From positions 372,001-436,000 of the forward strand of contig CASFFZ010000001.1 of assembly GCA_949294095.1 (NCBI GenBank): a stretch of 64,000 nucleotides of DNA. Direction: 5' to 3'. Shown in pieces: positions 1-64,000 of this stretch (within the stretch, counting starts at the first letter, position 1; every line of letters starts with the position of its first letter). The position numbers were made by a program, and so were the translations under genes. This stretch comes from an uncultured bacterium (GTDB taxonomy: Bacteria; Elusimicrobiota; Elusimicrobia; Elusimicrobiales; Elusimicrobiaceae). The notes beneath the pieces were generated by a model, which made no database searches, had not been told where the DNA came from, and saw only the letters and a program-made list of their open reading frames with translations.

Positions 1-326
1 TGCATATAGACGGGGACGGCCGGCAAAGCCGTGATTTTGTGTATATTGACGATATTGTGCAGGCCAACCTGCTTGCCGCGCGAAAAGCACAGCCCGGGGA
101 AATTTACAATGTGGCCAGCGGCAAAACCTATTCCTTGCTGCAGCTGGCGGATCTGATAGAAAAAGTCTCCGGGCGGCCCCTGCCGCGGGTGTTTGGCCCC
201 CGCCGGGCCGGAGATGTGGATCTTTCCGCGGCCGATATTTCCAAGTTTTGCGCCCAAGGGTATCGCCCCGGCGTCTCGTTGGAAGAAGGGCTGCGCCGCC
301 TGTGGGCACAGACGGAGGCACAATGA
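1..326 (+). CDS. NAD-dependent sugar epimerase/dehydratase, C-terminal fragment
   Basis: The gene is cut by the left edge; the frame is open from base 3 and about 107 residues remain. It matches the C-terminal part of extended short-chain dehydrogenases that epimerise or dehydrate nucleotide sugars. The visible motifs are RDFVYIDDIV, EIYNVASGKTYSL and RRAGDVDLSAADISKF; the last (GDV-x-S-x-ADI) is typical of UDP-N-acetylglucosamine/UDP-glucose 4-epimerase-like enzymes. The Rossmann fold and the YxxxK catalytic site lie outside the window, so the substrate cannot be fixed. The stop overlaps the start of the sugar transferase (ATGA), which places it in a surface-polysaccharide operon. Confidence 0.88.
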   Translation, partial: HIDGDGRQSRDFVYIDDIVQANLLAARKAQPGEIYNVASGKTYSLLQLADLIEKVSGRPLPRVFGPRRAGDVDLSAADISKFCAQGYRPGVSLEEGLRRLWAQTEAQ

Positions 327-1660
327 AGCGGCGCTTTTTTTTATTGACGGATTTCTGCGCTTTTTTTATCATTTTGTTTTTCGCGGTGGCCGTGCGCCGT
401 TTGGAACTAAATACGCTTATCTACATCAACAACTGCAAAGTATTTCTGTTTGTGTTTGCTTTTTGCACGTTTTCCCTTTGGCTGTTTTCTTTTTACGATA
501 TTAAATCCCTGCGCAAGCAGCGGATGAGCTACAAATCCCTAGGGCTGGCGTTTCTGCTGTCCACTTTTTTATCCGTATCCTTTTTTTATTTTCTTTCCGG
601 CCGTTTGCCGCTGCTGACGCCCAAGTCTATTTTGCTGGCCGTTTTGCTGTTGTATTTTGCATATGCCTACTGGGTGCGGAAATCTTATTTTAAATTGGAT
701 TTTGCCAAAACGAACCTGCTTTTGTTTGGCAGCAGCCCCACGCTGGACGAAATTGCACAGGAGGCCGCCTCTTCAAGAGGGTTTTCCGTCCGCACTTATG
801 AACCGGCCCCGCAGCCGGATAAAACGTATTCCCTGCGCAATTTAGACGGAGTAGTAGTGGGCAGTAAACTCTTTTTGACAAATCCCTCCGCTTGGGACAT
901 CGTGTCGCATAAATTCATTGCCAAAGGCGCCTATGTAGATACGGATTTTAACGTTTTTGAAAAGATGTTCCGCCGCGTTTCGCGTGAAAGCATCAGCGAC
1001 GGCATGTGGCTTTTGCGCGGGATCGGCACCCGCCGCGAAAGCACGCCCTATACTCTGTTTAAACGCGTGCTGGATGTGGCGTTGGGGCTGTGCATGCTGC
1101 CTTTTTTGGCCGTATTGGGCGGCGGAATTTATCTGCTCATAAAATACATAGATCACGAAGACCCCATCTTTACCCAAAACCGCGTGGGATATATGGGCAA
1201 AACGATTACTATTTATAAATTCCGCACCATTAAGCATCAAAACCAGGAATCCGCCCAAGAGCAAATCACGCGCACCGGTGCATGGCTGCGGCGCTTTCGG
1301 CTGGATGAAATTCCGCAGATTATCAATGTGCTGCAAGGGGATTTGTCGTTGGTAGGGCCGCGGCCGCTGTGGGTGGGGGAATGGAATATTTTAAATGCCC
1401 AAATTCCCAATCATACCATCCGCACCATTGTCAAACCGGGCATTACCGGCTGGGCGCAGCTGAATTTTAAAGCACCGCCTAATTATAAAATTACCGCCGA
1501 GCAGCCTGCCGCCCCGCAAACCCTTTCTTTTGACAGCGCTTTTACCCGTTTTTCCTATGACGTATGGTATATAAAAAACCGCTCCATTTGGCTGGATATT
1601 GAAATCCTTGTCAAAACCGGGCTGCGCGCATTTATTAAGGATTCTCATGTGGCTTCGTAA
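323..1660 (+). CDS. Polyprenyl-phosphate sugar-1-phosphate transferase (WcaJ-like)
   Basis: This is an integral membrane initiating glycosyltransferase of about 445 aa. It would transfer a sugar phosphate from a nucleotide sugar to undecaprenyl phosphate, the first step of exopolysaccharide or O-antigen assembly. Hydrophobic helices fill the first ~120 residues, followed by a soluble middle part. The bacterial sugar-transferase domain starts near residue 243 (FKRVLDVALG), with YKFRT, RLDEIPQIINV, GDLSLVGPRP and KPGITGWAQ all intact. A longer frame starts at 248, but the ATG at 323 has a GGAGG 5 nt upstream and overlaps the epimerase stop, so I chose 323. The sugar specificity is unknown. Confidence 0.93.
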   Translation: MKRRFFLLTDFCAFFIILFFAVAVRRLELNTLIYINNCKVFLFVFAFCTFSLWLFSFYDIKSLRKQRMSYKSLGLAFLLSTFLSVSFFYFLSGRLPLLTPKSILLAVLLLYFAYAYWVRKSYFKLDFAKTNLLLFGSSPTLDEIAQEAASSRGFSVRTYEPAPQPDKTYSLRNLDGVVVGSKLFLTNPSAWDIVSHKFIAKGAYVDTDFNVFEKMFRRVSRESISDGMWLLRGIGTRRESTPYTLFKRVLDVALGLCMLPFLAVLGGGIYLLIKYIDHEDPIFTQNRVGYMGKTITIYKFRTIKHQNQESAQEQITRTGAWLRRFRLDEIPQIINVLQGDLSLVGPRPLWVGEWNILNAQIPNHTIRTIVKPGITGWAQLNFKAPPNYKITAEQPAAPQTLSFDSAFTRFSYDVWYIKNRSIWLDIEILVKTGLRAFIKDSHVAS

Positions 1661-2666
1661 ATGTTTTTTATTGGCCGGTTTGTTAGCCGCCGCCGGCGCG
1701 AGCGGGGCGGCCCCTTTTGCGCTGTGTATGTACGGCGTAGACGACCCGGCAGACATTCCCCTCTTAAAAAAAGCCGGTTTTAACTGCCTGCAAACTTACC
1801 GGCAAGATCCGGCTCTGCTGGCCCGTTTGGCGCAAGCCGCCGAAAAAGAAGGGCTCAAAACCGTTTTTTATCCAAACCCCGTGATCAGATCTTCCTACGA
1901 AGCACAAGCCCGCGCTTGGCCGATGCTGGCGTGGTATCTGGTGGATGAACCGGATGTAGCCGGCTGGAGCCGGGAACGCGTACTGCAAAGCCGGCTGCGG
2001 GCGCAAGCGGCCTTTCCGTCCGCGCCTACGGCCTTGGTTGTGGGACAGGGCAAAACAATGACGCCTTTTTACGATTTGCCGGATATTTTTATGGTGGATT
2101 GGTATCCCGTGCCGCACCTGCCGCTTACGTCGTTTGGCCAGCAAATAGCCTTGGCACGCGCCGAGATTGACCGAACAGGGCAAAAAAACAAGCCGCTTTG
2201 GGCCGTGGTACAGGCTTTTAATTGGAAAGAGTATGAACAATACCGACCGGATAGTGAGCGCATAGGCCGTTTTCCCACCCAGCAGGAAATACGGTTTATG
2301 TCCTACGACGCTATTATGAATGGAGCCACAGGCCTTTTTTATTTTACCTTTACCACCCAGGGCCGGCCGCTGCCGCAAGCCCGGCCGCAGTGGTGGGCGC
2401 GGGTAAGCGCCGTCAGCCGCGAGTTGGCCGCATTCCGCCCCGTCTTGGAAGAGGGAAAAACGGTTAAAAATCCGGCGCCCGAAAGTGAAGGACTGAGAAT
2501 GAAAACGTGGAAGTATCAGGGCGATAAATACACGCTTTTGCTAAACCCTTCCGATACGCCCCGGCCGCTGCCTAAAAAATTGTTGAAAGATAAATATCAG
2601 CTTTTGTTCGGAGCGGAGAAAACGCCCCACATCCCTGCCTACGAAGCCTGGATCTTGCGCTATTAG
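1647..2666 (+). CDS. Secreted glycoside-hydrolase-like TIM-barrel protein
   Basis: The protein is about 339 aa with an N-terminal signal peptide (WLRKCFLLAGLLAAAGASGA). The body reads like a (beta/alpha)8 glycosidase: LLKKAGFNCLQTY, then WYLVDEPD near residues 96-103 (an acidic residue at a strand end), IFMVDWYPVP, KPLWAVVQAFNW, and a block near residue 225-240 (YDAIMNGATGLFYFTF) typical of barrel strands 7-8. It is probably periplasmic or outer-membrane facing and may trim the polysaccharide made by the upstream genes; that role is inferred from position only. The start overlaps the sugar-transferase stop by 14 nt. I could not assign a CAZy family. Confidence 0.7.
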   Translation: MWLRKCFLLAGLLAAAGASGAAPFALCMYGVDDPADIPLLKKAGFNCLQTYRQDPALLARLAQAAEKEGLKTVFYPNPVIRSSYEAQARAWPMLAWYLVDEPDVAGWSRERVLQSRLRAQAAFPSAPTALVVGQGKTMTPFYDLPDIFMVDWYPVPHLPLTSFGQQIALARAEIDRTGQKNKPLWAVVQAFNWKEYEQYRPDSERIGRFPTQQEIRFMSYDAIMNGATGLFYFTFTTQGRPLPQARPQWWARVSAVSRELAAFRPVLEEGKTVKNPAPESEGLRMKTWKYQGDKYTLLLNPSDTPRPLPKKLLKDKYQLLFGAEKTPHIPAYEAWILRY

Positions 2667-2677
2667 CCCCTGCCCAA

Positions 2678-2699
2678 GCCGCCTGCGGGCGGTTTTTTT
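2678..2699 (+). terminator. Rho-independent terminator of the polysaccharide operon
   Basis: A CCGCC/GGCGG stem with a 4-nt loop is followed by seven T, 12 nt after the stop of the glycosidase-like gene. Confidence 0.85.
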
Positions 2700-2853
2700 G
2701 TGTTTTCTTTTCCTGCCAAACGTCCTCTCCCAACGCCCTGCCAGAAAGCCAAACGCCGCCTAAAGCGGCAAGACCGCCGCTTTCCAGCAGAGCTGCGGGG
2801 CGAATGTCTGCCCGGGCCGCACAGGCCCCCCTACGGGCCCAAACGGCCAAAAT

Positions 2854-2884
2854 AAAACCCCGCCCGATCGGGGCGGGGTTTTTA
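2854..2884 (-). terminator. Terminator of the outer-membrane protein operon
   Basis: A perfect AACCCCGCCC/GGGCGGGGTT stem with a GATC loop has A/T runs on both sides. It lies just past the stop of the minus-strand barrel gene and could stop transcription in both directions. Confidence 0.85.
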
Positions 2885-2897
2885 GGATAAGATCCAA

Positions 2898-4022
2898 TTA
2901 GAACAACGCTTTTGCGTAGATACCGGCCTGATTGCGGTTATAGTCAAAAGGATTGGTGTTGGACTGGCGGGTGCGGAACTGATACCACACACCGGCAGAA
3001 AGCCAATCTTTGAACTGATAGTCCAGCGCGGGGCGGATGGTGTACAAGTCGTCGCTTCTCTTGGTGCCGTTCCATTCGTGGGCATAGTCCATATTTTCCC
3101 AGCCCAAGGTCAAGGAAGCCGTCCATTTATCGTAGATTTTTTGAGACCCGTACAACGAAATAAGCGTATCGGCATAGTAGCGGTTGTTGCCGTAGAAGGA
3201 TTCTTCCATGCTGCGTTTGCCGGACAGGCGGATCGTGTTGCGATCGGTCGGCTGCCATTCCAAGGCCACATAATAACCGAACAGATCGTTGTAGTTATTT
3301 ACGCCGGCCATATCGTGGTCATAATCGCGCATGTCGTAAGTTACTTTGGCAGTACCGTTCAACGTAGCGGTCAAATCGCCTTCTACCCCCAATCCCACGG
3401 AATTACCCGTAGAATTTTTTACTTTCGCGGTATCATAAGCGATATCGGAATACATATATTCCGCAAAGAAGCTCGTCTGGGGAGAAACATTGTAGAACAA
3501 TTTCGCACCCAGGTTGACGCGGTTGCGGTTCAAGCTCTGGAATTCCGATTGGAAATAGCGGTCATAAGAGTCGTTGGCAAACAACCCGAAGCCGAACATT
3601 TTTTCCGTAGAGGTTTTAAAAGAGATGTACCCCGTGTTGTTCATACGTTCGGCGCGTTCGGTCAATTCGCTGTTGGCCGGGTCGGAGGTATACAGAAAGG
3701 TATCTCCCAGCTCAAATTGATCGTTTTTCAAGGCCACGTCGGCCAGCGCATTCCAGAAGTTGTTTTTGGAGCTGTCTTCGGTGTAGGCGTTATATCCCAC
3801 CAAGCCGATGGCCGTCAGTTCCAAACCGGAACCCGGCACATTGGCGGCATAGTTGGCGCCCACTTGCGTGGAGCTGACAAACGAATCTTTGGTATTGCTG
3901 TCGGTCATGTAGATGTTGTCATCGTAGCTGACGTCTTCCGATACCATAAATTTAAGCGGCGTCTGGGCAGCCACAGGCCACGCCATCAGCACGGCTAAAA
4001 ATACGATTGCTAACTTTTTCAT
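2898..4022 (-). CDS. Outer-membrane beta-barrel protein
   Basis: The protein is 374 aa with a clear signal peptide (MKKLAIVFLAVLMAWPVAAQ). The mature part has no long hydrophobic helix and alternates polar and aromatic residues, for example TVRYSYDDNIYMT-like strands near the N-terminus and VWYQFRTRQ near the end. It ends in a terminal phenylalanine (IYAKALF), the classical BamA recognition signal of barrel proteins. It resembles the large putative outer-membrane barrel families of 16-18 strands. A 24-nt gap separates it from the upstream secreted protein, with which it probably forms an operon. Ligand and function are unknown; an abundant structural or porin-like protein is possible. Confidence 0.75.
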   Translation of the reverse strand: MKKLAIVFLAVLMAWPVAAQTPLKFMVSEDVSYDDNIYMTDSNTKDSFVSSTQVGANYAANVPGSGLELTAIGLVGYNAYTEDSSKNNFWNALADVALKNDQFELGDTFLYTSDPANSELTERAERMNNTGYISFKTSTEKMFGFGLFANDSYDRYFQSEFQSLNRNRVNLGAKLFYNVSPQTSFFAEYMYSDIAYDTAKVKNSTGNSVGLGVEGDLTATLNGTAKVTYDMRDYDHDMAGVNNYNDLFGYYVALEWQPTDRNTIRLSGKRSMEESFYGNNRYYADTLISLYGSQKIYDKWTASLTLGWENMDYAHEWNGTKRSDDLYTIRPALDYQFKDWLSAGVWYQFRTRQSNTNPFDYNRNQAGIYAKALF

Positions 4023-4046
4023 ATCGTGTTTTTTTCTCCTTTTTGC

Positions 4047-4595
4047 TTAGAACGGAGCCGACGGGCTGAGCACTTTGCTTTCTTCCGCATTCTGGGCCGC
4101 TTGTTCATAGGCGGCACTGGTTACAGCCGTGGGGGCCACGAAAGCCGGAACGGCTTCCCCGGCGGCGGCAGCCGTCTGGCCGATGTTTTTAGCCGATACG
4201 GAAGACCCTTGGGGCACGGCCACCGTTTTTCCTTTAGCGTCGCTGACCGTAATATAGCCTTTGTTTACGGTAATCAGCTGCGTGTTCGGATTTACGGCAA
4301 AAGAAGTATTCCCCGTCCCGTTGATCGTAGCTTTGTTGATTTTAACACCCGTGAAATTCGTTCCTTCTACGATCACATCGCCGTTGGCGGCTTCTTTAAC
4401 AGTTACTTTCGCCCCTTTGGGAATAAAAACTTTTACCCCGTTATAAGTAACAGTGGTATCGGTTGTTCCCGTAACGGAGACGACACTGCCGTTTTTGTAG
4501 TTGGTTGCTTTGCCGTTTGCTTCTACGGTTACAGCGGCTTGCACCGTTGCAGCCAATAAAAGGGCGCCAAAGACCAGCGCAAAATTTCTTTTCAT
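4047..4595 (-). CDS. Secreted beta-rich protein of unknown function
   Basis: The protein is 182 aa with a signal peptide (MKRNFALVFGALLLAATVQA) and good AAGGAG ribosome site. The mature part is rich in Thr, Val, Gly and Asn, with short repeats of hydrophobic/polar alternation (GVKVFIPKGAKVTV, GKTVAVPQGSSVS). This suggests a beta-solenoid or FecR-like beta-sandwich, and the C-terminus is Ala-rich and probably disordered. It is the first gene of a two-gene operon with the outer-membrane barrel protein, so the two may work together at the cell surface. I do not recognise a family. Confidence 0.65.
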   Translation of the reverse strand: MKRNFALVFGALLLAATVQAAVTVEANGKATNYKNGSVVSVTGTTDTTVTYNGVKVFIPKGAKVTVKEAANGDVIVEGTNFTGVKINKATINGTGNTSFAVNPNTQLITVNKGYITVSDAKGKTVAVPQGSSVSAKNIGQTAAAAGEAVPAFVAPTAVTSAAYEQAAQNAEESKVLSPSAPF

Positions 4596-4890
4596 ATTCA
4601 GGCGAACTCCTTTTTATATTTTTATACTACTATTTTTATCATAGCATATTGTAATGCAATTTGGGTTTTTTTCTTTTTTGCACTCCTCTATACTCTTTTT
4701 ATTCCGGCCCGCCCGCTGCAAGCATAAAGCCCGCCCGCGCAAAGCGGTTAAAAGGATTATTTTGCATAACTATTTTTATCTATTTTATTATTCTCCCCTC
4801 CACCGTCCGCCCCGCAGACGGTTTCCGCGCCGCCGGCGGCCCCGCCCAAAAGTGCTGTTGCCGCAACGGTTAATTTCATACAATGCTCTT
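4596..4890. other. AT-rich divergent intergenic region
   Basis: This region separates the minus-strand secreted protein from the plus-strand GT39-like gene. A frame runs through it into the membrane protein, but its translation is Arg/Pro-rich with no family character, and I treat it as non-coding. The downstream gene has TACAAT at 4879-4884, 6 nt before its ATG. Confidence 0.5.
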
Positions 4891-6246
4891 ATGCCCTTTT
4901 ATAAAGACAAAACTTTTCAGCTTCTTTTTGTGCTTTTGGCGCTGTGCAAAACAGCCGTCCTTTTGTATGTAATGCTTGCCCACCCGCTGGGCCAAGCCGT
5001 GCTGGTTTTTCCGGATTCGCTTACATATGTCTATCCCGCACAGACTTGGCTGCAATACGGCGCCATGTGGGAGGCCGTTTCCGCCGCGCCCCTGCTCTTG
5101 CGCACGCCGGGATATCCGTTCTTTTTGGCGCTCATCGGTTTTTTTACCGGCAATTTAACCTGGGCCGTGGCCATTGTGCAAAACATCCTTTCGCTGTTTC
5201 TTTTGATCCCGGTTTATTTAACGGCAAACCGGCTGGCCGGGCGGGTGGCGGCCCGTTGGGCCGCGTTTTTCTGTGCGGCAAGCGTATTGTATTTTTCGCT
5301 TTCTTTTGCCGTGCTGAGCGAAACGCTGTGCGTGTTTTTATTGGCTTGGTTCGTATTCTTTACGGTGCGCTTTCTGAAGCAGCCCCGCACGGCGGATGTA
5401 GCCGCGGCGGCGGTATTTTTGGCGGCTTCCGTTTACGTACGGCCGGCTGTATATTATTTTATGTTGGCGGCGGCGGTCATTTTAGTTTGTTTTCAAGCGG
5501 GCAAACTCGTTCGCTTCCCGCTGCATAAAATAATTGTGTTTTTTATACTGCCGCTCCTGCTTCTGACGGGGGCCTGGCAGCTGCGCAACCGCCTGCAAAC
5601 GGGGTTCGGCGGGTTTTCGTCGGTAGGTGCCTACAACTTATATATGTGGAACCAAGACTACTTGGCGCATAAATTTACCCTGTCCGTCCCGCAGGCGCAC
5701 GAAGCGCTGGAGCGCGCCCTGCCGGCGGACTTCAGCCAACGGCCCGCCCGGGAACAAGTGCAAATTTATAAAGCGCTGGCGCGGCCGCTGATTCAAGAAA
5801 GCTTTTTTTATAAACTCTCCCGCGCGCCGCTTTGGGCGCTCAAAACGCTGTTTGGCGCCAACTTTGTGCACCTCTCCCGCCTGCTGTGGGGCGGGCGTAC
5901 GCCGCAAGAGGCGCTGGAGGGAGAAATGTTAAACCACACCGAAGCGGTGCACACGCGCTGGCTGGAAAATTTTTCCGATAAACTGTTATTTGCCGGTGCG
6001 GCCGGGCAGGTAATGCTGACGGTACTGCTGGCTATAACGGGGTTTGGACTGTTGTGGAAAAAAGACAAAGCAATTACCTTCTTTTTAGGGGTCTACTGCC
6101 TGTATTTCTGGGCGATAGGATCCTCCTTCTTCGGGGCCTATGCCCGTTTTCGGGCGCCTTTTGAATTTGTGCTGTGCATTGCCGCCGGTGCGGCGGCCGC
6201 GGCGTTATGGCAGCGGGTTAAAACGCACGGCAAACGCCGGCTTTAG
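4891..6246 (+). CDS. GT39/ArnT-like polytopic glycosyltransferase
   Basis: The protein is about 451 aa and highly hydrophobic, with roughly 10-12 membrane helices. The pattern near the N-terminus (FPDSLTYVYPAQTWLQYG, then RTPGYPFFLALIGFF) is that of the GT-C superfamily, where an Asp/Glu in the first periplasmic loop is catalytic. Such enzymes use polyprenyl-phosphate sugars to modify lipid A, proteins or glycans at the periplasmic face. The computed frame extends back to 4654, but the extension is not protein-like. The ATG at 4891 follows TACAAT by 6 nt and lacks a Shine-Dalgarno, so the mRNA may be leaderless. Acceptor and donor are unknown. Confidence 0.78.
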   Translation: MPFYKDKTFQLLFVLLALCKTAVLLYVMLAHPLGQAVLVFPDSLTYVYPAQTWLQYGAMWEAVSAAPLLLRTPGYPFFLALIGFFTGNLTWAVAIVQNILSLFLLIPVYLTANRLAGRVAARWAAFFCAASVLYFSLSFAVLSETLCVFLLAWFVFFTVRFLKQPRTADVAAAAVFLAASVYVRPAVYYFMLAAAVILVCFQAGKLVRFPLHKIIVFFILPLLLLTGAWQLRNRLQTGFGGFSSVGAYNLYMWNQDYLAHKFTLSVPQAHEALERALPADFSQRPAREQVQIYKALARPLIQESFFYKLSRAPLWALKTLFGANFVHLSRLLWGGRTPQEALEGEMLNHTEAVHTRWLENFSDKLLFAGAAGQVMLTVLLAITGFGLLWKKDKAITFFLGVYCLYFWAIGSSFFGAYARFRAPFEFVLCIAAGAAAAALWQRVKTHGKRRL

Positions 6247-6263
6247 CACCCGGGCGCCGGCCG

Positions 6264-7001
6264 TTACAATCCCAGCGAAAGACTGTCTATTAAAAAAGAA
6301 GGATATTTTTGTTCCGCCATTTTTTCCTGCGTGACGTGCCAATCATACGGCTGGCGAATAAAGCGGAAAGTTTTGGCTTCCGTATCCCAGATGCCAAAGG
6401 AGGCGTGGGGGTTATTGTCCCGCGGCTTTCCCACCGAGCCGGGGTTAATAACGTAGCGGTTTTTGTCATTTAGCCTGACGAGGGCGTCCTCTTTGCGGTT
6501 TAAATAAATGGCGCAGGCGCGGGGAGAGCCTTTCATGTAAAAAGGCAAGTGCGTATGCCCCACCCAGCAGATTTGCCCTTGCCACAAAGAATAGCAGGCC
6601 CGGAACTGCGAGCAGCTGGAAAAGTATTCTTTAATCGGGTCGGCCGGGGTGCCGTGTACGACGGTAAAATTTTCCCCATGCTGCACCGTGGGCAGCGCAG
6701 AAAGAAAACGGATGGATTTTTCGCTCAATTGTCTTTTGTTGGCGTCCAACGCCACTTTGGCGTCGTAATTAAAAAGCGCTTCCAATTCCGGCTGAATAAA
6801 TACCGCATCGTGGTTGCCTAATACGCAGGCCAACAAATTTAATTGGGCGATTTTGCGCACGCACGCTTCGGGATCCGGCCCGTAGCCAATGATGTCGCCG
6901 CAGTAAATAAAGCGGCTTACGCCTTCTTGTTGATACCGTTCCAAACACGCATTGAGCGCTTCCAGATTGCCGTGTACATCCGAAAAAACGCCTACTTTCA
7001 T
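6264..7001 (-). CDS. Calcineurin-like metallophosphoesterase
   Basis: The protein is 245 aa, close to the family size. All metal-binding motifs are visible: FSDVHGN at the start, CGDIIGYGPDPEACV, LGNHDAVF, VVHGTP and GHTHLPFY. This is the YfcE/ApaH-like subfamily of dinuclear-metal phosphoesterases; members cleave phosphodiesters or diadenosine tetraphosphate, and the substrate here cannot be told. The start codon overlaps the SMC stop by one base (TAATG) and GGAGGC sits just upstream, so it is translated from the smc transcript. Confidence 0.9.
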   Translation of the reverse strand: MKVGVFSDVHGNLEALNACLERYQQEGVSRFIYCGDIIGYGPDPEACVRKIAQLNLLACVLGNHDAVFIQPELEALFNYDAKVALDANKRQLSEKSIRFLSALPTVQHGENFTVVHGTPADPIKEYFSSCSQFRACYSLWQGQICWVGHTHLPFYMKGSPRACAIYLNRKEDALVRLNDKNRYVINPGSVGKPRDNNPHASFGIWDTEAKTFRFIRQPYDWHVTQEKMAEQKYPSFLIDSLSLGL

Positions 7002-10000
7002 TACGCCTCCGCCAACGCTTCAATGGCTTCTTTCTTTTTGAGGTCTTCCGGGTTGGAACGGTCGGCCAAGTTGACGGACATCACTTTGGAAACGCCGCTT
7101 TCTTCCATGGTAATGCCGTAGAGCATGCGGGCGGCTTCCATGGTGCGTTTGTTGTGGGTAACCACAATAAACTGAGTGGTTTTGGAAAACTCTTTAATCA
7201 GGTTGACGTAGCGCTCCACGTTGGCTTCGTCCAGGGCGGCGTCGGCCTCGTCCATAATGCAGAACGGGGACGGATTGTGCGTAAAGAACGCAAACAGCAA
7301 AGACATGGCCGTAAGCGTTTTCTCGCCGCCGGACATAGAGGAAATGTTTAAAAGTTTTTTGCCCGGAGGCTGGGCGTAAATTTCAATGCCGGTTTCCAGC
7401 AGGTTTTCCGGCTGGGTAAGCACCAAGTCGCATTCCCCGCCGCGGAAAAGCGTTTGATAAATGTTCTTAAAGTGCGTGCGCACCTGTTCAAACGTATATT
7501 TAAAGTTTTCGCGCGTGGTTTGGTTGATTTTATTGATGGCGGATTTTAAATCTTTTTTGGCGCCGTCCAAGTCCGCCATTTGGGTGCGAAGGAAGGTGTT
7601 GCGCTCGGTCAGCGCGTCGTACTCTTCCGGCGCGGTCATATTGACGGCCCCCATATTTTCAATGCGTTTTCGCATCATTTTTACGCGTTCGTAATCCACC
7701 GTTTTGTCGCCGTAATTCATCTGGGCTTCTTCCGGCGTAATGTTCCAGCTTTCAAACAAATTGTTGGTAACCGTGGTGCGCTGGCGGCGGGCGTTGGCAA
7801 GGGCGTTTTCCAAATCGTTCTTTTTAATGGCCAGCTCCGACGATTCTTTTTTACAGGCGTTTAATGCGGCGGTTTTATCGCTGTATTCTTTTTTAAGCGC
7901 TTCCAAATCCGCGCGCATTTTGTGTTCGTCCACTTCCAATTTGGCCAGCGTGTCGCGCTCGGCCGATAACTTGGCCTGGGTGGAAAGTTTTTCGTCGGCT
8001 AGGCTTTTTAAACGCAAATTGGAAGAAGCCACCTTTTCGTTGCGTTTGCCTTCGCTTTCCGTCAGGCTGTTAAATTCATATTCCGTGGATTTTAAATCCA
8101 GCTCCACGTTGTTCTTTTTAATTTTCACTTCATACAGCCGCGCGTTGAGCGTGCCGATTTCCGATTTGCGTTTTTCGGCCTCTTCCCGCAGTTGGGCCTG
8201 CTTGGCTTTCAGTTCTTCCCCTTGCCGGGTTAACTGCGTTTGGCTGTTTTTTAATTCTTCCAAATTCTGTTTTAAGGTTTCTGCATTTTTCTTGCGGCCT
8301 TCCACGCGCAGGGTAATTTCCTGCTTGCGTTGGGCGGCCCGCTGCAGCGCGTCCTGCACGGAGCGAAGCTCCTGCTCTTTGTTGGCCCGCTCGTTCTGCA
8401 CAACGTTCAGCGCCACGACCGCTTCCTGCGATTTGGCACGTAAATTTTTCAGCGCTTCGTCGGCACGGGTAAGGGCGTCGTAGTTGGAAATAATTTCTTT
8501 TGAAACCGCGTCTTCTTCGGCGGCTTTTGCTTCCATCTCGCCGCGGACGGTTTCTTCTTCCCCCCAGTAAGCTTCCGGCGCGCGCACGTCCGCCGCGCCG
8601 CCGCTTACAAAAAATCCGCCCGTTACGGTTCCGTCCGCATACGAGTAGCCGCCGACAATAAAATTGATTAAACCTTCCAAGTCCGAAGCATACGAGATCT
8701 GTTGCTTCAGCGTTCCGTTCCCGGCCGGCGCCGTTTTAGGCACATCGGCCAGTACAATAAACTTGGCGCGCGCCTTGCCGTGCTGTTTCAACACGCCCAG
8801 CGCCTGCTGCAAGGCGTTGGCGTCTTGGCACAAAACGGCATCCAGGTATTTGCCAAACGCTTCTTCCACCGCTACCGCTAAAGAAGCCGGATATTTAAGC
8901 GCTTTGCGAAGCGTGCCTTTTACGCCCGGCAGCCCGCTTTGCGCCACCGCTTTGGCGCCTACCCAGTAGGGGTCGTTTTTGCCTTGGGTTTGGATCATCT
9001 CCAACTTGGCGGCCAACGCCGCGCGGGCCGCTTTCACGGCGGAAAGTTTTTCATTTAACGCCGTACGCTGGGTTTGCAGGGTGCGAAGGTCTTCTTCCCC
9101 CGCCGAAATGGCGCCGCGGGCTTGGTCGGCCTCGGCCTGTTTGGCGGCGGCGCGGGCGGAGATTTCTTCCAGCGTGCGGGTAATCTGCTCCGCGCGGGCC
9201 GTTTGTTCCTGGCTGGTCTTTTCGGCGGTAATCAAATCTTCGTTTTCACGCTGGGCGGACGATTCTTCCAGCGAAATGCGGTTGGAAACTTCCATCTGTT
9301 TGCGCACCAAGGCCATCAGATCGCCCGCAACGCGCTGGGATTGCGCTTCGGCGTTGCGCAAATCGGCTTCCAATTGTTGGGAAGCGGCCACCTGCGTATT
9401 GTATTGTTCCTGCAAAGGGGCCAGCTCCGCCGAAACGGCTGTCAGCTGCTCTTTAAGCTTGGCAATGGCCGGCGCCAATTCCTGCAGGCGGCTTTGCCCG
9501 CGCTGGGCTTCGGCGCCAGACGCGGCGATTTGCGCCGTCAGTTCGGCGGTTAAATTGTCGCAGTTTTTGATAGCCCCTTCCAACAAGCCCACCTGATATT
9601 TGCTGGCGGAAATTTTTTCGTTAAATTCGGCCGCTTCTTTTTGCTTATGCGTTAAATTTAAATCCAACGCCGCCGCCGCGCCTTCCTGTGCGGAAATGCG
9701 CGCCTCCAAATCTTCCAGCTTGCGCAGCACCGGCTCCAATTCGCCCGTATGCTTGGCGATTAGGCCGTCCGCTTCTTTAATGGAGCAAACCGAAATGGCG
9801 ATCTCGCTTTCTTTCAGTTCCTCGCGGTAGCGCTGATACAGGCGCGCTTTGCGGGCCTCGCTGTCGAGCTTTTTAATTTGCTCTTCAATCAAGGCAACCG
9901 TGTCGGACAGGCGGGCCAAATCCAAATCCACCCGCTCCAAACGTTTGATGCATTCTTCCCGTTTGGCCTTATATTTAGAAACACCGGCCACTTCTTCAAA

Positions 10001-10480
10001 CATTTCGCGGCGTTGTTCCGGCGAAGCGGAAAGGACGCTTTCCACGCCGCCCTGGTCAATGATGGCGTATCCTTCCCCGCCGATGCCCGTGTCCAAAAAC
10101 AAATCGCGTATGTCGCGCAGGCGGCACTGCACCTTATTTAAATAGTACTCGCTTTCGCCGGAGCGGAAAATTTTGCGCGTAACGGTAATTTCATTAAAAT
10201 CAAGCGGCAGCTGGCGGGAGGCGTTGTCAAACACCATGCTGACTTGCGCCATATTCAGGGGAGCGCGCTTGGCGGTGCCGTTAAAAATAATGTCTACCAT
10301 GGAGGATGAACGCAGGGACTTCCAACTCATTTCGCCAATGGCCCAGCGTACGGAATCAATCACGTTGGATTTGCCGCAGCCGTTCGGCCCGACCACACAC
10401 GTAATGCCCGGCTCAAAATCCAAACGGGATTTTTCGGCGAAAGATTTAAAACCAATAATTTCAATAGCTTTTAAGTACAT
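7001..10480 (-). CDS. smc: Chromosome segregation protein SMC
   Basis: The protein is 1159 aa, the usual length for bacterial SMC. It is an ATPase that with ScpA/ScpB extrudes and organises chromosomal DNA. Walker A (GPNGCGKS) is at residues 31-38. Long heptad coiled coils flank a glycine-rich hinge near residues 500-660. The ABC signature (SMSGGEK) lies near 1049 and Walker B (CIMDEADAALD) near 1075. The ribosome site AGGGGAC precedes ATG, and a TATAAT (10508-10513, minus strand) lies about 30 nt upstream. scpA and scpB are not in the window. Confidence 0.98.
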   Translation of the reverse strand: MYLKAIEIIGFKSFAEKSRLDFEPGITCVVGPNGCGKSNVIDSVRWAIGEMSWKSLRSSSMVDIIFNGTAKRAPLNMAQVSMVFDNASRQLPLDFNEITVTRKIFRSGESEYYLNKVQCRLRDIRDLFLDTGIGGEGYAIIDQGGVESVLSASPEQRREMFEEVAGVSKYKAKREECIKRLERVDLDLARLSDTVALIEEQIKKLDSEARKARLYQRYREELKESEIAISVCSIKEADGLIAKHTGELEPVLRKLEDLEARISAQEGAAAALDLNLTHKQKEAAEFNEKISASKYQVGLLEGAIKNCDNLTAELTAQIAASGAEAQRGQSRLQELAPAIAKLKEQLTAVSAELAPLQEQYNTQVAASQQLEADLRNAEAQSQRVAGDLMALVRKQMEVSNRISLEESSAQRENEDLITAEKTSQEQTARAEQITRTLEEISARAAAKQAEADQARGAISAGEEDLRTLQTQRTALNEKLSAVKAARAALAAKLEMIQTQGKNDPYWVGAKAVAQSGLPGVKGTLRKALKYPASLAVAVEEAFGKYLDAVLCQDANALQQALGVLKQHGKARAKFIVLADVPKTAPAGNGTLKQQISYASDLEGLINFIVGGYSYADGTVTGGFFVSGGAADVRAPEAYWGEEETVRGEMEAKAAEEDAVSKEIISNYDALTRADEALKNLRAKSQEAVVALNVVQNERANKEQELRSVQDALQRAAQRKQEITLRVEGRKKNAETLKQNLEELKNSQTQLTRQGEELKAKQAQLREEAEKRKSEIGTLNARLYEVKIKKNNVELDLKSTEYEFNSLTESEGKRNEKVASSNLRLKSLADEKLSTQAKLSAERDTLAKLEVDEHKMRADLEALKKEYSDKTAALNACKKESSELAIKKNDLENALANARRQRTTVTNNLFESWNITPEEAQMNYGDKTVDYERVKMMRKRIENMGAVNMTAPEEYDALTERNTFLRTQMADLDGAKKDLKSAINKINQTTRENFKYTFEQVRTHFKNIYQTLFRGGECDLVLTQPENLLETGIEIYAQPPGKKLLNISSMSGGEKTLTAMSLLFAFFTHNPSPFCIMDEADAALDEANVERYVNLIKEFSKTTQFIVVTHNKRTMEAARMLYGITMEESGVSKVMSVNLADRSNPEDLKKKEAIEALAEA

Positions 10481-10691
10481 AGCGTCCCCTTAGGCAGATA
10501 TATTTTGATTATAGCATTTCCCTATACAAGATAGGGAAAAAGCCCCCGGGCAGACCCTTTCTGCGTATCCTACGCGTACGGATTTTGCAGCTTCCGAAGA
10601 CAGCCCGACGAAAAAAATTCCTTGCAAATAACTGAAAATTTTATTAGACTTTTTCGGTAAGACTGTTTTCCTTAAAAGGAGGATTATCCAC

Positions 10692-10916
10692 ATGGCAGAA
10701 AAAGTACTCAAAGTTGGAATGGACCGCGAAGACGGCTTCCTCTACTACATTGACAAAGACGGCGATATCGCCCGCGTGCAAATGGCCAGAGGCGGCAAAA
10801 AAGGCGGCAAACCGAAAAAAGTAGAAAAATGCGGTATCAAAAAAGAAAAAGGATATCTGTACTTCTTGGATAAGAAGGGCGATATTTCCAGAGCTAAAAT
10901 GGTAAACGCTAAATAA
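10692..10916 (+). CDS. 74-aa protein with two copies of a GYLYFLDKKGDISRAKM-type motif
   Basis: This is a small basic soluble protein with a strong AAGGAGGA ribosome site. It is an internal duplication: KVGMDREDGFLYYIDKDGDI at the start and KKEKGYLYFLDKKGDISRA at the end. The two copies are joined by a Gly/Lys linker (RGGKKGGKPKKVEK). Each copy could form a two- to three-stranded beta unit. Similar duplicated small proteins are, as I recall, found in several phyla without a known function. It has its own terminator and stands alone, which suggests high, independent expression. No function assigned. Confidence 0.8.
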   Translation: MAEKVLKVGMDREDGFLYYIDKDGDIARVQMARGGKKGGKPKKVEKCGIKKEKGYLYFLDKKGDISRAKMVNAK

Positions 10917-10924
10917 AAGGATTT

Positions 10925-10955
10925 AAACACCCCGCGCTCGTGCGGGGTGTTTTTC
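10925..10955 (+). terminator. Terminator of the 74-aa protein gene
   Basis: CACCCCGC/GCGGGGTG stem, 6-nt loop, then TTTTT. Confidence 0.9.
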
Positions 10956-10982
10956 AAACGCGGTATCCGCGCGCACACGTTT

Positions 10983-11076
10983 TTTGCGCGGACTAACCGT
11001 CCGACGCAAAGGGGCGCATCTCGCATTGTACGACATCACGCAGTGCCTCAGCGTTTTGCGCCTCTTTTTATAGAGT
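10983..11076 (+). other. Structured non-coding segment ending in a T-run
   Basis: Two imperfect hairpins are visible. The first (10983-11010) pairs TTTGCG with CGCAAA and GGAC with GTCC. The second pairs GGGGCGCA (from 11011) with TGCGCCTC and, inside it, GCATTG with CAGTGC; it is followed by CTTTTT. It could be a second terminator or the 3' part of a small RNA. I see no convincing promoter in front of it and no gene in it. Confidence 0.3.
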
Positions 11077-11106
11077 TTTTTCTTCCCGTATGTTTCCGGC
11101 GGGGGG

Positions 11107-11134
11107 TTGAATTTTCTCCAATCGCGCCTACAAT
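11107..11134 (+). promoter_or_regulatory. Sigma70-type promoter upstream of the structured region
   Basis: TTGAAT (11107-11112), a 16-nt spacer and TACAAT (11129-11134). Transcription would begin near 11141, some 315 nt before hpf and ahead of hpf's own promoter. Confidence 0.5.
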
Positions 11135-11140
11135 TACTAT

Positions 11141-11380
11141 ATCCGACGTACCCGGAGGCGCATCAAATCATCTTTCATCCTAAATCGCAGCGGTTTCCCG
11201 CTGGCAGCGGCCGGCCCATCGGGGCCTGTTGGCTGCATCCGTTTTCTGTTCCGCGCCAGGCGGAGGGAGTACTCCTTATTTGTTTGCCGGCGCAACTGCC
11301 CCACAGGGTTTAGCATCCGGTAGATCAGGCCGGTAACGCCGTTTCAACACCGGCTTCCCGTACGCGCCCGCGCGCGGGTT
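11141..11380 (+). ncRNA. Candidate structured non-coding RNA upstream of hpf
   Basis: About 240 GC-rich nt with no believable reading frame, placed between two promoters. Visible helices: CAGCGG/CCGCTG with a TTTC loop (11188-11203); GCAGC/GCTGC enclosing GGCCC-ATCG-GGGCC (11204-11236); GCCGGT/ACCGGC (11329-11354); CCCGCG/CGCGGG (11367-11378); and a possible long-range GGCGC/GCGCC pairing (near 11157 and 11253). I looked for RNase P, SRP, tmRNA and tRNA signatures and found none. The position before a long-form hpf/raiA gene recalls the raiA-motif RNA of other phyla, but I cannot show sequence similarity. Confidence 0.4.
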
Positions 11381-11383
11381 TCA

Positions 11384-11412
11384 TTGACAGGGGGCCTGAT
11401 TAATGGTTTAAT
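11384..11412 (+). promoter_or_regulatory. Promoter of the hpf-hprK-rapZ-PTS-lepA operon
   Basis: A consensus TTGACA (11384-11389), 17-nt spacer and TTTAAT (11407-11412). The ATG of hpf follows about 45 nt later behind a GGAGG. Confidence 0.7.
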
Positions 11413-11456
11413 AACTCTACGGGGGAATCTCTCGCAATTACTTATACGGAGGAATT

Positions 11457-12008
11457 ATGGATATTAAAATTACGGCCAAAAACATCAAATTGACTCCGGC
11501 CATCAAAGAATTTATCAATACGCGCGTGGGGAAAGTAGAAAACTTTTTTGACAATATCGTTTCCGCGCAGGTGCTGATCTCGGTAGAAAAGAAAATCAAT
11601 CAGCGCGCCGAAATCATCTTGCACACCGGCGCCAAAACCACCATCAGCGCCAGCGCCGTGGAAAGCAACCTCTATAAAGCCATTGACGCCGCGGCCGTAA
11701 AAGCCGAAGCACAGGCCAAAAAAATTAAAAACAAAGCCAAAGCCCGCAAAGTAAGCAAAAAATCCGTTAAAGAAGCCGACATCAATCCGTTTGCCGAACA
11801 CGTGCTTTTGCCGCAGAACGACGTAAAATTTTCCGTCATCAAGCAGGTAGAGGTCTCGCCCATGAACCCGGAAGACGCCGCCTACGAAATGGAACGGCTG
11901 GGATACTCCTTCTGGATGTTCCTGGACGAAGATTCCAAGCAAATCAACCTGATTTTCAAACGCTTGGACGGCACCTACGGTTTAATCAAACCGATTAAAA
12001 AGAAATAA
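11457..12008 (+). CDS. hpf: Ribosome hibernation-promoting factor, long form
   Basis: The protein is 183 aa. The N-terminal ~100 residues are the HPF/RaiA ribosome-binding domain (MDIKITAKNIKLTPAIKEFI, then the beta-alpha-beta-beta-beta-alpha pattern). A Lys-rich linker follows. The C-terminal ~60 residues (VKFSVIKQVEVSPMNPEDAA to KRLDGTYGLIKP) are the dimerisation domain found only in long HPF. Long HPF joins two 70S ribosomes into inactive 100S dimers in stationary phase. It is the first gene of the PTS operon and is preceded by GGAGG and a good promoter. Confidence 0.97.
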   Translation: MDIKITAKNIKLTPAIKEFINTRVGKVENFFDNIVSAQVLISVEKKINQRAEIILHTGAKTTISASAVESNLYKAIDAAAVKAEAQAKKIKNKAKARKVSKKSVKEADINPFAEHVLLPQNDVKFSVIKQVEVSPMNPEDAAYEMERLGYSFWMFLDEDSKQINLIFKRLDGTYGLIKPIKKK

Positions 12009-12025
12009 GCCGTACGGGGGCAGTT

Positions 12026-12976
12026 TTGGAATTTACCAAATCTATCACCGTTGCAGAACTGCTCCAGGTTAAACGCCTTAACCTGGAGCTGGTCTGCGGG
12101 AAAAGATACATCCACCGCGAAATTACCCTGGGCAGCGTAAACCGGCCCGGCTTAGCCTTGTGCGGCCATTTGGACAGTTTCCGCGCCAATTCCGTACAGG
12201 TGTTCGGCCGCGGGGAACATGCGTTTTGCGTCAAAGAAAACAAGTCCCGCCTGCGCGCCAACGTAGAAAAAATGCTGGTGGAAGGGAAAGTTCCCTGCGT
12301 GATTATGGCGGCGGGGCTGGATCCGCTGCCGGCCATTCGCAAAGCGTGCTTAAGCTCGGACGTGCCGGTATTAAAAACGGATATGGAATCTTCCGCTTTC
12401 GTGGCGGAGTTTACCCGCTTTTTAGACGAGAAACTCTCCCCGGTTACGCACATGCACGGAGTGTTGGTGGACGTAAGCGGAACGGGCGTATTAATCCGCG
12501 GGGATGCGGGCATCGGCAAAAGCGAATGCGCGCTGGAGCTTATTAAACGCGGGCATATTTTGGTGGCCGATGACGTAGTGGAAGTACAAAAGCGGTTTGG
12601 CCGTTTTTTGGTCGGCTCCTGCCCTACCATGCTGAAGCATTATATGGAAGTGAGGGGGCTTGGCATTTTGGACGTACCGCTTCTGTTTGGCGTAGGCTCT
12701 ACGCTAGACGAAACCAACATTGATATGGAAGTGGTGCTTACCTCCCCGTCCAAACAACCCATTGACCGGCTGGGAGTGGAACAAAAAACGACTAACATTT
12801 TGGGAATTGAAATTCCTTCGCTGGGCCTGCCCGTTACACCGGGGCGCAACCTGGCGGTGCTGATTGAAGTGGCGTCTTTAAACCAACAGCTTAAAAGCCA
12901 AGGTATTTTTTCCGCCAAAGAATTCAGCCAAAAAATCTTAGATAAAATGAAAAAGGGAACCAATGGCAGACAATAA
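12026..12976 (+). CDS. hprK: HPr kinase/phosphorylase
   Basis: The protein is 316 aa, the normal family length. It phosphorylates and dephosphorylates the regulatory serine of HPr in response to energy state. The N-terminal domain begins with SITVAELLQ and contains the [10 protein letters not shown] block. The P-loop GDAGIGKS lies near residue 160, preceded by HGVLVDVSG and followed by ADDVVEV. The family signature [18 protein letters not shown] is complete. The start appears to be TTG at 12026, giving [13 protein letters not shown], behind a run of five G; no ATG lies at the right place. It overlaps rapZ by 14 nt. Confidence 0.97.
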
Positions 12977-13820
12977 ACGCCGTATTTTTATCATTACCGG
13001 GCTAAGCGGGGCCGGCAAATCCCAGGCGCTGAAAATTTTCGGCGACTTCGGCTTTTACTGTGTGGACAATTTGCCGCTGGCCTTGTTTAAAAACTTTACC
13101 GACTATATTAAACAAAACGGCGAACGCAAGGATATCGCCTTAGGCATTGACGTGCGCGAAGGCGGACGCCTCAAAGACATGCCCAAAATTTTAAACTCTA
13201 TGGTGGCGGATGATTTTATTGTAAAAGTCATCTTTTTAGACGCGTCGGAAGAGTGCCTGATCCGGCGTTTTTCCGAAACCAAGCACCGCCACCCCATCCA
13301 TAAAAAACTGGCGGCCGCCATTGCCCACGAACGCGAAGTGATGAGCCCGATCCGCACCATGGCGGACAAAGTGATTGATACCTCGGACTTAAAACTGGGG
13401 GAACTGAAAGAAAAGCTTTCCGCCCTCCTGGGGCTTACGCGCGAAGGCGACATGCAAATTTCCGTGGTGTCTTTCGGTTTTAAAAACGGCATTTTGAAAG
13501 ACTGCGACATCGTGATGGACGTGCGTTTTTTGCCCAACCCGTACTATATCCCCGAATTGCGGGAGAAAACCGGCTTGGATAAAGAAGTGCAAAATTATAT
13601 CATGTCGTTTAAAGAAACGCAGGAATTTGCCGAAAAATTTGCAGACCTGATTAAATATTTGATACCCAAATATATAAAGGAAGGCAAAAGCTACCTGACC
13701 ATTGCCATGGGCTGCACCGGTGGCAAGCACCGCAGCGTGTTTATGGCGCACGAGCTGGCCCAGCGGCTGGCAAAGGCCGGGCTGAACGCAACGGAATTTC
13801 ACAGGGATATAGGACTTTAA
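12963..13820 (+). CDS. rapZ: RapZ-family nucleotide-binding/RNase adapter protein
   Basis: The protein is 285 aa, full length. The N-terminal P-loop is GLSGAGKS (residues 13-20); [11 protein letters not shown] and the C-terminal [17 protein letters not shown] block are typical of RapZ/YvcJ. In enterobacteria RapZ senses glucosamine-6-phosphate and directs RNase E to a small RNA; in other phyla its role is open but it nearly always travels with hprK and PTS genes, as here. The start overlaps hprK and stop is 2 nt before the EIIA gene. Confidence 0.96.
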
Positions 13821-13822
13821 TT

Positions 13823-14230
13823 ATGGTAAAAATTATTTTAGTTACGCACGGGAATCTCGCCCGGGAAATGCAGGAAACGGCGGCGCAAATCATCGGCAAA
13901 CCGGCCGATGAAAGCTTGGCCGTATTTTCCGTAACCGCCGCCGCTTCGGTGGAAAAAGAAGCGGCCAAATTGCATGATGTGCTCAGCACCTGCGAAGAAG
14001 GGGCCGTCATTCTGACCGATATTTTTGGCGGAAGCGCCACCAACATCTCGCTTACCGCCAGCAAAGACTTGCCCAAATGCCACGTGATTACCGGCCTGAA
14101 CTTGAGCATGCTGCTCACGGCCATTAACAACCGCAAGAAACTTTCGGCCAAAGAATTGGCAGAAAAAATTGAAGCGGACGGCAAACGGGCCGTAATCAAT
14201 GCAACGGAACTTTTGATAAAGGGGCTTTAA
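13823..14230 (+). CDS. PTS EIIA component, mannose family
   Basis: The protein is 135 aa, a free-standing EIIA domain. It accepts phosphate from HPr on His9 (LVTHGNLA) and hands it to EIIB. VILTDIFGGSATN is the second conserved block of the family. In many bacteria with hprK-rapZ neighbours this protein is only regulatory. Here EIIB, EIIC and EIID follow directly, so it can serve transport. The stop overlaps the EIIB start by one base. Confidence 0.95.
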   Translation: MVKIILVTHGNLAREMQETAAQIIGKPADESLAVFSVTAAASVEKEAAKLHDVLSTCEEGAVILTDIFGGSATNISLTASKDLPKCHVITGLNLSMLLTAINNRKKLSAKELAEKIEADGKRAVINATELLIKGL

Positions 14231-14697
14231 TGCCGATTATTTTTGCGCGCGTAGACGACCGCTTGATTCACGGGCAGATTGTGCAGGCTTGGCTGCCGGA
14301 ACTGAATGTGGACGAAATTTTAATCCCCTGTACCAAGGGGAAAGAATCGTGCCTCAACCGCGGCCTGCTGCGCCTGAGCCTGCCGTATGAATACGAGCTG
14401 ACCATCTTAAACTCGCATGACTGCGCCCGCTATGCGGCCCAGTCCAAGCGGCGCATTTTTTTGCTGATGAGCTCCTTGCAGGAATTTACCGACCTGATAG
14501 AAGACGGGCTGCAAATCAAATCCCTCAATATCGGCGGCATGCATTTTAAAGAAGGCGCGCAAAAATTGGATGAAAACGTCTTTTTGGACGACAAAGACAA
14601 ACACTTTTTAAAATTAATCCGGGATTTGGGAATTCAGATAGAAACCCGCGCCGTACCCAATTCCCAATCTATATCGGTCAACGAGGCTATTTCATGA
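14230..14697 (+). CDS. PTS EIIB component, mannose/sorbose family
   Basis: The protein is 155 aa. The phosphorylated histidine is His14 in RVDDRLIHGQIV, the hallmark of this family, followed by QAWLPELNVDEILI. It is a cytoplasmic protein that passes phosphate from EIIA to the incoming sugar at EIIC/EIID. It overlaps the EIIC gene by 4 nt (ATGA). Confidence 0.96.
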   Translation: MPIIFARVDDRLIHGQIVQAWLPELNVDEILIPCTKGKESCLNRGLLRLSLPYEYELTILNSHDCARYAAQSKRRIFLLMSSLQEFTDLIEDGLQIKSLNIGGMHFKEGAQKLDENVFLDDKDKHFLKLIRDLGIQIETRAVPNSQSISVNEAIS

Positions 14698-15302
14698 TGA
14701 CGCCGGAAGTGTTTATGCTGTGCGTGCTGGCCGCGCTCTTGGAACTGGATACCACCTATGCTTTCCAGCTTACGTTTTCGCGCGGGATTATCGCCGCGCC
14801 GCTGATGTCGCTGCTGACGGGCGACCTGGCGGCCGGCATTCAGGTAGGCGTGTTTACGGAATTGATTTTTGCAGACATCAACCCCTTGGGCGGCATTCTT
14901 CCCCCCAGCGCGGTGGTGTGCTCGGCGGTGGCATTGGCGCTGCATGCCTTGGGGATTGATTTGTATTTCGCATTCTTTTTTGGCGTAGGCGGGGCCATTT
15001 TGTTTTCATTTGCCGAAAAGCTCATGCGCAAAAACCGCTTTAAATGGCTGGTGTTTTGGGAACAGAAAATCACCCAAAAGCCTTCCGCCGTCAACCGGAC
15101 GGTGGCGCTGGCGCTGGCCACCTCGTTTTTAATGAATTTTATTCTTATTTTTATTTTTACGTGGATCTGCGGCAAATTGATGCTGTGGCTGTTGCCGTAT
15201 ATCCCGGTAAAGGCGCAGTTTGCGTGCAAGTTTGCGTATATGGCCGTTCCGTGGATTGGGCTGGCCACGCTGGTGCCCGCGTTCCGCCTGAAAACAAGGT
15301 AA
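14694..15302 (+). CDS. PTS EIIC component, mannose/sorbose family (short)
   Basis: The protein is 202 aa with about six membrane helices. It forms the sugar-conducting part of the permease. The conserved EIIC segment around residues 26-70 (FSRGIIAAPLMSLLTGD, then GVFTELIFADINPLGG) is present. Typical EIIC of this family has 230-270 aa, so this one is short, mainly in the C-terminal helices; similarly short forms occur next to regulatory PTS genes. The sugar is unknown; mannose-family permeases carry glucose, mannose, glucosamine and others. The start codon could be either of two adjacent ATG. Confidence 0.9.
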   Translation: MMTPEVFMLCVLAALLELDTTYAFQLTFSRGIIAAPLMSLLTGDLAAGIQVGVFTELIFADINPLGGILPPSAVVCSAVALALHALGIDLYFAFFFGVGGAILFSFAEKLMRKNRFKWLVFWEQKITQKPSAVNRTVALALATSFLMNFILIFIFTWICGKLMLWLLPYIPVKAQFACKFAYMAVPWIGLATLVPAFRLKTR

Positions 15303-15305
15303 CGT

Positions 15306-16127
15306 ATGAAATTCTCCTTGCGGCTTAATATGTTTTTGCGTTCGTTTTTCCTGCAAACGGGCTGGAACTTTATGAAATTCCAGAACCTGGGATTAACGTT
15401 TGTAATGATGCCGTTTCTAAAACAGTTGTATAAGGACGACCGGGACGCCCTCCCATCCGTATTGCAGCGTTATCTGGAAAATTTCAACACCCAGCCCGTG
15501 ATGGCTTCCTTCTGTTTTGGCGCGCTGGCTAAGCAGGAAGAGGCCGTGGCCCGGGCCGAATCGTTGACCAAATTTAAAGAAAAAGTAACCGAATGGGCCA
15601 GCATCAAAAAAAGCCTCTCCATTACCACCGCCTCCATCGGCGACCGCTTGTTCTGGGGCACGCTTAAACCGCTGACGCTTTTAATGGCGCTGTTTATCTG
15701 GCTGATGCTGGGCGTCAATTTCTTTGAAATTGACTTGCCGCAAAACACTTCTCTGGTGTACGCCTTCTGCGCCGGAGGCGCGGCTTTCTTTGCCTTTAAT
15801 GCGGTGGCCTTATTTGTAAAATGGCAGGGGCTCAAAATCAGTTATAACGCGGACGAAAGCAGCTGCTTCGGCCTGACTCGTTTTGACTGGAACAAAACCA
15901 TCTACAACGCAAAACGCATCGGCATTGTGCTGGCGGTGGGGATGATTTTGTTCGGTATTTACCACTATCTGAAAGACTTTGAAGAAGTAGACGTTCACTT
16001 TGTTACGCGCGCGGTCATCGTGCTGTTTTTCGTGATGATCAGCTTTGTAACCCGTAAACTTCGCATACCGAACATGTACTTGTATTTAGCGGCCGTGGTG
16101 GTGTTCAACCTGGTCTGCTATTTATAG
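15306..16127 (+). CDS. PTS EIID component, mannose family
   Basis: The protein is 273 aa, near the family length. The N-terminal part is soluble and amphipathic (RSFFLQTGWNFMKFQNLGL, then FNTQPVMASFCFGALAKQEE). Three or four membrane helices occupy the last ~130 residues. EIID pairs with EIIC to form the channel and is unique to the mannose family. Its presence makes this a complete permease rather than a regulatory remnant. A 3-nt gap follows the EIIC gene. Confidence 0.93.
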   Translation: MKFSLRLNMFLRSFFLQTGWNFMKFQNLGLTFVMMPFLKQLYKDDRDALPSVLQRYLENFNTQPVMASFCFGALAKQEEAVARAESLTKFKEKVTEWASIKKSLSITTASIGDRLFWGTLKPLTLLMALFIWLMLGVNFFEIDLPQNTSLVYAFCAGGAAFFAFNAVALFVKWQGLKISYNADESSCFGLTRFDWNKTIYNAKRIGIVLAVGMILFGIYHYLKDFEEVDVHFVTRAVIVLFFVMISFVTRKLRIPNMYLYLAAVVVFNLVCYL

Positions 16128-16135
16128 GGGGATAT

Positions 16136-16405
16136 GTGATACAGCAAGACATTCAAATCACCAATCGCTTAGGGCTGCACGCACGCCCGGCCGCCTCTAT
16201 TGCGCAAACGGCCGCAGGTTTTGCCTGCGATATTAAACTGACAAAAGACCATGTAACGGTAAACGCCAAAAGCATTATGGGGGTTATGATGCTGGCGGCG
16301 GAGTTTGGTTCACACGTGCAGTTAACGACGGACGGCTCGGACGAAAAAGAAGCGTTTGAAGCCATTAAAAAACTGTTTGACAACAAATTTAATGAAGAAT
16401 TCTAA
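16136..16405 (+). CDS. ptsH: Phosphocarrier protein HPr
   Basis: The protein is 89 aa. The catalytic histidine is His15 in NRLGLHARPAA, which takes phosphate from enzyme I. The regulatory Ser46 is present in VNAKSIMGVMML, the target of HprK encoded 3 kb upstream. The start is GTG at 16136, since the nearby ATG runs into a stop at once. Its presence with hprK suggests serine-phosphorylated HPr is used as a metabolic signal; I see no ccpA gene here. Confidence 0.97.
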   Translation: MIQQDIQITNRLGLHARPAASIAQTAAGFACDIKLTKDHVTVNAKSIMGVMMLAAEFGSHVQLTTDGSDEKEAFEAIKKLFDNKFNEEF

Positions 16406-16418
16406 CCGGGAGCACAGC

Positions 16419-18161
16419 ATGTTGGTTTTAAAAGGCGTGGCCGCCAGTCCGGGCGTAGCCATCGGGCCGGCCGTACTGCTGCCGGGGGAAAGCTTTGCCG
16501 TTACCCGGCAATACATAGAACCCGGCGAAGTAAAGGCCGAACTGCAAAAAATCCGCACCGCCATGCAAAAAACCTTAGCGGAGCTGGATGCCTGCGAGCA
16601 AAAAGTGCTTACCACGCTGGGGGCCGAATACGCCAACCTGATGTCCACCCACAAACTGATTCTGCAAGATCCGTCGCTCAAAGATTCCGTATCCAAAAAA
16701 ATCCGATCGGAACATCTTTCCGCTCAGGCGGCTATTTTTATTACGCTGCAGGAACTGGCCGCCAGCTTTGATAAAATTGAAGATCCCTTTTTTAAAGAAC
16801 GCCGCAACGATATTTTTGACGTCGGCAAGCGGCTGGTAAACAATTTGGAAGGGGACAAAGGGGAATTTCTGGCCTCCATTACCAAACCTTCTTTGCTCGT
16901 CGCCCATAACTTATACCCGTCCGACACCATTAACCTGCAGGAAAACCAGGTAATCGGTTTCTGCACGGACGTGGGCGGCAAAACCAGCCACACGGCGCTC
17001 TTGGCGCAAAGTTTAAACATTCCGGCGGTGGTGGGGCTTTCCACCGCGTCCAAAGAGGTAAAATCCGGCGACACGCTGATTATTGACGGGGAAAACGGCC
17101 TGCTGGTCATTAATCCGGACAAATATACGTTGGCCAATTACCGCAAAATCCAAAAAGACATCAAAAAGACCGAAGCCCTGCTCAAAACCATCAACCACTT
17201 GCCGGTCATTACCGAAGACGGGCACGCCGTGAAGCTGTTTGTCAACTACGACCCCCGCACCGACAACAAAGAAAACAAACGCTTAATTACGGACGGGCTG
17301 GGCCTCTTGCGCACCGAATTTTTGTATATGAACACCCCGCACCCGCCCACGGAAGAAGAACAGTACCAGGTTTATCTGTCCGTGGCCAAACGCTTTGACA
17401 TGCGCCCGGTAACCATCCGCCTGGCGGACTTGGGGGCCGACAAACTGCCCGATTTCCCCTTGGATGAATTTGACCAAGACGATAACCCCTTTATGGGGTG
17501 CCGCGGCATCCGGTTGTTTTTGAAGAACCCGGATTTAATGTTCACGCAGCTGCGGGCGATCATCCGCATGTCCTGCGAAGTGCCGGCGCAGGTAAAAATC
17601 ATGGTGCCGATGATTTCGTCCGTGGAGGAAGTGCGCCATGTGCGAAACGCATTTAACCAGGTACTGAAAGAATTTGAAGCCCAAGGCAAAAAACCCGTCA
17701 ACCGGGTGGGGTTGGGCGCGATGATTGAAGTGCCGGCGGCCGCCATTGCGCTGGACGGGATGATCCAGCTGCTGGATTTTATTTCCATTGGCACCAATGA
17801 CTTGATACAATATTTAGTAGCGGTGGACCGCGTCAACCAAGAAGTGGCCCATATGTACGACCCCTGCCACCCGGCAGTCGGGCGCACCATTAACCAAATC
17901 ATTCAAACCGCCCACAAACGCGGGCGCAAGGTAAGCATCTGCGGGGAAATCGCCTCCGACTCTAAAATGCTGCCGCTTTTGCTGGGGCTGAATGTAGACG
18001 CGCTGTCCGTTACGCCGCGTATGTATTTACGCGTCAAAAACAACATCCGCAATTTAAATTTTGAAATTTGTTCCGACTTGGCCCAAGCCGCCCTGTTGAT
18101 GGGCAGCTCGGAAGAAATTCGGAACCTGATAGAGCAGAACGATAAAAATGAAGATTCGTAA
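16419..18161 (+). CDS. ptsI: PTS enzyme I (phosphoenolpyruvate-protein phosphotransferase)
   Basis: The protein is about 580 aa from the ATG at 16419. It moves phosphate from phosphoenolpyruvate to HPr. The N-terminal swivelling domain carries His191 in VGGKTSHTALLA. The C-terminal PEP-binding barrel has GLGLLRTEFLYM, GCRGIRLFL, MVPMISSVEE and IGTNDLIQYLVAVDR. A longer frame starts at 16356 but overlaps HPr, and the family start MLVLKGVAASPGVAIGP supports 16419. It overlaps lepA by 14 nt. Confidence 0.97.
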   Translation: MLVLKGVAASPGVAIGPAVLLPGESFAVTRQYIEPGEVKAELQKIRTAMQKTLAELDACEQKVLTTLGAEYANLMSTHKLILQDPSLKDSVSKKIRSEHLSAQAAIFITLQELAASFDKIEDPFFKERRNDIFDVGKRLVNNLEGDKGEFLASITKPSLLVAHNLYPSDTINLQENQVIGFCTDVGGKTSHTALLAQSLNIPAVVGLSTASKEVKSGDTLIIDGENGLLVINPDKYTLANYRKIQKDIKKTEALLKTINHLPVITEDGHAVKLFVNYDPRTDNKENKRLITDGLGLLRTEFLYMNTPHPPTEEEQYQVYLSVAKRFDMRPVTIRLADLGADKLPDFPLDEFDQDDNPFMGCRGIRLFLKNPDLMFTQLRAIIRMSCEVPAQVKIMVPMISSVEEVRHVRNAFNQVLKEFEAQGKKPVNRVGLGAMIEVPAAAIALDGMIQLLDFISIGTNDLIQYLVAVDRVNQEVAHMYDPCHPAVGRTINQIIQTAHKRGRKVSICGEIASDSKMLPLLLGLNVDALSVTPRMYLRVKNNIRNLNFEICSDLAQAALLMGSSEEIRNLIEQNDKNEDS

Positions 18162-19977
18162 TTTTTCCATTGTCGCCCACATTGACCACGGCAAAACCAC
18201 CCTTTCCGACCGTATTTTGGAAGACACCGGCACCGTTCCCAAGCGCAAAATGCAAGCCCAGCTGTTAGACGGCATGGACTTGGAGCGAGAACGCGGCATT
18301 ACCATTAAAGCCAAAGCGGTGCGCATCCGGTACAAAGATTATATTTTAAACCTGATTGACACCCCCGGCCATGTGGATTTTTCGTATGAAGTGGCCCGCT
18401 CGCTCCGCGCGTGCGAAGGCGTACTGCTGTTGGTAGACGCATCGCAAGGGGTGGAAGCGCAAACGGTGGCGCACGCCCACTTGGCCCAAAGTTTGGGGCT
18501 TAAAATTATTCCGGTAATGAACAAAGTGGATTTATCACAGGCGGATGCGGACGCTTCGGAAGAACAGCTGTGGGACATTTTAAAAGAGCCCATAGAGGCC
18601 GAGCGCGTCAGCGCCAAAACCGGCATGGGCATTGAACATTTGCTGGATCGCATCATCACCGATATTCCCGCCCCGCAGGGCGACCCCAACGCCCCCCTGC
18701 GCGCGCTTATTTTTGATTCTTACTACGATCCGTTCCGCGGCGTCATCATGTATATCCGCCTGGTGGACGGTTCCGTAAAACCGGGGCAGCAAATTCAGTT
18801 TATGTCCTCGGGCGCGTCGTACAAAACCGAAGAAATTGGCTTCATGACGCCCAAGCAGCTGCACAAAACCGCTTCGCTTTCCGCCGGAGAAGTGGGCTAT
18901 TTGGTGGCCGGCATCAAAGATATCCACCAGGTAAAAGTGGGCGACACGATTACTTTGGCCGAACGACCGGCCGAAAAAGCCCTGCCCGGATACGCCGAGG
19001 CCAAGCCGGTGGTGTTTGCCAGTATTTTCCCGGTGGAAACGACCGATTTTCCGCTGCTTCGCAAGGCGTTGGAAAAATTAAACCTCTCGGACTCGTCTTT
19101 CCATTACCAAAGCGAAACTTCCAAAGCGTTGGGATTTGGCTTTCGCTTGGGATTTATGGGCATTTTGCATATTGAAATCGTAAAAGAACGGTTGGAGCGG
19201 GAATTTAATCTGTCGCTTATCGCCACCAGCCCCAACGTGGTGTACCACGTTAAATTTACCCCGCGCAAATCCCATCCGCAAGAGCTGGCCGCCTTGCCCG
19301 ACGCGCCGGACGATCCCGGCTACAAAATTATTGATAACCCGGCCAATTTCCCGCCCCACGGCGATATTATTGATATCAAAGAGCCCGTCATCCACATCAC
19401 CATCGTTACGCCGGTGGAATTTATGGACGGCGTGATGACGCTTTTAAAAGAAAAACGCGGCACGTTTATGAGTATGGATCATTTGTCCAACCAACGCGTA
19501 ATCATCAAATACGAAATGCCGATGGGCGAGATGGTAATTGACTTCTACAATAAATTAAAATCCGTTTCCAAGGGATACGCTTCGTTTGACTATGAAGTGG
19601 CAGGCTTTAGAAGCTCGGACGTGGTGCTGATGGAAATTTTGCTGCACGGCACGCCGGTGGATGCGTTGTCGGTAGTGGTACACAAAGACAAAGCCCAAAC
19701 CATGGGCCGCGCGTTGTGCGCCAAATTAAAAGAGCTGATCGGCCGCCAGCAATTTGAAGTGGCGGTGCAGGCGGCGGTAAACGGCAAAGTCATCGCGCGC
19801 GAAACCATTCCCGCCTTCCGAAAAGACGTCATTGCCAAATGCTACGGCGGAGACATTACCCGCAAGCGCAAATTGCTGGAAAAACAAAAAGAAGGCAAGA
19901 AAAGAATGAAAGCCATCGGCAGTTTGAACATTCCGCAGGAAGCGTTTGTGGCCATGCTAAAAATTGACGAAGAATAA
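18148..19977 (+). CDS. lepA: Elongation factor 4 (LepA)
   Basis: The protein is 609 aa. It is a ribosome-associated GTPase that influences elongation and 30S assembly. G1 is AHIDHGKTTL (residues 10-19), G2 region RERGITI, G3 DTPGHVDF and G4 NKVDL. The LepA-specific C-terminal domain (CYGGDITRKRKLLEKQKEGK) is intact. It is the last gene of the hpf-PTS operon, overlapping ptsI, and is followed by a strong terminator. The pairing with PTS genes is unusual and may simply reflect a compact genome. Confidence 0.98.
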   Translation: MKIRNFSIVAHIDHGKTTLSDRILEDTGTVPKRKMQAQLLDGMDLERERGITIKAKAVRIRYKDYILNLIDTPGHVDFSYEVARSLRACEGVLLLVDASQGVEAQTVAHAHLAQSLGLKIIPVMNKVDLSQADADASEEQLWDILKEPIEAERVSAKTGMGIEHLLDRIITDIPAPQGDPNAPLRALIFDSYYDPFRGVIMYIRLVDGSVKPGQQIQFMSSGASYKTEEIGFMTPKQLHKTASLSAGEVGYLVAGIKDIHQVKVGDTITLAERPAEKALPGYAEAKPVVFASIFPVETTDFPLLRKALEKLNLSDSSFHYQSETSKALGFGFRLGFMGILHIEIVKERLEREFNLSLIATSPNVVYHVKFTPRKSHPQELAALPDAPDDPGYKIIDNPANFPPHGDIIDIKEPVIHITIVTPVEFMDGVMTLLKEKRGTFMSMDHLSNQRVIIKYEMPMGEMVIDFYNKLKSVSKGYASFDYEVAGFRSSDVVLMEILLHGTPVDALSVVVHKDKAQTMGRALCAKLKELIGRQQFEVAVQAAVNGKVIARETIPAFRKDVIAKCYGGDITRKRKLLEKQKEGKKRMKAIGSLNIPQEAFVAMLKIDEE

Positions 19978-19978
19978 T

Positions 19979-20004
19979 AAAACCCCGGGATCCCCCGGGG
20001 TTTA
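19979..20004. terminator. Bidirectional terminator between lepA and a pilin gene
   Basis: AAACCCCGGG/CCCGGGGTTT stem with a 4-nt loop, flanked by A- and T-rich ends, placed between two convergent genes. Confidence 0.85.
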
Positions 20005-20005
20005 T

Positions 20006-20545
20006 TTAATTGGAAAAAGGAAACGTTTGCGTAGATCCCCATGTTCCGGCCGGCTCCGTTCGTCCGGTAATCCGCTTGCAAAAATCCAGCGCAAACGAGT
20101 TGGTGCGGGTGGCGCGGCATTCCTGGGCGCCCGTTGTAAAGTTGATGTTGTACCAAATCCCGTCTTTTTCCAGCCAGCACACCATGCCGGCGGGAGACCC
20201 ATTTTCCACATCACTGCCCACGGAAGTCGTCATCGTGCACGTAATGCGTTTGGCCGCATTGCGTACGCCGTACACCGTTCCGTTGCCGGACGTATAGCTG
20301 GGATGCGCCGCAAACGAAGACGGAAACTCTATATCCAGTGCAAATAAATCCGCCGAATACTTGCCGTTGGCCATCTTATATACTTGCTGTCCTTTTCGGA
20401 TGTCGCTTGCTAAAGACAGAAGCTCCATGTATCTGGATTTGGCAACCGCATACTGATACTGCGGCATGGCCACCGCCGCCAATATACCGATAATCAACAC
20501 GACTACCAACAATTCTATTAACGTAAAACCTTTTTGTTTTAACAT
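20006..20545 (-). CDS. Type IV pilin-like protein (prepilin)
   Basis: The protein is 179 aa from the ATG at 20545 (MLKQKG, then FTLIELLVVV). The short basic leader, the Gly-Phe cleavage site of prepilin peptidase, Glu5 of the mature chain and a hydrophobic helix of about 25 residues are all present. The globular part has a motif shared with the other three pilins in this window (QQVYKMANGKY, LDIEFP) and several cysteines. GGAGT precedes this ATG; an upstream in-frame start would place that site inside the gene. It has its own -35/-10 (TTGGAA, 16 nt, TATATT) without the long T-tract of the other pilins. Major pilin, minor pilin or pseudopilin cannot be told apart. Confidence 0.9.
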   Translation of the reverse strand: MLKQKGFTLIELLVVVLIIGILAAVAMPQYQYAVAKSRYMELLSLASDIRKGQQVYKMANGKYSADLFALDIEFPSSFAAHPSYTSGNGTVYGVRNAAKRITCTMTTSVGSDVENGSPAGMVCWLEKDGIWYNINFTTGAQECRATRTNSFALDFCKRITGRTEPAGTWGSTQTFPFSN

Positions 20546-20654
20546 ACGCAACTCCTGCATGTTTTTTAAATATACCAAAAAAGCGCCCGTTTCCAATGCG
20601 CCTTTCCCGTTCGGCATTCCGCAAGGCGGGGCTTTATTTGCTAAAATAATACAT

Positions 20655-21527
20655 ATGATTTTAGAAGGACGCACCCTGGCCGCCCAAATCCGCGAGTCCC
20701 TGCCCCGCAGGGCCGAGGCCGTTTGTCAACAATTGGGGCGTCCCATTAAACTGTGCGCCATCGGATCTACGGAAGATTACGGGGCGTACGTTTACCTGAA
20801 AAAAGAAGTGGAAGCCGCACAAAAACTGGGCGTAGAAACACAGGTGTTTGAAATTAACAACCAAACGCCGGCGGCCGAATTTTTAGCGTTGGTGGAAAAA
20901 TTATCCGCCGACGCGTCAACCGACGCGGTGTTGATCCCGCGCCCCCTGCCCGACCATCTGGCCGCCACCGACTTTGCAGACCGCCTGGCCCCGCAAAAAG
21001 ATATTGACGGCATGTCCAACATCAATATGGGCAATTTGTTTCTGTGCAAAACCTGGCCGGAAATTCAGGCGTTAAAAGGCTTTGTGGCGTGCACGGCCAT
21101 GGCCGTTATTCGGCTGCTGGCGTATCATCACGTGGCTCTGGAAGGGAAGGAAGCGGCCGTCATCGGCCGGTCTATTACGGTAGGCCGCCCGCTGGCCCAC
21201 CTGCTGACCTGCCAAAACGCCACCGTGAAAATCTGCCACACCAAAACCGATTTGCCCCGCGCCGTAAAAGATGCGGATTTGGTCTGCTCCGCCGCCGGCA
21301 CGCCCGGCCTGATCGAAGCGGACTGGCTGCGCCCCGGAACGACGGTGGTGGATATTTCCACCAACTGGCACAACGACCGCCTCTGCGGCGACGCCGACCC
21401 GGAAAAATTGCAGGCGCGCGGCATTTCCTACTCGCCCGTTCCCGGCGGAGTAGGGCCCGTAACGCTTGCAGTCCTGCTGGAAAACATTATACTATCTGGT
21501 GAAAGGAAACTTAAGGAGAACAAATGA
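20655..21527 (+). CDS. folD: Methylenetetrahydrofolate dehydrogenase/cyclohydrolase
   Basis: The protein is 290 aa from the ATG at 20655. It interconverts 5,10-methylene- and 10-formyl-tetrahydrofolate for purine, fMet and serine metabolism. YGAYVYLKKEVEAA carries the catalytic Tyr/Lys pair. IPRPLPDHL replaces the usual QLPLP, and APQKDIDGMS and the NADP site IGRSITVGRPLAHLL are present. The usual PCTP block reads VACTAMAV, a divergence worth noting. A longer frame to 20466 crosses the divergent pilin promoter and is not real. TAAAAT lies 7 nt before ATG with no Shine-Dalgarno. It overlaps the lipoprotein gene by 4 nt. Confidence 0.95.
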   Translation: MILEGRTLAAQIRESLPRRAEAVCQQLGRPIKLCAIGSTEDYGAYVYLKKEVEAAQKLGVETQVFEINNQTPAAEFLALVEKLSADASTDAVLIPRPLPDHLAATDFADRLAPQKDIDGMSNINMGNLFLCKTWPEIQALKGFVACTAMAVIRLLAYHHVALEGKEAAVIGRSITVGRPLAHLLTCQNATVKICHTKTDLPRAVKDADLVCSAAGTPGLIEADWLRPGTTVVDISTNWHNDRLCGDADPEKLQARGISYSPVPGGVGPVTLAVLLENIILSGERKLKENK

Positions 21528-21943
21528 AAACATTTTCCCTGCTTTTGGCTTTTGTCTTGTGCGCGGGCTTTTTGACCGCGTGCAACACCAATGAAAAAAG
21601 AAAAGAAAAATACAACCGCAAAATTTATCTGACGGAAGAAGATTATATGGAAGATTTGTCCAAAGACGCCGTCAGAGAGCGCCGCGAAACGCCGCCCAAC
21701 GTAGAGTCCGAATATATTTTCAACGTCGGGCCGGAAGAACAAAGAAACATTTATTTCTTTGACGAACGCCAACAGCCCAAAGTGCCCGGCCAACCCAGCG
21801 AAGCCGATTACAAGAAGGAAAAACGCCTCTGGAAGAAGCCCAAACGCTATACGCCCGAACAATACTACGGCATGCAGGGCACGGCTGACGCCTCGGCGGA
21901 AGACACTTCTTCCGAAATGGCCTACTCCGGCTACGGCTATTAG
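21524..21943 (+). CDS. Small lipoprotein of unknown function
   Basis: The protein is 139 aa. A signal peptide ends in the lipobox FLTAC, so Cys20 should be lipidated; lnt for the last acylation step is encoded at 26.2-27.8 kb. The mature part is highly charged with Tyr-rich segments (EEDYMEDL, EYIFNVGPEEQ, RYTPEQYYGM) and probably little fold. It overlaps folD (ATGA) after an AAGGAG site. No family recognised. Confidence 0.7.
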   Translation: MKTFSLLLAFVLCAGFLTACNTNEKRKEKYNRKIYLTEEDYMEDLSKDAVRERRETPPNVESEYIFNVGPEEQRNIYFFDERQQPKVPGQPSEADYKKEKRLWKKPKRYTPEQYYGMQGTADASAEDTSSEMAYSGYGY

Positions 21944-21956
21944 TTTTGGCCTGTTT

Positions 21957-21987
21957 AAAAAAGCCCCGCTTAACGGCGGGGTTTTTT
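21957..21987. terminator. Bidirectional terminator between lipoprotein and gdpD genes
   Basis: CCCCGC/GCGGGG stem with A-run before and TTTTTT after. The stop codon of the convergent gdpD gene is in its T-tail. Confidence 0.85.
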
Positions 21988-22690
21988 AATGCTCGGAAAC
22001 AAACCAATCAATGCAGTCCGTAAAAATGCCGTCCGCCCCTTCTTGCTGCAGGCGCTTGGCCAGCGAAACATCGTTTACGGTATAGAGATAAATTTTTAAC
22101 CCGTTTTGATGGCACGCTTCCGCCAGCTGCGGAGTAAAGCGGGTGTAGTTTAAGTGAACGCTTTCCGCCTGCAGGGCTAATGCTTTGGAAACGTCAAAAG
22201 AACGCGTTAACAGGCCGATACGCGCGTTTTTGTTTAGTTGGCGAATACGGAGCAGGGTGTCGTAATCAAAGCTGGAAAACAATGTTTTAGGCAGCAGTTC
22301 TTCATATTCGGCCGCTAACAGGTTCAGCAGTTTTTCTTCCAGCCCCGGGTAGCAGTTGGCGTCGTTTTTTAGCTCTATGTTAAGCAGTTCCAACTTCGGC
22401 GCCACCACAGGCAAAACGTCCTGCAGGCGCGGGACAAATGCCGGCGTTTCGTTAAAACGGTTTTGCAGCGCACAGCGGCAAAGCTCCGCCCAAGAGAGTT
22501 CTCCTATTTTTACGTCTTTCCCGGCCGTAGCCAACAGCGAATAATCGTGATGCACCACCAGCTGGCCGTCTTGCGTCAGGTGGACGTCCAGCTCATAACA
22601 GCTCGCCCCCAGCCGGCGCGCCAGCCGAAAGGCTTCCAGCGTATTTTGAACGCGCCGGGCAGAAGCCCCGCGGTGTGCAAAGTAAATCAT
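21986..22690 (-). CDS. Glycerophosphodiester phosphodiesterase
   Basis: The protein is 234 aa with no signal peptide, so it is cytoplasmic (UgpQ-like). It hydrolyses glycerophosphodiesters to glycerol-3-phosphate and an alcohol. The catalytic His-Arg and metal ligands are visible in FAHRGASARRVQNTLEAF, YELDVHLTQDGQLVVHHD and LNIELKND; the C-terminal YTVNDVSLAKRLQQEGADGI-type block is also typical. It is a single gene with a good promoter whose -10 lies only 6 nt before the ATG. Confidence 0.94.
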   Translation of the reverse strand: MIYFAHRGASARRVQNTLEAFRLARRLGASCYELDVHLTQDGQLVVHHDYSLLATAGKDVKIGELSWAELCRCALQNRFNETPAFVPRLQDVLPVVAPKLELLNIELKNDANCYPGLEEKLLNLLAAEYEELLPKTLFSSFDYDTLLRIRQLNKNARIGLLTRSFDVSKALALQAESVHLNYTRFTPQLAEACHQNGLKIYLYTVNDVSLAKRLQQEGADGIFTDCIDWFVSEH

Positions 22691-22696
22691 ACTTTT

Positions 22697-22725
22697 AGTG
22701 TAAAAAAATCGCCGTTTTTTAGCAA
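22697..22725 (-). promoter_or_regulatory. Promoter of gdpD, leaderless arrangement
   Basis: On the minus strand TTGCTA, 17 nt, TACACT, then 6 nt (AAAAGT) to the ATG. Transcription would begin at or within a base or two of the start codon. Confidence 0.65.
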
Positions 22726-22740
22726 GACGGCGCGTTATTT

Positions 22741-22768
22741 AAAAAGAGCGGGAGTTCCCCGCTCTTTC
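22741..22768 (-). terminator. Terminator of the secA-mscL operon
   Basis: AAAGAGCGGG/CCCGCTCTTT stem; read on the minus strand it ends in a T-run. It lies 16 nt after the mscL stop. Confidence 0.85.
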
Positions 22769-22783
22769 GGTGTTCCCGCAAAA

Positions 22784-23242
22784 TTATTTTAATTCGGACG
22801 TACAATGCGGACAGCGCACCGCACCCAACGGGATTTCCGTACAGCAAAACGGGCAAGCCTTGGTGGTGGGGGCGGCATCTTCTTTGCGTTTGTTGATTTT
22901 GTTCATGGCCTTGACCAGCGCAAAAATACAAGCGGCCACGATTAAAAAGCTGATGATGGAATTTAGAAAATTGCCGATATTAATGGTGGTGGCGCCGGCT
23001 GCTTGGGCGGCGGTCAACGATTCATACGGCCCGGGCGTAGTGCTGCCCTGTTTAAGGACGACAAACCAATTGGAAAAATTCACTTTCCCCATCAGCAGCC
23101 CCAAGGGCGGCATCATTACGTCCGCCACCATGGAGTTGACGATTTTCGTAAACGCACCGCCGATGATAATACCTACAGCCATATCCAGCACATTGCCGCG
23201 CATCACAAAATTTTTAAACTCACTATAAATGTGTTTGAACAT
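22784..23242 (-). CDS. mscL: Large-conductance mechanosensitive channel with zinc-ribbon tail
   Basis: The protein is 152 aa. The channel part has EFKNFVMRGNVLDMAVGIIIGGAF (TM1 and pore) and a second helix (SIISFLIVAACIFALVKAM). It opens under membrane tension to protect against osmotic downshock. The C-terminal extension ends in CPFCCTEIPLGAVRCPHCTSE, two CxxC pairs that should bind zinc. Such tails are seen in other MscL proteins but their role is not settled. The gene is the last of the secA operon, with AAGGAGA upstream of ATG. Confidence 0.97.
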   Translation of the reverse strand: MFKHIYSEFKNFVMRGNVLDMAVGIIIGGAFTKIVNSMVADVMMPPLGLLMGKVNFSNWFVVLKQGSTTPGPYESLTAAQAAGATTINIGNFLNSIISFLIVAACIFALVKAMNKINKRKEDAAPTTKACPFCCTEIPLGAVRCPHCTSELK

Positions 23243-23253
23243 ATTTCTCCTTA

Positions 23254-23961
23254 TTATTTAATTAATTTAACCGCCTTTAACAGCGGCGCATACAAATCGT
23301 TCTGCGGCGGGTATTTAATTTCCGACGGGTTGGTGCCGTCCACAAAAGTAACGGGGGCCTCCTCCGCCAGGCACAACGGCTGTTGTTCGGCTGCCTCCCC
23401 CATGGTAAGCGCGCAGGCCGCCGCCAGTGCATCGGCCGCGTCCACCAGCGTCACTTCCAACTTTTTGCCGAAGATATCTTTTCTCCCGCGCAAATCTTTC
23501 ACGCCCTCAAACCCGCTGTACGCCACCGCCGCGCCGATAATGCCCGCCCGCAGGGGAAGAATCATACTGTCCGTAATAATTACCCCCAAGTGCTGCACGT
23601 TCCATTTTTGCCGCAAGGCCGTCCGCAGATCTTGGGCGCAGGCATAGCCGTCCGGCGGCAGCAGAATCAATTTCCCGTCCGCATTGGATTCATCAATCCC
23701 GGCGTTGGTCATAATCATGCCGTCTTTAATCGTCAGCCACGCAAGCGGGGTTTGCAAGGCGGCTTGGCTTTCCTGCCGGATCAACTCTTCCTTTTGCGTG
23801 CGTCCCGTGCAGGGAATCGTTTTCCCTCTCCACAAAGCCACCAGCTTGGAGGATACCGTTAAAACGGTTTTTTCCGGCACGGAAACGATGTGCTCGGCAA
23901 TAAAAGCGGGCAAATCTTCCTTTTCTTTAAATATACGCGTATGAACGGGGGTAATCTTCAT
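23254..23961 (-). CDS. CofE-like gamma-glutamyl ligase family protein
   Basis: The protein is 235 aa. TVSSKLVALWRGKT, MIMTNAGIDESNADG and VIITDSMILPLRAG match the family of coenzyme F420-0:L-glutamate ligase (CofE). F420 makers usually have cofC, cofD, cofG/H as well and none is in this window. The family also includes members of unknown role in bacteria without F420, so a different gamma-glutamylation is possible. It overlaps hemW by 4 nt and is followed by mscL after 11 nt. Confidence 0.85.
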   Translation of the reverse strand: MKITPVHTRIFKEKEDLPAFIAEHIVSVPEKTVLTVSSKLVALWRGKTIPCTGRTQKEELIRQESQAALQTPLAWLTIKDGMIMTNAGIDESNADGKLILLPPDGYACAQDLRTALRQKWNVQHLGVIITDSMILPLRAGIIGAAVAYSGFEGVKDLRGRKDIFGKKLEVTLVDAADALAAACALTMGEAAEQQPLCLAEEAPVTFVDGTNPSEIKYPPQNDLYAPLLKAVKLIK

Positions 23962-25061
23962 AGTTCTTCAAACGGCGCCACAAAACTGCAAAACACTTCA
24001 TTGGCCAAAAACAGGCCTCCAAAAGATAATTTTACTTTTTTTCCCGCCCGTTCCAATAGGCCGCTTTGCAAATGCTTTTGAATTTCTGTTCCAAACATTT
24101 TTTCTTGCCGCGGGGTCAGCTCTACGCCGTCCAACTTGCGAAAAGCCAACATCAGCGTTTCGCCTTCTTTGGCCTTGCCGGTTAGTCTTTCGCGAAACAC
24201 CACCGGGCTTTCGCCCGCCGTCATCCGGCGGATATACTCCTGCACGTCCGGCGTGTTCTGCCGGCGCTCCCCCTCCCAGTACGACGCCGCCGCACTGCCA
24301 AGCCCGATATAGGGCCCGTTGTCCCAGTAATTCGTATTGTGCCGGGCTTCCCGCCCGGGCAGGGCAAAATTGGAAATTTCGTAATGACAGTACCCCGCGG
24401 CCTGCAAACGCAGGTGCGTTTCCTCCAGCATGCGGCGCATCAGCAGTTGGTCGCACACGACGCCGCGGGCGAAAAAGGGGGTTCCTTCTTCTATCTGCAG
24501 GCCATACACGGAAATATGCTCCGGCCGCAGGGCAATCAATTTGGAAAGCCCCTCTAAAAAGCTTTCCAACCCCTGCCCCGGCACGCCGGCAATCAGGTCT
24601 ACATTGATGTTTTCAAACCCGCCCGCGCGAGCCGCCTGGTAAGCGTTTAAAAAAATTTTTACGTCGTGCACGCGGCCCAAGGTTTTAAGCGCTTGGTCAC
24701 AAAAGCTTTGCAGGCCGATGCTCAGGCGCTTAAACCCCGCCCCGCGAAGCAGGGCAATTTTGCCGGGAGTTAAACTTTCGGGGTTGGCTTCCGCCGTGCT
24801 TTCCGAAAAACGCCCGATGGCGCCAAAATTATCCGTCAGTACTTGGCACAGCCGCGCCAACTCCCGCTCCGTCAACAGGCTGGGCGTGCCGCCGCCTACA
24901 TACAGCGTATCAAACGTTTTAACGGGCGTTTGCGCCGCCTCGCGCGCCAGCGCCTCCAGATAAGCGGGAATCTGTTTTTCGCGCCCGGCAAACGAGGCAA
25001 AATCGCAATAATTGCATTTTTGCCTGCAAAACGGGAGATGAATATACAAACCGGTAGGCAT
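23958..25061 (-). CDS. hemW: Heme chaperone HemW-like radical SAM protein
   Basis: The protein is 367 aa. The radical-SAM cluster motif is C12-x3-C16-x2-C19 followed by DF (CRQKCNYCDF). HemW has this pattern, whereas the true oxygen-independent coproporphyrinogen oxidase HemN has CxxxCxxCxC. YVGGGTPSLL, LSIGLQSFCDQAL and NVDLIAGVPGQ are family blocks. HemW is thought to deliver heme to membrane enzymes. The start overlaps the prfB stop by one base. Confidence 0.92.
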   Translation of the reverse strand: MPTGLYIHLPFCRQKCNYCDFASFAGREKQIPAYLEALAREAAQTPVKTFDTLYVGGGTPSLLTERELARLCQVLTDNFGAIGRFSESTAEANPESLTPGKIALLRGAGFKRLSIGLQSFCDQALKTLGRVHDVKIFLNAYQAARAGGFENINVDLIAGVPGQGLESFLEGLSKLIALRPEHISVYGLQIEEGTPFFARGVVCDQLLMRRMLEETHLRLQAAGYCHYEISNFALPGREARHNTNYWDNGPYIGLGSAAASYWEGERRQNTPDVQEYIRRMTAGESPVVFRERLTGKAKEGETLMLAFRKLDGVELTPRQEKMFGTEIQKHLQSGLLERAGKKVKLSFGGLFLANEVFCSFVAPFEEL

Positions 25062-26179
25062 TATTTTTTGTGTTCGGCTTCGTAGTTTAAGAAAGCAAAA
25101 ATAAACGGGTCTAAATCGCCGTCCATCACGGCGTTGATTTGCGACGTTTCGTACCCGCTTCGCAGGTCTTTTACCAACTGGTACGGCATAAATACGTAGG
25201 AGCGGATTTGATGCCCCCAGGCAATTTCGCCTTTTTGGCCGTAGCGTTTTTCGGCTTCGCTGCGTTTTTTGTCCATTTCCATTTCGTACAGGCGGGCTTT
25301 GAGCATTTTCATAGCCGTCTGGCGATTTTGCAGCTGGCTGCGTTCAATGCGGCAGGAAACCACAATCCCCGTGGGAATGTGCAGCAGGCGCACGGCCGAC
25401 TCCACCTTGTTTACGTTTTGACCGCCGTGGCCGCCCGCGCGGGAGGTTTCCAACTGGATGTCTTTTTCGGGGATTTCAATGTTGATGTTTTCGTCAATAT
25501 CGGGCAGTACGTCGCACGAGGCAAACGAAGTATGCCGCCGGGCGTTTGCGTCAAACGGGGAAACCCGCACCAGGCGGTGCACCCCGTTTTCGCCTTTCAA
25601 ATAGCCGTAGGCATAGGGGCCTTCCACCATGGCGCTTAAGGTTTTGATGCCGGCTTCGTCGCCGGGCTGCGTGTCCAGTACGGAAAACTTAAACCCGTGC
25701 TGTTCGGCCCAGCGCGTATACATGCGCGCCAGCATTTGCGCCCAGTCGCACGATTCCGTGCCGCCCGCGCCGGCGTGGATGGTTAAAATGGCGTTTAATT
25801 TGTCGTTCGGCTCCGAAAGGCGGATCTCCCCTTCTTTCTGCGCCACCTGTTTTTCGGTTTCCTGCAGCGAAGCGTTTAACGCCAGCAGTTCTTTTTCGTC
25901 CTGCATTTCTTTGCACAAATCAAACCAGGCGCGGTCGTCTTCTATTTTTTTGCCAAGCGAGCGGAATGTGTCAATGGAGTTTTTTAAAAAATCAATTTGC
26001 CGGCTTACTTCTTTGGCTTTTTTGGTGTCGTTCCAAAAAGAAGGATCGGCCGACTGCTCCTGCAAGGCGGCCAATTCTTTTTGTTTGCCGGGAATATCGT
26101 CAATGGATTCTATCTTGGCAACCCGCGCCGCCAATTCTTCCAGTTTTTGTTCTACGTCTTTAAATTCAATGTTATTCAT
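25061..26179 (-). CDS. prfB: Peptide chain release factor 2
   Basis: The protein is 372 aa. The stop-codon recognition tripeptide Ser-Pro-Phe ([15 protein letters not shown]) identifies RF2, reading UAA and UGA. The peptidyl-tRNA hydrolysis motif GGQ is in [12 protein letters not shown]. The gene is one uninterrupted frame, so the programmed +1 frameshift that autoregulates RF2 in many bacteria is absent. It overlaps lnt by 8 nt and hemW by one. Confidence 0.97.
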
Positions 26180-27803
26180 AACTAAAAACCACCGTGGAAA
26201 TCAACAACGTGGCATACAACGCCGCGCACAGCCAGGCGAACCAATCGCCCCATTGGGTATAAAAATTCTTTTGCTCGTTTAATGCCAGCGGGACGGAGGC
26301 CTGCAAAATCTCCTGCGTAAACAAACGCGACTGTTTTTCAATCCGTCCAAACGGATCAATAACAGCCGAAAAGCCGGTGTTGGCCGCGCGCAAAACGGGG
26401 CGGCCGGTTTCTACGGCGCGCAGTACGTTTACCGCCAAGTGTTGGAAAGGGGCCGCCGTTTCAAAAAACCAAGCGTCGTTGGTAACGTTAATAAACAACT
26501 TCGCCCCCTGCCGGTTTTGCGAAAGCCACAGCTGCGGATAAATGGATTCGTAGCAAATGGTTTCCCCTACGGCCACGCCGCCTAAATCCAGCGGTTTCTG
26601 CCCGCGCGCACCCGGCGTGAAAGAACCCAGCTCGCCCAATACGGCCACATCCTTAAAAACACGGCGCACCAACCCTTCCAACGGAATATATTCCCCAAAA
26701 GGCACCAGTTTGGTTTTGCGGTAAGACTGCAGTCCTTCCGCCTGCGGCGCCAGCAAATAAGCGCCGACATATTGCTTGCCGTCTTCCTCCACATTGGAGC
26801 CGATAAATTGGTAGGCGTTTGTTTGGGCGGCAATCTCTTTAAAAAGCGTCCAATACGGCTCTTCTGTCAGCGCACCGGGCACGGCGCTTTCCGGCCACAC
26901 CATCAGCCGCACGCCCTTTCCCGCCAGCGAAATTCCTTGCGCCTGAAGGGTCTGCAAAATTTCCGCCTCGTATTGAGGGCTCCATTTTTTGTATTGGTCT
27001 ATATTGGGCTGCAAAAGCGCGGTGCTTACACTCAATAGCGGTTTAAACGGCCGTTTGGAAGAGTCATCCGGCAGCGTATAATGCCCATACGTATACGCGG
27101 CCAAAAACACTACTGCGGCCGCCGCCATATGCCATACCCCGTCTTTTACGCCTTGGGTGGCAAACGCCCAACCCAAGCTGGCTCCCGTAAAGGCCACGAT
27201 AAAACTGACGCCATACACCCCCGTAAAAGCCGCCAACTGCAGCATTTCCGGCGCGTTCCATTGGGTATATCCCAACATGACCCACGGGAACCCCAACCCA
27301 TAAAACGCCACCGTTTGGTGCAGCCATTCCAACGTAACAAACCCGCACGCCGCCAGCAACGGGAAAAAGGGGCCTGTTTTCTTTAAAAAATAGCAGCTGC
27401 CGCCAAAAAGGGCAAACTGTACGGCCAGCAATCCGCTAAGCCCCAGCCACGCCGCCAAGGAGAGCCCCTGCGACAGGCCGCCCCCGTGCAAACAGGTGTA
27501 GTAAATCCAGTAAAAAATACCGGCGTGAAATAAAAACGCCGTCAGCCAGCCGTATAAAAAAGAAGACCAAAACCCTTTGGTTTTGGTCACACCCCAAATA
27601 AAAGGCGCCAAAGCAAACCACGCCAACGCATGGCGCGACACGCCCGGATAGCTTTGGTACACCAGCCACGCCGTGGCCCCGGCGCACAGCAATAAAAACA
27701 AATAGCGCCCCAGCGCAGAAAAGCTGTTTTTAAAAAAAATGCTCCAGCGATTTTGCGCCAATAAGGCATCTTGTTCGGCGATGGTTTGTCTGAATCCGCG
27801 CAT
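26172..27803 (-). CDS. lnt: Apolipoprotein N-acyltransferase
   Basis: The protein is about 543 aa. It adds the third acyl chain to lipoproteins in the inner membrane, a diderm trait. Six or more membrane helices fill the N-terminal half ([29 protein letters not shown]). The C-terminal nitrilase domain has the Glu-Lys-Cys triad: [20 protein letters not shown] and [12 protein letters not shown]. The frame is open to 27866, but [11 protein letters not shown] at 27803 starts 5 nt after the stop of the gene upstream. One more TM runs at the end ([12 protein letters not shown]). Confidence 0.94.
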
Positions 27804-27808
27804 AACCG

Positions 27809-28240
27809 TTAGTACGAAATCCGGCAGACGTTTTCTTGGCAAACGGCTTGAGCCGACGGACTGCACTCCCGCTCCACCGAAGGAGCCCCTTCCGGGCAGG
27901 CCTTGGTAAGCGAGTTGGACTGAAATTTATTAAAGTCCAGCGTATAGGCCGCATTAATCGCCGTAACCCCTTCCGGCCCGACTAAGCAGCCGCAAGGGTC
28001 TTTGTCTACAATAATGCAATCTTCGTTTACGCTGCAGCTGACCATCCGGCGCATAGCCGCCTGAACGGCCGATTCGGCCGCCTCTTTTTGTGCTTTGGCT
28101 TCTTTGGCCGCCAGCTGGGCTGCATCCAAAACCGGCACGGACACTTCTATCGGGTTATCCTTGCTTAAAAACAAAGGAATCGCGCCCAATGCCGCCAACG
28201 CGCACACCAGAAGCATCGCTTCTTTTATTTTTAATTTCAT
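27809..28240 (-). CDS. Secreted or anchored eight-cysteine protein
   Basis: The protein is 143 aa from the ATG at 28240, which overlaps the secA stop (ATGA). An N-terminal hydrophobic segment ([18 protein letters not shown]) targets it to the periplasm, as a signal peptide or membrane anchor. The C-terminal ~75 residues hold eight cysteines, C-x5-C-x7-CGC, then three more spaced C and a final C ([31 protein letters not shown]). This pattern suggests a small disulfide-bonded domain. It sits in the secA-lnt operon. Function unknown. Confidence 0.7.
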
Positions 28241-30831
28241 AGATTCGCTCCGCAACATTTTTTATATTTTTTGCCGCTTCCGCACGGGCACGGATCGTTG
28301 CGCCCGATGTGTTTGCTCACGGGGGCGGCATTCTTGTTTGGGTTTTTAGCTGCCGCCTGCTGGGCCCGCTCCGCCGCCGTAGGGCGGGGAGGCAGCTGCA
28401 GCCGGAAAATATAGCTGACCATCAAGTCCCGCACGCGGTTTAACATAGAAGAATACAGTTTGTAAGATTCCTTCTGGTATTCAATCAACGGGTCTTTTTG
28501 GGCATAGCCGCGCAGGCTGACGCTGCTTTGCAATTGATCCAGTTCATACAAATTCTGTTTCCAGGCGTTATCAATAATTTGCAGCAAAAGCATCCGTTCA
28601 ATTTCCGCAAAATTGATGCCCTGCTCCGTAAAGTACAGCACGCGGGCGTGGTATAAGTCTTTTACCTGGGCCATAATTTCATCCACCAGCTGGTCGTGGG
28701 ATTTGCGGCCCACATTTTCGGCCGTGAAGTGAAAATCGCCAGGGAAGAAATTGCGCAAATTAATGTTTAACGCTTCAAAATCACTGCGCTGCAAATGGGC
28801 CGGCTGATAATACTGTTCCACCAATTCATCCACAATTTCTTCCATCATCTGCATGGATTTATCGGTCATATTCTCGCCGTCCAAAATGGCGTTTCTGAGC
28901 CCGTAAATGGCGGTGCGCTGTTGGTTCATCACTTTATCGTAATCCAGCAGCTGTTTGCGGATGTCAAAGTTGCGGCCTTCCACCATGCGCTGGGCGCTTT
29001 CAATCTGCCGCGTCATCAGGCGCGATTCTATGGCTTCGCCCTCTTTCATGCCCATCGTGCTGAGCACGGAAGCAATTTTGGTGGTGTTGGCAAACAGACG
29101 CATGAGTTCATCGTCCAGCGAAATATAAAACCGCGAACAGCCCGGATCCCCTTGGCGCGCACAGCGGCCGCGCAGCTGGTTATCAATACGGCGCGACTCG
29201 TGCCGTTCGCTTCCGATCACATGCAGCCCGCCCAATGCAACTACCTGTTTTTGCTCTTCGGGATCGGCCGGGTTGCCGCCCAGCACAATATCCGTCCCGC
29301 GCCCGGCCATGTTGGTGGCGATGGTTACCGCCCCCTTGCGCCCGGCTTGGCTGATGATTTGGGCTTCCATCTCGTGGTATTTGGCGTTTAACACTTTGTG
29401 CGGAATGCCTTTGGAGCGAAGCATATGGCTGAGTTTTTCCGATTTTTCAATGGAACGCGTGCCCACCAGCACGGGCGCCCCCTGCTTCCACAAGCTTTCC
29501 ACTTCGTCCACAATGGCGTTAAATTTTTCACGCTCCGTCAAATACACCAAATCCGGGTAATCAATGCGTTTGGAAGGCTTATTGGGGCGGATTTCCACCA
29601 CGTCCAGCTTATAAATTTGCCAGAATTCGTTGGCTTCCGTCATGGCGGTACCCGTCATACCGGACAGTTTTTTATACAGCTTAAAGAAATTCTGGAACGT
29701 AATCGTGGCCAAGGTCTGGTTTTCTTCTTTAATTTGCAGGCCTTCCTTCGCCTCCACCGCCTGGTGCAGGCCGTCGCTCCAGCGGCGCCCCGGCATTAAG
29801 CGGCCGGTAAATTCGTCCACAATAATCACTTCGCCGTCTTTTACGACGTAATCCACATCCCGCTCGTACAAGTGGTGCGCCCGCAGCGCTTGGTTGATGT
29901 GATGCACCCATTCCGATTCCACGTCGTTATACAAGTTGGGTACATTTAAAAATTTTTCGGCTTTGGCAATCCCCGTATCCGTCAGTGTGGCGGTATGGGC
30001 TTTTTCGTCAATAATAGCGTCTACGCCTTCATCCAGTTTAATGCCCTCGTATTTGGCTTTCACTTCGTCTTTTTCCGTGATCATGCGCACTTTTAGCGAC
30101 GGAATCAGGCGGTTGACGATGTAGTACTTATCGGTACTTTGTTCCGACGGGCCGGAAATAATCAGCGGGGTGCGGGCCTCGTCAATTAAAATGGAGTCCA
30201 CTTCGTCTACGATACAATAGTTCAGCGGGCGCAGCACGCGGTCTTGGCGGTTGATGACCATATTGTCGCGCAGGTAGTCAAACCCCAGCTCGTTGTTGGT
30301 AACGTAGGTAATGTCTTTGGCGTACATCTCGCGGCGTTCGGTGCTGTCCATGTCGTGGTTGATGTACCCCACGGTAAGCCCTAAAAATTCATGAATGGGG
30401 CCCATCCATTGGCGGTCGCGGCGGGCGAGGTAATCGTTGACCGTTACCACATGCACGCCTTTTCCCGTAAGCGCGTTTAAGTAGGAAGGAAGCACCGCCA
30501 CCAGGGTTTTCCCTTCCCCGGTGCCCATTTCGGCGATTTTGCCCTGATGCAGCACAATACCGCCCAACAACTGCACGTCGTACGGGCGCAGCCCGATCAC
30601 GCGCTGGGCCGCCAAACGCACTACGGCAAAAGCCTCCGGCAGCAATTGGTCTAAAGTTTCGCCTTTGGCCAAGCGGTCTTTAAATTCCTGCGTTTTGGCT
30701 TTTAATTGTTCATCGGTCAGTTTTTCAAATTCTGCGGTAAATTTATTGGCGTCGTCCACATAATGTTGGATTTTTTTGAGGTCGCGTTCGCTTTTGGTGC
30801 CAAAAATTTTATCAATTATTGTTTTAATCAT
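28237..30831 (-). CDS. secA: Preprotein translocase ATPase SecA
   Basis: The protein is 864 aa and drives export through SecYEG. Walker A GTGEGKT is near residue 103 and DEVD near 210; [10 protein letters not shown] and [10 protein letters not shown] mark the second motor domain. The C-terminal zinc motif [13 protein letters not shown], which contacts SecB and lipids, is complete. The ribosome site is AAGGAAC. It leads a seven-gene operon secA-(Cys-rich)-lnt-prfB-hemW-cofE-like-mscL with overlaps or short gaps throughout. Confidence 0.98.
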
Positions 30832-30906
30832 ATATGTTCCTTTTCCTTGAGGTAAAATCGTATAGTTGGGTACGGCGCGGAACGCTCCGAAGCGGAGCGG
30901 AACATA

Positions 30907-31632
30907 TTATTTGGCAACCGGTTTTTTGTTTTTGGTTTTAATTTGCAGATTAGGGGTTTGCAGCGGCTGCTCGGCGGCGGCTTGGGCTTGGGCCGCTTGC
31001 ACGGCCTGTTGCTGTTGGGATAAGTTTTTATCCGCCTGGGCCATGTAGGCATCTACCGAGGCCACAATTTGGCCGCCGGGGTTTTTTTGCAGGGCGGAGC
31101 TTTCCCGTTTGAGGGCCGCTTTGCGCAGCAGCAACGCTTTTTCCTGTTCTTCGCGCTCTTGCGGGGACAGCTTTTTGTTTTTGCGCACGGCTTTGAGCTG
31201 TTCTTCTACGCACTGCAGTTCATATTCCCGCAGCTCTACGGTTGCCGCCCAAATGTTTGCAAACAAAGGCAGCAGCTGGCTGCGAAAACGCACCGCCGCG
31301 GGCGCCAAAGGGGCGCCGCTCATGTGCGAAAAAATGAAAGCGTCTCTGTATTCGGCCGTCGCTTGCTGCAGGCGGATGGAATTATCAAAATTACGGGCCA
31401 CCGCAATCAATTCATATCGGTTCTGCTCCGTCTGCGGGGCCGCATAAGAAGACAAGAAACTTTCTAAAATAGCCGCGTATGCTTCGTTTTGGCGGGCGTT
31501 TTCCAGCACGGAAGGATTATACTGGGCAAACAGTTCCAGTACTTTTTCGCGCGTGTAATTGTCCGCTTTCGGCTGTGCATACAAAGCCGACGACATCGCC
31601 AGCGTGGCTAAGATAAAAAGACTTCTTTTCAT
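30907..31632 (-). CDS. Secreted alpha-helical protein of unknown function
   Basis: The protein is 241 aa with a signal peptide (MKRSLFILATLAMSSALYAQ). The rest is mostly charged helix, with likely coiled coil around residues 140-220 (EEQLKAVRKNKKLSPQEREEQEKALLLRKAAL, in part), a Gln/Ala-rich stretch and a basic tail. No family recognised; possibly a periplasmic chaperone-like or envelope scaffold protein, which is only a guess from composition. It ends 76 nt before secA and may be co-transcribed with it. Confidence 0.6.
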   Translation of the reverse strand: MKRSLFILATLAMSSALYAQPKADNYTREKVLELFAQYNPSVLENARQNEAYAAILESFLSSYAAPQTEQNRYELIAVARNFDNSIRLQQATAEYRDAFIFSHMSGAPLAPAAVRFRSQLLPLFANIWAATVELREYELQCVEEQLKAVRKNKKLSPQEREEQEKALLLRKAALKRESSALQKNPGGQIVASVDAYMAQADKNLSQQQQAVQAAQAQAAAEQPLQTPNLQIKTKNKKPVAK

Positions 31633-31707
31633 CCGGTTTCCTCTGTTCTTTTATTGTGCTATTTCTATAGGGGCTCGTCAAGCCCTGCGGCCAAACGCCT
31701 ATACAGC

Positions 31708-31737
31708 AAAAAGCCCGGAACGGACATCGTTCCGGGC
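31708..31737 (-). terminator. Terminator of the CcmI-tail-like gene
   Basis: GCCCGGAACG/CGTTCCGGGC stem, 5-nt loop, T-run on the minus strand. Confidence 0.85.
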
Positions 31738-31755
31738 ATCAAAACCAAATGCAGG

Positions 31756-32226
31756 CTAACGGGCGGCCGTGCGGAAAAAGTTCCCTTTCACGTTGCGGGC
31801 CAACTGCACCCGGCCCAAGGTTTTATCCGCCGCTACTACGATGTTTTTATCGTTGGGTTTAATAGCGCCTTCCACCGCACCGAAAATATCGCCTTTTTTG
31901 ACCACACCCAGCTGGCCGTGGTTGTTAATCTGTACTTCCAGCTTTAAAGAGCCCTCCACGCTGGCGGTCAGCAAGTCCGCCTCTCCCATGGAAAATTCCA
32001 GCGGAAATTTCGGATTGACAACCCGTTTAATAGCCACCGGCACATCGGCTTCGTTTTTGACGATAATGGCGCAGGAATTATTGTCCGCCTCGGCCATGCG
32101 CGCCAAGCGTTCCGGAACGGTTACCGTGCCGGAAATATTAAAACGCCCTTCGCTGACCGTACGAGCCAAACAAAAAACGCAGGCGATGATACTGGCAGCC
32201 GCAGCTGCAATTAAAATCTTTTTCAT
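31756..32226 (-). CDS. Secreted single-domain protein resembling the CcmI/CycH C-terminal domain
   Basis: The protein is 156 aa with an N-terminal hydrophobic segment (KKILIAAAAASIIACVFCLA). The remainder (FNISGTVTVPERLARMA, CAIIVKNEADVPVAIKRV, FPLEFSMGEADLL, LGVVKKGDIFG) has the strand order and spacing of the beta domain at the end of the cytochrome c maturation protein CcmI. No ccm genes are nearby, so it may act on something else. Its promoter (TTGCCA, 18 nt, TAAAAT) ends 6 nt before ATG, which suggests a leaderless mRNA. The similarity is by eye and moderate. Confidence 0.6.
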   Translation of the reverse strand: MKKILIAAAAASIIACVFCLARTVSEGRFNISGTVTVPERLARMAEADNNSCAIIVKNEADVPVAIKRVVNPKFPLEFSMGEADLLTASVEGSLKLEVQINNHGQLGVVKKGDIFGAVEGAIKPNDKNIVVAADKTLGRVQLARNVKGNFFRTAAR

Positions 32227-32232
32227 ACTTAT

Positions 32233-32262
32233 ATTTTACCCTTTTGCGCCTCTTTTTGGCAA
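32233..32262 (-). promoter_or_regulatory. Promoter of the CcmI-tail-like gene, leaderless arrangement
   Basis: Minus strand: TTGCCA, 18-nt spacer, TAAAAT, then ATAAGT and ATG. No Shine-Dalgarno is present. Confidence 0.55.
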
Positions 32263-32324
32263 GGGCAGCGCAAACCCTATATACAGTATATTCTTGCCGG
32301 ACTGTTTTTCAAGCCCTGGGCGGC

Positions 32325-32355
32325 AAAAAAAGGGAACCCGGGCGGGTTCCCTTTT
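32325..32355 (-). terminator. Terminator of the SH3-domain gene
   Basis: AAAGGGAACCC/GGGTTCCCTTT stem with a 4-nt loop, 16 nt after the stop. Confidence 0.85.
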
Positions 32356-32370
32356 CGGTTTACCCAAAAC

Positions 32371-32838
32371 TTATTGTTTAAAGAAACCCCACAGGTTGAC
32401 GTTATACACCCAGCCTTCGCATTTGCCGTCTTTGGGGTCGGCCGGTTCGTCTTCCACCTGAATCCAACTGCCTTTTTTGGAGATGTATTTAAACGGATAG
32501 CCTTTTTCCACCGTGCAGACAATTTCCGCATTGGAAGAGGGGCTTTTGCGCACGTTCAAGTCCACTTTGGCAGACATTCCGCCGTTGGGGCTTAAGAGGC
32601 TGGCGGAAATCCAGCCGCTGTATCCTTCAAAATCTTTGACAAGCACCCAGCTTTTGTCTTCATTGGTTTTTACCATAATTACCGGGGTGTATCTCCAGGC
32701 ATACCATTTGATGGCGCATTTTGTACCGGCGCAGGCGCGGATGTTGGCTCTTTTGGCATTCACGCTGGCATATTTCTGGGCAAAAACGGGCGCGCTGACA
32801 AGCAGCATAAGTGTGCATAAAGCGATGATTTTTTTCAT
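32371..32838 (-). CDS. Secreted protein with two bacterial SH3 domains
   Basis: The protein is 155 aa from the ATG at 32838, preceded by AGGAGAC. Signal peptide: KKIIALCTLMLLVSAPVFAQ. Two SH3b-like repeats follow: residues ~24-88 (VNAKRANIRACAGTKCAIKWY to KDFEGYSGWISASLL in outline) and ~95-155 (KVDLNVRKSPSSNAEIV to WVYNVNLWGFF in outline). SH3b domains often bind peptidoglycan peptides, so a cell-wall-associated role is likely. The frame extends to 33093 but the extension overlaps the divergent NifU-like gene region. Confidence 0.8.
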   Translation of the reverse strand: MKKIIALCTLMLLVSAPVFAQKYASVNAKRANIRACAGTKCAIKWYAWRYTPVIMVKTNEDKSWVLVKDFEGYSGWISASLLSPNGGMSAKVDLNVRKSPSSNAEIVCTVEKGYPFKYISKKGSWIQVEDEPADPKDGKCEGWVYNVNLWGFFKQ

Positions 32839-32992
32839 ATACCTTCGTCTCCTCTGCAATAATCCATAAAACGCTACCCCAAAAGTATAGCAATACTGCC
32901 CCGAACTTTGCAAGTATTTTATGGGTTCCTGCCCCGCCCGTCCGCGTAAAAAAGATATAATAAGAAGTAGTTTATCCCTTTTTGGAGCGTTT

Positions 32993-33217
32993 ATGAAAGA
33001 ACAAGTACAAGAAGTTGTGAACCAAATCCGCCCGATCCTGCAAGCAGACGGCGGCGATATTGAACTGATCGGCGTAGATGAAAAAACCGGCATTGTTACC
33101 GTAGGGCTGCGCGGCCGCTGCGGCGGATGCCCGCACGCCCAAATGACGCTGCAGGCCGTGGTGGAAAAGAAGATTAAAGAGCTTGTCCCCGGCGTAACGG
33201 CGGTGGAACGCGTCTAA
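32993..33217 (+). CDS. NifU C-terminal-domain (Nfu-type) Fe-S scaffold protein
   Basis: The protein is 74 aa, a stand-alone Nfu domain that binds and transfers a [4Fe-4S] cluster. The cluster ligands are CxxC in RGRCGGCPHAQMTL; QADGGDIELIGVDEKTGIV is the family N-terminus. The ATG at 32993 follows TTTGGAGCG; TATAAT lies at 32956-32961. It precedes the PHP phosphatase gene by one base. It may serve the radical-SAM and other Fe-S enzymes encoded here. Confidence 0.93.
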   Translation: MKEQVQEVVNQIRPILQADGGDIELIGVDEKTGIVTVGLRGRCGGCPHAQMTLQAVVEKKIKELVPGVTAVERV

Positions 33218-33218
33218 T

Positions 33219-34034
33219 ATGCCCAAGGTGGACTTGCACACCCATTCCCATTTTTCGGACGGCACCAGCACGCCGGAGGAAGTGGTCTTAAGCGCCCTTA
33301 AAACAGGCATTACCGTTTATGCGCTGACCGACCACGACACTACCGACGGCGTGCGCCGGGCGGCCGCCGTGTGCAAAGAACACCGCGTTTTATTTACGCC
33401 CGGCGTAGAAATCAGCACCCGCGATCACGACCACCTGCACTTTACCGGATATAATTTAGATTTGGACAATGCGGACTTCCAAGCCTTTCTGGCGCAAAAC
33501 CGCCACAACCGCCAAGAGCGCATCCGCCAAATCATCCGTCAGCTGCAGCAGGCGGGGGTGGATATTACCGAGCAAGACGTCTTTTCCCGCGCGCCCAATA
33601 CCGTTTCCCGCGCGCACGTGGCGGACGCTTTAAAAGCCAAAAAAATCGTCTCTTCCCGCCAAGAAGGCTTCCGCAAATACCTGGTGCCGGGCCAGCCGGG
33701 CTATGTGCCTTCCGCCGGCGTGACGGCCCTAGAGGCCATTCAGCACATCAAGCGGGCGGGCGGAATTGCCGTCATTGCACACCCCGGCATTGTAGCCGAG
33801 CATTGGAACTTTCCCGCTTGGACGGAAGCCGGCCTGGACGGAGTGGAGGTCTTTTATCCGGCCCATACATTCTCCATGCGCCAAGATTTGCTGGCCGTCG
33901 CCCGCAAATACGGCTTGCTGGCCACGGCCGGATCGGATTACCACGGGCCTCAGGGCGGGCGCAACAGCACGCCCGGCATGCAAATTCCGCAATCCCACTA
34001 CGATAAACTCCTGCGAAAATTATTCAACCGTTAA
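33219..34034 (+). CDS. PHP-domain phosphoesterase (TrpH/RNase AM-like)
   Basis: The protein is 271 aa. The metal ligands are visible in VDLHTHSHFSDGTSTPEE, ALTDHDTTDGV, TPGVEISTRDHDHLHFTGY, AVIAHPG and AGSDYHGP. The family includes 3',5'-nucleoside bisphosphate phosphatase and a 5' exonuclease that matures rRNA. A role in RNA turnover or nucleotide recycling is therefore likely. It follows the NifU-like gene directly. Confidence 0.92.
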   Translation: MPKVDLHTHSHFSDGTSTPEEVVLSALKTGITVYALTDHDTTDGVRRAAAVCKEHRVLFTPGVEISTRDHDHLHFTGYNLDLDNADFQAFLAQNRHNRQERIRQIIRQLQQAGVDITEQDVFSRAPNTVSRAHVADALKAKKIVSSRQEGFRKYLVPGQPGYVPSAGVTALEAIQHIKRAGGIAVIAHPGIVAEHWNFPAWTEAGLDGVEVFYPAHTFSMRQDLLAVARKYGLLATAGSDYHGPQGGRNSTPGMQIPQSHYDKLLRKLFNR

Positions 34035-34094
34035 TCCCCCGCCCTTGCGGCGTACCTCAAAAGGCATTTCCCCCTTTCTGCAAGCAGTTGCCCA

Positions 34095-34126
34095 TAAAAA
34101 AGCCCCGGCCTTTACCGGGGCTTGTT
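34095..34126. terminator. Bidirectional terminator between the PHP and MFS-fusion genes
   Basis: GCCCCGG/CCGGGGC stem between A- and T-rich flanks, separating convergent genes. Confidence 0.85.
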
Positions 34127-34139
34127 AAATGGCGTATTT

Positions 34140-37100
34140 TTATTGGGCGGGGGCGGCGTCGTCCAAATTCCCCGCGGGCGGGTTCTTGCCGCCGCGTTTG
34201 AAAAGATTTTTAACGCCTTTCCACAAGCGCTTGGCTTCGTATTTTAATTCTTTGACCATAGTGGAATTGCGCATCATGCCCGGAGTCAGCACCAAGCTGG
34301 CGCCTAAAGCGGCCCCTGCATACAGCAAAGACGACGCGTCAAACCCCGTCATGGCTGCCAGGTAACCCGCCGGAATGGCGCCTAAACCGCCCAGCGCCAT
34401 CGTCAGCGCCAGAATAGAGGAAAGCTCGCGGTTCTGCTTCGGGTATTTGTTCATAATGTAATCATACATTTGGGTAAAGAAGTTCCCCACCCCAAAGCTG
34501 GCCACCGCCGCCCCGGTTACCATCTGGCCCACGCTGTCGCCGGCAGTGGTCATAATTACCGTACCCAAGGCGGAAAACGCCGAGCAGAAGATGTACATAC
34601 TGTCTGCGCTGATGCGGCGGCTGATGATATTGCCGCCCAAACGACCGGCAATCAGCGGTACATACAGCGAACAGGCAATCAGGAAGTTGGCCAGTTCGCC
34701 TTCGGTAATGAGCTGTTTCATCACGCCGGCAAACGAGCTGGAGATGACGAATTCATGCACGGTGGCAAGCGTCATGGCCGAAGCTAAGGAGAACACACCC
34801 GGGACTTTGAGCATTTTGCCCATATTGCCCAGCGTGTTTTCTTGCACGATCAACGAATGTTTGATTTGGGCAGTCAGGTCTTGGGCCTGCGCCGGAGCCA
34901 GGGCATATTCCTGCGTTAAGCGTTTTTCCAAGCGCTGCAGAAAACTGTCCTTTTCTTTTGCGTACAAATCGGCTTTCTTCTGCCCCGGATTTAATTTAAC
35001 ATCCGCAAAAACCAAAGCGTCCAAAGCGTCTTTAAACGCCCGGGCGGCGTCATCAATTTGGGTAGAAGTAATTTTCCCTTCCACCTCGGCCAATGCTTTG
35101 GCGCCGGAGGAAAGAGCCAATTCCAAATTCTTTTTGCTCTGCTCCAAATTCTTGGCGGAATACGCATCCCGCAGTTTGGCCCGCCACACTTTCCACGCCA
35201 CGACGCCGCTGTATACGGCATAGATGGGGAAGCTGATGGAGTAATCAATCCCCAAATCCACGCCCGTGGCCAGCAGAATGCCGTGATTAATTAAATACGG
35301 CGAGGCCAAGAAGGCCAGCGTGCCCACATTTTTGTATACGAAGCTTAAATTGTACAACACCACATCTTTTAAGCTCACTTGGGATTTTTTCGTAAAGAAT
35401 TCTTTCAGCCGCAGCCCGATCTGGGCAAAACCGTGTTTCTGTTCGGCCGTGAATTCGGTTTCGGATTGTTCCAGCGCGGCTTTCGCGTCATTTAAAATTA
35501 CCTCGCCGCGGTTGGCGCGAATCAGCATATTAGAAACCAGTTGCTTTAAGATGCTAGATCCGCTCATTAAGAACAAAGCCGTGATAAACAGCCCCTTGGA
35601 AACCGGCCCCAGCGTCAAACCTTCCACAAAGCCGTAGAAACCGCCCGCACTGGCCAAGATCCCCGCCGCGGAGGACATCGCCAGCGACAGCACCATCAGT
35701 TTCTTCTCCCCGTATTTTTTCAGGATCGGCGTCAGCAGCGAAGCCAGCCCCGGCAAAATATAGTTAATGGTAAACATCATGCTGTTGGCCGCGCTGACTT
35801 GCATATTCAACGCTCCGTTTACCATCGGCCCCATGGTTTTACCCAAGCTGACATTGGTTAAAGACGCATCCCGCATAATCAAATCGGCGCGGTTTTGCGT
35901 GGGATGGACGGACACATTAAAAGAGGTAGGGCTAAAGCGCAAGACTTCCACAAAATTGGCAATTTGATTTTTAGGCAGACGCACGTAAAAACCGGACAGC
36001 GCCGTAGGCGTTATCTCCCCGGGTTTTAATAACCCCAGCGATCCGTCTTCCATGACCACCATTTTTGCATCCGGTATGTACGATTTTACCGGCATTTCCA
36101 CTTCCAAGGGAAGGGGTTGTCTGGTCAACAAATCGTATACGGGCAGCTTGACCGATTTATACACCACATCCGGCGCGCTCTCTAACTTAAGGCTGAATTT
36201 TTCAACCCCGGCCGCTTCAATCAAATCCGCCAGCGCCCCCACTTGGTTGCTTTGCAGCCGCATGTAGAAATGCGCCATCCGCAAAGGTTCCTGCTCCTGG
36301 TTGCGCAGTTCCGCCACATATCCGTGTTTGAAATCCGAATGGGCCGCAAAAGCAATGCGGTTATACCCTTTCACGCGGAAGCGGTTGCTGATTTCCAAAT
36401 TAACCGGCAGGATTTTTTCAATGCCCTTTTCGTCTACCAGCGTTAACTTGAACCCTTTTTCCGATACGGGAATAAAACCCGTTTCATTGGCGCCGATCAC
36501 TTCATCGGCGGCGGCGGGCGCTTCCGGCGAGCGCAAATTGCTAAACACTTCGTGGATTTCCGAATCGTCGTGCAGGCCCGGCTCTTCGGCGGCCGCTTCC
36601 GGGGCGGCGCCTTTTTTCTGGTTCCATTTATTGCGCACCCACGCAACGGTCTTTTGCAGCGCTTTTCCTATTTCAAATACCGGAATGCCGCTGTAGAGCA
36701 CCCCGGAAGAAGAGGCCGGAGCGCTTTTGGCAAAGAATTGGGCGGTTTTTTCTTGTAATCGGGTAGGGGCCGAGGCCGTCGTTTCGCCGGCGGACGCGCC
36801 GCCCGGCAGGGCCACGGGAGCTACATTCAAATCGGTTTGCGGCAAATGCATTTCCGGCAGCGTAATGGCTAAAGCAGGGGCCTGCTCTGGCAAAGCGGCC
36901 GGGGCCGCTTGCGCGGGCGTTCCCAGCGAAAGCCATTGGTCAGTCGCCTGGGAAGAAGCCTTTGCATTGAGGGCATTGGGTTCGCAGCCCGCCCGTAAGA
37001 AAACGGATAAAGCCTCTTGCTCAGCCACCGGAGCAACCGCCCCCTCCGCTACGGAAATCTGTACGCCTTTTGTGGCCGCCCGCTGCGCCACATCTTGCCA

Positions 37101-37937
37101 AAAAGGGCCCTTGGCGGGAACCATTTCCGCCAGTTCTTGCAGTTCTTTATATGCCCCTTGGCGCAGCATGCCGCGCGCGGCAATCAGCGCGGCCGTATCT
37201 TTTAACACGGAGGAAGAGGCTTTTTTGTAAAACGCCAACAACGTTTCCCCGTCTTGCGCGCCGCCCAAAAGACCTAACGCCGCCGCGGAAGACAACGCCT
37301 GCTGGCTGCGGGTAACCGCCTCGTAAGAAGCATGCCCTTTCGTGCGGGCAATTTGCAGCAAGGTATTTAAATCGGTTTGGGGAAGAAGGGCAAAAGAGGA
37401 AGATTTGTCCTGAATATCCGCCCGGTAAAATTGTACGGCTTGGGCCACTTGGGCCGGCTCCGCCCCGCCTTTTAACGCCACGGTTACAAATTCGTTGCGC
37501 AGCAGTCCTTCCCGGAAAGCCGGTTTCGGATAGTTTAAAATGCGCGCGGCCAAACCGTCCGTTTGCCCGGCGGCTGCCAAGGCCCGGATGTCTTTGCCGC
37601 TTAAGGCCAATTGCTGGCGGACGGAGCGGTCTATATTAGTACGAATGGCGGAAAAGTTATAAGAAGGAATCGTAGAGGGAACGGAAACAGCGGGAAAATC
37701 CGACTTGACCGCGCCGGAAAGAGCCGGCACTGCAGCCTGTGCGGCGGAAGCGGACACCCCTTGCCCAAGCAGTTTGCCGGTAAGTTGTTTGCCGGCCGCG
37801 GCCGGAAGATTTTTCGTGCCGCTCTCCAACAAACTCTTGGCTGCCTGCCGACCGGCCGGAACAAGCTGGGCCAGCGACGGCGTAACGCTGCTGACCAACA
37901 GACTGATGCTTAAAATGGCTGCTAGTATTTTATTCAT
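34140..37937 (-). CDS. Giant signal-peptide protein with C-terminal MFS-type transporter
   Basis: The protein is 1265 aa. It starts with a signal peptide (NKILAAILSISLLVSSVTPS). About 690 residues of predicted periplasmic sequence follow: an Ala/Leu-rich helical part, a Pro/Ala-rich linker and, around residues 490-690, beta-rich units in which FYMRLQSNQVGALADLIEAA and FYVRLPKNQIANFVEVLRFS look duplicated. The C-terminal ~570 residues have some 12 membrane helices in an MFS-like pattern (MVLSLAMSSAAGILASAGG, NFLIACSLYVPLIAGRLGG, ALTMALGGLGAIPAGYLAAM). A coiled-coil insert of about 150 residues (LEQSKKNLELALSSGAKAL onward) divides them. Substrate unknown. It has a long upstream leader. Confidence 0.75.
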   Translation of the reverse strand: MNKILAAILSISLLVSSVTPSLAQLVPAGRQAAKSLLESGTKNLPAAAGKQLTGKLLGQGVSASAAQAAVPALSGAVKSDFPAVSVPSTIPSYNFSAIRTNIDRSVRQQLALSGKDIRALAAAGQTDGLAARILNYPKPAFREGLLRNEFVTVALKGGAEPAQVAQAVQFYRADIQDKSSSFALLPQTDLNTLLQIARTKGHASYEAVTRSQQALSSAAALGLLGGAQDGETLLAFYKKASSSVLKDTAALIAARGMLRQGAYKELQELAEMVPAKGPFWQDVAQRAATKGVQISVAEGAVAPVAEQEALSVFLRAGCEPNALNAKASSQATDQWLSLGTPAQAAPAALPEQAPALAITLPEMHLPQTDLNVAPVALPGGASAGETTASAPTRLQEKTAQFFAKSAPASSSGVLYSGIPVFEIGKALQKTVAWVRNKWNQKKGAAPEAAAEEPGLHDDSEIHEVFSNLRSPEAPAAADEVIGANETGFIPVSEKGFKLTLVDEKGIEKILPVNLEISNRFRVKGYNRIAFAAHSDFKHGYVAELRNQEQEPLRMAHFYMRLQSNQVGALADLIEAAGVEKFSLKLESAPDVVYKSVKLPVYDLLTRQPLPLEVEMPVKSYIPDAKMVVMEDGSLGLLKPGEITPTALSGFYVRLPKNQIANFVEVLRFSPTSFNVSVHPTQNRADLIMRDASLTNVSLGKTMGPMVNGALNMQVSAANSMMFTINYILPGLASLLTPILKKYGEKKLMVLSLAMSSAAGILASAGGFYGFVEGLTLGPVSKGLFITALFLMSGSSILKQLVSNMLIRANRGEVILNDAKAALEQSETEFTAEQKHGFAQIGLRLKEFFTKKSQVSLKDVVLYNLSFVYKNVGTLAFLASPYLINHGILLATGVDLGIDYSISFPIYAVYSGVVAWKVWRAKLRDAYSAKNLEQSKKNLELALSSGAKALAEVEGKITSTQIDDAARAFKDALDALVFADVKLNPGQKKADLYAKEKDSFLQRLEKRLTQEYALAPAQAQDLTAQIKHSLIVQENTLGNMGKMLKVPGVFSLASAMTLATVHEFVISSSFAGVMKQLITEGELANFLIACSLYVPLIAGRLGGNIISRRISADSMYIFCSAFSALGTVIMTTAGDSVGQMVTGAAVASFGVGNFFTQMYDYIMNKYPKQNRELSSILALTMALGGLGAIPAGYLAAMTGFDASSLLYAGAALGASLVLTPGMMRNSTMVKELKYEAKRLWKGVKNLFKRGGKNPPAGNLDDAAPAQ

Positions 37938-38217
37938 ATAAGATTCCTCTTATCCCTTTCCTTTCATTATGTTTTAAATAACGGCAAAAAAATAGGGCCA
38001 AAAGACCTATATTTTTTCGGTTTTTGGCCCTATACAAAACTGGGACTGACAGACACTGCAAATAAATGGAATAGGAAACGGTTTGGATATTTCTAAAAAG
38101 ACGGGAAAAACGGAAAGCGTACGGAAAAGGGAAAACGGCAACGGATGCCGCCGTCTGCGGCTTGAGCCGCTGGGGCAAGCACTGACACGCAAATTGGATA
38201 TCCTTGCTGCAGTACAT
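37930..38217 (-). other. Possible 95-codon upstream ORF in the leader of the MFS-fusion gene
   Basis: On the minus strand TATAAT (38249-38254) is followed by AAGGAG and an ATG at 38217. The frame runs 95 codons and its TAA overlaps the ATG of the giant gene. The translation (MYCSKDIQFACQCLPQRL...) has no protein family character. It may be a leader ORF that couples translation, or the region may be an untranslated leader with a chance frame. Confidence 0.25.
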
Positions 38218-38372
38218 TCAAAAACTCCTTTTATCCTTCTCCATAGATATTATAATAAACTTAGCCTTTCTCCCTCAACCGAATAAAAGACCTATTTTTG
38301 CTTTAGGCCTTTTGGGTTATGCTCCGACGGAGCATAAAAAAGCCCCGGTCAAAACCGGGGCTCAAAAGAAAC
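37938..38372 (-). promoter_or_regulatory. 435-nt leader region of the MFS-fusion gene
   Basis: Besides the possible upstream ORF it holds an inverted repeat ATAGGGCCAAAA/TTTTGGCCCTAT (37992-38032) just upstream of the gene. AGACCTAT occurs twice (38003-38010 and near 38288) and a third time before the ankyrin gene. TATAAT (38249-38254) is a likely -10. I see no other gene. Confidence 0.4.
38335..38362 (-). terminator. Terminator of coaD
   Basis: GCCCCGGT/ACCGGGGC stem 11 nt after the coaD stop, T-run on the minus strand. A smaller TGCTCC/GGAGCA hairpin lies next to it. Confidence 0.85.
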
Positions 38373-38855
38373 TCACGGGCGCTTCTTCCGCCGCAGCGCC
38401 TCCGCCACGCAAGGCGGCACCATCCCGCTTACGTCCGCCCCGTAGGAAAACGCCTCCCGCACCGCCGAAGAGCTTAAAAAAGCATATTCGGGACGGCCCG
38501 GCAAAAAAACGGTTTCCGCCGGGGTATAAAATTGTTTGTTGTAATAGGCGTTTATCAATTCATGCTCCAAATCCCCTTCGCCGCGCAGGCCGCGCACCAA
38601 GACGTTCAGCCCGTTCTTTTTTAAATAATCCGCCAGCAACCCCTCGGCCGCCTCCACCCGGACGTTTTCCTCCCCTTGCAGGGCTTGGCGCAGCAGTTCC
38701 ACCCGTTCTTGCGCCGTAAAAAGCGGCCGCTTACAGGCATTGGGCATTACCAGCACAATCACGGCGCCAAACACGTTCCGCGCCCGGCGGATGATATCTA
38801 TATGCCCGTTGGTAACGGGGTCAAAACTTCCGGCATATACGGCGGGGGTAAGCAT
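38373..38855 (-). CDS. coaD: Phosphopantetheine adenylyltransferase
   Basis: The protein is 160 aa, full length. It makes dephospho-CoA, the fourth step of coenzyme A synthesis. The nucleotidyltransferase motif is GSFDPVTNGHIDII and the second conserved block is FLSSSAVREAFSYGADVSGMVPP. RGLRGEGDLEHELINAYYNK is the family middle block. The ATG is preceded by AAAGGAGC. It is a single gene divergent from dgt. Confidence 0.97.
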   Translation of the reverse strand: MLTPAVYAGSFDPVTNGHIDIIRRARNVFGAVIVLVMPNACKRPLFTAQERVELLRQALQGEENVRVEAAEGLLADYLKKNGLNVLVRGLRGEGDLEHELINAYYNKQFYTPAETVFLPGRPEYAFLSSSAVREAFSYGADVSGMVPPCVAEALRRKKRP

Positions 38856-38908
38856 ACACGCTCCTTTCTGTCTTCTATCTTCCTTTTATATTATGGTATC
38901 ATAATTTT

Positions 38909-40030
38909 ATGGTAAAAAATCCGTTCCCCAATGAAATCTATTTGGCCCGCACCCACGCCCATACGCCCGATTTGCGCGATGAGTATTTCCGCGATCAGAC
39001 CAAAATTATTCACTCTCTTCCGTTTCGGCGCCTGAAACACAAAACGCAGGTTTTCTTCGCGCCCAATAACGACCATATCTGCACCCGTATTGAACATGTG
39101 CTGCACGTGGCCACCATCGCCGCCACCATCTGCCGCGGCTTAAATAAAAGCGGGAACTGGGAACTGAGCGAAGACATGGCCTATGCCATCGGGCTGGGGC
39201 ACGATATCGGGCATGCTCCCTTCGGACACGAAGGAGAACGCGCGATTGACGCCTGCATCCGCCCCAAACGTTTTTTGCACGAACTCAACAGCTACCGGGT
39301 GGTGGAACATCTGGCCAACTACGGGGAAGGACTGAATTTAACGTTTGCCGTCAAAGACGGCATTATCTGCCATTGCGGGGAAGATTTTGCCAATAATAAG
39401 CTCCGCCCCGCCGCCAAGCCCAACGATTTGGAAAAAATTACCGGCCGCAACCAGATGCCTTCCACCTATGAGGGATGCATTGTGCGCCTGTCGGACAAAA
39501 TCGCCTACTTGGGCCGGGATATTGAAGACGCCGTAAAAGCCGATTTAATCACCACCGATGATATTCCAAAAAACGTTCGGGAAGAAATAGGAACTTCCAA
39601 CGGCGAAATTATCAACACGCTTACCTTGGATTTAATCAATCATTCCAAAGATAAGGACTTTATCGGATTTTCGGACGACAAGTTTGCCCTGCTCTCCCAG
39701 CTGCGCACATTCAACTACGAACGCATCTACCATAACGAGCAAATGCGCCAGCGCAAGGAAACGATAGACAAATGTATCCGCGATTTGTTTGATTACTTCC
39801 GCAACATTTTTAGCCGCTACGGCTTTGACTACGAAGCCTATGCCAAAGAAGGCAAAAACACCGCCAAAAGCTTTGCCAATTATATGAAGTCTATGACCAA
39901 GGTCTACCACCAGGATCCCGCCCAAATAGACACGGCCATCGCCGATTATATCGCCGGGATGACCGATTCGTTTGCTTTAAGCGTGATGGAAGACGTTATT
40001 TTGCCCAATTCCATTAAATTTTTCAGCTAA
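38909..40030 (+). CDS. dgt: Deoxyguanosine triphosphate triphosphohydrolase-like HD protein
   Basis: The protein is 373 aa. HD-domain metal ligands are in RIEHVLHVATIA, GLGHDIGHAPFGHEGE and the later RLSDKIAYLGRDIEDA. It would cleave dNTPs to nucleosides and triphosphate. TATCAT lies 6 nt before ATG without a Shine-Dalgarno, another probable leaderless gene. Its stop overlaps the stop of the convergent pilin gene by a few bases, with no terminator between. Confidence 0.93.
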   Translation: MVKNPFPNEIYLARTHAHTPDLRDEYFRDQTKIIHSLPFRRLKHKTQVFFAPNNDHICTRIEHVLHVATIAATICRGLNKSGNWELSEDMAYAIGLGHDIGHAPFGHEGERAIDACIRPKRFLHELNSYRVVEHLANYGEGLNLTFAVKDGIICHCGEDFANNKLRPAAKPNDLEKITGRNQMPSTYEGCIVRLSDKIAYLGRDIEDAVKADLITTDDIPKNVREEIGTSNGEIINTLTLDLINHSKDKDFIGFSDDKFALLSQLRTFNYERIYHNEQMRQRKETIDKCIRDLFDYFRNIFSRYGFDYEAYAKEGKNTAKSFANYMKSMTKVYHQDPAQIDTAIADYIAGMTDSFALSVMEDVILPNSIKFFS

Positions 40031-40593
40031 AGCGCATCCGGAAATTCGTAATAAACCATATTCTCATCGTGGGAACCGTCCGGAGCGGATTTGCCTGTAA
40101 GTTGTTGGCAAATCTGTTGCACATACGGTTGTTCGGTGCAGATGCAGCGGCGTTTTTTGCTGGGCAAGAGAATACGGTAATATAAAATTTCCGCATTGTT
40201 GGGCCGAATATAACAATTAATATACGGCGCGGGCGAAACACCGGTTCTCATTTCCCGAAAATAACAACCTTCTTTGTTGCTGTACGACATTTCTACAATG
40301 TTATTCCCCCCGTCATACAGCCAACGCGTATATTTAGACGGCATCGTAATATCTAAATCGCCAAATCCGGGGGCGTACGCCCCATTTGCCATGCGGTACA
40401 CTTCCTGCGCTTTTAAAATAGCGTCCGCCAGCACAACCGCTTGTGTATAGCGGCTTTTCAATACGGCTTTTTGATATTGCGGCACGACCACCGCTGCTAA
40501 AATACCGATTATTAATACCACTACTAAGAGCTCTATAAGCGTAAATCCGGCGTTTTTACCGCCGGGGAATGATTTTTGATAAATTTTTGCCAT
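40027..40593 (-). CDS. Type IV pilin-like protein (prepilin) with T-tract promoter
   Basis: The protein is about 188 aa. The leader MAKIYQKSFPGGKNAG precedes FTLIELLVVV, with Glu5 and the hydrophobic helix. The globular part shows AQEVYRMANGAY and LDITMP, shared with the other pilins, and a cysteine-rich second half. The start codon lies in the loop of a 15-bp inverted repeat (40573-40612). The promoter -10 (TAAATT) is 6 nt before ATG, so the mRNA may start at the ATG; no Shine-Dalgarno is present. A TTG two codons upstream is also in frame. Confidence 0.88.
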   Translation of the reverse strand: MAKIYQKSFPGGKNAGFTLIELLVVVLIIGILAAVVVPQYQKAVLKSRYTQAVVLADAILKAQEVYRMANGAYAPGFGDLDITMPSKYTRWLYDGGNNIVEMSYSNKEGCYFREMRTGVSPAPYINCYIRPNNAEILYYRILLPSKKRRCICTEQPYVQQICQQLTGKSAPDGSHDENMVYYEFPDAL

Positions 40594-40612
40594 ACGCAAA
40601 ATTTATCAAAAA
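40573..40612 (-). repeat. 15-bp inverted repeat around the pilin start codon
   Basis: TTTTTGATAAATTTT and its exact complement are separated by 10 nt that contain the ATG. It overlaps the -10 region. It could fold in the mRNA and hide or present the start, or act as an operator. A near-identical copy is at 45858-45895. Confidence 0.75.
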
Positions 40613-40626
40613 AAAAAACGAGTCAA
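40600..40626 (-). promoter_or_regulatory. Pilin promoter with 11-nt T homopolymer in the spacer
   Basis: Minus strand: TTGACT (40621-40626), CG, T(11), GA, TAAATT (40600-40605). The spacer is 15 nt, two short of optimum. Confidence 0.6.
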
Positions 40627-40628
40627 GG

Positions 40629-40790
40629 GGCGAGCCGCCCCTCCCCACTCTATGCCCGTTAACACGATTAGTTTAGGCCACATTGTTTCCGCCCTGTCGC
40701 CCGCTAACAAAACGGCAGGCGAGCCGCCCCTACCCGCTCTGTGCCCGTTCATCTGATTGGTTTAGGCCACATTGTTTCTGTATGGTTGCA
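40629..40790. repeat. Two tandem ~89-bp repeat units
   Basis: Units begin at 40629 and 40718 with GGCGAGCCGCCCCT and share CCCGTT and GTTTAGGCCACATTGTTTC. The period is 89 nt. They are degenerate, with the second losing similarity after about 70 nt. Confidence 0.75.
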
Positions 40791-41044
40791 CTTTTACGAA
40801 AGGCCAGCAACTGCCCGCCACACCTCATAAGGAATTTTCTTTTATGCGTCGTTGCCGTTTATACATGCTGTTACTTGGCAACAAGGTATTTCCTTTTGAT
40901 GCCGTGGTTGTTTATCCGCCCTTTTGTCCTGCTTATAAAAAACCTTCCAAGACGAGTAGAAATTTTATTGTTTGAGCGCAGCGAGTTATAAAATTTCCGG
41001 CTTGGAAGTGATTTTTATAGGACGCTGGGGCGGCGGTCTTTTTC

Positions 41045-41072
41045 GTACTTTTTCTGACGCCAGAAAAAGTAC
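41045..41072. repeat. Perfect 12-bp inverted repeat with ACGC loop
   Basis: GTACTTTTTCTG and CAGAAAAAGTAC flank a 4-nt loop. It resembles intergenic hairpins dispersed in other genomes. Upstream lies GAGCGCAGCGAGTTATAAAA, also repeat-like. Confidence 0.75.
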
Positions 41073-41087
41073 CCCTTCCAGGGGATG

Positions 41088-41190
41088 GAACTCTATGCCC
41101 GTTAACACGATTGGTTTAAGCCACACTGTTTCTGTCCTGTCGCGCTCTAATACGACAGAACAGAGGCCTCTCCCCGCTAAGCCCGTTCCT
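41088..41190. repeat. Third and fourth degenerate copies of the 89-bp repeat
   Basis: CTCTATGCCCGTTAACACGA and GTTTAAGCCACACTGTTTC match the units at 40629 and 40718. A further GCCCGTT about 84 nt later marks a partial fourth copy. Confidence 0.65.
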
Positions 41191-41197
41191 TGCAATA

Positions 41198-41234
41198 TAA
41201 AAAGGAACACCTCCGGAGGGGTGCCGGAGGTGTG
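41198..41234 (-). terminator. Terminator of the ankyrin gene
   Basis: ACACCTCCGG/CCGGAGGTGT stem followed on the minus strand by TTCCTTTTTAT. Confidence 0.8.
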
Positions 41235-41252
41235 GGGGGGATGAAATGGAAA

Positions 41253-41930
41253 TTATAAATACGGGGCGTTTTCTTGGAAGAACGCAATGACTCGGGCCAT
41301 ACCGGGGGCGGCGGCATTATCCCGCGCCGCTTGGGCAATGGTGCGGCCGCTGGCGTCTCTGCTCATTTCCGCCACGGCGGCGGCTTCCGTTTTGGCCACT
41401 TCGGCAATTAAACCGCCTTTGTTCAATTTGGTTTTTACCGCCATCATTTTGTCGTACATATCCGTATACGGAAACGCAATGCGGAACGTATCGGCGCGGC
41501 CGTAGTTGATCTGAGCCTGAACCGGCGTCTCGCCCAGCTGGTTGCGCTGGTTCATCATCTGGCGGATTTTCGCTTTATAATCGCTGGGGTAAAAATCCCG
41601 CAGGGCGCGCGCCAATGCCTGAAACGTTTGCGCGTTGCGCGCCACATGAAAAACGTTATTCCCGTTCTTGCCGGTGCGCAGCAGGAAAGAACCGTTGGCC
41701 GCGCGCTGGCTATAGCGCAAAATGGCGCTTACGTCCCCGTTCTGGGCAGCCGTAAAAACGGGCGTATCGCCAAATTCATTTTCTTTATTCAAATCGGCAG
41801 AGGAAAGGGCACGCGTCAGGTATTCGTGCACCAATTGCTGACGGCGTTCTTGGCGGGCATCCCGCGTCGGCGCCGCGTTGACCATCGAAACCATCAAACA
41901 AGCTATTAAAATAAAAAGAATGTTTTTCAT
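41253..41930 (-). CDS. Secreted ankyrin-repeat-like protein
   Basis: The protein is 225 aa with a signal peptide (KNILFILIACLMVSMVNA). Ankyrin-like units appear near residues 50-75 (NEFGDTPVFTAAQNGDVSAI), 88-112 (GKNGNNVFHVARNAQTFQAL) and 130-155 (NQLGETPVQAQINYGRAD). The rest is helical. Ankyrin repeats bind proteins; in host-associated bacteria secreted ones can meet host targets, but periplasmic roles are equally possible. Its leader shares motifs with the leader of the giant MFS fusion. Confidence 0.75.
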   Translation of the reverse strand: MKNILFILIACLMVSMVNAAPTRDARQERRQQLVHEYLTRALSSADLNKENEFGDTPVFTAAQNGDVSAILRYSQRAANGSFLLRTGKNGNNVFHVARNAQTFQALARALRDFYPSDYKAKIRQMMNQRNQLGETPVQAQINYGRADTFRIAFPYTDMYDKMMAVKTKLNKGGLIAEVAKTEAAAVAEMSRDASGRTIAQAARDNAAAPGMARVIAFFQENAPYL

Positions 41931-42005
41931 AATTACCTCTTACTTTAGTATCCCTTTTTCCTCTCATTTTTACGAGGGCCTTTGGGCCTATTTCAAGCGG
42001 AATTT

Positions 42006-42013
42006 AGACCTAT
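42006..42013 (-). promoter_or_regulatory. ATAGGTCT motif upstream of the ankyrin gene
   Basis: The same octamer lies 66 nt before the start of the giant gene and 76 nt before this one, in both cases next to GGCC and A-runs. A third copy is near 38288. Confidence 0.3.
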
Positions 42014-42032
42014 CTTTTTTTGGGCCTCCCCA

Positions 42033-42069
42033 CAAAAAAACCGCCTTCCCTGTTGGAAAAGGCGGTTTT
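42033..42069 (-). terminator. Terminator of the MBL-fold hydrolase gene
   Basis: AACCGCCTT/AAGGCGGTT stem with A- and T-runs, 16 nt after the stop. Confidence 0.8.
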
Positions 42070-42085
42070 GAAAGCCCCAAAACTC

Positions 42086-42865
42086 TTAAAACGCCAGCGT
42101 CTCCCCGTCGGCCGGGATGAGCAGGTTATCCAGCCGGTGCTGTTTGGCAAATGCCGCCAGTTGCGCCCGCGTAACGGACGCATGGCTGACCTCATCCATA
42201 TGGCTGGCCACAATCTTAGCCTGCGGCGCGGCCAAGGCCGTTTGCAGCACGTCATTTTCATCCATAATCAGGCGGTCTCCGCTGGCCACGCGCGCCGCGC
42301 ACGCATTGACTATTACCACCGCCGGCCGGTATACGTGCAGGGCCTGCTGCACTTCTTCACAGAAAATCGTGTCTCCCGCCAAATACAGGGTTTTCTCGCC
42401 TTCCGCTTGCATCACAACGCCCATAGCATCATACGGCATGCCCAGCTGCCGGCACATAGGCTCCACTTTAGCTCTTTCCCCGTGCTGACCGCTCGTTTTA
42501 TGCAACATAACGCCCCGGAAAGACGTTCCCCCCTCGCTTAGTACGCTCACGCGCGTAAATCCTTTGCCGGCCACATACTTTTGGTCTGTTTCGGACTGAA
42601 CAAAAAAGGGAATGTCTTTTTGCAGGGCTTCTTCGGCGTAAGCATCCCAATGATCCGGATGGACGTGCGTTAAAATCACGGCGTCCGCCTGCGCCACCGT
42701 CTGCACCGGGAACGGGAGCTCCGTGCGGGGCTGGCGGATTTCCGGGTGGAGGGCCCCTTCAAAGCCGGGCATATATTCCTTGGGCCCCAGCCAAGGATCC
42801 ACCAAAAATTTTACGTTATGATATTCTACCCACAGGGTAGCATTGCGGATTTGCGTAATTTTCAT
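42086..42865 (-). CDS. Metallo-beta-lactamase-fold hydrolase (UlaG/YtnP-like)
   Basis: The protein is 259 aa. The zinc-binding motif is HVHPDHWDAY near residue 95, and LYLAGDTIFCEE and VASHMDEVSHAS supply further ligands. The opening (MKITQIRNATLWVEYHNVKF) is typical of the lactonase-like branch with L-ascorbate-6-phosphate lactonase UlaG. Substrate unknown. GGAGG precedes ATG. It is divergent from an HxlR regulator that probably controls it. Confidence 0.85.
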   Translation of the reverse strand: MKITQIRNATLWVEYHNVKFLVDPWLGPKEYMPGFEGALHPEIRQPRTELPFPVQTVAQADAVILTHVHPDHWDAYAEEALQKDIPFFVQSETDQKYVAGKGFTRVSVLSEGGTSFRGVMLHKTSGQHGERAKVEPMCRQLGMPYDAMGVVMQAEGEKTLYLAGDTIFCEEVQQALHVYRPAVVIVNACAARVASGDRLIMDENDVLQTALAAPQAKIVASHMDEVSHASVTRAQLAAFAKQHRLDNLLIPADGETLAF

Positions 42866-42891
42866 AGGGTTTCCTCCTTTCTTGTATGATA

Positions 42892-42954
42892 AGTTTTTTG
42901 TATATTTTTAACAAGAATGTACTTTTTTGTACAATACTTACTTTTTTGTATAAT
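42892..42954. promoter_or_regulatory. Divergent operator/promoter region of the HxlR and MBL-hydrolase genes
   Basis: Three copies of A(G/C)TTTTTTGTA at 42892-42902, 42921-42931 and 42940-42950. The last two lie inside TTGTAC (42927), 16 nt, TATAAT (42949-42954), the likely hxlR promoter. They are good candidates for HxlR binding and autorepression. Confidence 0.55.
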
Positions 42955-42980
42955 AATGTCCATAAAAGGATTTAAAGCCT

Positions 42981-43364
42981 ATGAAAAAGAAAACACAAGA
43001 ATACAAATGCCCGCTGGAAGCCACTATGGCTATTATCGGCGGGAAATACAAAGGAATTATTTTAGGGTATTTAATCGGGCGGAAACTGCGCTACAGCGAA
43101 TTGCAGAAATTAGTTTCGCAGGCAACGCCAAAAATGCTGATCCAGCAACTGAAAGAATTGGAGGCGGACGGGATGATTGTGCGCAAGCTCTACCCCGTGG
43201 TGCCGCCGAAGACGGAGTATTCCCTCTCGCCCCGCGGCAAAACGATGATTCCCATTATCAAAGCGCTTAACCTGTGGGGCATACGCTACTTAAAAGAGGA
43301 AAATATCCCCTGCAAATACAACCCTGATAACTTATCCCCCGCGGCGAAGAAATTATTCCAATAA
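42981..43364 (+). CDS. HxlR-family transcriptional regulator
   Basis: The protein is 127 aa. The winged helix-turn-helix pattern CPLEATMAIIGGKYKGIILGYL, LRYSELQKLVSQATPKMLIQQLKELE and YSLSPRGKTMIPII is that of the HxlR/YodB family. Cys10 matches the redox- or quinone-sensing N-terminal cysteine of YodB/HypR types, so electrophile sensing is possible. The likely target is the divergent hydrolase and itself. Confidence 0.93.
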   Translation: MKKKTQEYKCPLEATMAIIGGKYKGIILGYLIGRKLRYSELQKLVSQATPKMLIQQLKELEADGMIVRKLYPVVPPKTEYSLSPRGKTMIPIIKALNLWGIRYLKEENIPCKYNPDNLSPAAKKLFQ

Positions 43365-43392
43365 AAAACCCGGAACATTGTTCCGGGTTTTA
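43364..43392. terminator. Terminator between HxlR and tRNA-Gly genes
   Basis: AAAACCCGGAAC/GTTCCGGGTTTT stem with an ATT loop, usable from both sides. Confidence 0.85.
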
Positions 43393-43394
43393 AA

Positions 43395-43468
43395 TGGAGC
43401 GGGCGAAGAGAATCGAACTCTCGTCTCAACCTTGGCAAGGTCGCGTTCTACCATTGAACCACGCCCGC
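43395..43468 (-). tRNA. tRNA-Gly (GCC)
   Basis: On the minus strand GCGGGCG pairs with CGCCCGC as acceptor stem. The D-arm has GGTTCAATGGTAGAAC, the anticodon loop is TTGCCAA, and the T-arm has GAGTTCGATTCTC. The CCA end is encoded. 74 nt in all, usual for tRNA-Gly. Confidence 0.97.
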
Positions 43469-43526
43469 AAAATCGTTTCGCCTTCAACAATAAAATTATA
43501 ACAAATTTACCGCCGAACGCACAACA

Positions 43527-44444
43527 TTATTTTTTGGAAGCGGCCGTTTTGCCGGCGGCGGCCGCCTTTCCCGCCGTTTGGGCGCCCGAAGCGGCAGGGC
43601 CTAAAATAATGTTGGCGATTTTCTTTAAATACGGGTTTTCGCGCACCGCCACCTGCACATGCGGATTCTGCTGAACTTCTTTTAAGTACGGATTAGCGGC
43701 AATGGCGGCGGCGGCTTCCTGCGGCCGGTCGCGGAAGTATTTCACGGCTTTGCTGATGAGCAAATAGCTCATAAACCGGCTGCCGGCCACGCTGCGCACC
43801 ATTTTTTCGTTTGCCAGCACTTGTTTGACGGTATCGCTGTCAAAAAATTCTTCCATGGAGGCGTTGTCTTTTGTAAAAGCAAGCAACAATTGCGGATCCT
43901 CCAGCAAAGGCGCCACGTCCGGCCGCGCCAAAAAGGCTTTAATCATCGTATCGTTAGAAAGCAGATAGCGCATTAAATCGGGGTCGGAGAGGTTGGAAGA
44001 AAAATTGGTGGTCAGCGCCCAAGGGGCCGCCCCGATGACTTCGTAATTATCCGGGGTAAAAGAGCGGTAATTAAACCGGCTGATAATGGGCAGCGTGGTG
44101 CCCAGGTTGCTGACGGCCACGTTGCGGTCTTGCCCTTCCCGAACCTGAATATAGGTAACCCCGGTATTGGGGTTAAATTCCGTTTCCGACACCGATAACC
44201 CTTTTACCTGTTCGGGATCCAGCGCCGCCGTTAAATTATCCGCCCGATTTTGGGCCGAGCTGATTACCAAAAGCGTAACCGCCACCAGCGCCGCCACGCC
44301 CAAACCGACTCCAAACAGCAATTTGTCCTGCCGCTTGCGGGCGGGCTCTTTTTGCGTTTGTGCCTGCTGCGACTGTGCGGCTTTTTTATCCTTGCGGTAT
44401 TTGGCGGGATTTCGCAATAATTTCATCAATTCTTCTTTTTTCAT
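43527..44444 (-). CDS. Single-pass membrane protein of unknown function
   Basis: The protein is 305 aa. A basic cytoplasmic N-terminus (KKEELMKLLRNPAKYRKDKK) is followed by one membrane helix (LLFGVGLGVAALVAVTLLVI, about residues 43-63). A periplasmic part of about 240 residues comes next, with repeated Asp/Leu-rich segments (NLSDPDLMRYLLSNDTMIK, FLARPDVAPLLEDPQLLLAF in part) that look like helical hairpin repeats. The tail is Ala/Lys-rich. TACAAT lies 6 nt before ATG without a Shine-Dalgarno. No family recognised. Confidence 0.65.
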   Translation of the reverse strand: MKKEELMKLLRNPAKYRKDKKAAQSQQAQTQKEPARKRQDKLLFGVGLGVAALVAVTLLVISSAQNRADNLTAALDPEQVKGLSVSETEFNPNTGVTYIQVREGQDRNVAVSNLGTTLPIISRFNYRSFTPDNYEVIGAAPWALTTNFSSNLSDPDLMRYLLSNDTMIKAFLARPDVAPLLEDPQLLLAFTKDNASMEEFFDSDTVKQVLANEKMVRSVAGSRFMSYLLISKAVKYFRDRPQEAAAAIAANPYLKEVQQNPHVQVAVRENPYLKKIANIILGPAASGAQTAGKAAAAGKTAASKK

Positions 44445-44505
44445 ACGCTTATTGTAACAAATCAAACGGTGCTTTCCACCTTTTATATCAAGTATAATTT
44501 ATTAT

Positions 44506-44922
44506 ATGAAATCTTATACGCAATATCTAACCGTTTGCACCGACAAACGTTACCAAATCGTCAACATCACCCCCCAGGTGGAAGAAGCCCTGGAAAAAAG
44601 CGGCATTCAGGAAGGGTTATGCCTGGTCAACTCCATGCACATCACTTCCAGCGTATTTATTAACGACAACGAACGCGGCCTGCACGCCGATTTTTTGCGC
44701 TGGGCCGAACAACTGGCGCCGTACGGCGTGGATAAATACCAGCACAACCTGACCGGGGAAGACAACGGCGACGCCCATCTAAAGCGCACCTTGCTGGGGC
44801 GCGAAGTGGTGGTGGCCGTGACCAAAGGGCGCCTGGATTTCGGCCCGTGGGAAACTATTTTTTACGGGGAATTTGACGGGCAGCGCAACAAACGGATTTT
44901 AATTAAAATTATCGGAGAATAA
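44506..44922 (+). CDS. yjbQ: YjbQ/UPF0047-family protein
   Basis: The protein is 138 aa, full length. [39 protein letters not shown] and [39 protein letters not shown] (in outline) are the conserved blocks. Members have weak thiamine phosphate synthase activity; the true role is unsettled. TATAAT ends 7 nt before ATG and there is no Shine-Dalgarno. It precedes the thioesterase gene by one base. Confidence 0.92.
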
Positions 44923-44923
44923 T

Positions 44924-45310
44924 ATGCAAAAAACCATCTTTTACCACGATACCGACTGCGGCGGCGTGGTGTATTACGCCAATTATTTAAAATTTTTTGA
45001 AGAAGCCCGCACCCTGTATATGGCCGAAAAAGGCTTCTCCGTGCCGGCGCTGATGCAGCGCGGGCTGTATTTCGTGGTGGCGCGGCAGGAAGTGGAATAC
45101 AAATTTTCCGTGCGCTACGGCGACGTGATTGACGTTTCCACCCGGGTGTTGGAAGTGTCCGACATTAAAATCGTGTTTGAAAACATCATCACCAACCAAA
45201 ACGGCCGCCTCTGCACCAAAGGCAAGACCACGTTGGTATGCGTCAACAGTTCGGGGATGCCTACCCCCATGGGGGCGGACGTAAAAGCCGCCATGGCGCC
45301 CGCGGCCTGA
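44924..45310 (+). CDS. YbgC/4HBT-family acyl-CoA thioesterase
   Basis: The protein is 128 aa with the hotdog fold. The catalytic Asp is in YHDTDCGGVVYYANYLKFFEEAR, the signature of the 4-hydroxybenzoyl-CoA thioesterase/YbgC group. It hydrolyses acyl-CoA; in many diderms YbgC lies with tol-pal genes, but here it follows yjbQ. A terminator follows. Confidence 0.93.
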   Translation: MQKTIFYHDTDCGGVVYYANYLKFFEEARTLYMAEKGFSVPALMQRGLYFVVARQEVEYKFSVRYGDVIDVSTRVLEVSDIKIVFENIITNQNGRLCTKGKTTLVCVNSSGMPTPMGADVKAAMAPAA

Positions 45311-45320
45311 TGCCTTTTAT

Positions 45321-45352
45321 AAAAAACTCCGGCGTTGCTGCCGGAGTTTTTT
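45321..45352. terminator. Terminator between thioesterase and pilin genes
   Basis: CTCCGGC/GCCGGAG stem, 6-nt loop, six T; the convergent pilin stop codon overlaps its tail. Confidence 0.85.
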
Positions 45353-45893
45353 ATCGCAATTCATAGCCCGACCAACCGCCTGACGCACTCCCATACAGAA
45401 ATCCGCCCATTCGCTTGCATACTTCTTCGGCGCGGCTGCCATACGGCGCCCGGCACCAACATTTGCCCGACAGGTGCGTAATCCCCGTTTGGCCGGGCGT
45501 ATTATGAAAACCGTAGCAAATAAATACGGGCATTTCGTATATACTTCCTCCGTTGGCCGGCCAAGCCTCGCTGGCCGAACCGCCGTATCCGTTTTGCAGC
45601 CGGTATTTTTTGACAACAGGCATTTCAATATCCAACCCGTCATAATCTTCATTCGCGGCGTAATAGCCGTTTGCCGTCCAAAACAGCTCCTGCGCCTGAC
45701 GCAATTTACGTACACTCAAAAGTGCTTCCGTGGCACGCGACTTGGAAACCGCTATCTGATATTGCGGCACGGCAACTGCCGCCAAGATGCCGATAATTAA
45801 AACGACTACTAACAACTCTATTAGCGTAAATCCGGCGTTTTTACCGCCGAGGAAGGATTTTGATAAAATTTTGCCATACGCAAAATTTATCAA
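45351..45893 (-). CDS. Type IV pilin-like protein with displaced start codon
   Basis: The pilin part is intact: GGKNAG, FTLIELLVVV, Glu5, then AQELFWTANGYY, LDIEMP and several cysteines. The nucleotide sequence before it matches the pilin at 40593, including the ATG, hairpin and promoter. Here one base is missing between that ATG (45875-45877) and the pilin frame. Read from the ATG, translation stops after 18 codons. The only nearby in-frame start is TTG at 45893, within the promoter. So the gene may be switched off by a frameshift, use TTG, or rely on slippage in the A/T tracts. End given for the TTG. Confidence 0.7.
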   Translation of the reverse strand: MINFAYGKILSKSFLGGKNAGFTLIELLVVVLIIGILAAVAVPQYQIAVSKSRATEALLSVRKLRQAQELFWTANGYYAANEDYDGLDIEMPVVKKYRLQNGYGGSASEAWPANGGSIYEMPVFICYGFHNTPGQTGITHLSGKCWCRAPYGSRAEEVCKRMGGFLYGSASGGWSGYELR

Positions 45894-45895
45894 AA
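45858..45895 (-). repeat. Inverted repeat around the pilin start region, second copy
   Basis: TTTTGAT-A-AAATTTTGC pairs with GCAAAATTTATCAAAA, 16 bp with one bulged base. It is homologous to the repeat at 40573-40612. Confidence 0.7.
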
Positions 45896-45911
45896 AAAAA
45901 AAACGAGTCAA
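45884..45911 (-). promoter_or_regulatory. Pilin promoter with 12-nt T homopolymer
   Basis: Minus strand: TTGACT (45906-45911), CG, T(12), GA, TAAATT (45884-45889). The spacer is 16 nt, one longer than in the copy at 40600. Confidence 0.6.
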
Positions 45912-45934
45912 CCCCGTTTTCCTATACCCAATTA

Positions 45935-45962
45935 TAAAACCCGGGGCGGTGCGCCCCGGGTT
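45935..45962 (-). terminator. Terminator of the pheS-pheT operon
   Basis: CCCGGGGC/GCCCCGGG stem with a 5-nt loop, then TTTTAT on the minus strand. Confidence 0.8.
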
Positions 45963-45983
45963 CAAGTTTCGGCAGAACAAAAG

Positions 45984-46244
45984 TCAAACAATTTTCTTTT
46001 CTTCTTCCTGCGCTTTTGCAATTTCCTTATCCAGCCGGGCGGCCAGCCGTTTGAGCGCCGTTTGCGTGTTGCGTTTCCATTCTTTTACGTCTTTCAATTC
46101 GCTCTCCACGGCTTTTAGTTTTTCTACGCCGTCTTCCAAGCTGCGCAGTTTGGCTTTCAGCGCGGCGTTCTCGCCCTGCAGCTCTTTCTGCCGGGCGAGC
46201 ACCTGCGATACCAAAAGCTCCAGCTGTTTCAGTTTTTCCTGCAT
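45984..46244 (-). CDS. Small coiled-coil protein downstream of pheT
   Basis: The protein is 86 aa from the ATG at 46244, one base after the pheT stop. Almost the whole chain is heptad coiled coil (MQEKLKQLELLVSQVLARQ, ALKAKLRSLEDGVEKL). It recalls ZapB-like or FtsB-like division proteins, and division genes often sit near pheST, but length and sequence do not prove it. A longer frame reaches back into pheT and is not used. Confidence 0.65.
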   Translation of the reverse strand: MQEKLKQLELLVSQVLARQKELQGENAALKAKLRSLEDGVEKLKAVESELKDVKEWKRNTQTALKRLAARLDKEIAKAQEEEKKIV

Positions 46245-46245
46245 A

Positions 46246-48630
46246 TTACCTGAGTTCCGCCCCCACCTGCTCGCGCAGCTGCTGCACAATGCGGTTAAAC
46301 GCTTCGTCCGTTTCCTTGTCCTTCAGCGTGCGCTGCGGATTGGAAAACGCCAGCGAGAACGTAACGCTCTTTTTGCCGGCGGGCAAATGCTCGCCTTGGT
46401 AGAGGTCAATTAAATGATATTCCAGCTGCACGTCCAAGGGCGTTTTGTCCAAGGCGCTGGTAATGCTTGCGTAGGGGACGCTTTCATCCAGCACGACGGA
46501 CAAGTCGCGCAAAGACGGCGGAAACACCGCCACGTCTTTGGCCGGTTTGAAATCCTGCGCCGAGAAGGCTTTTTCAATCAGCTTGGTGGCAAATTCAAAC
46601 GCCCATACGTCCTGCGTTTTAACGTCAAACGCTTTAAGCGTCAGCGGGTGCACTTTGCCAAACACGCCGATTACCTTGCCGTTTAGCAAAATGTCCATGC
46701 AAATTTTGGGGTGCATATACACCGGCGCCGTTTTAGACGGAAGAAACGCAACCCCTTCCACCTCCGCCAAAAGCGCCTGAAGCAGCCCTTTTAACCAGTA
46801 GAAATCCACCGGTTTTTCCGCCCCGCCAAAGAACTTTTCCTGCTCCAACGTCCCCGTCAGCACGCCGGCCACGGCGTAGCCTTCCACCGGGAACCCTTTG
46901 ATGGATTGGAACGTTTTGGTCGTTTCAAACAGGGCCAAATTGCGGTTTCCAAAGCGCAAATTGCTTTCCACGTTTTTTAAAAGCGAAGGCAGCAACGTCG
47001 GGCGCAGGTAATCCCACCCCTGTGCCAGCGCGTTTTTGATTTTAATGCAGTTTTTGGGTTCTGCGCCAAACGCCTTGAGTTCCTTTTCTCCCAAAAAGTC
47101 TATATTCTTGCATTCGCAGAAACCCGCCCCAATCAGCGCGCGGGCGTATTTTTTGCCCAAGTCAATGCCTTTGGGATTATCGGCAAACGCCAAGCCGGCC
47201 TTGGTTTCCGACACCGGAATCATATCGTAGCCGGCAAAGCGGGCGGCTTCTTCGGCCAGATCCCATTTGTGGTTTAAATCGCGGCGGTGAGTGGGAGCTT
47301 TGAACGTCCACTTTTCCCCGTCCGCGTGGAATTCGGCGGCCAAGCGGCCGAAAATTTCTTTCAGTTTTTCTTCCGGAATCTGCGCCCCTAAAATGGCGTT
47401 GATTTCCGCCGGGGTAAACGCAACGGTCGGGCTTTCGTAGCGGGAGGGATACACGTCCACCACTTCCGAGGCCGTCCCGCCGCACAGTTCCAAAAACAAA
47501 TCCGTCGCGCGCTGCATGGCCAGCGTAACGCCTTCAATGTCCGTTCCGCGTTCAAAGCGTTGGGAGGAATCGGATGAGACGGCAAACTTTTTGACAGTTT
47601 TGTTTACCGTCGGCGGATTGAAATAGGCGGCTTCTATAAAAATATCCTGCGTATCGTCTTTAATGCCACTGTTGAGCCCGCCCATAATGCCGGCCAAGGC
47701 GGTGGCTTTGTGGGCGTCGGCAATCATCAGGCAGTTATCGTTTAGCGTAAGCTCACGCCCGCCCAAGAGCGTAAATTTTTCCCCTTCCTGGGCGTTTCGC
47801 ACGATGATTTTGCCGCCTTCCACCTCGCGCAAATCAAACGCGTGCAACGGGTGCCCCAGTTCAAACATCACGTAGTTGGTCACGTCCACCAACGCGTTTT
47901 TGGGGTTGAGGCCCATGGCAGACAGGCGCTGTTTCATCCATTCGGGCGATTCGGTGTTTTTCACGCCGCGGATAATGCGCCCCGTATAGCGCGGGCAGCC
48001 TTCGGCGTTTTGAATTTCCACTTCCAGGGCTTTTCCTTCGCCTTTTACGGCTTTTACCGCAGGCAGTTTGACGGGTTTATTAAGAAGCACCCCCAATTCC
48101 CGCGCCACGCCCAAGTGGGAAAGCAAATCCGGCCGGTTGGACGTGATTTCCAAATCAAACAACGAATCCGGCTTGCCGTACAGAGAGGACACGTCCGTCC
48201 CCAACGGCAAATTTTCATCCAGCACCATGATGCCGCGGGCACGGGTTTGCGTCAGGCCCAGTTCGTCGGACGAGCAAATCATCCCTTCCGATTCCACCCC
48301 GCGGATAACCGCCGGCTTGAGCACGTTTTTGCCAAGCCGCGCCCCTACGCGGGCCAGCGGCACTTTCTGCCCTACCGCCACATTCGGCGCCCCGCACACG
48401 ACGCGTTGGGTTTTCCCGCCGCCCAAGTCCAGCGTTACCAGGTGCAAATGGTCGGAGTTGGGGTGGTCTTCAATGTTGATAATTTGGGCCACAAAAACGC
48501 CTTCAAAATCCGCGCCCGTGGTTTCCACGGAGGCGACTTCAATGCCGACGTCGGTCAGTTTTTTAGACAGTTCTTCGGGAGTTAAATCCAGGTCTATAAA
48601 ATCTTTCAGCCACGAATAAAGTATCTTCAT
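46246..48630 (-). CDS. pheT: Phenylalanyl-tRNA synthetase beta subunit
   Basis: The protein is 794 aa. The N-terminal tRNA-binding OB fold (residues ~40-150, DFEGVFVAQIINIEDHPNSD), the B3/B4 editing domain, B5 and the C-terminal ferredoxin-like anticodon-binding domain (FPPSLRDLSVVLDESVPYAS) appear in order. It pairs with PheS to charge tRNA-Phe and edits Tyr-tRNA-Phe. It starts 11 nt after the pheS stop. Confidence 0.98.
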   Translation of the reverse strand: MKILYSWLKDFIDLDLTPEELSKKLTDVGIEVASVETTGADFEGVFVAQIINIEDHPNSDHLHLVTLDLGGGKTQRVVCGAPNVAVGQKVPLARVGARLGKNVLKPAVIRGVESEGMICSSDELGLTQTRARGIMVLDENLPLGTDVSSLYGKPDSLFDLEITSNRPDLLSHLGVARELGVLLNKPVKLPAVKAVKGEGKALEVEIQNAEGCPRYTGRIIRGVKNTESPEWMKQRLSAMGLNPKNALVDVTNYVMFELGHPLHAFDLREVEGGKIIVRNAQEGEKFTLLGGRELTLNDNCLMIADAHKATALAGIMGGLNSGIKDDTQDIFIEAAYFNPPTVNKTVKKFAVSSDSSQRFERGTDIEGVTLAMQRATDLFLELCGGTASEVVDVYPSRYESPTVAFTPAEINAILGAQIPEEKLKEIFGRLAAEFHADGEKWTFKAPTHRRDLNHKWDLAEEAARFAGYDMIPVSETKAGLAFADNPKGIDLGKKYARALIGAGFCECKNIDFLGEKELKAFGAEPKNCIKIKNALAQGWDYLRPTLLPSLLKNVESNLRFGNRNLALFETTKTFQSIKGFPVEGYAVAGVLTGTLEQEKFFGGAEKPVDFYWLKGLLQALLAEVEGVAFLPSKTAPVYMHPKICMDILLNGKVIGVFGKVHPLTLKAFDVKTQDVWAFEFATKLIEKAFSAQDFKPAKDVAVFPPSLRDLSVVLDESVPYASITSALDKTPLDVQLEYHLIDLYQGEHLPAGKKSVTFSLAFSNPQRTLKDKETDEAFNRIVQQLREQVGAELR

Positions 48631-48641
48631 TTTAAAATTCC

Positions 48642-49682
48642 TTAAAATTGTTTCAGCACGCGCAAATCGTTTTCATAGAATGTGCGGATGTCTTTGATGT
48701 TAAGCATCATCATCGCCAAGCGTTCCACGCCCATACCAAAGGCGTAGCCGCTGTAGGCCTCGGGATCAATGCCGCAGTTTCTAAGCACGTTGGGGTGCAC
48801 AACCCCCGCGCCCAGCATTTCAATCCAGCCGTTTCCTTTGCATACGTTGCAGCCTTTGCCTTGGCAGAACACGCATTTTACGTCCACTTCCACGCTGGGC
48901 TCCGTAAACGGGAAGAACGACGGGCGGAAACGAATTTCGGCCTTGTTGCCAAAGAGCCCTTTCATAAATGCGGTCAAATCGCTTTTTAAATCCGCCAGGC
49001 TGACGTGCTTGTCCACATACAGCCCTTCAATCTGGTGGAACACGGGGCTGTGGGTAGCGTCCAGGCTGTCGTTTCTAAACACGCGGCCGGGCGCCATAAT
49101 GCGAAGCGGCGGTTTGTGTTTTTCCATATACCGGCTTTGCACGTTGGAAGTGTGCGTGCGAAGTACAAGCGGCATTTTGCCGTCCACAAAGAACGTATCC
49201 TGCGCGTCGCGCGCGGGGTGGTGAAGAGGGATGTTGAGCAAATCAAAATTGTGTTTTTCGTCTTCCACCCACGGCCCTTCCGCCCATTCAAACCCCAGGC
49301 GGGAGAGGATGTCCGTCATCCGGTCTTGCGCCACGGAAAGCGGGTGGCGGTGCCCTTTGGCTACGGGATAGCCGGGGAGGGTCAAGTCCAGATTTACTTT
49401 GTTTAATTCATCGTTAATTTCTTTGGCGGCAAAAAATTCGGTTTTTTCGTCAAACGCGGCCGTCAGCGCGGCTTTTAATGCGTTGCCCAGCGGGCCGGCT
49501 TCTTTCTTTTCTTCTATGGAAAAATCTTTCAGTCCTTTTAAAAGTTCCGTCAGCGCGCCTTTGCGCCCCAAGGCGGCTACGCGCAATTCTTCCACGGCGG
49601 CCAAATCGGCGGCTTGGCCGATTTTGGCTTTGTATTCCTGTTCAATAGTGGAACAAGCGGATTTAAATTCTTGGATAGTCAT
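48642..49682 (-). CDS. pheS: Phenylalanyl-tRNA synthetase alpha subunit
   Basis: The protein is 346 aa. The N-terminal coiled coil is followed by the class II catalytic core: GHRHPLSVAQDRMTDIL, HPARDAQDTFF, RTHTSNVQSRYM, GRVFRNDSLDATHSPVFHQ and GMGVERLAMMM. A CVFCQGKGCNVCKGNGW segment (four Cys) is an extra zinc-like knuckle in the catalytic domain, known in some PheS. TATAAT ends 8 nt before ATG, again nearly leaderless. Confidence 0.98.
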   Translation of the reverse strand: MTIQEFKSACSTIEQEYKAKIGQAADLAAVEELRVAALGRKGALTELLKGLKDFSIEEKKEAGPLGNALKAALTAAFDEKTEFFAAKEINDELNKVNLDLTLPGYPVAKGHRHPLSVAQDRMTDILSRLGFEWAEGPWVEDEKHNFDLLNIPLHHPARDAQDTFFVDGKMPLVLRTHTSNVQSRYMEKHKPPLRIMAPGRVFRNDSLDATHSPVFHQIEGLYVDKHVSLADLKSDLTAFMKGLFGNKAEIRFRPSFFPFTEPSVEVDVKCVFCQGKGCNVCKGNGWIEMLGAGVVHPNVLRNCGIDPEAYSGYAFGMGVERLAMMMLNIKDIRTFYENDLRVLKQF

Positions 49683-49812
49683 ATATCTTAATTATAGTAT
49701 TTTTAGGCGCCCGTATAGGGGATTTTTCCCATTTTTTGGGCTTTTTTGCCGCTTTTTGTGCGGGCCGCGCCTAAAAATGCACAACCCCCGGCAAAAAAGT
49801 TACAATACCAAT

Positions 49813-50109
49813 ATGGCCAAAGATATTGTACAAGTGGAAATCAAGCGGATCCCGCTGGATATAGAAGCGTCCGAATTGGGCATGGTGGAACTGACCGATC
49901 TGGCCGCTTCGGTGGAAAAATATATGCTTCAGCTGCAGGAAGAGGGCGAAATTGACACGTTAAAGCAAGCGCTCTTAGCCGCCCTGCATTTTGCCGCGCA
50001 GGCCTATTTGCAGAGCCAAAACGAGGGCGGCAAACGCAAGGAAGAAGAATCCCGCGTGGACGATTTGATTGTAAAATTAAAATCTTCTTTGGACAATACC
50101 CGCAAATGA
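49813..50109 (+). CDS. ZapA-like cell division protein
   Basis: The protein is 98 aa from the ATG at 49813. The N-terminal beta part (DIVQVEIKRIPLDIEASELG) and the long helix with MVELTDLAASVEKYMLQLQ and ALLAALHFAAQAYL resemble ZapA, which bundles FtsZ filaments. Similarity is moderate. It lies divergently beside pheS, where zapA is common in other bacteria. TACAAT is 6 nt before ATG and there is no Shine-Dalgarno. A frame back to 49399 is antisense to pheS and rejected. It overlaps rarA by 4 nt. Confidence 0.65.
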   Translation: MAKDIVQVEIKRIPLDIEASELGMVELTDLAASVEKYMLQLQEEGEIDTLKQALLAALHFAAQAYLQSQNEGGKRKEEESRVDDLIVKLKSSLDNTRK

Positions 50110-51359
50110 CACCCGACGAACAGGAAAACATCCCGCTGGCCGCGCGCCAAGCGCCGAAACGATTGGAAGATTTTGCCGGACAGCCGCACCTGCTGGGCCC
50201 GGGCAAAATGCTGCGCCGCCTGCTGGAAGCGGATATGATTAAATCGGCCGTGTTTTTTGGCCCGCCCGGCTGCGGTAAAACGGCCACGGCGCGCTATATC
50301 GCCTCGCGCACGCAAGCTTATACAGTGGAACTTAACGCGGCGGCCGCCGGCGTGGCCGATATTAAAAAAGTACTGGCCGAAGCGCGCGACCGCGCCCGCA
50401 CGCCTACGTTTGACCAAAAGCGAACGCTGGTAATTCTGGACGAAATCCACCACTTTAATAAAACCCAGCAGGACGTTTTGCTGCCGTCCGTGGAACGGGG
50501 CGACATCATCCTGATCGGCATTACCACCGAAAACCCGTATTTTTATATCAACACGGCCTTGCTGTCGCGGTTTTCCGTGTTTGAATTTAAGGCGCTTGGG
50601 GAAAAGGATTTGCTTAAAATTCTAAACCGCGCCGCCGAAAAAGAAAAAGCCCAAATCGCAGCGGACGCGGCCGACTATTTTATCACGCAGGCCAACGGCG
50701 ATTCGCGCAAAATGCTAAACGCCGCGGAACTGGCGTTTGTAACCACGCCCCCCGCACAAGACGGCCTGAAGCACATTGATCTGGACATTGCCAAAGAATG
50801 CATCCAGCGCCGCCATTTAAACTACGACAAAAAAGGCGACGAACATTACGACATTATTTCCGCTTTTATTAAATCCATGCGCGGCTCCGACCCGGACGCC
50901 GCCGTCTACTGGCTGGCGCGGATGCTGGAAAGCGGGGAAGACCCGCGCTTTATCGCCCGGCGCATTTTAATTTGCGCCTGCGAAGACGTGGGCCTGGCCG
51001 AACCGTACGCCATTATGATCGCCCAAGCGGCGTTTGCCGCCGCGGAAGAGCTGGGCATGCCCGAGGTGCGCATCCCCTTGGCGCACGCCGCCATTTACGT
51101 GGCCTGCTGCCCTAAAAGTAATTCGGCCTATCTCGCGGTGGACGCCGCCCTCAAGGAGGTGCGCGAGGGCAAATACCGCCCCGTGCCCGACCACCTGCGC
51201 TCTGGCGGCAAGAACCGCGGCTACAAATACGCGCACGATTTTCCCAACCATTATGTAAAACAGCTCTATATGCCTTCCCCCATGCAGTTTTTTAAGCCCG
51301 GCGTGCTGGGCAAAGAAGCCGCTATTATAGAACGCCTGAAAAAAATCAAAGGAGAATAA
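50106..51359 (+). CDS. rarA: Replication-associated recombination protein RarA/MgsA
   Basis: The protein is 417 aa, an AAA+ ATPase that acts at stalled replication forks. Walker A is GPPGCGKT (residues 52-59) and Walker [20 protein letters not shown]; the sensor block [17 protein letters not shown] and the C-terminal tetramerisation part ([21 protein letters not shown]) are typical. It starts inside the zapA-like stop and is followed directly by xseA. Confidence 0.96.
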
Positions 51360-52565
51360 ATGGAACCCGAAGCGCCTTTCCGCGGGCAGGTATTTACTGT
51401 TACCGCCATTACGCTGGCCCTCAAGCAAATGATGGAAGGGGTGTTTCGCGACGTGTTTGTGGAAGGCGAAGTGAGCAGCCTGCGCGAGGCCGCCAGTGGG
51501 CACATTTATTTTGACCTCAAAGACCGCGAATCGCTTTTATCCGCCGTGATGTTTAAATGGGACGCCCGCAAATACGGCTTTGAACTGCAGGAAGGCGTGC
51601 AGGTGCGCGTGTGGGGCAGCCTGTCCTGCTATGCCAAGCAAGGGCGGTACCAAATTGTGGTAAAAACGGCCGAAGCCTTGGCCAAAGGCAACCTGTTTTT
51701 GGAATTTGAAAAATTAAAAAAGAAGCTGGAAGCCGAGGGCTTGTTCGCCCCCGAGCACAAAAAAGAAATTCCGGCTTATCCCCAGCGCATCGGCGTAGTT
51801 ACCTCGCCCACCGGGGCGGCGGTGCGGGATATTTTATCCGTTTTAAAACGGCGCAGCCCGCATTTGGAAATCGTCATTGCACCGGTGCTCGTGCAGGGAG
51901 AAGAAGCCGCCGGCCAAATCGCCCAGGCCATTGCCGATTTAAACCGCTTTAAACCAGCCCCGGACGTGCTGCTCGTGGGCCGCGGCGGCGGCAGTATGGA
52001 AGATTTGTGGGCGTTTAACGAAGAAGTCGTGGCCCGCGCCATTTACAAAAGCAAAATCCCCGTGATTTCCTGCGTGGGGCACGAAGTGGATTTTACCATT
52101 GCCGATTTCGTGGCCGATTTGCGCGCGCCCACGCCGTCCGCCGCGGCGGAGCTGGTGGTGCAAAACTCCCAAAATACCCGGCAGTATATCCGCCAGCTGC
52201 AAAAACGCCTGCTCCAATCCGTCAGCTTGTTCTACGAACGCGCCCGCAACCGCTTTGACCGGGCCCTAAACAGCCGCGTATTTAAAAACCCCGAAACCCT
52301 TTTTCAAGCCAAAGAACAGGAATTGGACGATTTGTCCCTGCGGCTGGAAAACGCGTGGAAAGAAAAGCTGTCTAATTTTACCCACCGTTTTGAACTCGCC
52401 CGGAACCAACTGCAGGCGCTGGGCCCCCAAGCCGTGCTTAAACGCGGCTACAGCATTACGCGCAAGGCGGACGGCTCGGTCATCAGCCGCGTAGGCCAAA
52501 CCGCGCCCGGCGAAACCGTATTTATCCAAGTGCAGGACGGCATGATCCGCTCCGAAGTAAAGTGA
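51360..52565 (+). CDS. xseA: Exodeoxyribonuclease VII large subunit
   Basis: The protein is 401 aa. The N-terminal OB fold (FRDVFVEGEVSSLREAASGHIYFDLKD in outline) binds single-stranded DNA. The catalytic domain has RIGVVTSPTGAAVRDIL, DVLLVGRGGGSMEDLWAFN and SCVGHEVDFTIADFVADLRAPTPSAAAE. A coiled-coil C-terminus binds XseB. The stop of rarA abuts the start. Confidence 0.97.
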   Translation: MEPEAPFRGQVFTVTAITLALKQMMEGVFRDVFVEGEVSSLREAASGHIYFDLKDRESLLSAVMFKWDARKYGFELQEGVQVRVWGSLSCYAKQGRYQIVVKTAEALAKGNLFLEFEKLKKKLEAEGLFAPEHKKEIPAYPQRIGVVTSPTGAAVRDILSVLKRRSPHLEIVIAPVLVQGEEAAGQIAQAIADLNRFKPAPDVLLVGRGGGSMEDLWAFNEEVVARAIYKSKIPVISCVGHEVDFTIADFVADLRAPTPSAAAELVVQNSQNTRQYIRQLQKRLLQSVSLFYERARNRFDRALNSRVFKNPETLFQAKEQELDDLSLRLENAWKEKLSNFTHRFELARNQLQALGPQAVLKRGYSITRKADGSVISRVGQTAPGETVFIQVQDGMIRSEVK

Positions 52566-52571
52566 GGCATT

Positions 52572-52820
52572 ATGGCAAGCAAAATAAACTTTGAAAAACA
52601 ACTGGCCCGGCTGGAAGGAATCGTGGCCCAATTGGAAGAAGAACAAACGGATTTGGACGCTTCTGTAAAACTGTTTGAAGAGGGCGTCGCTTTATCCAAA
52701 GAGCTGTCGCAAAAATTGGAAACCGTCAAATTCAAAGTGGAAGAATTAAAGAAAAAAGGCGGCGAACTCTTAACCGAGCCGTTTGACACCGAACTGGCCG
52801 AGGATTCCGATGGCAACTAA
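52572..52820 (+). CDS. xseB: Exodeoxyribonuclease VII small subunit
   Basis: The protein is 82 aa. FEKQLARLEGIVAQLEEEQT and LDASVKLFEEGVALSKELS are the family helices that wrap XseA. It follows xseA after 6 nt and overlaps tlyA by 11 nt. Confidence 0.96.
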   Translation: MASKINFEKQLARLEGIVAQLEEEQTDLDASVKLFEEGVALSKELSQKLETVKFKVEELKKKGGELLTEPFDTELAEDSDGN

Positions 52821-53571
52821 AAAATTACGCTTGGATATGGCGCTGGTAGAAAAAGGTTTTTTCCCCAGCCGAAACCGCGCGCAGGCCAGTATTATGGCGG
52901 GGGAAGTGTTGGTAAACGGTGAAGTGGATACGCGCGCCGACCGCACGATTCTGCCGGAAGACGTGATTGCGCTAAAAGAAAAATCCTGCCCGTATGTATC
53001 GCGCGGCGGGCTGAAGCTGGCGGGAGCACTGAAAGCCTGGAACATAGACCTGAAAGGAAAAGTGTGCGTGGACATTGGCGTAGCCACGGGCGGATTTTCA
53101 GATTGTATGATTCAAGCCGGCGCCAAAGACGTGTACGGGGTGGACGTGGGCAAAGGCCAGCTGGCCGACGAAATGCGCCGCTATAAAAACTTTCACTTTA
53201 AACCCGAAACCAACGCCCGCTATATGACGGCCGATTTGTTTGACCAAGCCCCGCAGTTTGCGGCGGTGGACGTTTCGTTTATTTCCTTAACGATGATTAT
53301 GGAGCCGTTATTTACGGTGCTGGCAAAAGAAGCGGAAATCGTGTTTTTAATTAAACCGCAGTTTGAGCTGACGCCCAAACAGGTGCCGCACGGCATCGTG
53401 AAAACGGAAGAAAACCGGCAGCTTGCCATTCGGCGCGTGCAGGACTTTTTTGAAGAAAACCTGAAAGAAAAATACGGCGGCGTATCGGGCGAAGTGATGG
53501 AAAGCCCCATTAAAGGCACACACGGAAACACGGAATACCTGTGGCACGTAAAACTAAACAAACCGGTTTAA
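52810..53571 (+). CDS. tlyA: TlyA-family rRNA 2'-O-methyltransferase
   Basis: The protein is about 253 aa. The N-terminal S4 RNA-binding domain (RLDMALVEKGFFPSRNRAQA, MAGEVLVNG) precedes an FtsJ-like methyltransferase with SRGGLKLAGAL, VCVDIGVATGGFSD and the KDKE-type catalytic residues (VDVSFISLT, FLIKPQFE). TlyA methylates 16S and 23S rRNA and affects capreomycin sensitivity. The ATG at 52810 lies within xseB. It usually neighbours xseA/xseB, as here. Confidence 0.95.
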   Translation: MATKKLRLDMALVEKGFFPSRNRAQASIMAGEVLVNGEVDTRADRTILPEDVIALKEKSCPYVSRGGLKLAGALKAWNIDLKGKVCVDIGVATGGFSDCMIQAGAKDVYGVDVGKGQLADEMRRYKNFHFKPETNARYMTADLFDQAPQFAAVDVSFISLTMIMEPLFTVLAKEAEIVFLIKPQFELTPKQVPHGIVKTEENRQLAIRRVQDFFEENLKEKYGGVSGEVMESPIKGTHGNTEYLWHVKLNKPV

Positions 53572-53584
53572 CCACAAAGAGCGT

Positions 53585-53612
53585 AAAAAACCCCGCTTTT
53601 AAAGCGGGGTTA
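53585..53612. terminator. Bidirectional terminator between tlyA and a pilin gene
   Basis: CCCCGCTTT/AAAGCGGGG stem with A- and T-rich flanks. Confidence 0.85.
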
Positions 53613-53615
53613 AAT

Positions 53616-54131
53616 TTAAATGGGGTTTCCTTCTCCTTTAAACAGCTTACACCAGTTTTCTTTTCCGTAACATACAATCGTATTAGCTGACCCTTCACAT
53701 GTCTCATATTCTAACATGTACTTATATTTTAAGTTTCTCGGATTATCAGCAGCAGCTTCACGTCCGTCTCCTTCCATCCGAGCCGCAATCACATTCTCGT
53801 TTCCTACACATATGGATCCCCACATAAACCCGGTGTTTATATAGCACCAGTCCTTGTTGCAGCAAATTTCTTCTTCCCCCGTCCAAGAGCAAGTTAGCCC
53901 GGCCGGCAGCTCTATTCCCAAATCTTCATTCTTTTTCTTATATACGGCATCCGCCCCGTTTGCCAAAATATACAGCTGTTTTTGCTGATTCATATAGCGT
54001 AACATCTGTACCGCTTCGGCAGCACGGGATTTTTCAACGGATTTTTCATATTGGGGCAGCGCAACAGCGGCTAAAATGCCGATAATCAATACCACTACTA
54101 ACAATTCAATTAGCGTAAAACCTTTTCCCAT
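53616..54131 (-). CDS. Type IV pilin-like protein (prepilin), cysteine-rich
   Basis: The protein is 171 aa with the shortest leader here: MGKG before FTLIELLVVV. Glu5 and the helix (GILAAVALPQYEKSVEKSRA) are intact. The body has KQLYILANGADA and LGIELP, the family motif in weaker form. Ten or so cysteines follow (LTCSWTG, EICCNKDWC, YETCEG, IVCYG, NWCKLF), probably in disulfides. GGAGG precedes this ATG by 6 nt; a GTG one codon earlier is possible. It has the T-tract promoter but, unlike the two other T-tract copies, a leader of about 65 nt and no hairpin. Confidence 0.9.
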   Translation of the reverse strand: MGKGFTLIELLVVVLIIGILAAVALPQYEKSVEKSRAAEAVQMLRYMNQQKQLYILANGADAVYKKKNEDLGIELPAGLTCSWTGEEEICCNKDWCYINTGFMWGSICVGNENVIAARMEGDGREAAADNPRNLKYKYMLEYETCEGSANTIVCYGKENWCKLFKGEGNPI

Positions 54132-54203
54132 CACAACCTCCTCAGCATGTTGATTTTTAGGCTAAAGTTTACTGCTTCTGTGCCAAAAAATCAACGTAGA
54201 CAC

Positions 54204-54231
54204 ACTGTATCAAAAAAAAAAAACGAGTCAA
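54204..54231 (-). promoter_or_regulatory. Pilin promoter with 12-nt T homopolymer, third copy
   Basis: Minus strand: TTGACT (54226-54231), CG, T(12), GA, TACAGT (54204-54209). The spacer is 16 nt. Confidence 0.6.
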
Positions 54232-54259
54232 GGCCAACACGAAACGCTAGGCTATGAAT

Positions 54260-54297
54260 AAAAACCCGGGGCGGTGAATTTCCCGGCCCCGGGTTTT
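54260..54297 (-). terminator. Terminator of the glmU-prs-rplY-pth operon
   Basis: AAAACCCGGGGC/GCCCCGGGTTTT stem with a 13-nt loop, 24 nt after the pth stop. Confidence 0.8.
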
Positions 54298-54320
54298 GGA
54301 TGTTTTTATAAATTTATCAA

Positions 54321-54881
54321 TCAGTTAAAGGTATTCATCGCTTTTTCCATGCCTTGCGTAAAAAGCATTTCCAAAGCGTCCACCGCCCGCGAAAGGGCGT
54401 CTTCCAACGCCGGTTGGTCGGCCTTGGGAAATTTGGAAAGCACAAAATTGGCCATATCAAATTTTTCGGGCTTGGGGCCAATGCCTAGGCGCAGGCGGGG
54501 AATGTCCTGCGTGCCCAACTGCTCAATCACGCTTTTCATCCCTTTCTGCCCGCCGGCCGAGCCGTTTTTGCGCAGGCGCAGCTTGCCCACCGCCAGCGAG
54601 ACATCGTCAAAACACACCAAGCAGTTTTGCGGCGGGATTTTATAGAACCGGGCCAGGCTGGATACAGCCCGACCCGATTCATTCATATACGTGGAAGGTT
54701 TCAGAAGAAAGACCTCTTTCCCCGCCACCGTTACTTTTGCATATACTCCCAAGTTCTGCCAGGCTTTCCACTCGGCGCCCCATTTCTGTCCGGCGGCGTC
54801 CAACACCATAAATCCGGCGTTGTGGCGCGTGCGTTCATACTCGGTTCCGGGATTTCCAAGCCCCGCCAGGAGATATTGCAT
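54321..54881 (-). CDS. pth: Peptidyl-tRNA hydrolase
   Basis: The protein is 186 aa. It frees tRNA from prematurely released peptidyl-tRNA. LLAGLGNPGTEYERTRHNAGFM contains the catalytic His and Asn; KPSTYMNESGRAV and CFDDVSLAVGKLRLRKNGSAGGQKGMKS (in outline) complete the site. It follows rplY by 3 nt, a common pairing. Confidence 0.97.
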   Translation of the reverse strand: MQYLLAGLGNPGTEYERTRHNAGFMVLDAAGQKWGAEWKAWQNLGVYAKVTVAGKEVFLLKPSTYMNESGRAVSSLARFYKIPPQNCLVCFDDVSLAVGKLRLRKNGSAGGQKGMKSVIEQLGTQDIPRLRLGIGPKPEKFDMANFVLSKFPKADQPALEDALSRAVDALEMLFTQGMEKAMNTFN

Positions 54882-54884
54882 ACG

Positions 54885-55556
54885 TTATTTCTTAGCGGCG
54901 TCCTTCGTGAGGTTGCCTTCTTCGTCTTTCTTGCCCTTGGTGGAAGAGCTTTCCGGCTGGGCGGCGGCATCAGCGGCCGGCGCAGGAGCAGGAGCTTCTT
55001 CTTCTTTCGGAATGGCCAAGTGCACCACGGGGGCTTCGGCATCCGTGATGAGTTCCACCCCTTCGGGCAGTTTAATATCGCCGGCTACCAAGCCTTTGTT
55101 GATCGTCATGGGCGTAATATCCAACACGATTTCGTGCGGAATGGCGCTGACCAAGGCGCGTACTTCAATTTCGCGCAGGATGTGTTCAATAATAGCGCCG
55201 TAGTTGGCCACGTCGGCCGGGGTTCCTTCCAGTTTAAGCGGAACAACGACGTCCATTTTGTCTTTCATGCTGACGCGCTGAAAATCGGCGTGAATCGGAT
55301 TGTCGGTTACGGCATGGTATTGGATTTCTTTTACCAGGGCCAATTCTTTGGCGCCGTTTAAATCCATTTCCACCAGCGTGTTTTTACCGGCTTTTACGAT
55401 TTTGTCCAAATCTTTTACGCTTACGGTTACGCTAACAGGTTCTTTTTGCCCGCCGTAAATGACGGCCGGGATTTTCTTTTCGGCTCTGATTTTAGAAAGA
55501 GCCCCTTTGACGCCAATCCCTTCGCGGGCGGCGGCAGAGATAGTTACTTTTTCCAT
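54885..55556 (-). CDS. rplY: Ribosomal protein bL25, CTC long form
   Basis: The protein is 223 aa. The N-terminal 5S rRNA-binding domain (REGIGVKGALSKIRAEKKIPAVIYG in outline) is followed by the CTC beta domain (DFQRVSMKDKMDVVVPLKLEGTP in outline). The tail of about 35 residues is Ala/Pro/Glu/Lys-rich and disordered. AGGAAT precedes ATG. It lies between prs and pth, the usual order. Confidence 0.96.
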   Translation of the reverse strand: MEKVTISAAAREGIGVKGALSKIRAEKKIPAVIYGGQKEPVSVTVSVKDLDKIVKAGKNTLVEMDLNGAKELALVKEIQYHAVTDNPIHADFQRVSMKDKMDVVVPLKLEGTPADVANYGAIIEHILREIEVRALVSAIPHEIVLDITPMTINKGLVAGDIKLPEGVELITDAEAPVVHLAIPKEEEAPAPAPAADAAAQPESSSTKGKKDEEGNLTKDAAKK

Positions 55557-55601
55557 TTTATTCCTCCAAAAATTTTCATCCGAAAATTTTGAAATTTCGT
55601 T

Positions 55602-56546
55602 TTAGTTAAACATATCGCTGATAGAGCGGCCGTCGTGGTTGCGTTTAATCGCGTCCGCCAGCAAATACGACACCGACAGCACTTCCACCTTCGGCCCCAA
55701 GTCGCGAATCGGCAGCGAGTCCGAAATGACCAGCTTTTTGATTTCCGACCGGTTAATTTTGTCTATCGCGTTGCGGGACAGCAGACCATGCGTGCAAACC
55801 GCATAAATCTCGCGGGCGCCCCGCTCTTTGATTTTCTGGGCTACGGTGGTAAGCGTACCGGCCGTATCCACAATGTCATCAAAAATAATGGCTACTTTGT
55901 CTTTCACGTCGCCGATGACGTTATAGACCACCGCTTCGTTGGCTTTGGGGCGGCGTTTATCAATAATCACCAGCCCCGCATCCATGCGGGCCGCAAATTT
56001 GCGGGCGCGTTCCACGCCGCCCACATCCGGCGAAATAACCACCAAATCTTTCCGGTCAAAATCTTTGAAATAATCCAAAAACACTTTGCGCGCGCGCAAA
56101 TGGTCTACCGGAATGTCAAAAAAGCCCTGAATCTGCCCCGCGTGCAAATCCACCGTCATGATCCGGTCGGCCCCGGCTTCGGTAATCAGATTGCTGGCCA
56201 GCTTGGCCGTAATCGGCACGCGCGGGGAGGCCTTGCGGTCGGCGCGGGCATAGCCGAAGTACGGAATCACGGCCGTAATCTTGCCGGCACTGGCGCGTTT
56301 AAAGGCGTCAATCATAATCAACAGTTCCATCAAGTTTTCGTTGACGGGCGGGCAAGTGGGCTGAATTAAATAGCAATCGTGCGCGCGGACGCTTTCCAAA
56401 ATCTGGACGTCAATTTCTCCGTCGGCAAACCGCTCTACGCGCAGTTTTCCCATTTCCATATTGAGATGGCTGCAAATTTTCTGCGCCAGAGCAATGTTGG
56501 CATTGCCGGAGAAAATTCTTAAATCGCCGTTTACGCTTTTAGTCAT
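55602..56546 (-). CDS. prs: Ribose-phosphate pyrophosphokinase
   Basis: The protein is 314 aa. It makes PRPP for nucleotide, His and Trp synthesis. IFSGNANIALAQKICSHLNM, RFADGEIDVQILESVR, PYFGYARADRKASPR, MTVDLHAGQIQGFFDIPVD and the PRPP loop VAIIFDDIVDTAGTL are intact. It overlaps glmU by 8 nt. Confidence 0.98.
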   Translation of the reverse strand: MTKSVNGDLRIFSGNANIALAQKICSHLNMEMGKLRVERFADGEIDVQILESVRAHDCYLIQPTCPPVNENLMELLIMIDAFKRASAGKITAVIPYFGYARADRKASPRVPITAKLASNLITEAGADRIMTVDLHAGQIQGFFDIPVDHLRARKVFLDYFKDFDRKDLVVISPDVGGVERARKFAARMDAGLVIIDKRRPKANEAVVYNVIGDVKDKVAIIFDDIVDTAGTLTTVAQKIKERGAREIYAVCTHGLLSRNAIDKINRSEIKKLVISDSLPIRDLGPKVEVLSVSYLLADAIKRNHDGRSISDMFN

Positions 56547-57942
56547 TTTTCTTTACACCTTTTTTTTCCAGAACGACCTGACGCGAACGGGCTATCGCCA
56601 GAGATTCCGCCGGAACCTCTTTCGTGATGGTTGACCCCGCGCCGATTTTTGCATATTCGTGCACCGTTACCGGCGCCACAAAATTCACGTTAGACCCTAC
56701 AAACACATGGTCTTCAATAACCGTTTGGTGTTTGTTCTTGCCGTCATAATTGCAGGTAATGGTTCCCGCCCCCACGTTCACGCCGGCGCCCATTTGGGTA
56801 TCGCCGATATAGCTTAAGTGGTTTACTTTGGAACCTTCCCCGATGACGGATTTTTTAATTTCTGAAAAATTGCCCACTTTGGCGCCTTTTTTAAGCACCG
56901 ATTTCGGACGCAAATGCGCATACGGCCCCAGTTGGCAGCACGCCTCCACCTGCGACTCTTCAATATACGTGCCCATTTTAAGGGTTACGTTGTCGCCGAT
57001 GACCGAGTCCTTGATATACACATTGCCTTCTATCTCGCAGTTTTTGCCGATGACCGTGTTGCCGCAAATATAGCAGCCGGGGCAAATGCGCGTATCCGTG
57101 CCGATTTTAACGCCCGGATCAATATACACTTCCCGCGGGCGCACAAGGGTTACCCCTGCGTCCATCAGTTCCGCGGCCACGCGGTCGCGCATGATTTGCT
57201 CGGCCTCGGCCAGCTGCGCTTTGCTGTTAATGCCCAGCGCCTGCTGGTAATCCGTCCCCGCAAAAACCACTACGGGCTGATTCATTTGCTTAATCAGCGC
57301 CAGCGTATCGGTTAAATAGTATTCGCGTTTCGGGCCCTGCGGCGTAAGCTGGGTAAGCGCCGTTTGCAGCGCGTGGGAATTAAAAACGTACATGCCGCTG
57401 TTAATTTCGGCGATTTTTTTGGTTTCTTCGTCGGCGTCGCTGTCTTCTACGATATTTTCAAACGAGCCGTCCTCCGCCCGGATGATGCGCCCGTACCCGC
57501 TGGGGTCGGGCACCGTAACGCCCAATACAAGCGCGCCGGCTTCGTTGTGCTCAAACACTTCGGTCATTCGCGCCAAGGACTGCGCTTTTAATAACGGCGT
57601 ATCGCCGTTTAACACTAAAACGGTTTCAAATTTTTGCAACAGAGGAACGGCCGCTTTAACGGCGGAAGCCGATCCGGTCAGCTCGGTTTGCTGGACAAAC
57701 ACCACCGGCGCCGTAATGCCCCACTGGCTCAGGCCGGCCTGCACGGCGTTTACCACCGTTTGCGCTTCGTGCCCCACGACAATGCCAATCGCGGCCGGGC
57801 CCAAGGCTTGGGCCGCCTTCAAAATATGTGCGATAATAGGAAGACCGCAAACGATATGCAGCGGTTTGGGAAGAGGGGACTTCATCCGGGTGCCTTTTCC
57901 GGCCGCCAAGATGAGTACACACAGATTTTTTTTGGCTACCAT
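56539..57942 (-). CDS. glmU: Bifunctional UDP-GlcNAc pyrophosphorylase / GlcN-1-P acetyltransferase
   Basis: The protein is 467 aa. The N-terminal uridyltransferase begins ILAAGKGTRMKSPLPKPLH and has VLNGDTPLL. The C-terminal left-handed beta helix (hexapeptide repeats from residue ~260) acetylates glucosamine-1-phosphate, with GAKVGNFSEIKKSVIGEGSK and the NYDGKNKHQT loop. UDP-GlcNAc feeds peptidoglycan and lipid A. It heads the glmU-prs-rplY-pth operon; TAGATA lies 5 nt before ATG. Confidence 0.98.
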   Translation of the reverse strand: MVAKKNLCVLILAAGKGTRMKSPLPKPLHIVCGLPIIAHILKAAQALGPAAIGIVVGHEAQTVVNAVQAGLSQWGITAPVVFVQQTELTGSASAVKAAVPLLQKFETVLVLNGDTPLLKAQSLARMTEVFEHNEAGALVLGVTVPDPSGYGRIIRAEDGSFENIVEDSDADEETKKIAEINSGMYVFNSHALQTALTQLTPQGPKREYYLTDTLALIKQMNQPVVVFAGTDYQQALGINSKAQLAEAEQIMRDRVAAELMDAGVTLVRPREVYIDPGVKIGTDTRICPGCYICGNTVIGKNCEIEGNVYIKDSVIGDNVTLKMGTYIEESQVEACCQLGPYAHLRPKSVLKKGAKVGNFSEIKKSVIGEGSKVNHLSYIGDTQMGAGVNVGAGTITCNYDGKNKHQTVIEDHVFVGSNVNFVAPVTVHEYAKIGAGSTITKEVPAESLAIARSRQVVLEKKGVKKND

Positions 57943-58101
57943 TGTTTTATCTACTCTTGCCTAAAAAAGAATCTAACTTGTTAATGAATAATCAGGAACA
58001 AATTATATATATATTATACCAATAATCCGCCCAACCTGCAAAGCGGAAATGTCGGCACTTCCTGCCTAGGCGGGGCATTGGTTATATTGTAGCATTTTCA
58101 C

Positions 58102-58120
58102 TTAGAAGGGCAAAAGCCCG
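58102..58120 (-). terminator. Possible terminator of mtaB
   Basis: A short GGGC-TTTT-GCCC hairpin followed by TTCT on the minus strand. A longer CTAGGCGGG/CCCGCCTAG inverted repeat spans it (58067-58124). Confidence 0.4.
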
Positions 58121-58121
58121 C

Positions 58122-59351
58122 CTAGCACAAAATGCCCCGGCACAGGCCGCCTTTGGCCCCGGTAATCCGCACGCGCACCAGCCCGCGGCAGGGCTGAGCG
58201 GTTTCCAGCACCGTTTGCTGAAAGTTGGAAGTAATCCCGTGCGGGCGGCCTTGTTTGTGCTCTTCTATAAACACTTTCTGCTCCGTTCCCACCAGCGAAG
58301 CGGCAAATTGCGCGCGGAGCTCTTTATCCAACGCGCGCAGGGCGTCTGCGCGGCGTTTGATTTCTTCGCGGGGCAGCTGTTGCAGCGCCGCCGCCGGCGT
58401 GCGCGGGCGGGGCGAATAGCTAAATACGTGAAGGCCCGCCAGTTTTACTTCGCGGATAAAAGCCGCCGTCGCTTCAAAATCAGCTTCGGTTTCGGTGGGG
58501 TAGCCGGCAATTACGTCTGCAAAGATGCCGATTTGCGGCACCTGCCGGCGCAAATCCGCCACCCGCGCGCGGTAGGCGGCGGTGTTGTAATGGCGGTTCA
58601 TGTCCTTTAAAATTTTATCGCACCCGGCCTGCAGCGGCAGGTGAAAATAATTGCAAAACCGGTCAGGCCGCAAGGCCATTTGCCGGATGATGCCGTCCGT
58701 TACCGTTTGCAATTCAATAGAGGAAAACCGCACCCGAAAACGCCCCGGCAGGGCGGCAATCTTTTCGCACAGGGCGGCCAAATCCGCCCCCGTTTGCGGG
58801 CAGATGTAGTTGCCGATGTTAATGCCCGTCAGCACGATTTCGGCAAAGCCTTTTGCTTCCAAGGTCTGGATTTCATGCAACACATCCGCCAGCGGTTTGG
58901 AACGCTTAACGGGCCGCGCATAGGGGACAATACAATAGGAGCAGAAACAGTCGCACCCGTCTTGAATTTTAATAAAAGCGCGGCTGTGCCCTTCGTGGCC
59001 GGACACCGTCCAACACACGTCTTCCACACCAAAAAGCTTTTCGCCCAGGTCGTACTTGCCGATGATTTGCGCCTGCGGGAACTTTTCGCGCACCTGCGCT
59101 TCGTGCGCGGCGGCGTAGCAGCCCGTCAGCACCAAGCGTGCGTTGGGGTTGCGGCGCAAAATTTGGCGGATTTGTTTTTCCACGTCTTTATCGGCCTGAT
59201 GGGTTACCGTGCAGGTGTTGAGCAGGCAAATATCGGCCGTTTCCGGCGAGGAGGCCGGCGTATACCCGCCGCGCAGAAATTGCTCCAAGAGGGCTTGGCT
59301 CTCTACCTGGTTGACGCGGCAGCCGAAAGTTTTAATAAAAAAAGTAGTCAT
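58122..59351 (-). CDS. mtaB: tRNA t6A methylthiotransferase MtaB-like
   Basis: The protein is 409 aa from the ATG at 59351. The N-terminal cluster cysteines are in TFGCRVNQVES, LLNTCTVTHQADK and VLTGCYAAA. The radical-SAM motif CDCFCSYCIVPYARP follows, then a TRAM-like C-terminus. MtaB adds a methylthio group to t6A37 of tRNA-Lys. FGCRVNQ and TVTHQAD separate it from MiaB and RimO. The start overlaps the rsmE stop by one base. Confidence 0.93.
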   Translation of the reverse strand: MTTFFIKTFGCRVNQVESQALLEQFLRGGYTPASSPETADICLLNTCTVTHQADKDVEKQIRQILRRNPNARLVLTGCYAAAHEAQVREKFPQAQIIGKYDLGEKLFGVEDVCWTVSGHEGHSRAFIKIQDGCDCFCSYCIVPYARPVKRSKPLADVLHEIQTLEAKGFAEIVLTGINIGNYICPQTGADLAALCEKIAALPGRFRVRFSSIELQTVTDGIIRQMALRPDRFCNYFHLPLQAGCDKILKDMNRHYNTAAYRARVADLRRQVPQIGIFADVIAGYPTETEADFEATAAFIREVKLAGLHVFSYSPRPRTPAAALQQLPREEIKRRADALRALDKELRAQFAASLVGTEQKVFIEEHKQGRPHGITSNFQQTVLETAQPCRGLVRVRITGAKGGLCRGILC

Positions 59352-60046
59352 TATAACAGTTTGGCGGCTACGGCAATGCACGCCGTTTCCGCCCGCAGGA
59401 TATTGACGCCCAGCGTAACGGGCAGTACATTGTATTGCGCGGCGATGACGATTTCTTCATCCGTCCAGCCCCCGGCCGGCCCCACATACACCCGCAGGCG
59501 TTTGGGATGGCCCAATTTTTCCAGTCCCCACGCCAAGGTATGCGTTTCTTCGGCCTCGTAAGCAATCAAAGACGGGATTTCCTGCCCGATAGCTTGCGAA
59601 AATTTTAACGGCGGCAGTATTGCCGGCACAAACGGCGTATCGCACTGTTTGCAGGCGGCAATCATAATTTGGTGCCAGCGGTCGTTTTTGCCGTCCCATT
59701 TTTTAAGCACATCGTATTCGCTGCGCTCGGTTACCACCGGCCGAAAAGCCGCCACCCCCAGCTGGGTGCATTTGTCCAACACGTCTTCCAGCCCCGTGCG
59801 GGAATTGGGCGCAAAGCAAAGCTCCAACTCCAGCGCCGGACGGCGCACCTGGCACGGCCTTAACAGCGTGCCGCGCACGAATTTTTTTTGAATACGGTCA
59901 ATGCGCCCCATATACTGGCGGCCCGTACCGTCAAACACGCGGATTTCGTCCCCCTCCTGGTGCCGCGCGACGGCGCAGGCGTGGTGGGCTTCCGCATCCA
60001 TCAGAAAAAATTCGGTTTCTTTGATATCTGCAAAATACTGGGGCAT
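59351..60046 (-). CDS. rsmE: 16S rRNA m3U1498 methyltransferase
   Basis: The protein is 231 aa. The SPOUT knot is visible in the C-terminal third: RVYVGPAGGWTDEEI and VTLGVNILRAETACIAV. AFRPVVTERSEYD and QIMIAACKQCDTPFVP are other family blocks. TAAAAT lies 6 nt before ATG with no Shine-Dalgarno. With mtaB it forms a two-gene unit beside dnaK; in clostridia dnaJ and prmA usually lie between dnaK and rsmE, but not here. Confidence 0.95.
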   Translation of the reverse strand: MPQYFADIKETEFFLMDAEAHHACAVARHQEGDEIRVFDGTGRQYMGRIDRIQKKFVRGTLLRPCQVRRPALELELCFAPNSRTGLEDVLDKCTQLGVAAFRPVVTERSEYDVLKKWDGKNDRWHQIMIAACKQCDTPFVPAILPPLKFSQAIGQEIPSLIAYEAEETHTLAWGLEKLGHPKRLRVYVGPAGGWTDEEIVIAAQYNVLPVTLGVNILRAETACIAVAAKLL

Positions 60047-60092
60047 ACAGTTATTTTACTTTTTTATGCTTTTAAAAGTAAAAACCGCCCAT

Positions 60093-60123
60093 AAAAAAGG
60101 GGAACCGCGTTCGGTTCCCCTTT
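60093..60123 (-). terminator. Terminator of the hrcA-grpE-dnaK operon
   Basis: GGGGAACCG/CGGTTCCCC stem with a CGTT loop and T-run on the minus strand. Confidence 0.85.
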
Positions 60124-60142
60124 CATAGCTGGTAAGTGAAGA

Positions 60143-62023
60143 TTATTTATCTACCACTTCGGCTTCTACCACGTCATCCTTGCCGCCGTTGCCTGCCGCA
60201 CCGGCTTGAGCCGAGGCGTCCGGCCCGGGCTGAGCACCGGCTTGGGCGCCGGCTTGGGCCTGCTGTTGAGCTTGCGCGTTTTTGTACATCGCTTCGCCCA
60301 ATTTCTGGCCGGCTTTCAAGGCTTCTTCCGTGGCGGATTTGATTCTGGCCACATCTTCGCCTTTGAGGGCGTCTCTTAAGTCGCTCAAGGCGCGGTCAAT
60401 GGCCAAGCGGTCATCCTGAGACACTTTATCGCCGTATTCTTTCAGCGATTTTTCCGTCTGGTAGAGCACGCTGTCGCCCTGGTTTTTGGCTTCAATGACT
60501 TCTTTGTGTTTCTTGTCTTCTTCCGCAAATTTCTCTGCGTCTTTGACGAATTTTTCCACTTCGGCATCACTGAGCTTGTTGGGCGAGCTGATGGTGATAT
60601 GCTGTTCCTTGTTGGTACCCAGATCTTTGGCGGAAACGTTCAAAATACCGTTCGCGTCAATATCAAACGTAACTTCAATCTGCGGTACGCCGCGAGGAGC
60701 CGGCGGAATGCCGTCCAAGTCAAACTTGCCCAGCGGCACGTTGTCTTTGGCCATGGGGCGTTCGCCCTGCAAGACGTTGATGGTTACGGCCGGCTGGTTG
60801 TCCGACGCCGTAGAGAAAATCTGCGTCTTGCGCACCGGGATGGTGGTGTTGCGTTCAATCAGGCGCGTGCACACGCCGCCCAAGGTTTCCAGCCCCAAAG
60901 ACAGCGGGGTTACGTCCAACAAGAGTACGTCTTTGACGTCGCCCGTCAAAATACCGGCTTGCACCGCCGCACCGATCGCCACGCATTCCATCGGGTCAAT
61001 GCCGCGTTCAATTTTCTTGCCGACCAAGTCTTCCACGTATTTCTGCACAATCGGCATACGGGTCGGGCCGCCGACCAAGATGATGCGGTCAATTTGCGAG
61101 GCCGTCAAACCCGCGTCCGACAAGGCCTGATTGACCGATTTGCCGCAGCGTTTGACGATGTCGTCCACCAAGCTTTCCAGTTTGGCGCGGGACAATTGGA
61201 GCTCCAAGTGTTTCGGGCCGTCCGCCCCCGCGGAAATGAACGGCAGGTTGATGTCCGTTTCCATGGTGGTGGACAATTCAATTTTGGCTTTTTCGGCCGC
61301 GTCTTTCAAGCGCTGTTGGGCTTGTTTATCCTGAGACAAATCAATACCGGTCTGTTTGCGGAATTCATCCACCATCCACGCGATGATGGCGTTATCCATA
61401 TCCGTACCGCCCAGCTGCGTATCGCCGGAGGTGGACAGCACGTCAAACGTGCCTTCTTTGCCCATTTCCATAATCGTTACATCCAGCGTACCGCCGCCCA
61501 AGTCAAAGACCATTACTTTCTGTTCTTTGCCGGCTTTATCAATCCCGAAGGCCAACGCGGCAGCCGTCGGTTCGTTTACCAAGCGCACCACTTCCAACCC
61601 GGCAATGCGGCCGGCGTCTTTGGTGGCCTGGCGCTGGTTATCGTTAAAATAGGCAGGTACCGTGATGACGGCTTTTTCCACGGGTTCGCCCAAGAACGCT
61701 TCGGCGTCTTTTTTCACTTTCTGCAGAATGAAAGCCGACAGCTGCTGAGGCGTAAATTCCTGCCCGCGCAAATTGTATTTATAGTTTTCCCCCATTTTGC
61801 GTTTGAAGGCGGTTACGGTGCCTTCCGGGTTGGCAATGGCCTGCCGGCGGGCCGGTTCACCCACGAGGCGCTGGCCGTCTTTGGTGAAAGCTACATAAGA
61901 CGGAAAAGCCTTTCCGCCGATAGAGCTCCCTTCGGCAGACGGAATGATCGTTCCTCTGCCTCCTTCCATCACCGCAGCGGCGGTGTTAGAAGTACCCAAG
62001 TCAATACCAATAATTTTAGCCAT
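60143..62023 (-). CDS. dnaK: Hsp70 chaperone DnaK
   Basis: The protein is 626 aa. The ATPase domain has [34 protein letters not shown] and [17 protein letters not shown]; the linker and substrate-binding domain include [19 protein letters not shown]. The tail is Gln/Ala/Gly-rich and ends EAEVVDK, the usual end. An AGGAGA site precedes ATG. It folds proteins together with GrpE (same operon) and DnaJ, whose gene is not in this window. Confidence 0.98.
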
Positions 62024-62079
62024 ACTTTATTTCTCCTTGTGAAATCAAAAAATTTTACCCCATTTGGGCGGAACGGGCA

Positions 62080-62661
62080 TTACCCTTCCGCGTGCTGGCC
62101 GACAATGACCCGCGCCGGGCGCAGGACTTTGCCGTCCATCGTAAATCCCATCTGTACTTCCTGCAAGACAAGTCCGTCCTGATCTTCGCTGGACGGAATC
62201 ATTGCCACTACTTCCTGGGTGGCCGGATCATACGGTTTGTCCAGCACATCCATATGCTCAATTCCTTCGGCCTTAAAAGCTTTTTCAAGCTCCGCAAACA
62301 CCATATTCAGCCCGTCTTTAACGGCTTTTAGCGAAGCGGAACATTCTCCTTTGTCTTCTTCTTTGGCCAGTTCGGCGCGCTGGCGCAAAAGCACTTCGTA
62401 CGCGGGAAGCAGTTTTTCGGCAAATTCTTTTTTCCCGTAAGCCAGGAAAGAAGCTTTTTCCCGCTCGGTGCGTTTGCGGTAGTTGTCAAAGTCCGCGCTT
62501 AAACGAACCAACTGGTCGTAATAATCGGGCTTTTTTTCCGGGGCGGGCTCGTCCGCCGGTTTTACTTCCATTTCCGGCTCGCGCACTTCCGGCAAGTCCT
62601 GCTCATCAAGCGCTTGGGCGGTTTCCTCGCCGCCGTTTTTATGCTGATGTTTTTTACTCAT
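62080..62661 (-). CDS. grpE: Nucleotide exchange factor GrpE
   Basis: The protein is about 193 aa from the ATG at 62661. The N-terminal third is acidic and disordered; the coiled coil follows (LVRLSADFDNYRKRTEREKA) and the C-terminal beta domain holds DVLDKPYDPATQEVVAM and GFTMDGKVLRPARVIVG. It releases ADP from DnaK. An ATG four codons upstream (62673) is possible; the chosen one overlaps hrcA by 8 nt. Confidence 0.95.
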   Translation of the reverse strand: MSKKHQHKNGGEETAQALDEQDLPEVREPEMEVKPADEPAPEKKPDYYDQLVRLSADFDNYRKRTEREKASFLAYGKKEFAEKLLPAYEVLLRQRAELAKEEDKGECSASLKAVKDGLNMVFAELEKAFKAEGIEHMDVLDKPYDPATQEVVAMIPSSEDQDGLVLQEVQMGFTMDGKVLRPARVIVGQHAEG

Positions 62662-63754
62662 AGTCTTTCTCATCCTCGGAGGGCAAAGCCGTCCAGGTAT
62701 TCATAGAAGCTTCCAACAAACTTCCGATAAAATTTACCAAGGACATCACTCTGGTATACTCCATATGTTTCGGGCCGATAATGCCCAACATCCCTACCGT
62801 TTTATCCCCCACACGGCAAGCGGTAGACACAATGCTCAGGTTGCGCAGTTCCGCCAGTTCGTTTTCGCTGCCAATGCTGACGTTTAACTTCTGGTTGGAT
62901 TTTTCCATATCCGTCATCTTTTCATTGAGCAGCGAAGAAAACCGTTCGCGCTCCTCCACCACCCGCATCATTTGTTTCAAATCTTCGTAATCTTCCTGCG
63001 TGGTATTTTCCAGCAGGCGGCCGATGCCTTCCACATACAATTCATCCGCACTGGTTTGGGGCCGTTCAATATCTTTCAGCACCTGGGTGGTTAAATCCGC
63101 CAAGTCGGAAATTTCCCGATGGCCGGAATGAATGTGCTGCCACAGCACCTGCCGCGCCTGAGCCAGCGTGCGGCCGGCAATTTCTTCATTAATAAAGCGG
63201 CTCAGTACCCGCAGGCGGGCCGGTTCAATCACGTATCCCGTACGCACCGGCCAGTGCCGCACGGCGCCCGCTTGCGTAACCAGTACTACCAAAATCAGCC
63301 CCGGCGCCACCGGCACAAAATCCAGCCGCTGAATCCGCTGGTCGTCCACGTTGGCCGTGTACACAAACCCCGCCGCGCCGGAAAGCATCGCCAATAAGCG
63401 CGAGGTTTGCACCAGTATATTGTCCACCTCGTTGACGCGGGCATCGTACTGCTCTTCAATGCGCTGGCGCTCGCGGGCGGCCATTTTTTGCACGTTGGCC
63501 AGGTAATCCACATAATAGCGGTAGGCTTTGTCTGTAGGAATACGACCGCCGGAAGTATGCGGCTGGTAAAGGTATCCTTCTTCCTCCAGTTCTTTCATAA
63601 TGTTGCGGATGGTGGCGCTGGAAACATCCGGCAGGGCGCCGTCCGCAATCATTTGCGAACCGACCGGCCGGCGGGTTTCCACAAACTGCTGGATGACCCA
63701 CCGCAGGATCTTTTCTTTACGGGCTTTGGCAATTTCCGGTTTTAAAATTCTCAT
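62654..63754 (-). CDS. hrcA: Heat-inducible transcription repressor HrcA
   Basis: The protein is 366 aa. The N-terminal winged helix (ILRWVIQQFVETRRPVGSQM, DVSSATIRNIMKELEEEGYL) binds CIRCE. The GAF-like domain and the end block (GPKHMEYTRVMSLVNFIGSLL) are typical. It represses heat-shock operons and is inactivated on heat. It controls its own operon through the operator at 63792-63818. Confidence 0.97.
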   Translation of the reverse strand: MRILKPEIAKARKEKILRWVIQQFVETRRPVGSQMIADGALPDVSSATIRNIMKELEEEGYLYQPHTSGGRIPTDKAYRYYVDYLANVQKMAARERQRIEEQYDARVNEVDNILVQTSRLLAMLSGAAGFVYTANVDDQRIQRLDFVPVAPGLILVVLVTQAGAVRHWPVRTGYVIEPARLRVLSRFINEEIAGRTLAQARQVLWQHIHSGHREISDLADLTTQVLKDIERPQTSADELYVEGIGRLLENTTQEDYEDLKQMMRVVEERERFSSLLNEKMTDMEKSNQKLNVSIGSENELAELRNLSIVSTACRVGDKTVGMLGIIGPKHMEYTRVMSLVNFIGSLLEASMNTWTALPSEDEKDYE

Positions 63755-63791
63755 ATGCTTTTGGGGAAACGGGAGCGTGCCGGTTTTATTT

Positions 63792-63818
63792 TTAGCACTC
63801 TTTGTTTCTCTCTGCTAG
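63792..63818. promoter_or_regulatory. CIRCE-like HrcA operator
   Basis: One half-site is the exact consensus TTAGCACTC, then 9 nt. The other half reads CTCTGCTAG, keeping only TGCTA of GAGTGCTAA. It lies on the expected transcription start, 38 nt before hrcA. Confidence 0.75.
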
Positions 63819-63819
63819 T

Positions 63820-63848
63820 ATTATATGCAATTATTTTATTTTTGTCAA
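63820..63848 (-). promoter_or_regulatory. Consensus sigma70 promoter of hrcA-grpE-dnaK
   Basis: Minus strand: TTGACA (63843-63848), 17 nt, TATAAT (63820-63825), a perfect match. The operator starts 1 nt after the -10. Confidence 0.9.
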
Positions 63849-63904
63849 CCCCTTTTTTAGACTGCTAATTTTGAAGCCGCCTTTCCCGTCGGATCAAAGA
63901 GCAA

Positions 63905-63941
63905 TAAAAAACCCTTCCTATCAGCCAGTATAGAAAGGGTG
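63905..63941 (-). terminator. Terminator of a gene beyond the right edge
   Basis: ACCCTT-CTAT/ATAG-AAGGGT stem with a T-run on the minus strand. It would end a minus-strand transcript entering from the right. I see no gene in 63942-64000. Confidence 0.6.
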
Positions 63942-64000
63942 ATGCGCAAAAACAAGCGTATTTTTGGATTAGACCTGGCCCCGCCGCAAACGAACTAGGC

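Follow-up and report, generated by a model that had tools for sequence, protein, structure and literature searches.

A conserved promoter and 5' element upstream of hpf in a genus of Elusimicrobiaceae: a possible tandem-promoter regulatory leader

Background

Tandem-promoter leaders and attenuators comprise an upstream promoter, a conserved leader 5' end and a hairpin or terminator located before the gene's own promoter, while GGA motifs are the targets of CsrA. In Escherichia coli, CsrA is described as controlling ribosome hibernation genes at the post-transcriptional level (PMC10746276). The raiA-motif RNA or ModT (RF03072) is an abundant, stable, trans-acting transcript which probably has its own promoter and whose location near raiA/hpf is frequent but not universal. 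By the account in PMC11706538, raiA genes adjoin ModT in 66% and comFC in 74% of cases, ModT acts in trans while being found near raiA, and its fold is a conserved multi-stem core with two pseudoknots.

The sequence analysed here (the window) is a stretch of 64,000 nucleotides from an uncultured bacterium of the family Elusimicrobiaceae, in which a promoter-led, structured RNA analogous to the raiA-motif RNA had been predicted directly upstream of hpf. The region, which begins with a putative promoter (P1), shares with the raiA-motif RNA its location upstream of hpf/raiA and, probably, a promoter of its own, but it has no conserved complex core and its strong matches are found in one genus only. 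As in the E. coli CsrA system, control of hibernation may be concerned; the genome of the window, however, has no PF02599 (CsrA) match. The layout is that of the tandem-promoter attenuators, but good support for a terminator is limited to a subset of the related loci, here termed rumen-type.

Results and discussion

The hpf locus and its surroundings

The window is derived from a 1.48 Mb assembly of 13 contigs which is 92.7% complete. The closest hpf relatives belong to uncultured Elusimicrobiales MAGs, with HPF identities of up to 100%, and a more distant relative (HPF 77%) carries the label Candidatus Avelusimicrobium, the name of a genus in the Elusimicrobiaceae. We infer that this is probably also the genus of the window, a genus of gut bacteria. 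The features of the locus are listed in Table 1.

Table 1. Features between P1 and hpf in the window, with mean pairwise identities in the group of the window when this is taken as 6 or as 11 loci
Feature	Position	Strand	Description	Basis	Identity, 6 / 11 loci (%)
Flank upstream of P1					38 / 24
Promoter P1	11107-11134	+	-35 TTGAAT (11107-11112), 16-nt spacer, -10 TACAAT (11129-11134)	scan; alignment of relatives; profile R1	79 / 75
Conserved 5' element	11139-11180	+	CCGACGTACCC-GGAGG (11154-11158)-CGCATCAAATCATC	alignments; identity profile	92 / 84
Variable GC-rich middle	11181-11350	+	several hairpins by prediction, their arms partly conserved in the five relatives of alignment A4	folding; 35-53% identity	53 / 35
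CG-rich inverted repeat	11357-11378	+	CCCGTACGCGCCCGCGCGCGGG, directly 5' of the P2 -35	81-83% identity in window group	83 / 81
Promoter P2 (hpf's own)	11384-11412	+	TTGACA (11384-11389), 17 nt, TTTAAT (11407-11412)	sequence; relatives	99 / 91
hpf 5' leader					91 / 88
Hairpin opening the P2 hpf mRNA	11420-11434	+	CGGGGG-AAT-CTCTCG	49 distinct leaders	
Shine-Dalgarno of hpf	11448-11452	+	GGAGG, 4 nt 5' of the ATG	sequence	
hpf	11457-12008	+	long-form hibernation promoting factor, 183 aa	PF02482 (7.6e-19); PF16321 (3e-15)	80 / 74 (third codon positions)

The long-form hpf gene expected downstream of the gap was found with both of its domains, as was the separate hpf promoter, P2. The gap is preceded by a 74-aa ORF (10692-10916) and a hairpin with a U-run (10925-10952), and hpf is followed by genes for HPr kinase and RapZ. 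That the gap contains no gene was also borne out, as only mechanical ORFs occur in it. Both ORFs that fill it, one of 68 aa (11107-11313, + strand) and one of 59 aa (11137-11316, - strand), are disrupted by frameshifts or stops in the nearest relative (L122), and for these two a protein-coding reading of the gap was rejected. Further ORFs of 78 aa (10947-11183) and 93 aa (10745-11026, - strand) occur in or near the gap, and tRNA was the sole Rfam match in the whole window at gathering scores. The 74-aa ORF product is lysine-rich, has an internal repeat (GFLYYIDKDGDIARVQM / GYLYFLDKKGDISRAKM) and shows no Pfam match, and a near-identical ORF is the nearest one 5' of hpf in eight of the 76 loci examined (L037, L041, L043, L051, L073, L081, L086 and L087). 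By rough nearest-ORF calls, some of them spurious, the ORFs preceding P1 vary by locus while P1 remains with hpf.

Recurrence and conservation of P1

P1 matches the promoter consensus at nine of 12 positions, and two promoter-like sites were seen by scanning where 1.9 were expected, so that in the window alone P1 is within chance. It aligns, however, with 34 relatives and scores an E-value of 1.9e-14 against R1, a profile based on sequence alone that covers P1 and the 5' element and was built from 35 sequences, the window among them. P1 is credible because of this recurrence, and the predicted -35/-10 pair is very probably real. Comparison of the regions upstream of hpf in the relatives showed that P1 and the 5' element recur across the genus, contrary to a lack of conservation, and this recurrence supports the predicted independent transcription upstream of hpf.

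A scripted pattern (TTGAWT- or TTGTTT-like -35, 16 or 17 nt, TAYACT-like -10) called P1 in 94 of 122 hpf loci, representing 54 distinct sequences. Sixteen of the 28 loci without a scripted P1 fall in a more distant group (L089-L094 and L096-L105; HPF 58-63% identical), five are cut by contig ends (L004, L011, L044, L050 and L055) and two belong to one genome (L009 and L141), where R1 does detect P1. The remaining five (L046, L052, L082, L083 and L085) are genus-like and include 600 nt of upstream sequence, and the lack of a scripted P1 in them counts against reading the region as a leader of hpf.

Alignment A1 took in 35 of 50 hpf loci and excluded the groups without GGAG, four TTGTTT-type loci in which GGAG is present (L077, L079, L081 and L084) and three with miscalled P1s (L062, L085 and L095). 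When at most the 70 best candidates were scored per genome, strong matches to R1 (E ≤ 4.2e-8) were obtained in 41 of 66 genus genomes, and among the matches listed each genome has one strong place except G012, which has two, both at contig ends. Weaker matches (to E 0.05) extend to 65 of the 66 genomes, many of those listed spanning P1 alone. In a sample of 99 genomes of the phylum, with at most 47 candidates scored per genome, strong matches were restricted to the genus (14 of 21 genomes; 0 of 78 outside it), while weak matches occur in 36 of the 78 others with a best E-value of 1.0e-3. An exact pattern (GGAGGNNCATCAAANAA) found in 13 of 61 genomes was discarded as too strict, since it missed the window itself.

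The hpf gene is located just 3' of the strong R1 match in 30 of 32 loci, and the other two (L114 and L116) run out at contig ends first. The linkage is thus complete in the 30 loci that reach far enough, compared with the lower ModT-raiA adjacency, although it is partly built in as R1 was made from hpf-upstream regions. No strong copy away from hpf is among the matches listed in the whole-genome search, in which weak extra copies could be missed since no more than 70 (genus) or 47 (phylum) first-look candidates were scored per genome.

Relative to the hpf third codon positions, the block identities (Table 1) are about equal in P1, higher in the 5' element and lower in the middle and in the flank upstream of P1, the middle being the least conserved part between P1 and hpf. 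P1 is thus kept no better than the third positions in the groups of the window, and when the window is compared with L122 alone, the middle (88%) is at least as well conserved as the 5' element (86%); both observations count against the leader reading. The identities of the 5' element and of the third positions are 73% and 81% in group B, 72% and 64% in group C, 68% and 69% in group E and 53% and 65% in group G, respectively, so that the element falls under the third-position level in groups B and G, a further point against that reading. In all four groups P1 (71-80%) stands out from its upstream flank (25-38%).

The 5' element and its GGAGG motif

GGAG occurs 10-33 nt 3' of the -10 in 44 of the 54 P1 loci, mostly followed within a few bases by a C-AAA(U/G)A core, while its absence from the other ten counts against the leader reading. 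In these ten loci (L071-L074, L076, L080, L086-L088 and L106) P1 is of the TTGTTT type, and a near-invariant hairpin sequence (CCGCGACGCGCCGMCACCGGCCCGCGG) common to them lies 5' of P2.

A short frame (XXC AAA GAA NNY stop) is present in many loci, but a leader peptide was rejected, as none of the 44 GGAG loci has an ATG, GTG or TTG 3-10 nt past GGAGN. In L054, L064, L065, L067 and L070 an ATG lies one base past GGAGG, which is too near, and by eye the stop of the short frame is lost in the window, L006, L033 and L049.

The GGAGG of the P1 RNA is the same sequence as the hpf Shine-Dalgarno. An exposed GGAGG was ruled out as a simple statement, since the motif is mostly predicted to be paired (mean unpaired probability 0.01-0.68), and by reading of the predictions its partner in 12 of the 44 loci is a pyrimidine tract before UACGCG on the 3' side of the RNA. 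It is very unlikely, though conceivable as a model, that the P1 RNA is a Shine-Dalgarno mimic whose startless, conserved GGAGG would dock on the 16S anti-Shine-Dalgarno and be masked by the 3' pyrimidine tract; if true, this would couple ribosome occupancy to the adjoining hibernation gene. A 14-base anti-Shine-Dalgarno pattern gave no match in the window's own assembly, and docking of ribosomes on this GGAGG is possible, but not supported. A CsrA-sequestering RNA would need a host that encodes CsrA, but PF02599 had no match in the same 92.7% complete assembly, compared with matches in three of 14 control genomes.

The variable middle, its folding and terminators

The several strong helices of the original prediction are of ordinary stability and carry little weight. 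For the window RNA at 11135-11400 the folding energy is -100.9 kcal/mol (z -0.58), a value reached by 54 of 200 dinucleotide shuffles, positions 11140-11383 give z -0.80 with 15 of 100 shuffles as good, and the reverse strand gives z 0.06. Folds that beat their shuffles do occur in three relatives from the window's group (L005, L006 and L038; z -2.4 to -2.8). Over the 54 loci the mean z is -1.05, and 14 loci lie below -1.64 where about three were expected, namely eight rumen-type loci, the three just named, L059, L069 and L071. Hairpin arms are, by eye, conserved in four near relatives, where both sides change together (GCAGC/GCUGC versus GCGGC/GCCGC), whereas the version in the window and L122 is in a different register.

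A strong structural signal is found in the nine rumen-type loci (L013, L053, L054, L058, L063, L064, L065, L067 and L070), in all of which a hairpin with a U-run beats 40 of 40 shuffles. Outside this type the same holds for L074, while the terminators of L005, L006 and L061 beat 39 of 40, the first two being from the window's group; in L006 the terminator hairpin lies directly 3' of the 5' element. Seven of the 14 pairs of the rumen-type terminator stem show changes on both sides, and the covariation score is 0.409, compared with 0.215 when shuffled and at most 0.167 when slid; this is support rather than proof, as the nine sequences are related. In the window, 18 of 40 shuffles do as well as the highest-scoring terminator of the whole region, and no terminator stands out from shuffles in 41 of the 54 loci, the window included. 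The prediction of a discrete RNA ending before the hpf promoter is thus well supported by the terminator and covariation of the rumen-type loci but not by the window. Covariation among the relatives was likewise found in that stem, while the middle drifts, its length differs between groups, and no core fold, multi-helix or otherwise, is shared by the 11 loci.

In six of the nine rumen-type RNAs (L013, L053, L064, L065, L067 and L070) the terminator loop contains UAGCA or CUAGC, which by eye could pair with UGCUA or GCUAG in the 5' element. A pseudoknot or kissing contact is possible; GCUAGC is also self-complementary.

The CG-rich repeat, P2 and the leader of hpf

In many loci CG-rich repeat arms (TACGCGCG...CGCGCGTA) lie just 5' of the P2 -35; their loop and their spacing to P2 vary. 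The repeat could be a weak terminator-like RNA hairpin, a cruciform or a Z-DNA-prone block; in the window only UUUC follows the stem. The copy at hpf is the sole perfect match of the pattern in its own genome. A regulon operator was rejected, as 11 places with up to two mismatches were found in that genome compared with seven for a reversed control pattern, and TTGACA follows only the hpf copy when 140 bases are inspected per place.

Outside the coding region, no block is better conserved than P2 in the groups of the window. As P2 is near-consensus, hpf may not need P1, which also counts against the leader reading. Alignment A2 comprised 49 of 52 distinct P2 leaders, in 47 of which the hairpin opening the P2 mRNA has a stem of at least five pairs, a count anchored on CGG...CG, so that pairing at the anchor is forced. 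Of 37 leaders, 29 have a standard fifth pair (G-U, A-U, C-G or U-A), and across pairs 0-4 the standard cells number 223 of 233, compared with 52-69% when the partner is slid by 1-2. An automatic consensus fold missed this hairpin because MAFFT had misaligned it. It is also found in loci without P1.

Relation to known RNAs

The covariance-model check for the raiA motif was negative, with RF03072 exceeding the Rfam gathering cut-off in none of the 66 genus genomes (at most the 30 best first-look candidates scored per genome). Matches under the cut-off occur in four of these genomes (best 23 bits, G009), on contigs other than those of P1. The only valid positive control was the class of a Lachnospiraceae record, where the model exceeded its cut-off in eight of 60 genomes; it did so in none of 14 standard genomes, three Firmicutes loci or the genomes of the latter. 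A lax Rfam search of the region (E up to 10) gave 12 sub-threshold matches, with raiA absent from them. The proposed structured analogue of the raiA RNA is weakly supported, in that position and promoter are alike but the Rfam model misses it and the helix-bearing middle drifts. A divergent raiA-motif RNA in a new phylum would accord with these likenesses and with the length of the region in the window (about 245 nt, compared with 209 positions in the Rfam model), but given the searches and the lack of a conserved multi-helix core it is extremely improbable. For 6S RNA (RF00013), no match was found in the whole genome of the window at E up to 1, compared with matches in six of 14 control genomes, four of them over the cut-off.

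Interpretation

The region may tentatively, at chances close to but short of even, be read as a tandem-promoter, cis-acting regulatory leader of hpf that is sometimes released as a short RNA. P1 would start a transcript, presumably near 11140, of which the first 40 nt are conserved and which would then cross the fast-drifting hairpin region and reach P2 about 245 bp downstream. In some lineages, the rumen type above all, an intrinsic terminator located 5' of P2 would release the P1 RNA as a short molecule of about 100 nt, and hpf would be reached from P1 only by read-through, attenuation proper being a guess; elsewhere, perhaps also in the window, the P1 RNA would run on into hpf. An active P1, a leader with control over hpf and the direction of such control are all inferred from sequence.

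The main rival, which is rather unlikely, is a stand-alone gene for a trans-acting sRNA whose 5' end would carry a conserved seed (GGAGG...CAUCAAA) and whose 3' end would form a hairpin, its linkage to hpf reflecting co-regulation. It would account for the promoter, the conserved 5' end, the presence of in effect a single copy and the terminators that beat every shuffle in 10 of the 54 loci and nearly every one in L005, L006 and L061, and it has a precedent in raiA/ModT, which is reported to act in trans from a location near raiA (PMC11706538). Trans action, however, needs no such linkage as that seen in 30 of 30 loci, most loci have no outstanding terminator and the middle is not conserved. 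The constant linkage favours cis action, while the rumen-type terminators before P2 imply that P1 would make a separate short RNA there. Those same terminators would cut P1 off from hpf and so tell against P1 as a plain second hpf promoter for another growth state, in which the 5' element would be an initial-transcribed or DNA-binding site and the RNA would have no role. The distance of 10-33 nt between the -10 and GGAG would also be unusual for a fixed operator. This explanation is unlikely, although the freely drifting middle, the ordinary fold in the window and the mostly paired GGAGG, from which an RNA binding role is not evident, are as it would predict.

Conclusions

Strong conservation of P1 and the 5' element is confined to one genus, and the region has no Rfam match, while its general kind is known. 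No paper on small RNAs of the phylum was found in the literature searched on Elusimicrobiota. Read as a regulatory leader of hpf, the region would be a conserved means of controlling ribosome hibernation in Elusimicrobiota, with exact sites to mutate. It also suggests that regions encoding an RNA 5' of hpf are able to evolve outside the raiA-motif family.

What the first reader, a model, noticed from the sequence alone, without database searches (positions are those of the whole stretch)
34140..37937. 1265-aa fusion of a large secreted region with an MFS-type transporter
A cleavable-type signal peptide leads ~690 periplasmic residues, including a duplicated FY(M/V)RL-x-x-NQ unit, into a ~12-helix transporter interrupted by a long coiled coil. 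MFS proteins normally have about 400 aa and no such front part. It could be a receptor-coupled transporter or an envelope-spanning complex. I know of no described function.
Basis: partly seen in the sequence, partly recalled or inferred. Interest (0 to 1): 0.58.

Follow-up and report, generated by a model that had tools for sequence, protein, structure and literature searches.

The report
Secreted solenoid fused to membrane transporter
A group of gut bacteria carries, almost always once per genome, an unusually large membrane transporter whose front half looks exported from the cell interior and can be swapped for other modules; it looks real and conserved, but what it transports and how it sits in the membrane are not yet known.

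Summary
34140-37937 (-) is one intact 1265-aa gene: signal peptide, predicted alpha-solenoid (95-337), low-confidence linker, a genuinely duplicated beta unit (FYMRLQSNQ/FYVRLPKNQ), and an MFS core with a long helical central loop. The fusion is no sequencing join: orthologues recur at one locus (coaD - gene - PHP) under purifying selection (dN/dS about 0.11; MFS core 0.03-0.09, solenoid about 0.2). The MFS fold is supported by Pfam and structure prediction (VIA Z 35.5). The beta+MFS unit was found in 55 of 294 genomes of the phylum, in 3 of 90 genera, essentially one copy each. Its front end is modular: other orthologues carry different, longer fronts (frames to 4512 aa), and the solenoid also occurs on another MFS core and on proteins without MFS. 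Some relatives carry paralogue pairs sharing near-identical front DNA. Most likely a secondary transporter with an exported docking or capture solenoid; a sugar or anion substrate is a guess. New variant of a known kind.

The parts
37869..37937 (-). signal peptide, residues 1-23, predicted cleavage SLA|Q
   Evidence: sequence; SP-like start in 40 of 43 relatives
36927..37655 (-). predicted alpha-solenoid (ARM/HEAT-like), residues 95-337
   Evidence: AF2 model md71c07d5fc68; VIA best Z 8.8, importin-alpha Z 8.2, too low to claim relatedness; paralogues in own genome
36477..36926 (-). A/P-rich linker, largely low-confidence, residues 338-487
   Evidence: pLDDT under 50 at model positions 319-396 = residues 342-419
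36624..36707 (-). conserved junction segment with YSGIP, residues 411-438, partly helical
   Evidence: Y415; YSGxP/YGGxP also at the same junction in paralogues with other C-terminal parts
36174..36458 (-). beta unit 1, residues 494-588, with FYMRLQSNQ (557-565)
   Evidence: hhalign against unit 2; AF2
35886..36173 (-). beta unit 2, residues 589-684, with FYVRLPKNQ (650-658); R653, P655, K656 invariant
35805..35888 (-). TM1-equivalent segment, residues 684-711: polar, broken helix, invariant K700
   Evidence: mean best-17 KD 0.51 in 48 sequences, 1.62 in plain MFS of the same genome; DSSP break; K700
35181..35798 (-). MFS N-half, TM2-TM6, residues 714-919; invariant N809, K869, N870, T873
34797..35180 (-). 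expanded central loop between TM6 and TM7, residues 920-1047, four predicted helices
34290..34796 (-). MFS C-half, TM7-TM12, residues 1048-1216; invariant S1066, Y1092, R1099, N1152, Q1156, T1179; H1061 92%, E1062 98%
   Evidence: Pfam MFS_1 best stretch 1053-1221
34143..34289 (-). C-terminal helix and tail NLDDAAPAQ, residues 1217-1265
   Evidence: tail NLD[DG]A[AT]P[AV][QN] at the end of 9 of 24 aligned sequences
38249..38278 (-). promoter-like site TTGAGG-18-TATAAT
   Evidence: consensus scan, 10 of 12; promoter count not above shuffles
34100..34123 (-). terminator-like stem right after the stop codon
   Evidence: 10-bp stem, 7 G-C pairs, T tail

Best explanation
A single gene, apparently its own transcription unit, encodes a modular inner-membrane transporter of the major facilitator superfamily. 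The signal peptide sends an ARM/HEAT-like solenoid into the periplasm. A flexible linker with the conserved YSGxP helix joins it to a duplicated beta domain and an MFS core. The core is a working secondary transporter (inferred): polar residues are invariant in several of its predicted membrane helices. The solenoid captures the substrate, or docks the permease to a partner in the periplasm or at the outer membrane (inferred). The transport unit is kept almost unchanged while the exported front evolves quickly and is replaced in other species. Shown: the fusion, predicted fold, conservation, modularity, loop-charge pattern. Inferred: export by Sec, transport activity, role of the solenoid, a sugar or anionic substrate.
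For: MFS fold; MFS_1 at E<=0.1 in 35 of 48 sequences. Positive-inside pattern without exception in the mean over 48 sequences: loops 1-2, 3-4, 5-6, 7-8, 9-10, 11-12 net -0.33 to -1.27, the others and the C-terminus +1.23 to +5.1. Invariant or near-invariant polar residues in TM helices: N725, N803, N809, K869/N870/T873, H1061/E1062/S1066, N1152/Q1156, T1179 and K700. Selection against L005: dN/dS 0.113 overall, MFS halves 0.028 and 0.060, beta 0.063, solenoid 0.202 (broadly the same trend in three more species). Essentially one copy per genome in 55 of 294 genomes (three genomes have extra weak partial hits). Fixed locus: PHP gene convergent at the 3' side in 39 of 48 loci; coaD just upstream on the same strand in 19 of 48, while 17 others are cut off at the 5' side. 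In 4 of 5 distinct g2 species looked at, the gene precedes an SSF symporter-galK-galE-galT row on the same strand at 137-157 bp. Own terminator-like stem.
Against: No transport assay or substrate. Sub-family not identified: no NCBIfam family for this protein; L-fucose permease model only E 0.016 in 2 of 48. The solenoid has no significant structural match (best E 0.28). Topology parity: signal peptide plus canonical 12-helix core needs an extra crossing that is not visible, and TM1 is polar. In two relatives an in-frame stop separates the halves in the linker. 11 of 58 g1 genomes show no beta-domain hit (several are incomplete), so it is not strictly essential.
Confidence: 0.5

Rival explanations
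1. Receptor rather than transporter: the MFS core has become a ligand sensor or scaffold (as recalled for UhpC-type MFS sensors), and the solenoid and beta domains pass on the state of occupancy; little or no flux.
For: Large conserved beta domain and expanded helical central loop, both possible signalling surfaces; degenerate TM1; one giant relative carries receiver, TPR and ankyrin domains ahead of the same unit (L039).
Against: Polar TM residues of the core are invariant, as expected for transport, though also for sensing; no kinase or regulator among the neighbours tested in the window or in other loci.
Confidence: 0.2
2. Topology variant (can be true together with the transporter or the sensor reading): the whole front including the beta domain is periplasmic and TM1 does not span, giving an 11-helix MFS core.
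For: TM1 is the only non-hydrophobic MFS helix: mean KD 0.51, with a charged residue in the best 17-mer of all 48, against 1.62 in plain MFS of the genome (13 rows, one gene counted three times); broken in AF2; the second MFS of the tandem relative L041 and the plain MFS L104 have hydrophobic TM1 (1.58 and 1.89).
Against: VIA aligns the TM1 segment to the start of canonical MFS (model 200-202); the 930-aa paralogue family has the same kind of exported front but a hydrophobic TM1 (mean 1.62, n=16); in the 3965-aa relative the beta domain follows another MFS unit and is then most simply cytoplasmic.
Confidence: 0.4
3. Surface or host-interaction protein: the giant modular family serves contact with protists, host or neighbours, the MFS part being an anchor.
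For: Fast-evolving exported part; swappable fronts; near-identical fronts shared by paralogues; odd domains in some giants (L109: Zeta_toxin, Kdo kinase, AvrB-like, MFS).
Against: The MFS core, not the front, is the most constrained part; no outer-membrane or secretion partner found among the neighbours tested.
Confidence: 0.1
4. Two genes joined by a sequencing or assembly error.
For: In-frame stop in the linker of L085 and of L094/L192.
Against: Aligned without stops from residue 1 or 2 to 1254 or beyond in 14 other genomes (L005-L014, L028 and the matches in G040, G286, G195); purifying selection through the linker.
Confidence: 0.01

Closest known systems
Major facilitator superfamily, MFS_1 (PF07690)
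   Same: Six-plus-six helix fold, positive-inside loops, match over the curated cut-off
   Different: Signal peptide, ~460-aa solenoid and linker, duplicated beta domain, expanded central loop, degenerate TM1
Sugar MFS of the fucose/glucose-galactose type (FucP, GluP)
   Same: A plain 397-aa relative picked up by the family profile (L104, E 9e-7) scores FucP 1e-19 and GluP 5e-19, below their cut-offs; weak fucose-permease hit in 2 of 48 sequences
   Different: This protein itself has no such hit
LplT-Aas type MFS fusions (name recalled; one candidate in the same genome, L154, 1165 aa)
   Same: MFS fused to further domains, over 1100 aa
   Different: There the MFS comes first and what look like acyltransferase/ligase parts (read by eye) follow; no solenoid
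ARM/HEAT solenoids (importin-alpha, AP-1 beta)
   Same: Similar repeat-helix arrangement, Z 8.0-8.8
   Different: Z too low for relatedness; predicted to be exported

Membership tests
Major facilitator superfamily | Match to Pfam MFS_1 above the curated cut-off | tested here: met
   33.7 against 33.4 bits; the C-terminal part alone scores 29.8, below it; 35 of 48 sequences match at E<=0.1
Major facilitator superfamily | MFS fold in a predicted structure | tested here: met
   Foldseek E 7e-7, MdfA TMt 0.75; VIA FLVCR2 Z 35.5, rmsd 3.1, 373 aligned
Major facilitator superfamily | Twelve membrane-spanning helices | tested here: inconclusive
   TM2-TM12 clear; TM1 polar and broken
Major facilitator superfamily | Motif A in loops 2-3 and 8-9 (motif recalled) | tested here: inconclusive
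   KKYGEKK and GRLGGNIISRRIS lie at the right places by eye but lack the usual Asp
Major facilitator superfamily | Secondary transport activity | not testable with these tools
   needs an assay
Fucose/glucose-galactose MFS (TIGR00885, TIGR01272) | Score above the NCBIfam cut-off | tested here: not met
   No hit for the full protein; neither model among the families shown for the 48 sequences (first 25 of 37 shown)
ARM/HEAT repeat proteins | Significant structural or sequence match of residues 95-337 | tested here: inconclusive
   Foldseek best E 0.28; VIA Z 8.8 at most, under the 13 advised for helical repeats; no Pfam repeat hit

The most novel reading that the evidence does not exclude
A lineage-specific class of giant modular receptor-transporters: MFS cores, some with a TM1 that no longer spans the membrane, are joined through a YSGxP junction to interchangeable exported ectodomains, and paralogues in one genome keep their ectodomains near-identical by gene conversion so that different permeases share one docking or capture module.
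Probability: 0.22. Interest if true: 0.72.

Novelty: new variant of a known kind. Interest (0 to 1): 0.5.

Why it matters
It shows a family of MFS proteins three to ten times the normal size in which an exported module was added in front of the permease. If the module captures or docks substrate, it would be a single-protein answer to what other bacteria do with separate binding proteins or receptors. The clash between signal peptide and MFS topology makes it a direct test of how far the orientation of an MFS core can be forced, and gives a first function to look for in a little-studied gut lineage.

Tried and rejected
Rejected: sequencing join (intact orthologues; dN/dS). Rejected: fold unrelated to MFS. 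PDB sequence searches with the protein, the beta+MFS profile, the beta profile and the MFS profile gave nothing meaningful. NCBIfam gave no family. Foldseek gave no match for the solenoid/beta model at E <= 0.001. In VIA the listed rows covered mainly model 79-283, so the beta domain's fold stays untested there. No plasmid match. Rfam found only a tRNA in the window. A simple transmembrane scale did not settle the parity question: no compensating helix in the short type, one hydrophobic segment near residue 540 in several long relatives, a YSGxP junction segment in many short ones but also in one long one (L186), so the two are not clean alternatives. Literature: searches (listings with starts of abstracts only, no paper opened) showed no description of such proteins; the 2009 Elusimicrobium minutum genome paper (recalled) was not seen, so 'undescribed' is limited to these searches.
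Full report
Check of the observation. The ORF at 34140-37937 on the minus strand is 1265 aa with an ATG start. It is followed at once by a terminator-like stem (34123-34100) and preceded by a terminator-like stem on the coaD side (38363-38340) and a promoter-like site (38278-38249), so it is probably its own transcription unit (consensus matches only, and promoter-like sites were not more frequent than in shuffles). The neighbours are ordinary: a PHP-domain gene convergent at 33219-34034 and a coaD-type gene at 38373-38855 (Pfam families; the name coaD is my reading).

Anatomy. Residues 1-23 form a typical signal peptide ending SLA|Q. AF2 with 24 sequences (pLDDT 70.5, pTM 0.41) gives an alpha-solenoid at 95-337, a low-confidence linker, and beta structure from about 489 on. 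A second model of 480-1250 with 48 sequences (pLDDT 79.7, pTM 0.69) gives the beta domain, a broken TM1 (684-693, 703-710), TM2-TM6, four helices in the central loop, TM7-TM12 and a C-terminal helix. Foldseek finds MFS structures (best E 7e-7, MdfA TMt 0.75) and VIA gives Z 35.5 with FLVCR2, rmsd 3.1 over 373 residues. The beta domain is a true duplication: hhalign probability 96.1 and E 3e-9 between its halves against 0.3 or less for six control slices.

Conservation. dN/dS against L005 is 0.113 overall, 0.028 and 0.060 in the MFS halves, 0.063 in the beta domain, 0.124 in the central loop and about 0.20 in solenoid and second linker. Against L006-L008 the order is broadly the same, though in L007 the MFS N-half reaches 0.088 and dS is near saturation in places. 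Across 48 sequences polar residues in or next to membrane helices are invariant (K700). The mean charge of the loops alternates without exception.

Distribution. With this protein 58 of 294 genomes of the phylum match; with the beta+MFS profile 63 of 294, in 4 of 90 genera; with the beta profile alone 55 of 294, in 3 of 90 genera: 47 g1, 7 g2, 1 g3, all one family. The 55 best beta hits lie at places of the beta+MFS hits, so the beta domain was not seen apart from the core. 11 of 58 g1 genomes lack it. A pattern-based scan of GTDB 220 genomes gave 48 loci; 41 titles name an Elusimicrobia-level taxon (one of them Candidatus Avelusimicrobium) and 7 say only 'uncultured bacterium'. That scan needs one of two short conserved peptides and can miss remote relatives. 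The single-contig genome G034 (1,643,562 bp; I recall this as about the size of Elusimicrobium minutum) has a 3965-aa and a 1721-aa member.

Modularity. In the own genome the front of this protein recurs in three paralogues: 930 aa with another MFS core (Pfam 5e-12), 1456 aa with several membrane segments but no Pfam MFS hit, and 968 aa without membrane segments after the signal peptide. So front homologues without an MFS exist; L112 (653 aa) is another. Conversely, the beta+MFS unit at the same coaD-PHP locus carries a different, longer front in L076 and L079 (1835 and 1817 aa). L041, L042 and L023 carry a second MFS-like part behind the first (read from the sequence; Pfam match in L041). L039 (4512-aa frame) has TPR, ankyrin and receiver domains ahead of the unit.

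Shared fronts. In 17 of 48 loci the contig ends inside the 5' part of this gene, against 2.4 (1.5 kb of target) to 5.0 (3.1 kb) expected; among contigs of 40 kb or more it is 10 of 27 against 0.4-0.9. The loci were found by the 3' part of the gene, so breaks at the other end could not be seen. I looked for second copies in five such genomes. In three the contig edge is shared with another contig: G136 (77 bp exact, 91% over 204), G130 (99 bp exact, 97% over 381) and G073 (77 bp exact). After that the sequences part into two different proteins with several membrane segments; the G136 partner has no Pfam hit. G063 and G216 showed only their own copy (G216 was searched with the G063 sequence). 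Exact lengths of 77 and 99 look like assembler word sizes, that is, a fork behind a repeat (inference). In G036, where both genes are assembled, the fronts are 55-59% identical in protein and 66% in DNA. Paralogues in one genome thus share their exported fronts, in some species almost identically at the point that could be read: recent duplication or gene conversion, not resolved here.

Topology. The signal peptide should put the solenoid outside, and the loop charges put the loop between TM1 and TM2 outside. Then either TM1 does not span, or another segment crosses before the beta domain. For the first: TM1 is polar in all 48 (mean best-17 KD 0.51; 1.62 in plain MFS of the same genome, 13 rows of which three are one gene). 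Against it: the 930-aa family has the same kind of front and a hydrophobic TM1 (1.62, n=16), and four of its 16 members lack even the YSGxP-type junction (by eye); in the 3965-aa relative the beta domain stands behind another MFS unit. I leave this open. Forced crossing of weakly hydrophobic segments is known in principle (recalled).

Function. A functional secondary transporter with an exported docking or capture module fits best: the core is the most constrained part and its polar membrane residues are invariant, while the front varies. Lysines at 700 and 869 and the H-E pair at 1061-1062 suggest an anionic or proton-coupled substrate (inference). The galactose-gene neighbourhood in four of five distinct g2 species (gene order; families checked in L037 only) and the FucP/GluP-like plain relative L104 point weakly to sugars. 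Neither is a test. A sensor role remains a serious rival.

Verdict. Real, conserved, lineage-restricted as far as searched, and unusual; MFS membership is well supported apart from TM1 and untested activity; mechanism only partly inferred. New variant of a known kind, interest 0.5.

Noticed in passing
L169/L166 (G136), L170/L167 (G130), L171/L168 (G073): Contigs end inside the gene's 5' part and share 77, 99 and 77 bp exactly with the edge of another contig that encodes a different large protein with several membrane segments: shared, nearly identical exported fronts.
   Followed up: partly
L085:7745-7767 and L094/L192 (linker): In-frame stop codons in the linker just ahead of the YSGxP junction (L085) or its likely equivalent (L094/L192), separating signal peptide plus solenoid from beta plus MFS; natural split, decay or error unknown.
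   Followed up: partly
L109:2314-13311:-: A 3667-aa open frame in a g2 genome with MFS, Zeta_toxin, Kdo-kinase, AvrB_AvrC and weak Trypsin_2 matches.
   Followed up: no
L039:3-12626:+: Giant frame (4512 aa) with TPR, ankyrin and receiver domains before the beta+MFS unit; receiver domains behind an exported front would be odd.
   Followed up: no
L041:2-4177:+ and L102:1766-13660:+: Relatives with two MFS units in tandem; L102 also has a Trypsin_2 domain near the C-terminus.
   Followed up: partly
L037, L038, L040, L093, L099, L100, L101: In four distinct g2 species the gene is followed on the same strand by an SSF symporter, galK, galE and galT (families checked by Pfam in L037 only).
   Followed up: partly
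window:34143-34169: C-terminal tail NLDDAAPAQ or a close variant is kept in 9 of 24 aligned sequences, including distant ones; function unknown.
   Followed up: no
L154:1042-4536:-: Own genome also has a 1165-aa MFS fusion that by eye resembles LplT-Aas (acyltransferase and acyl-CoA ligase parts).
   Followed up: no
L157:4248-5564:+: 439-aa protein with a similar signal peptide and a receiver-like C-terminal stretch (by eye), weak match to the front profile (E 0.007).
   Followed up: no
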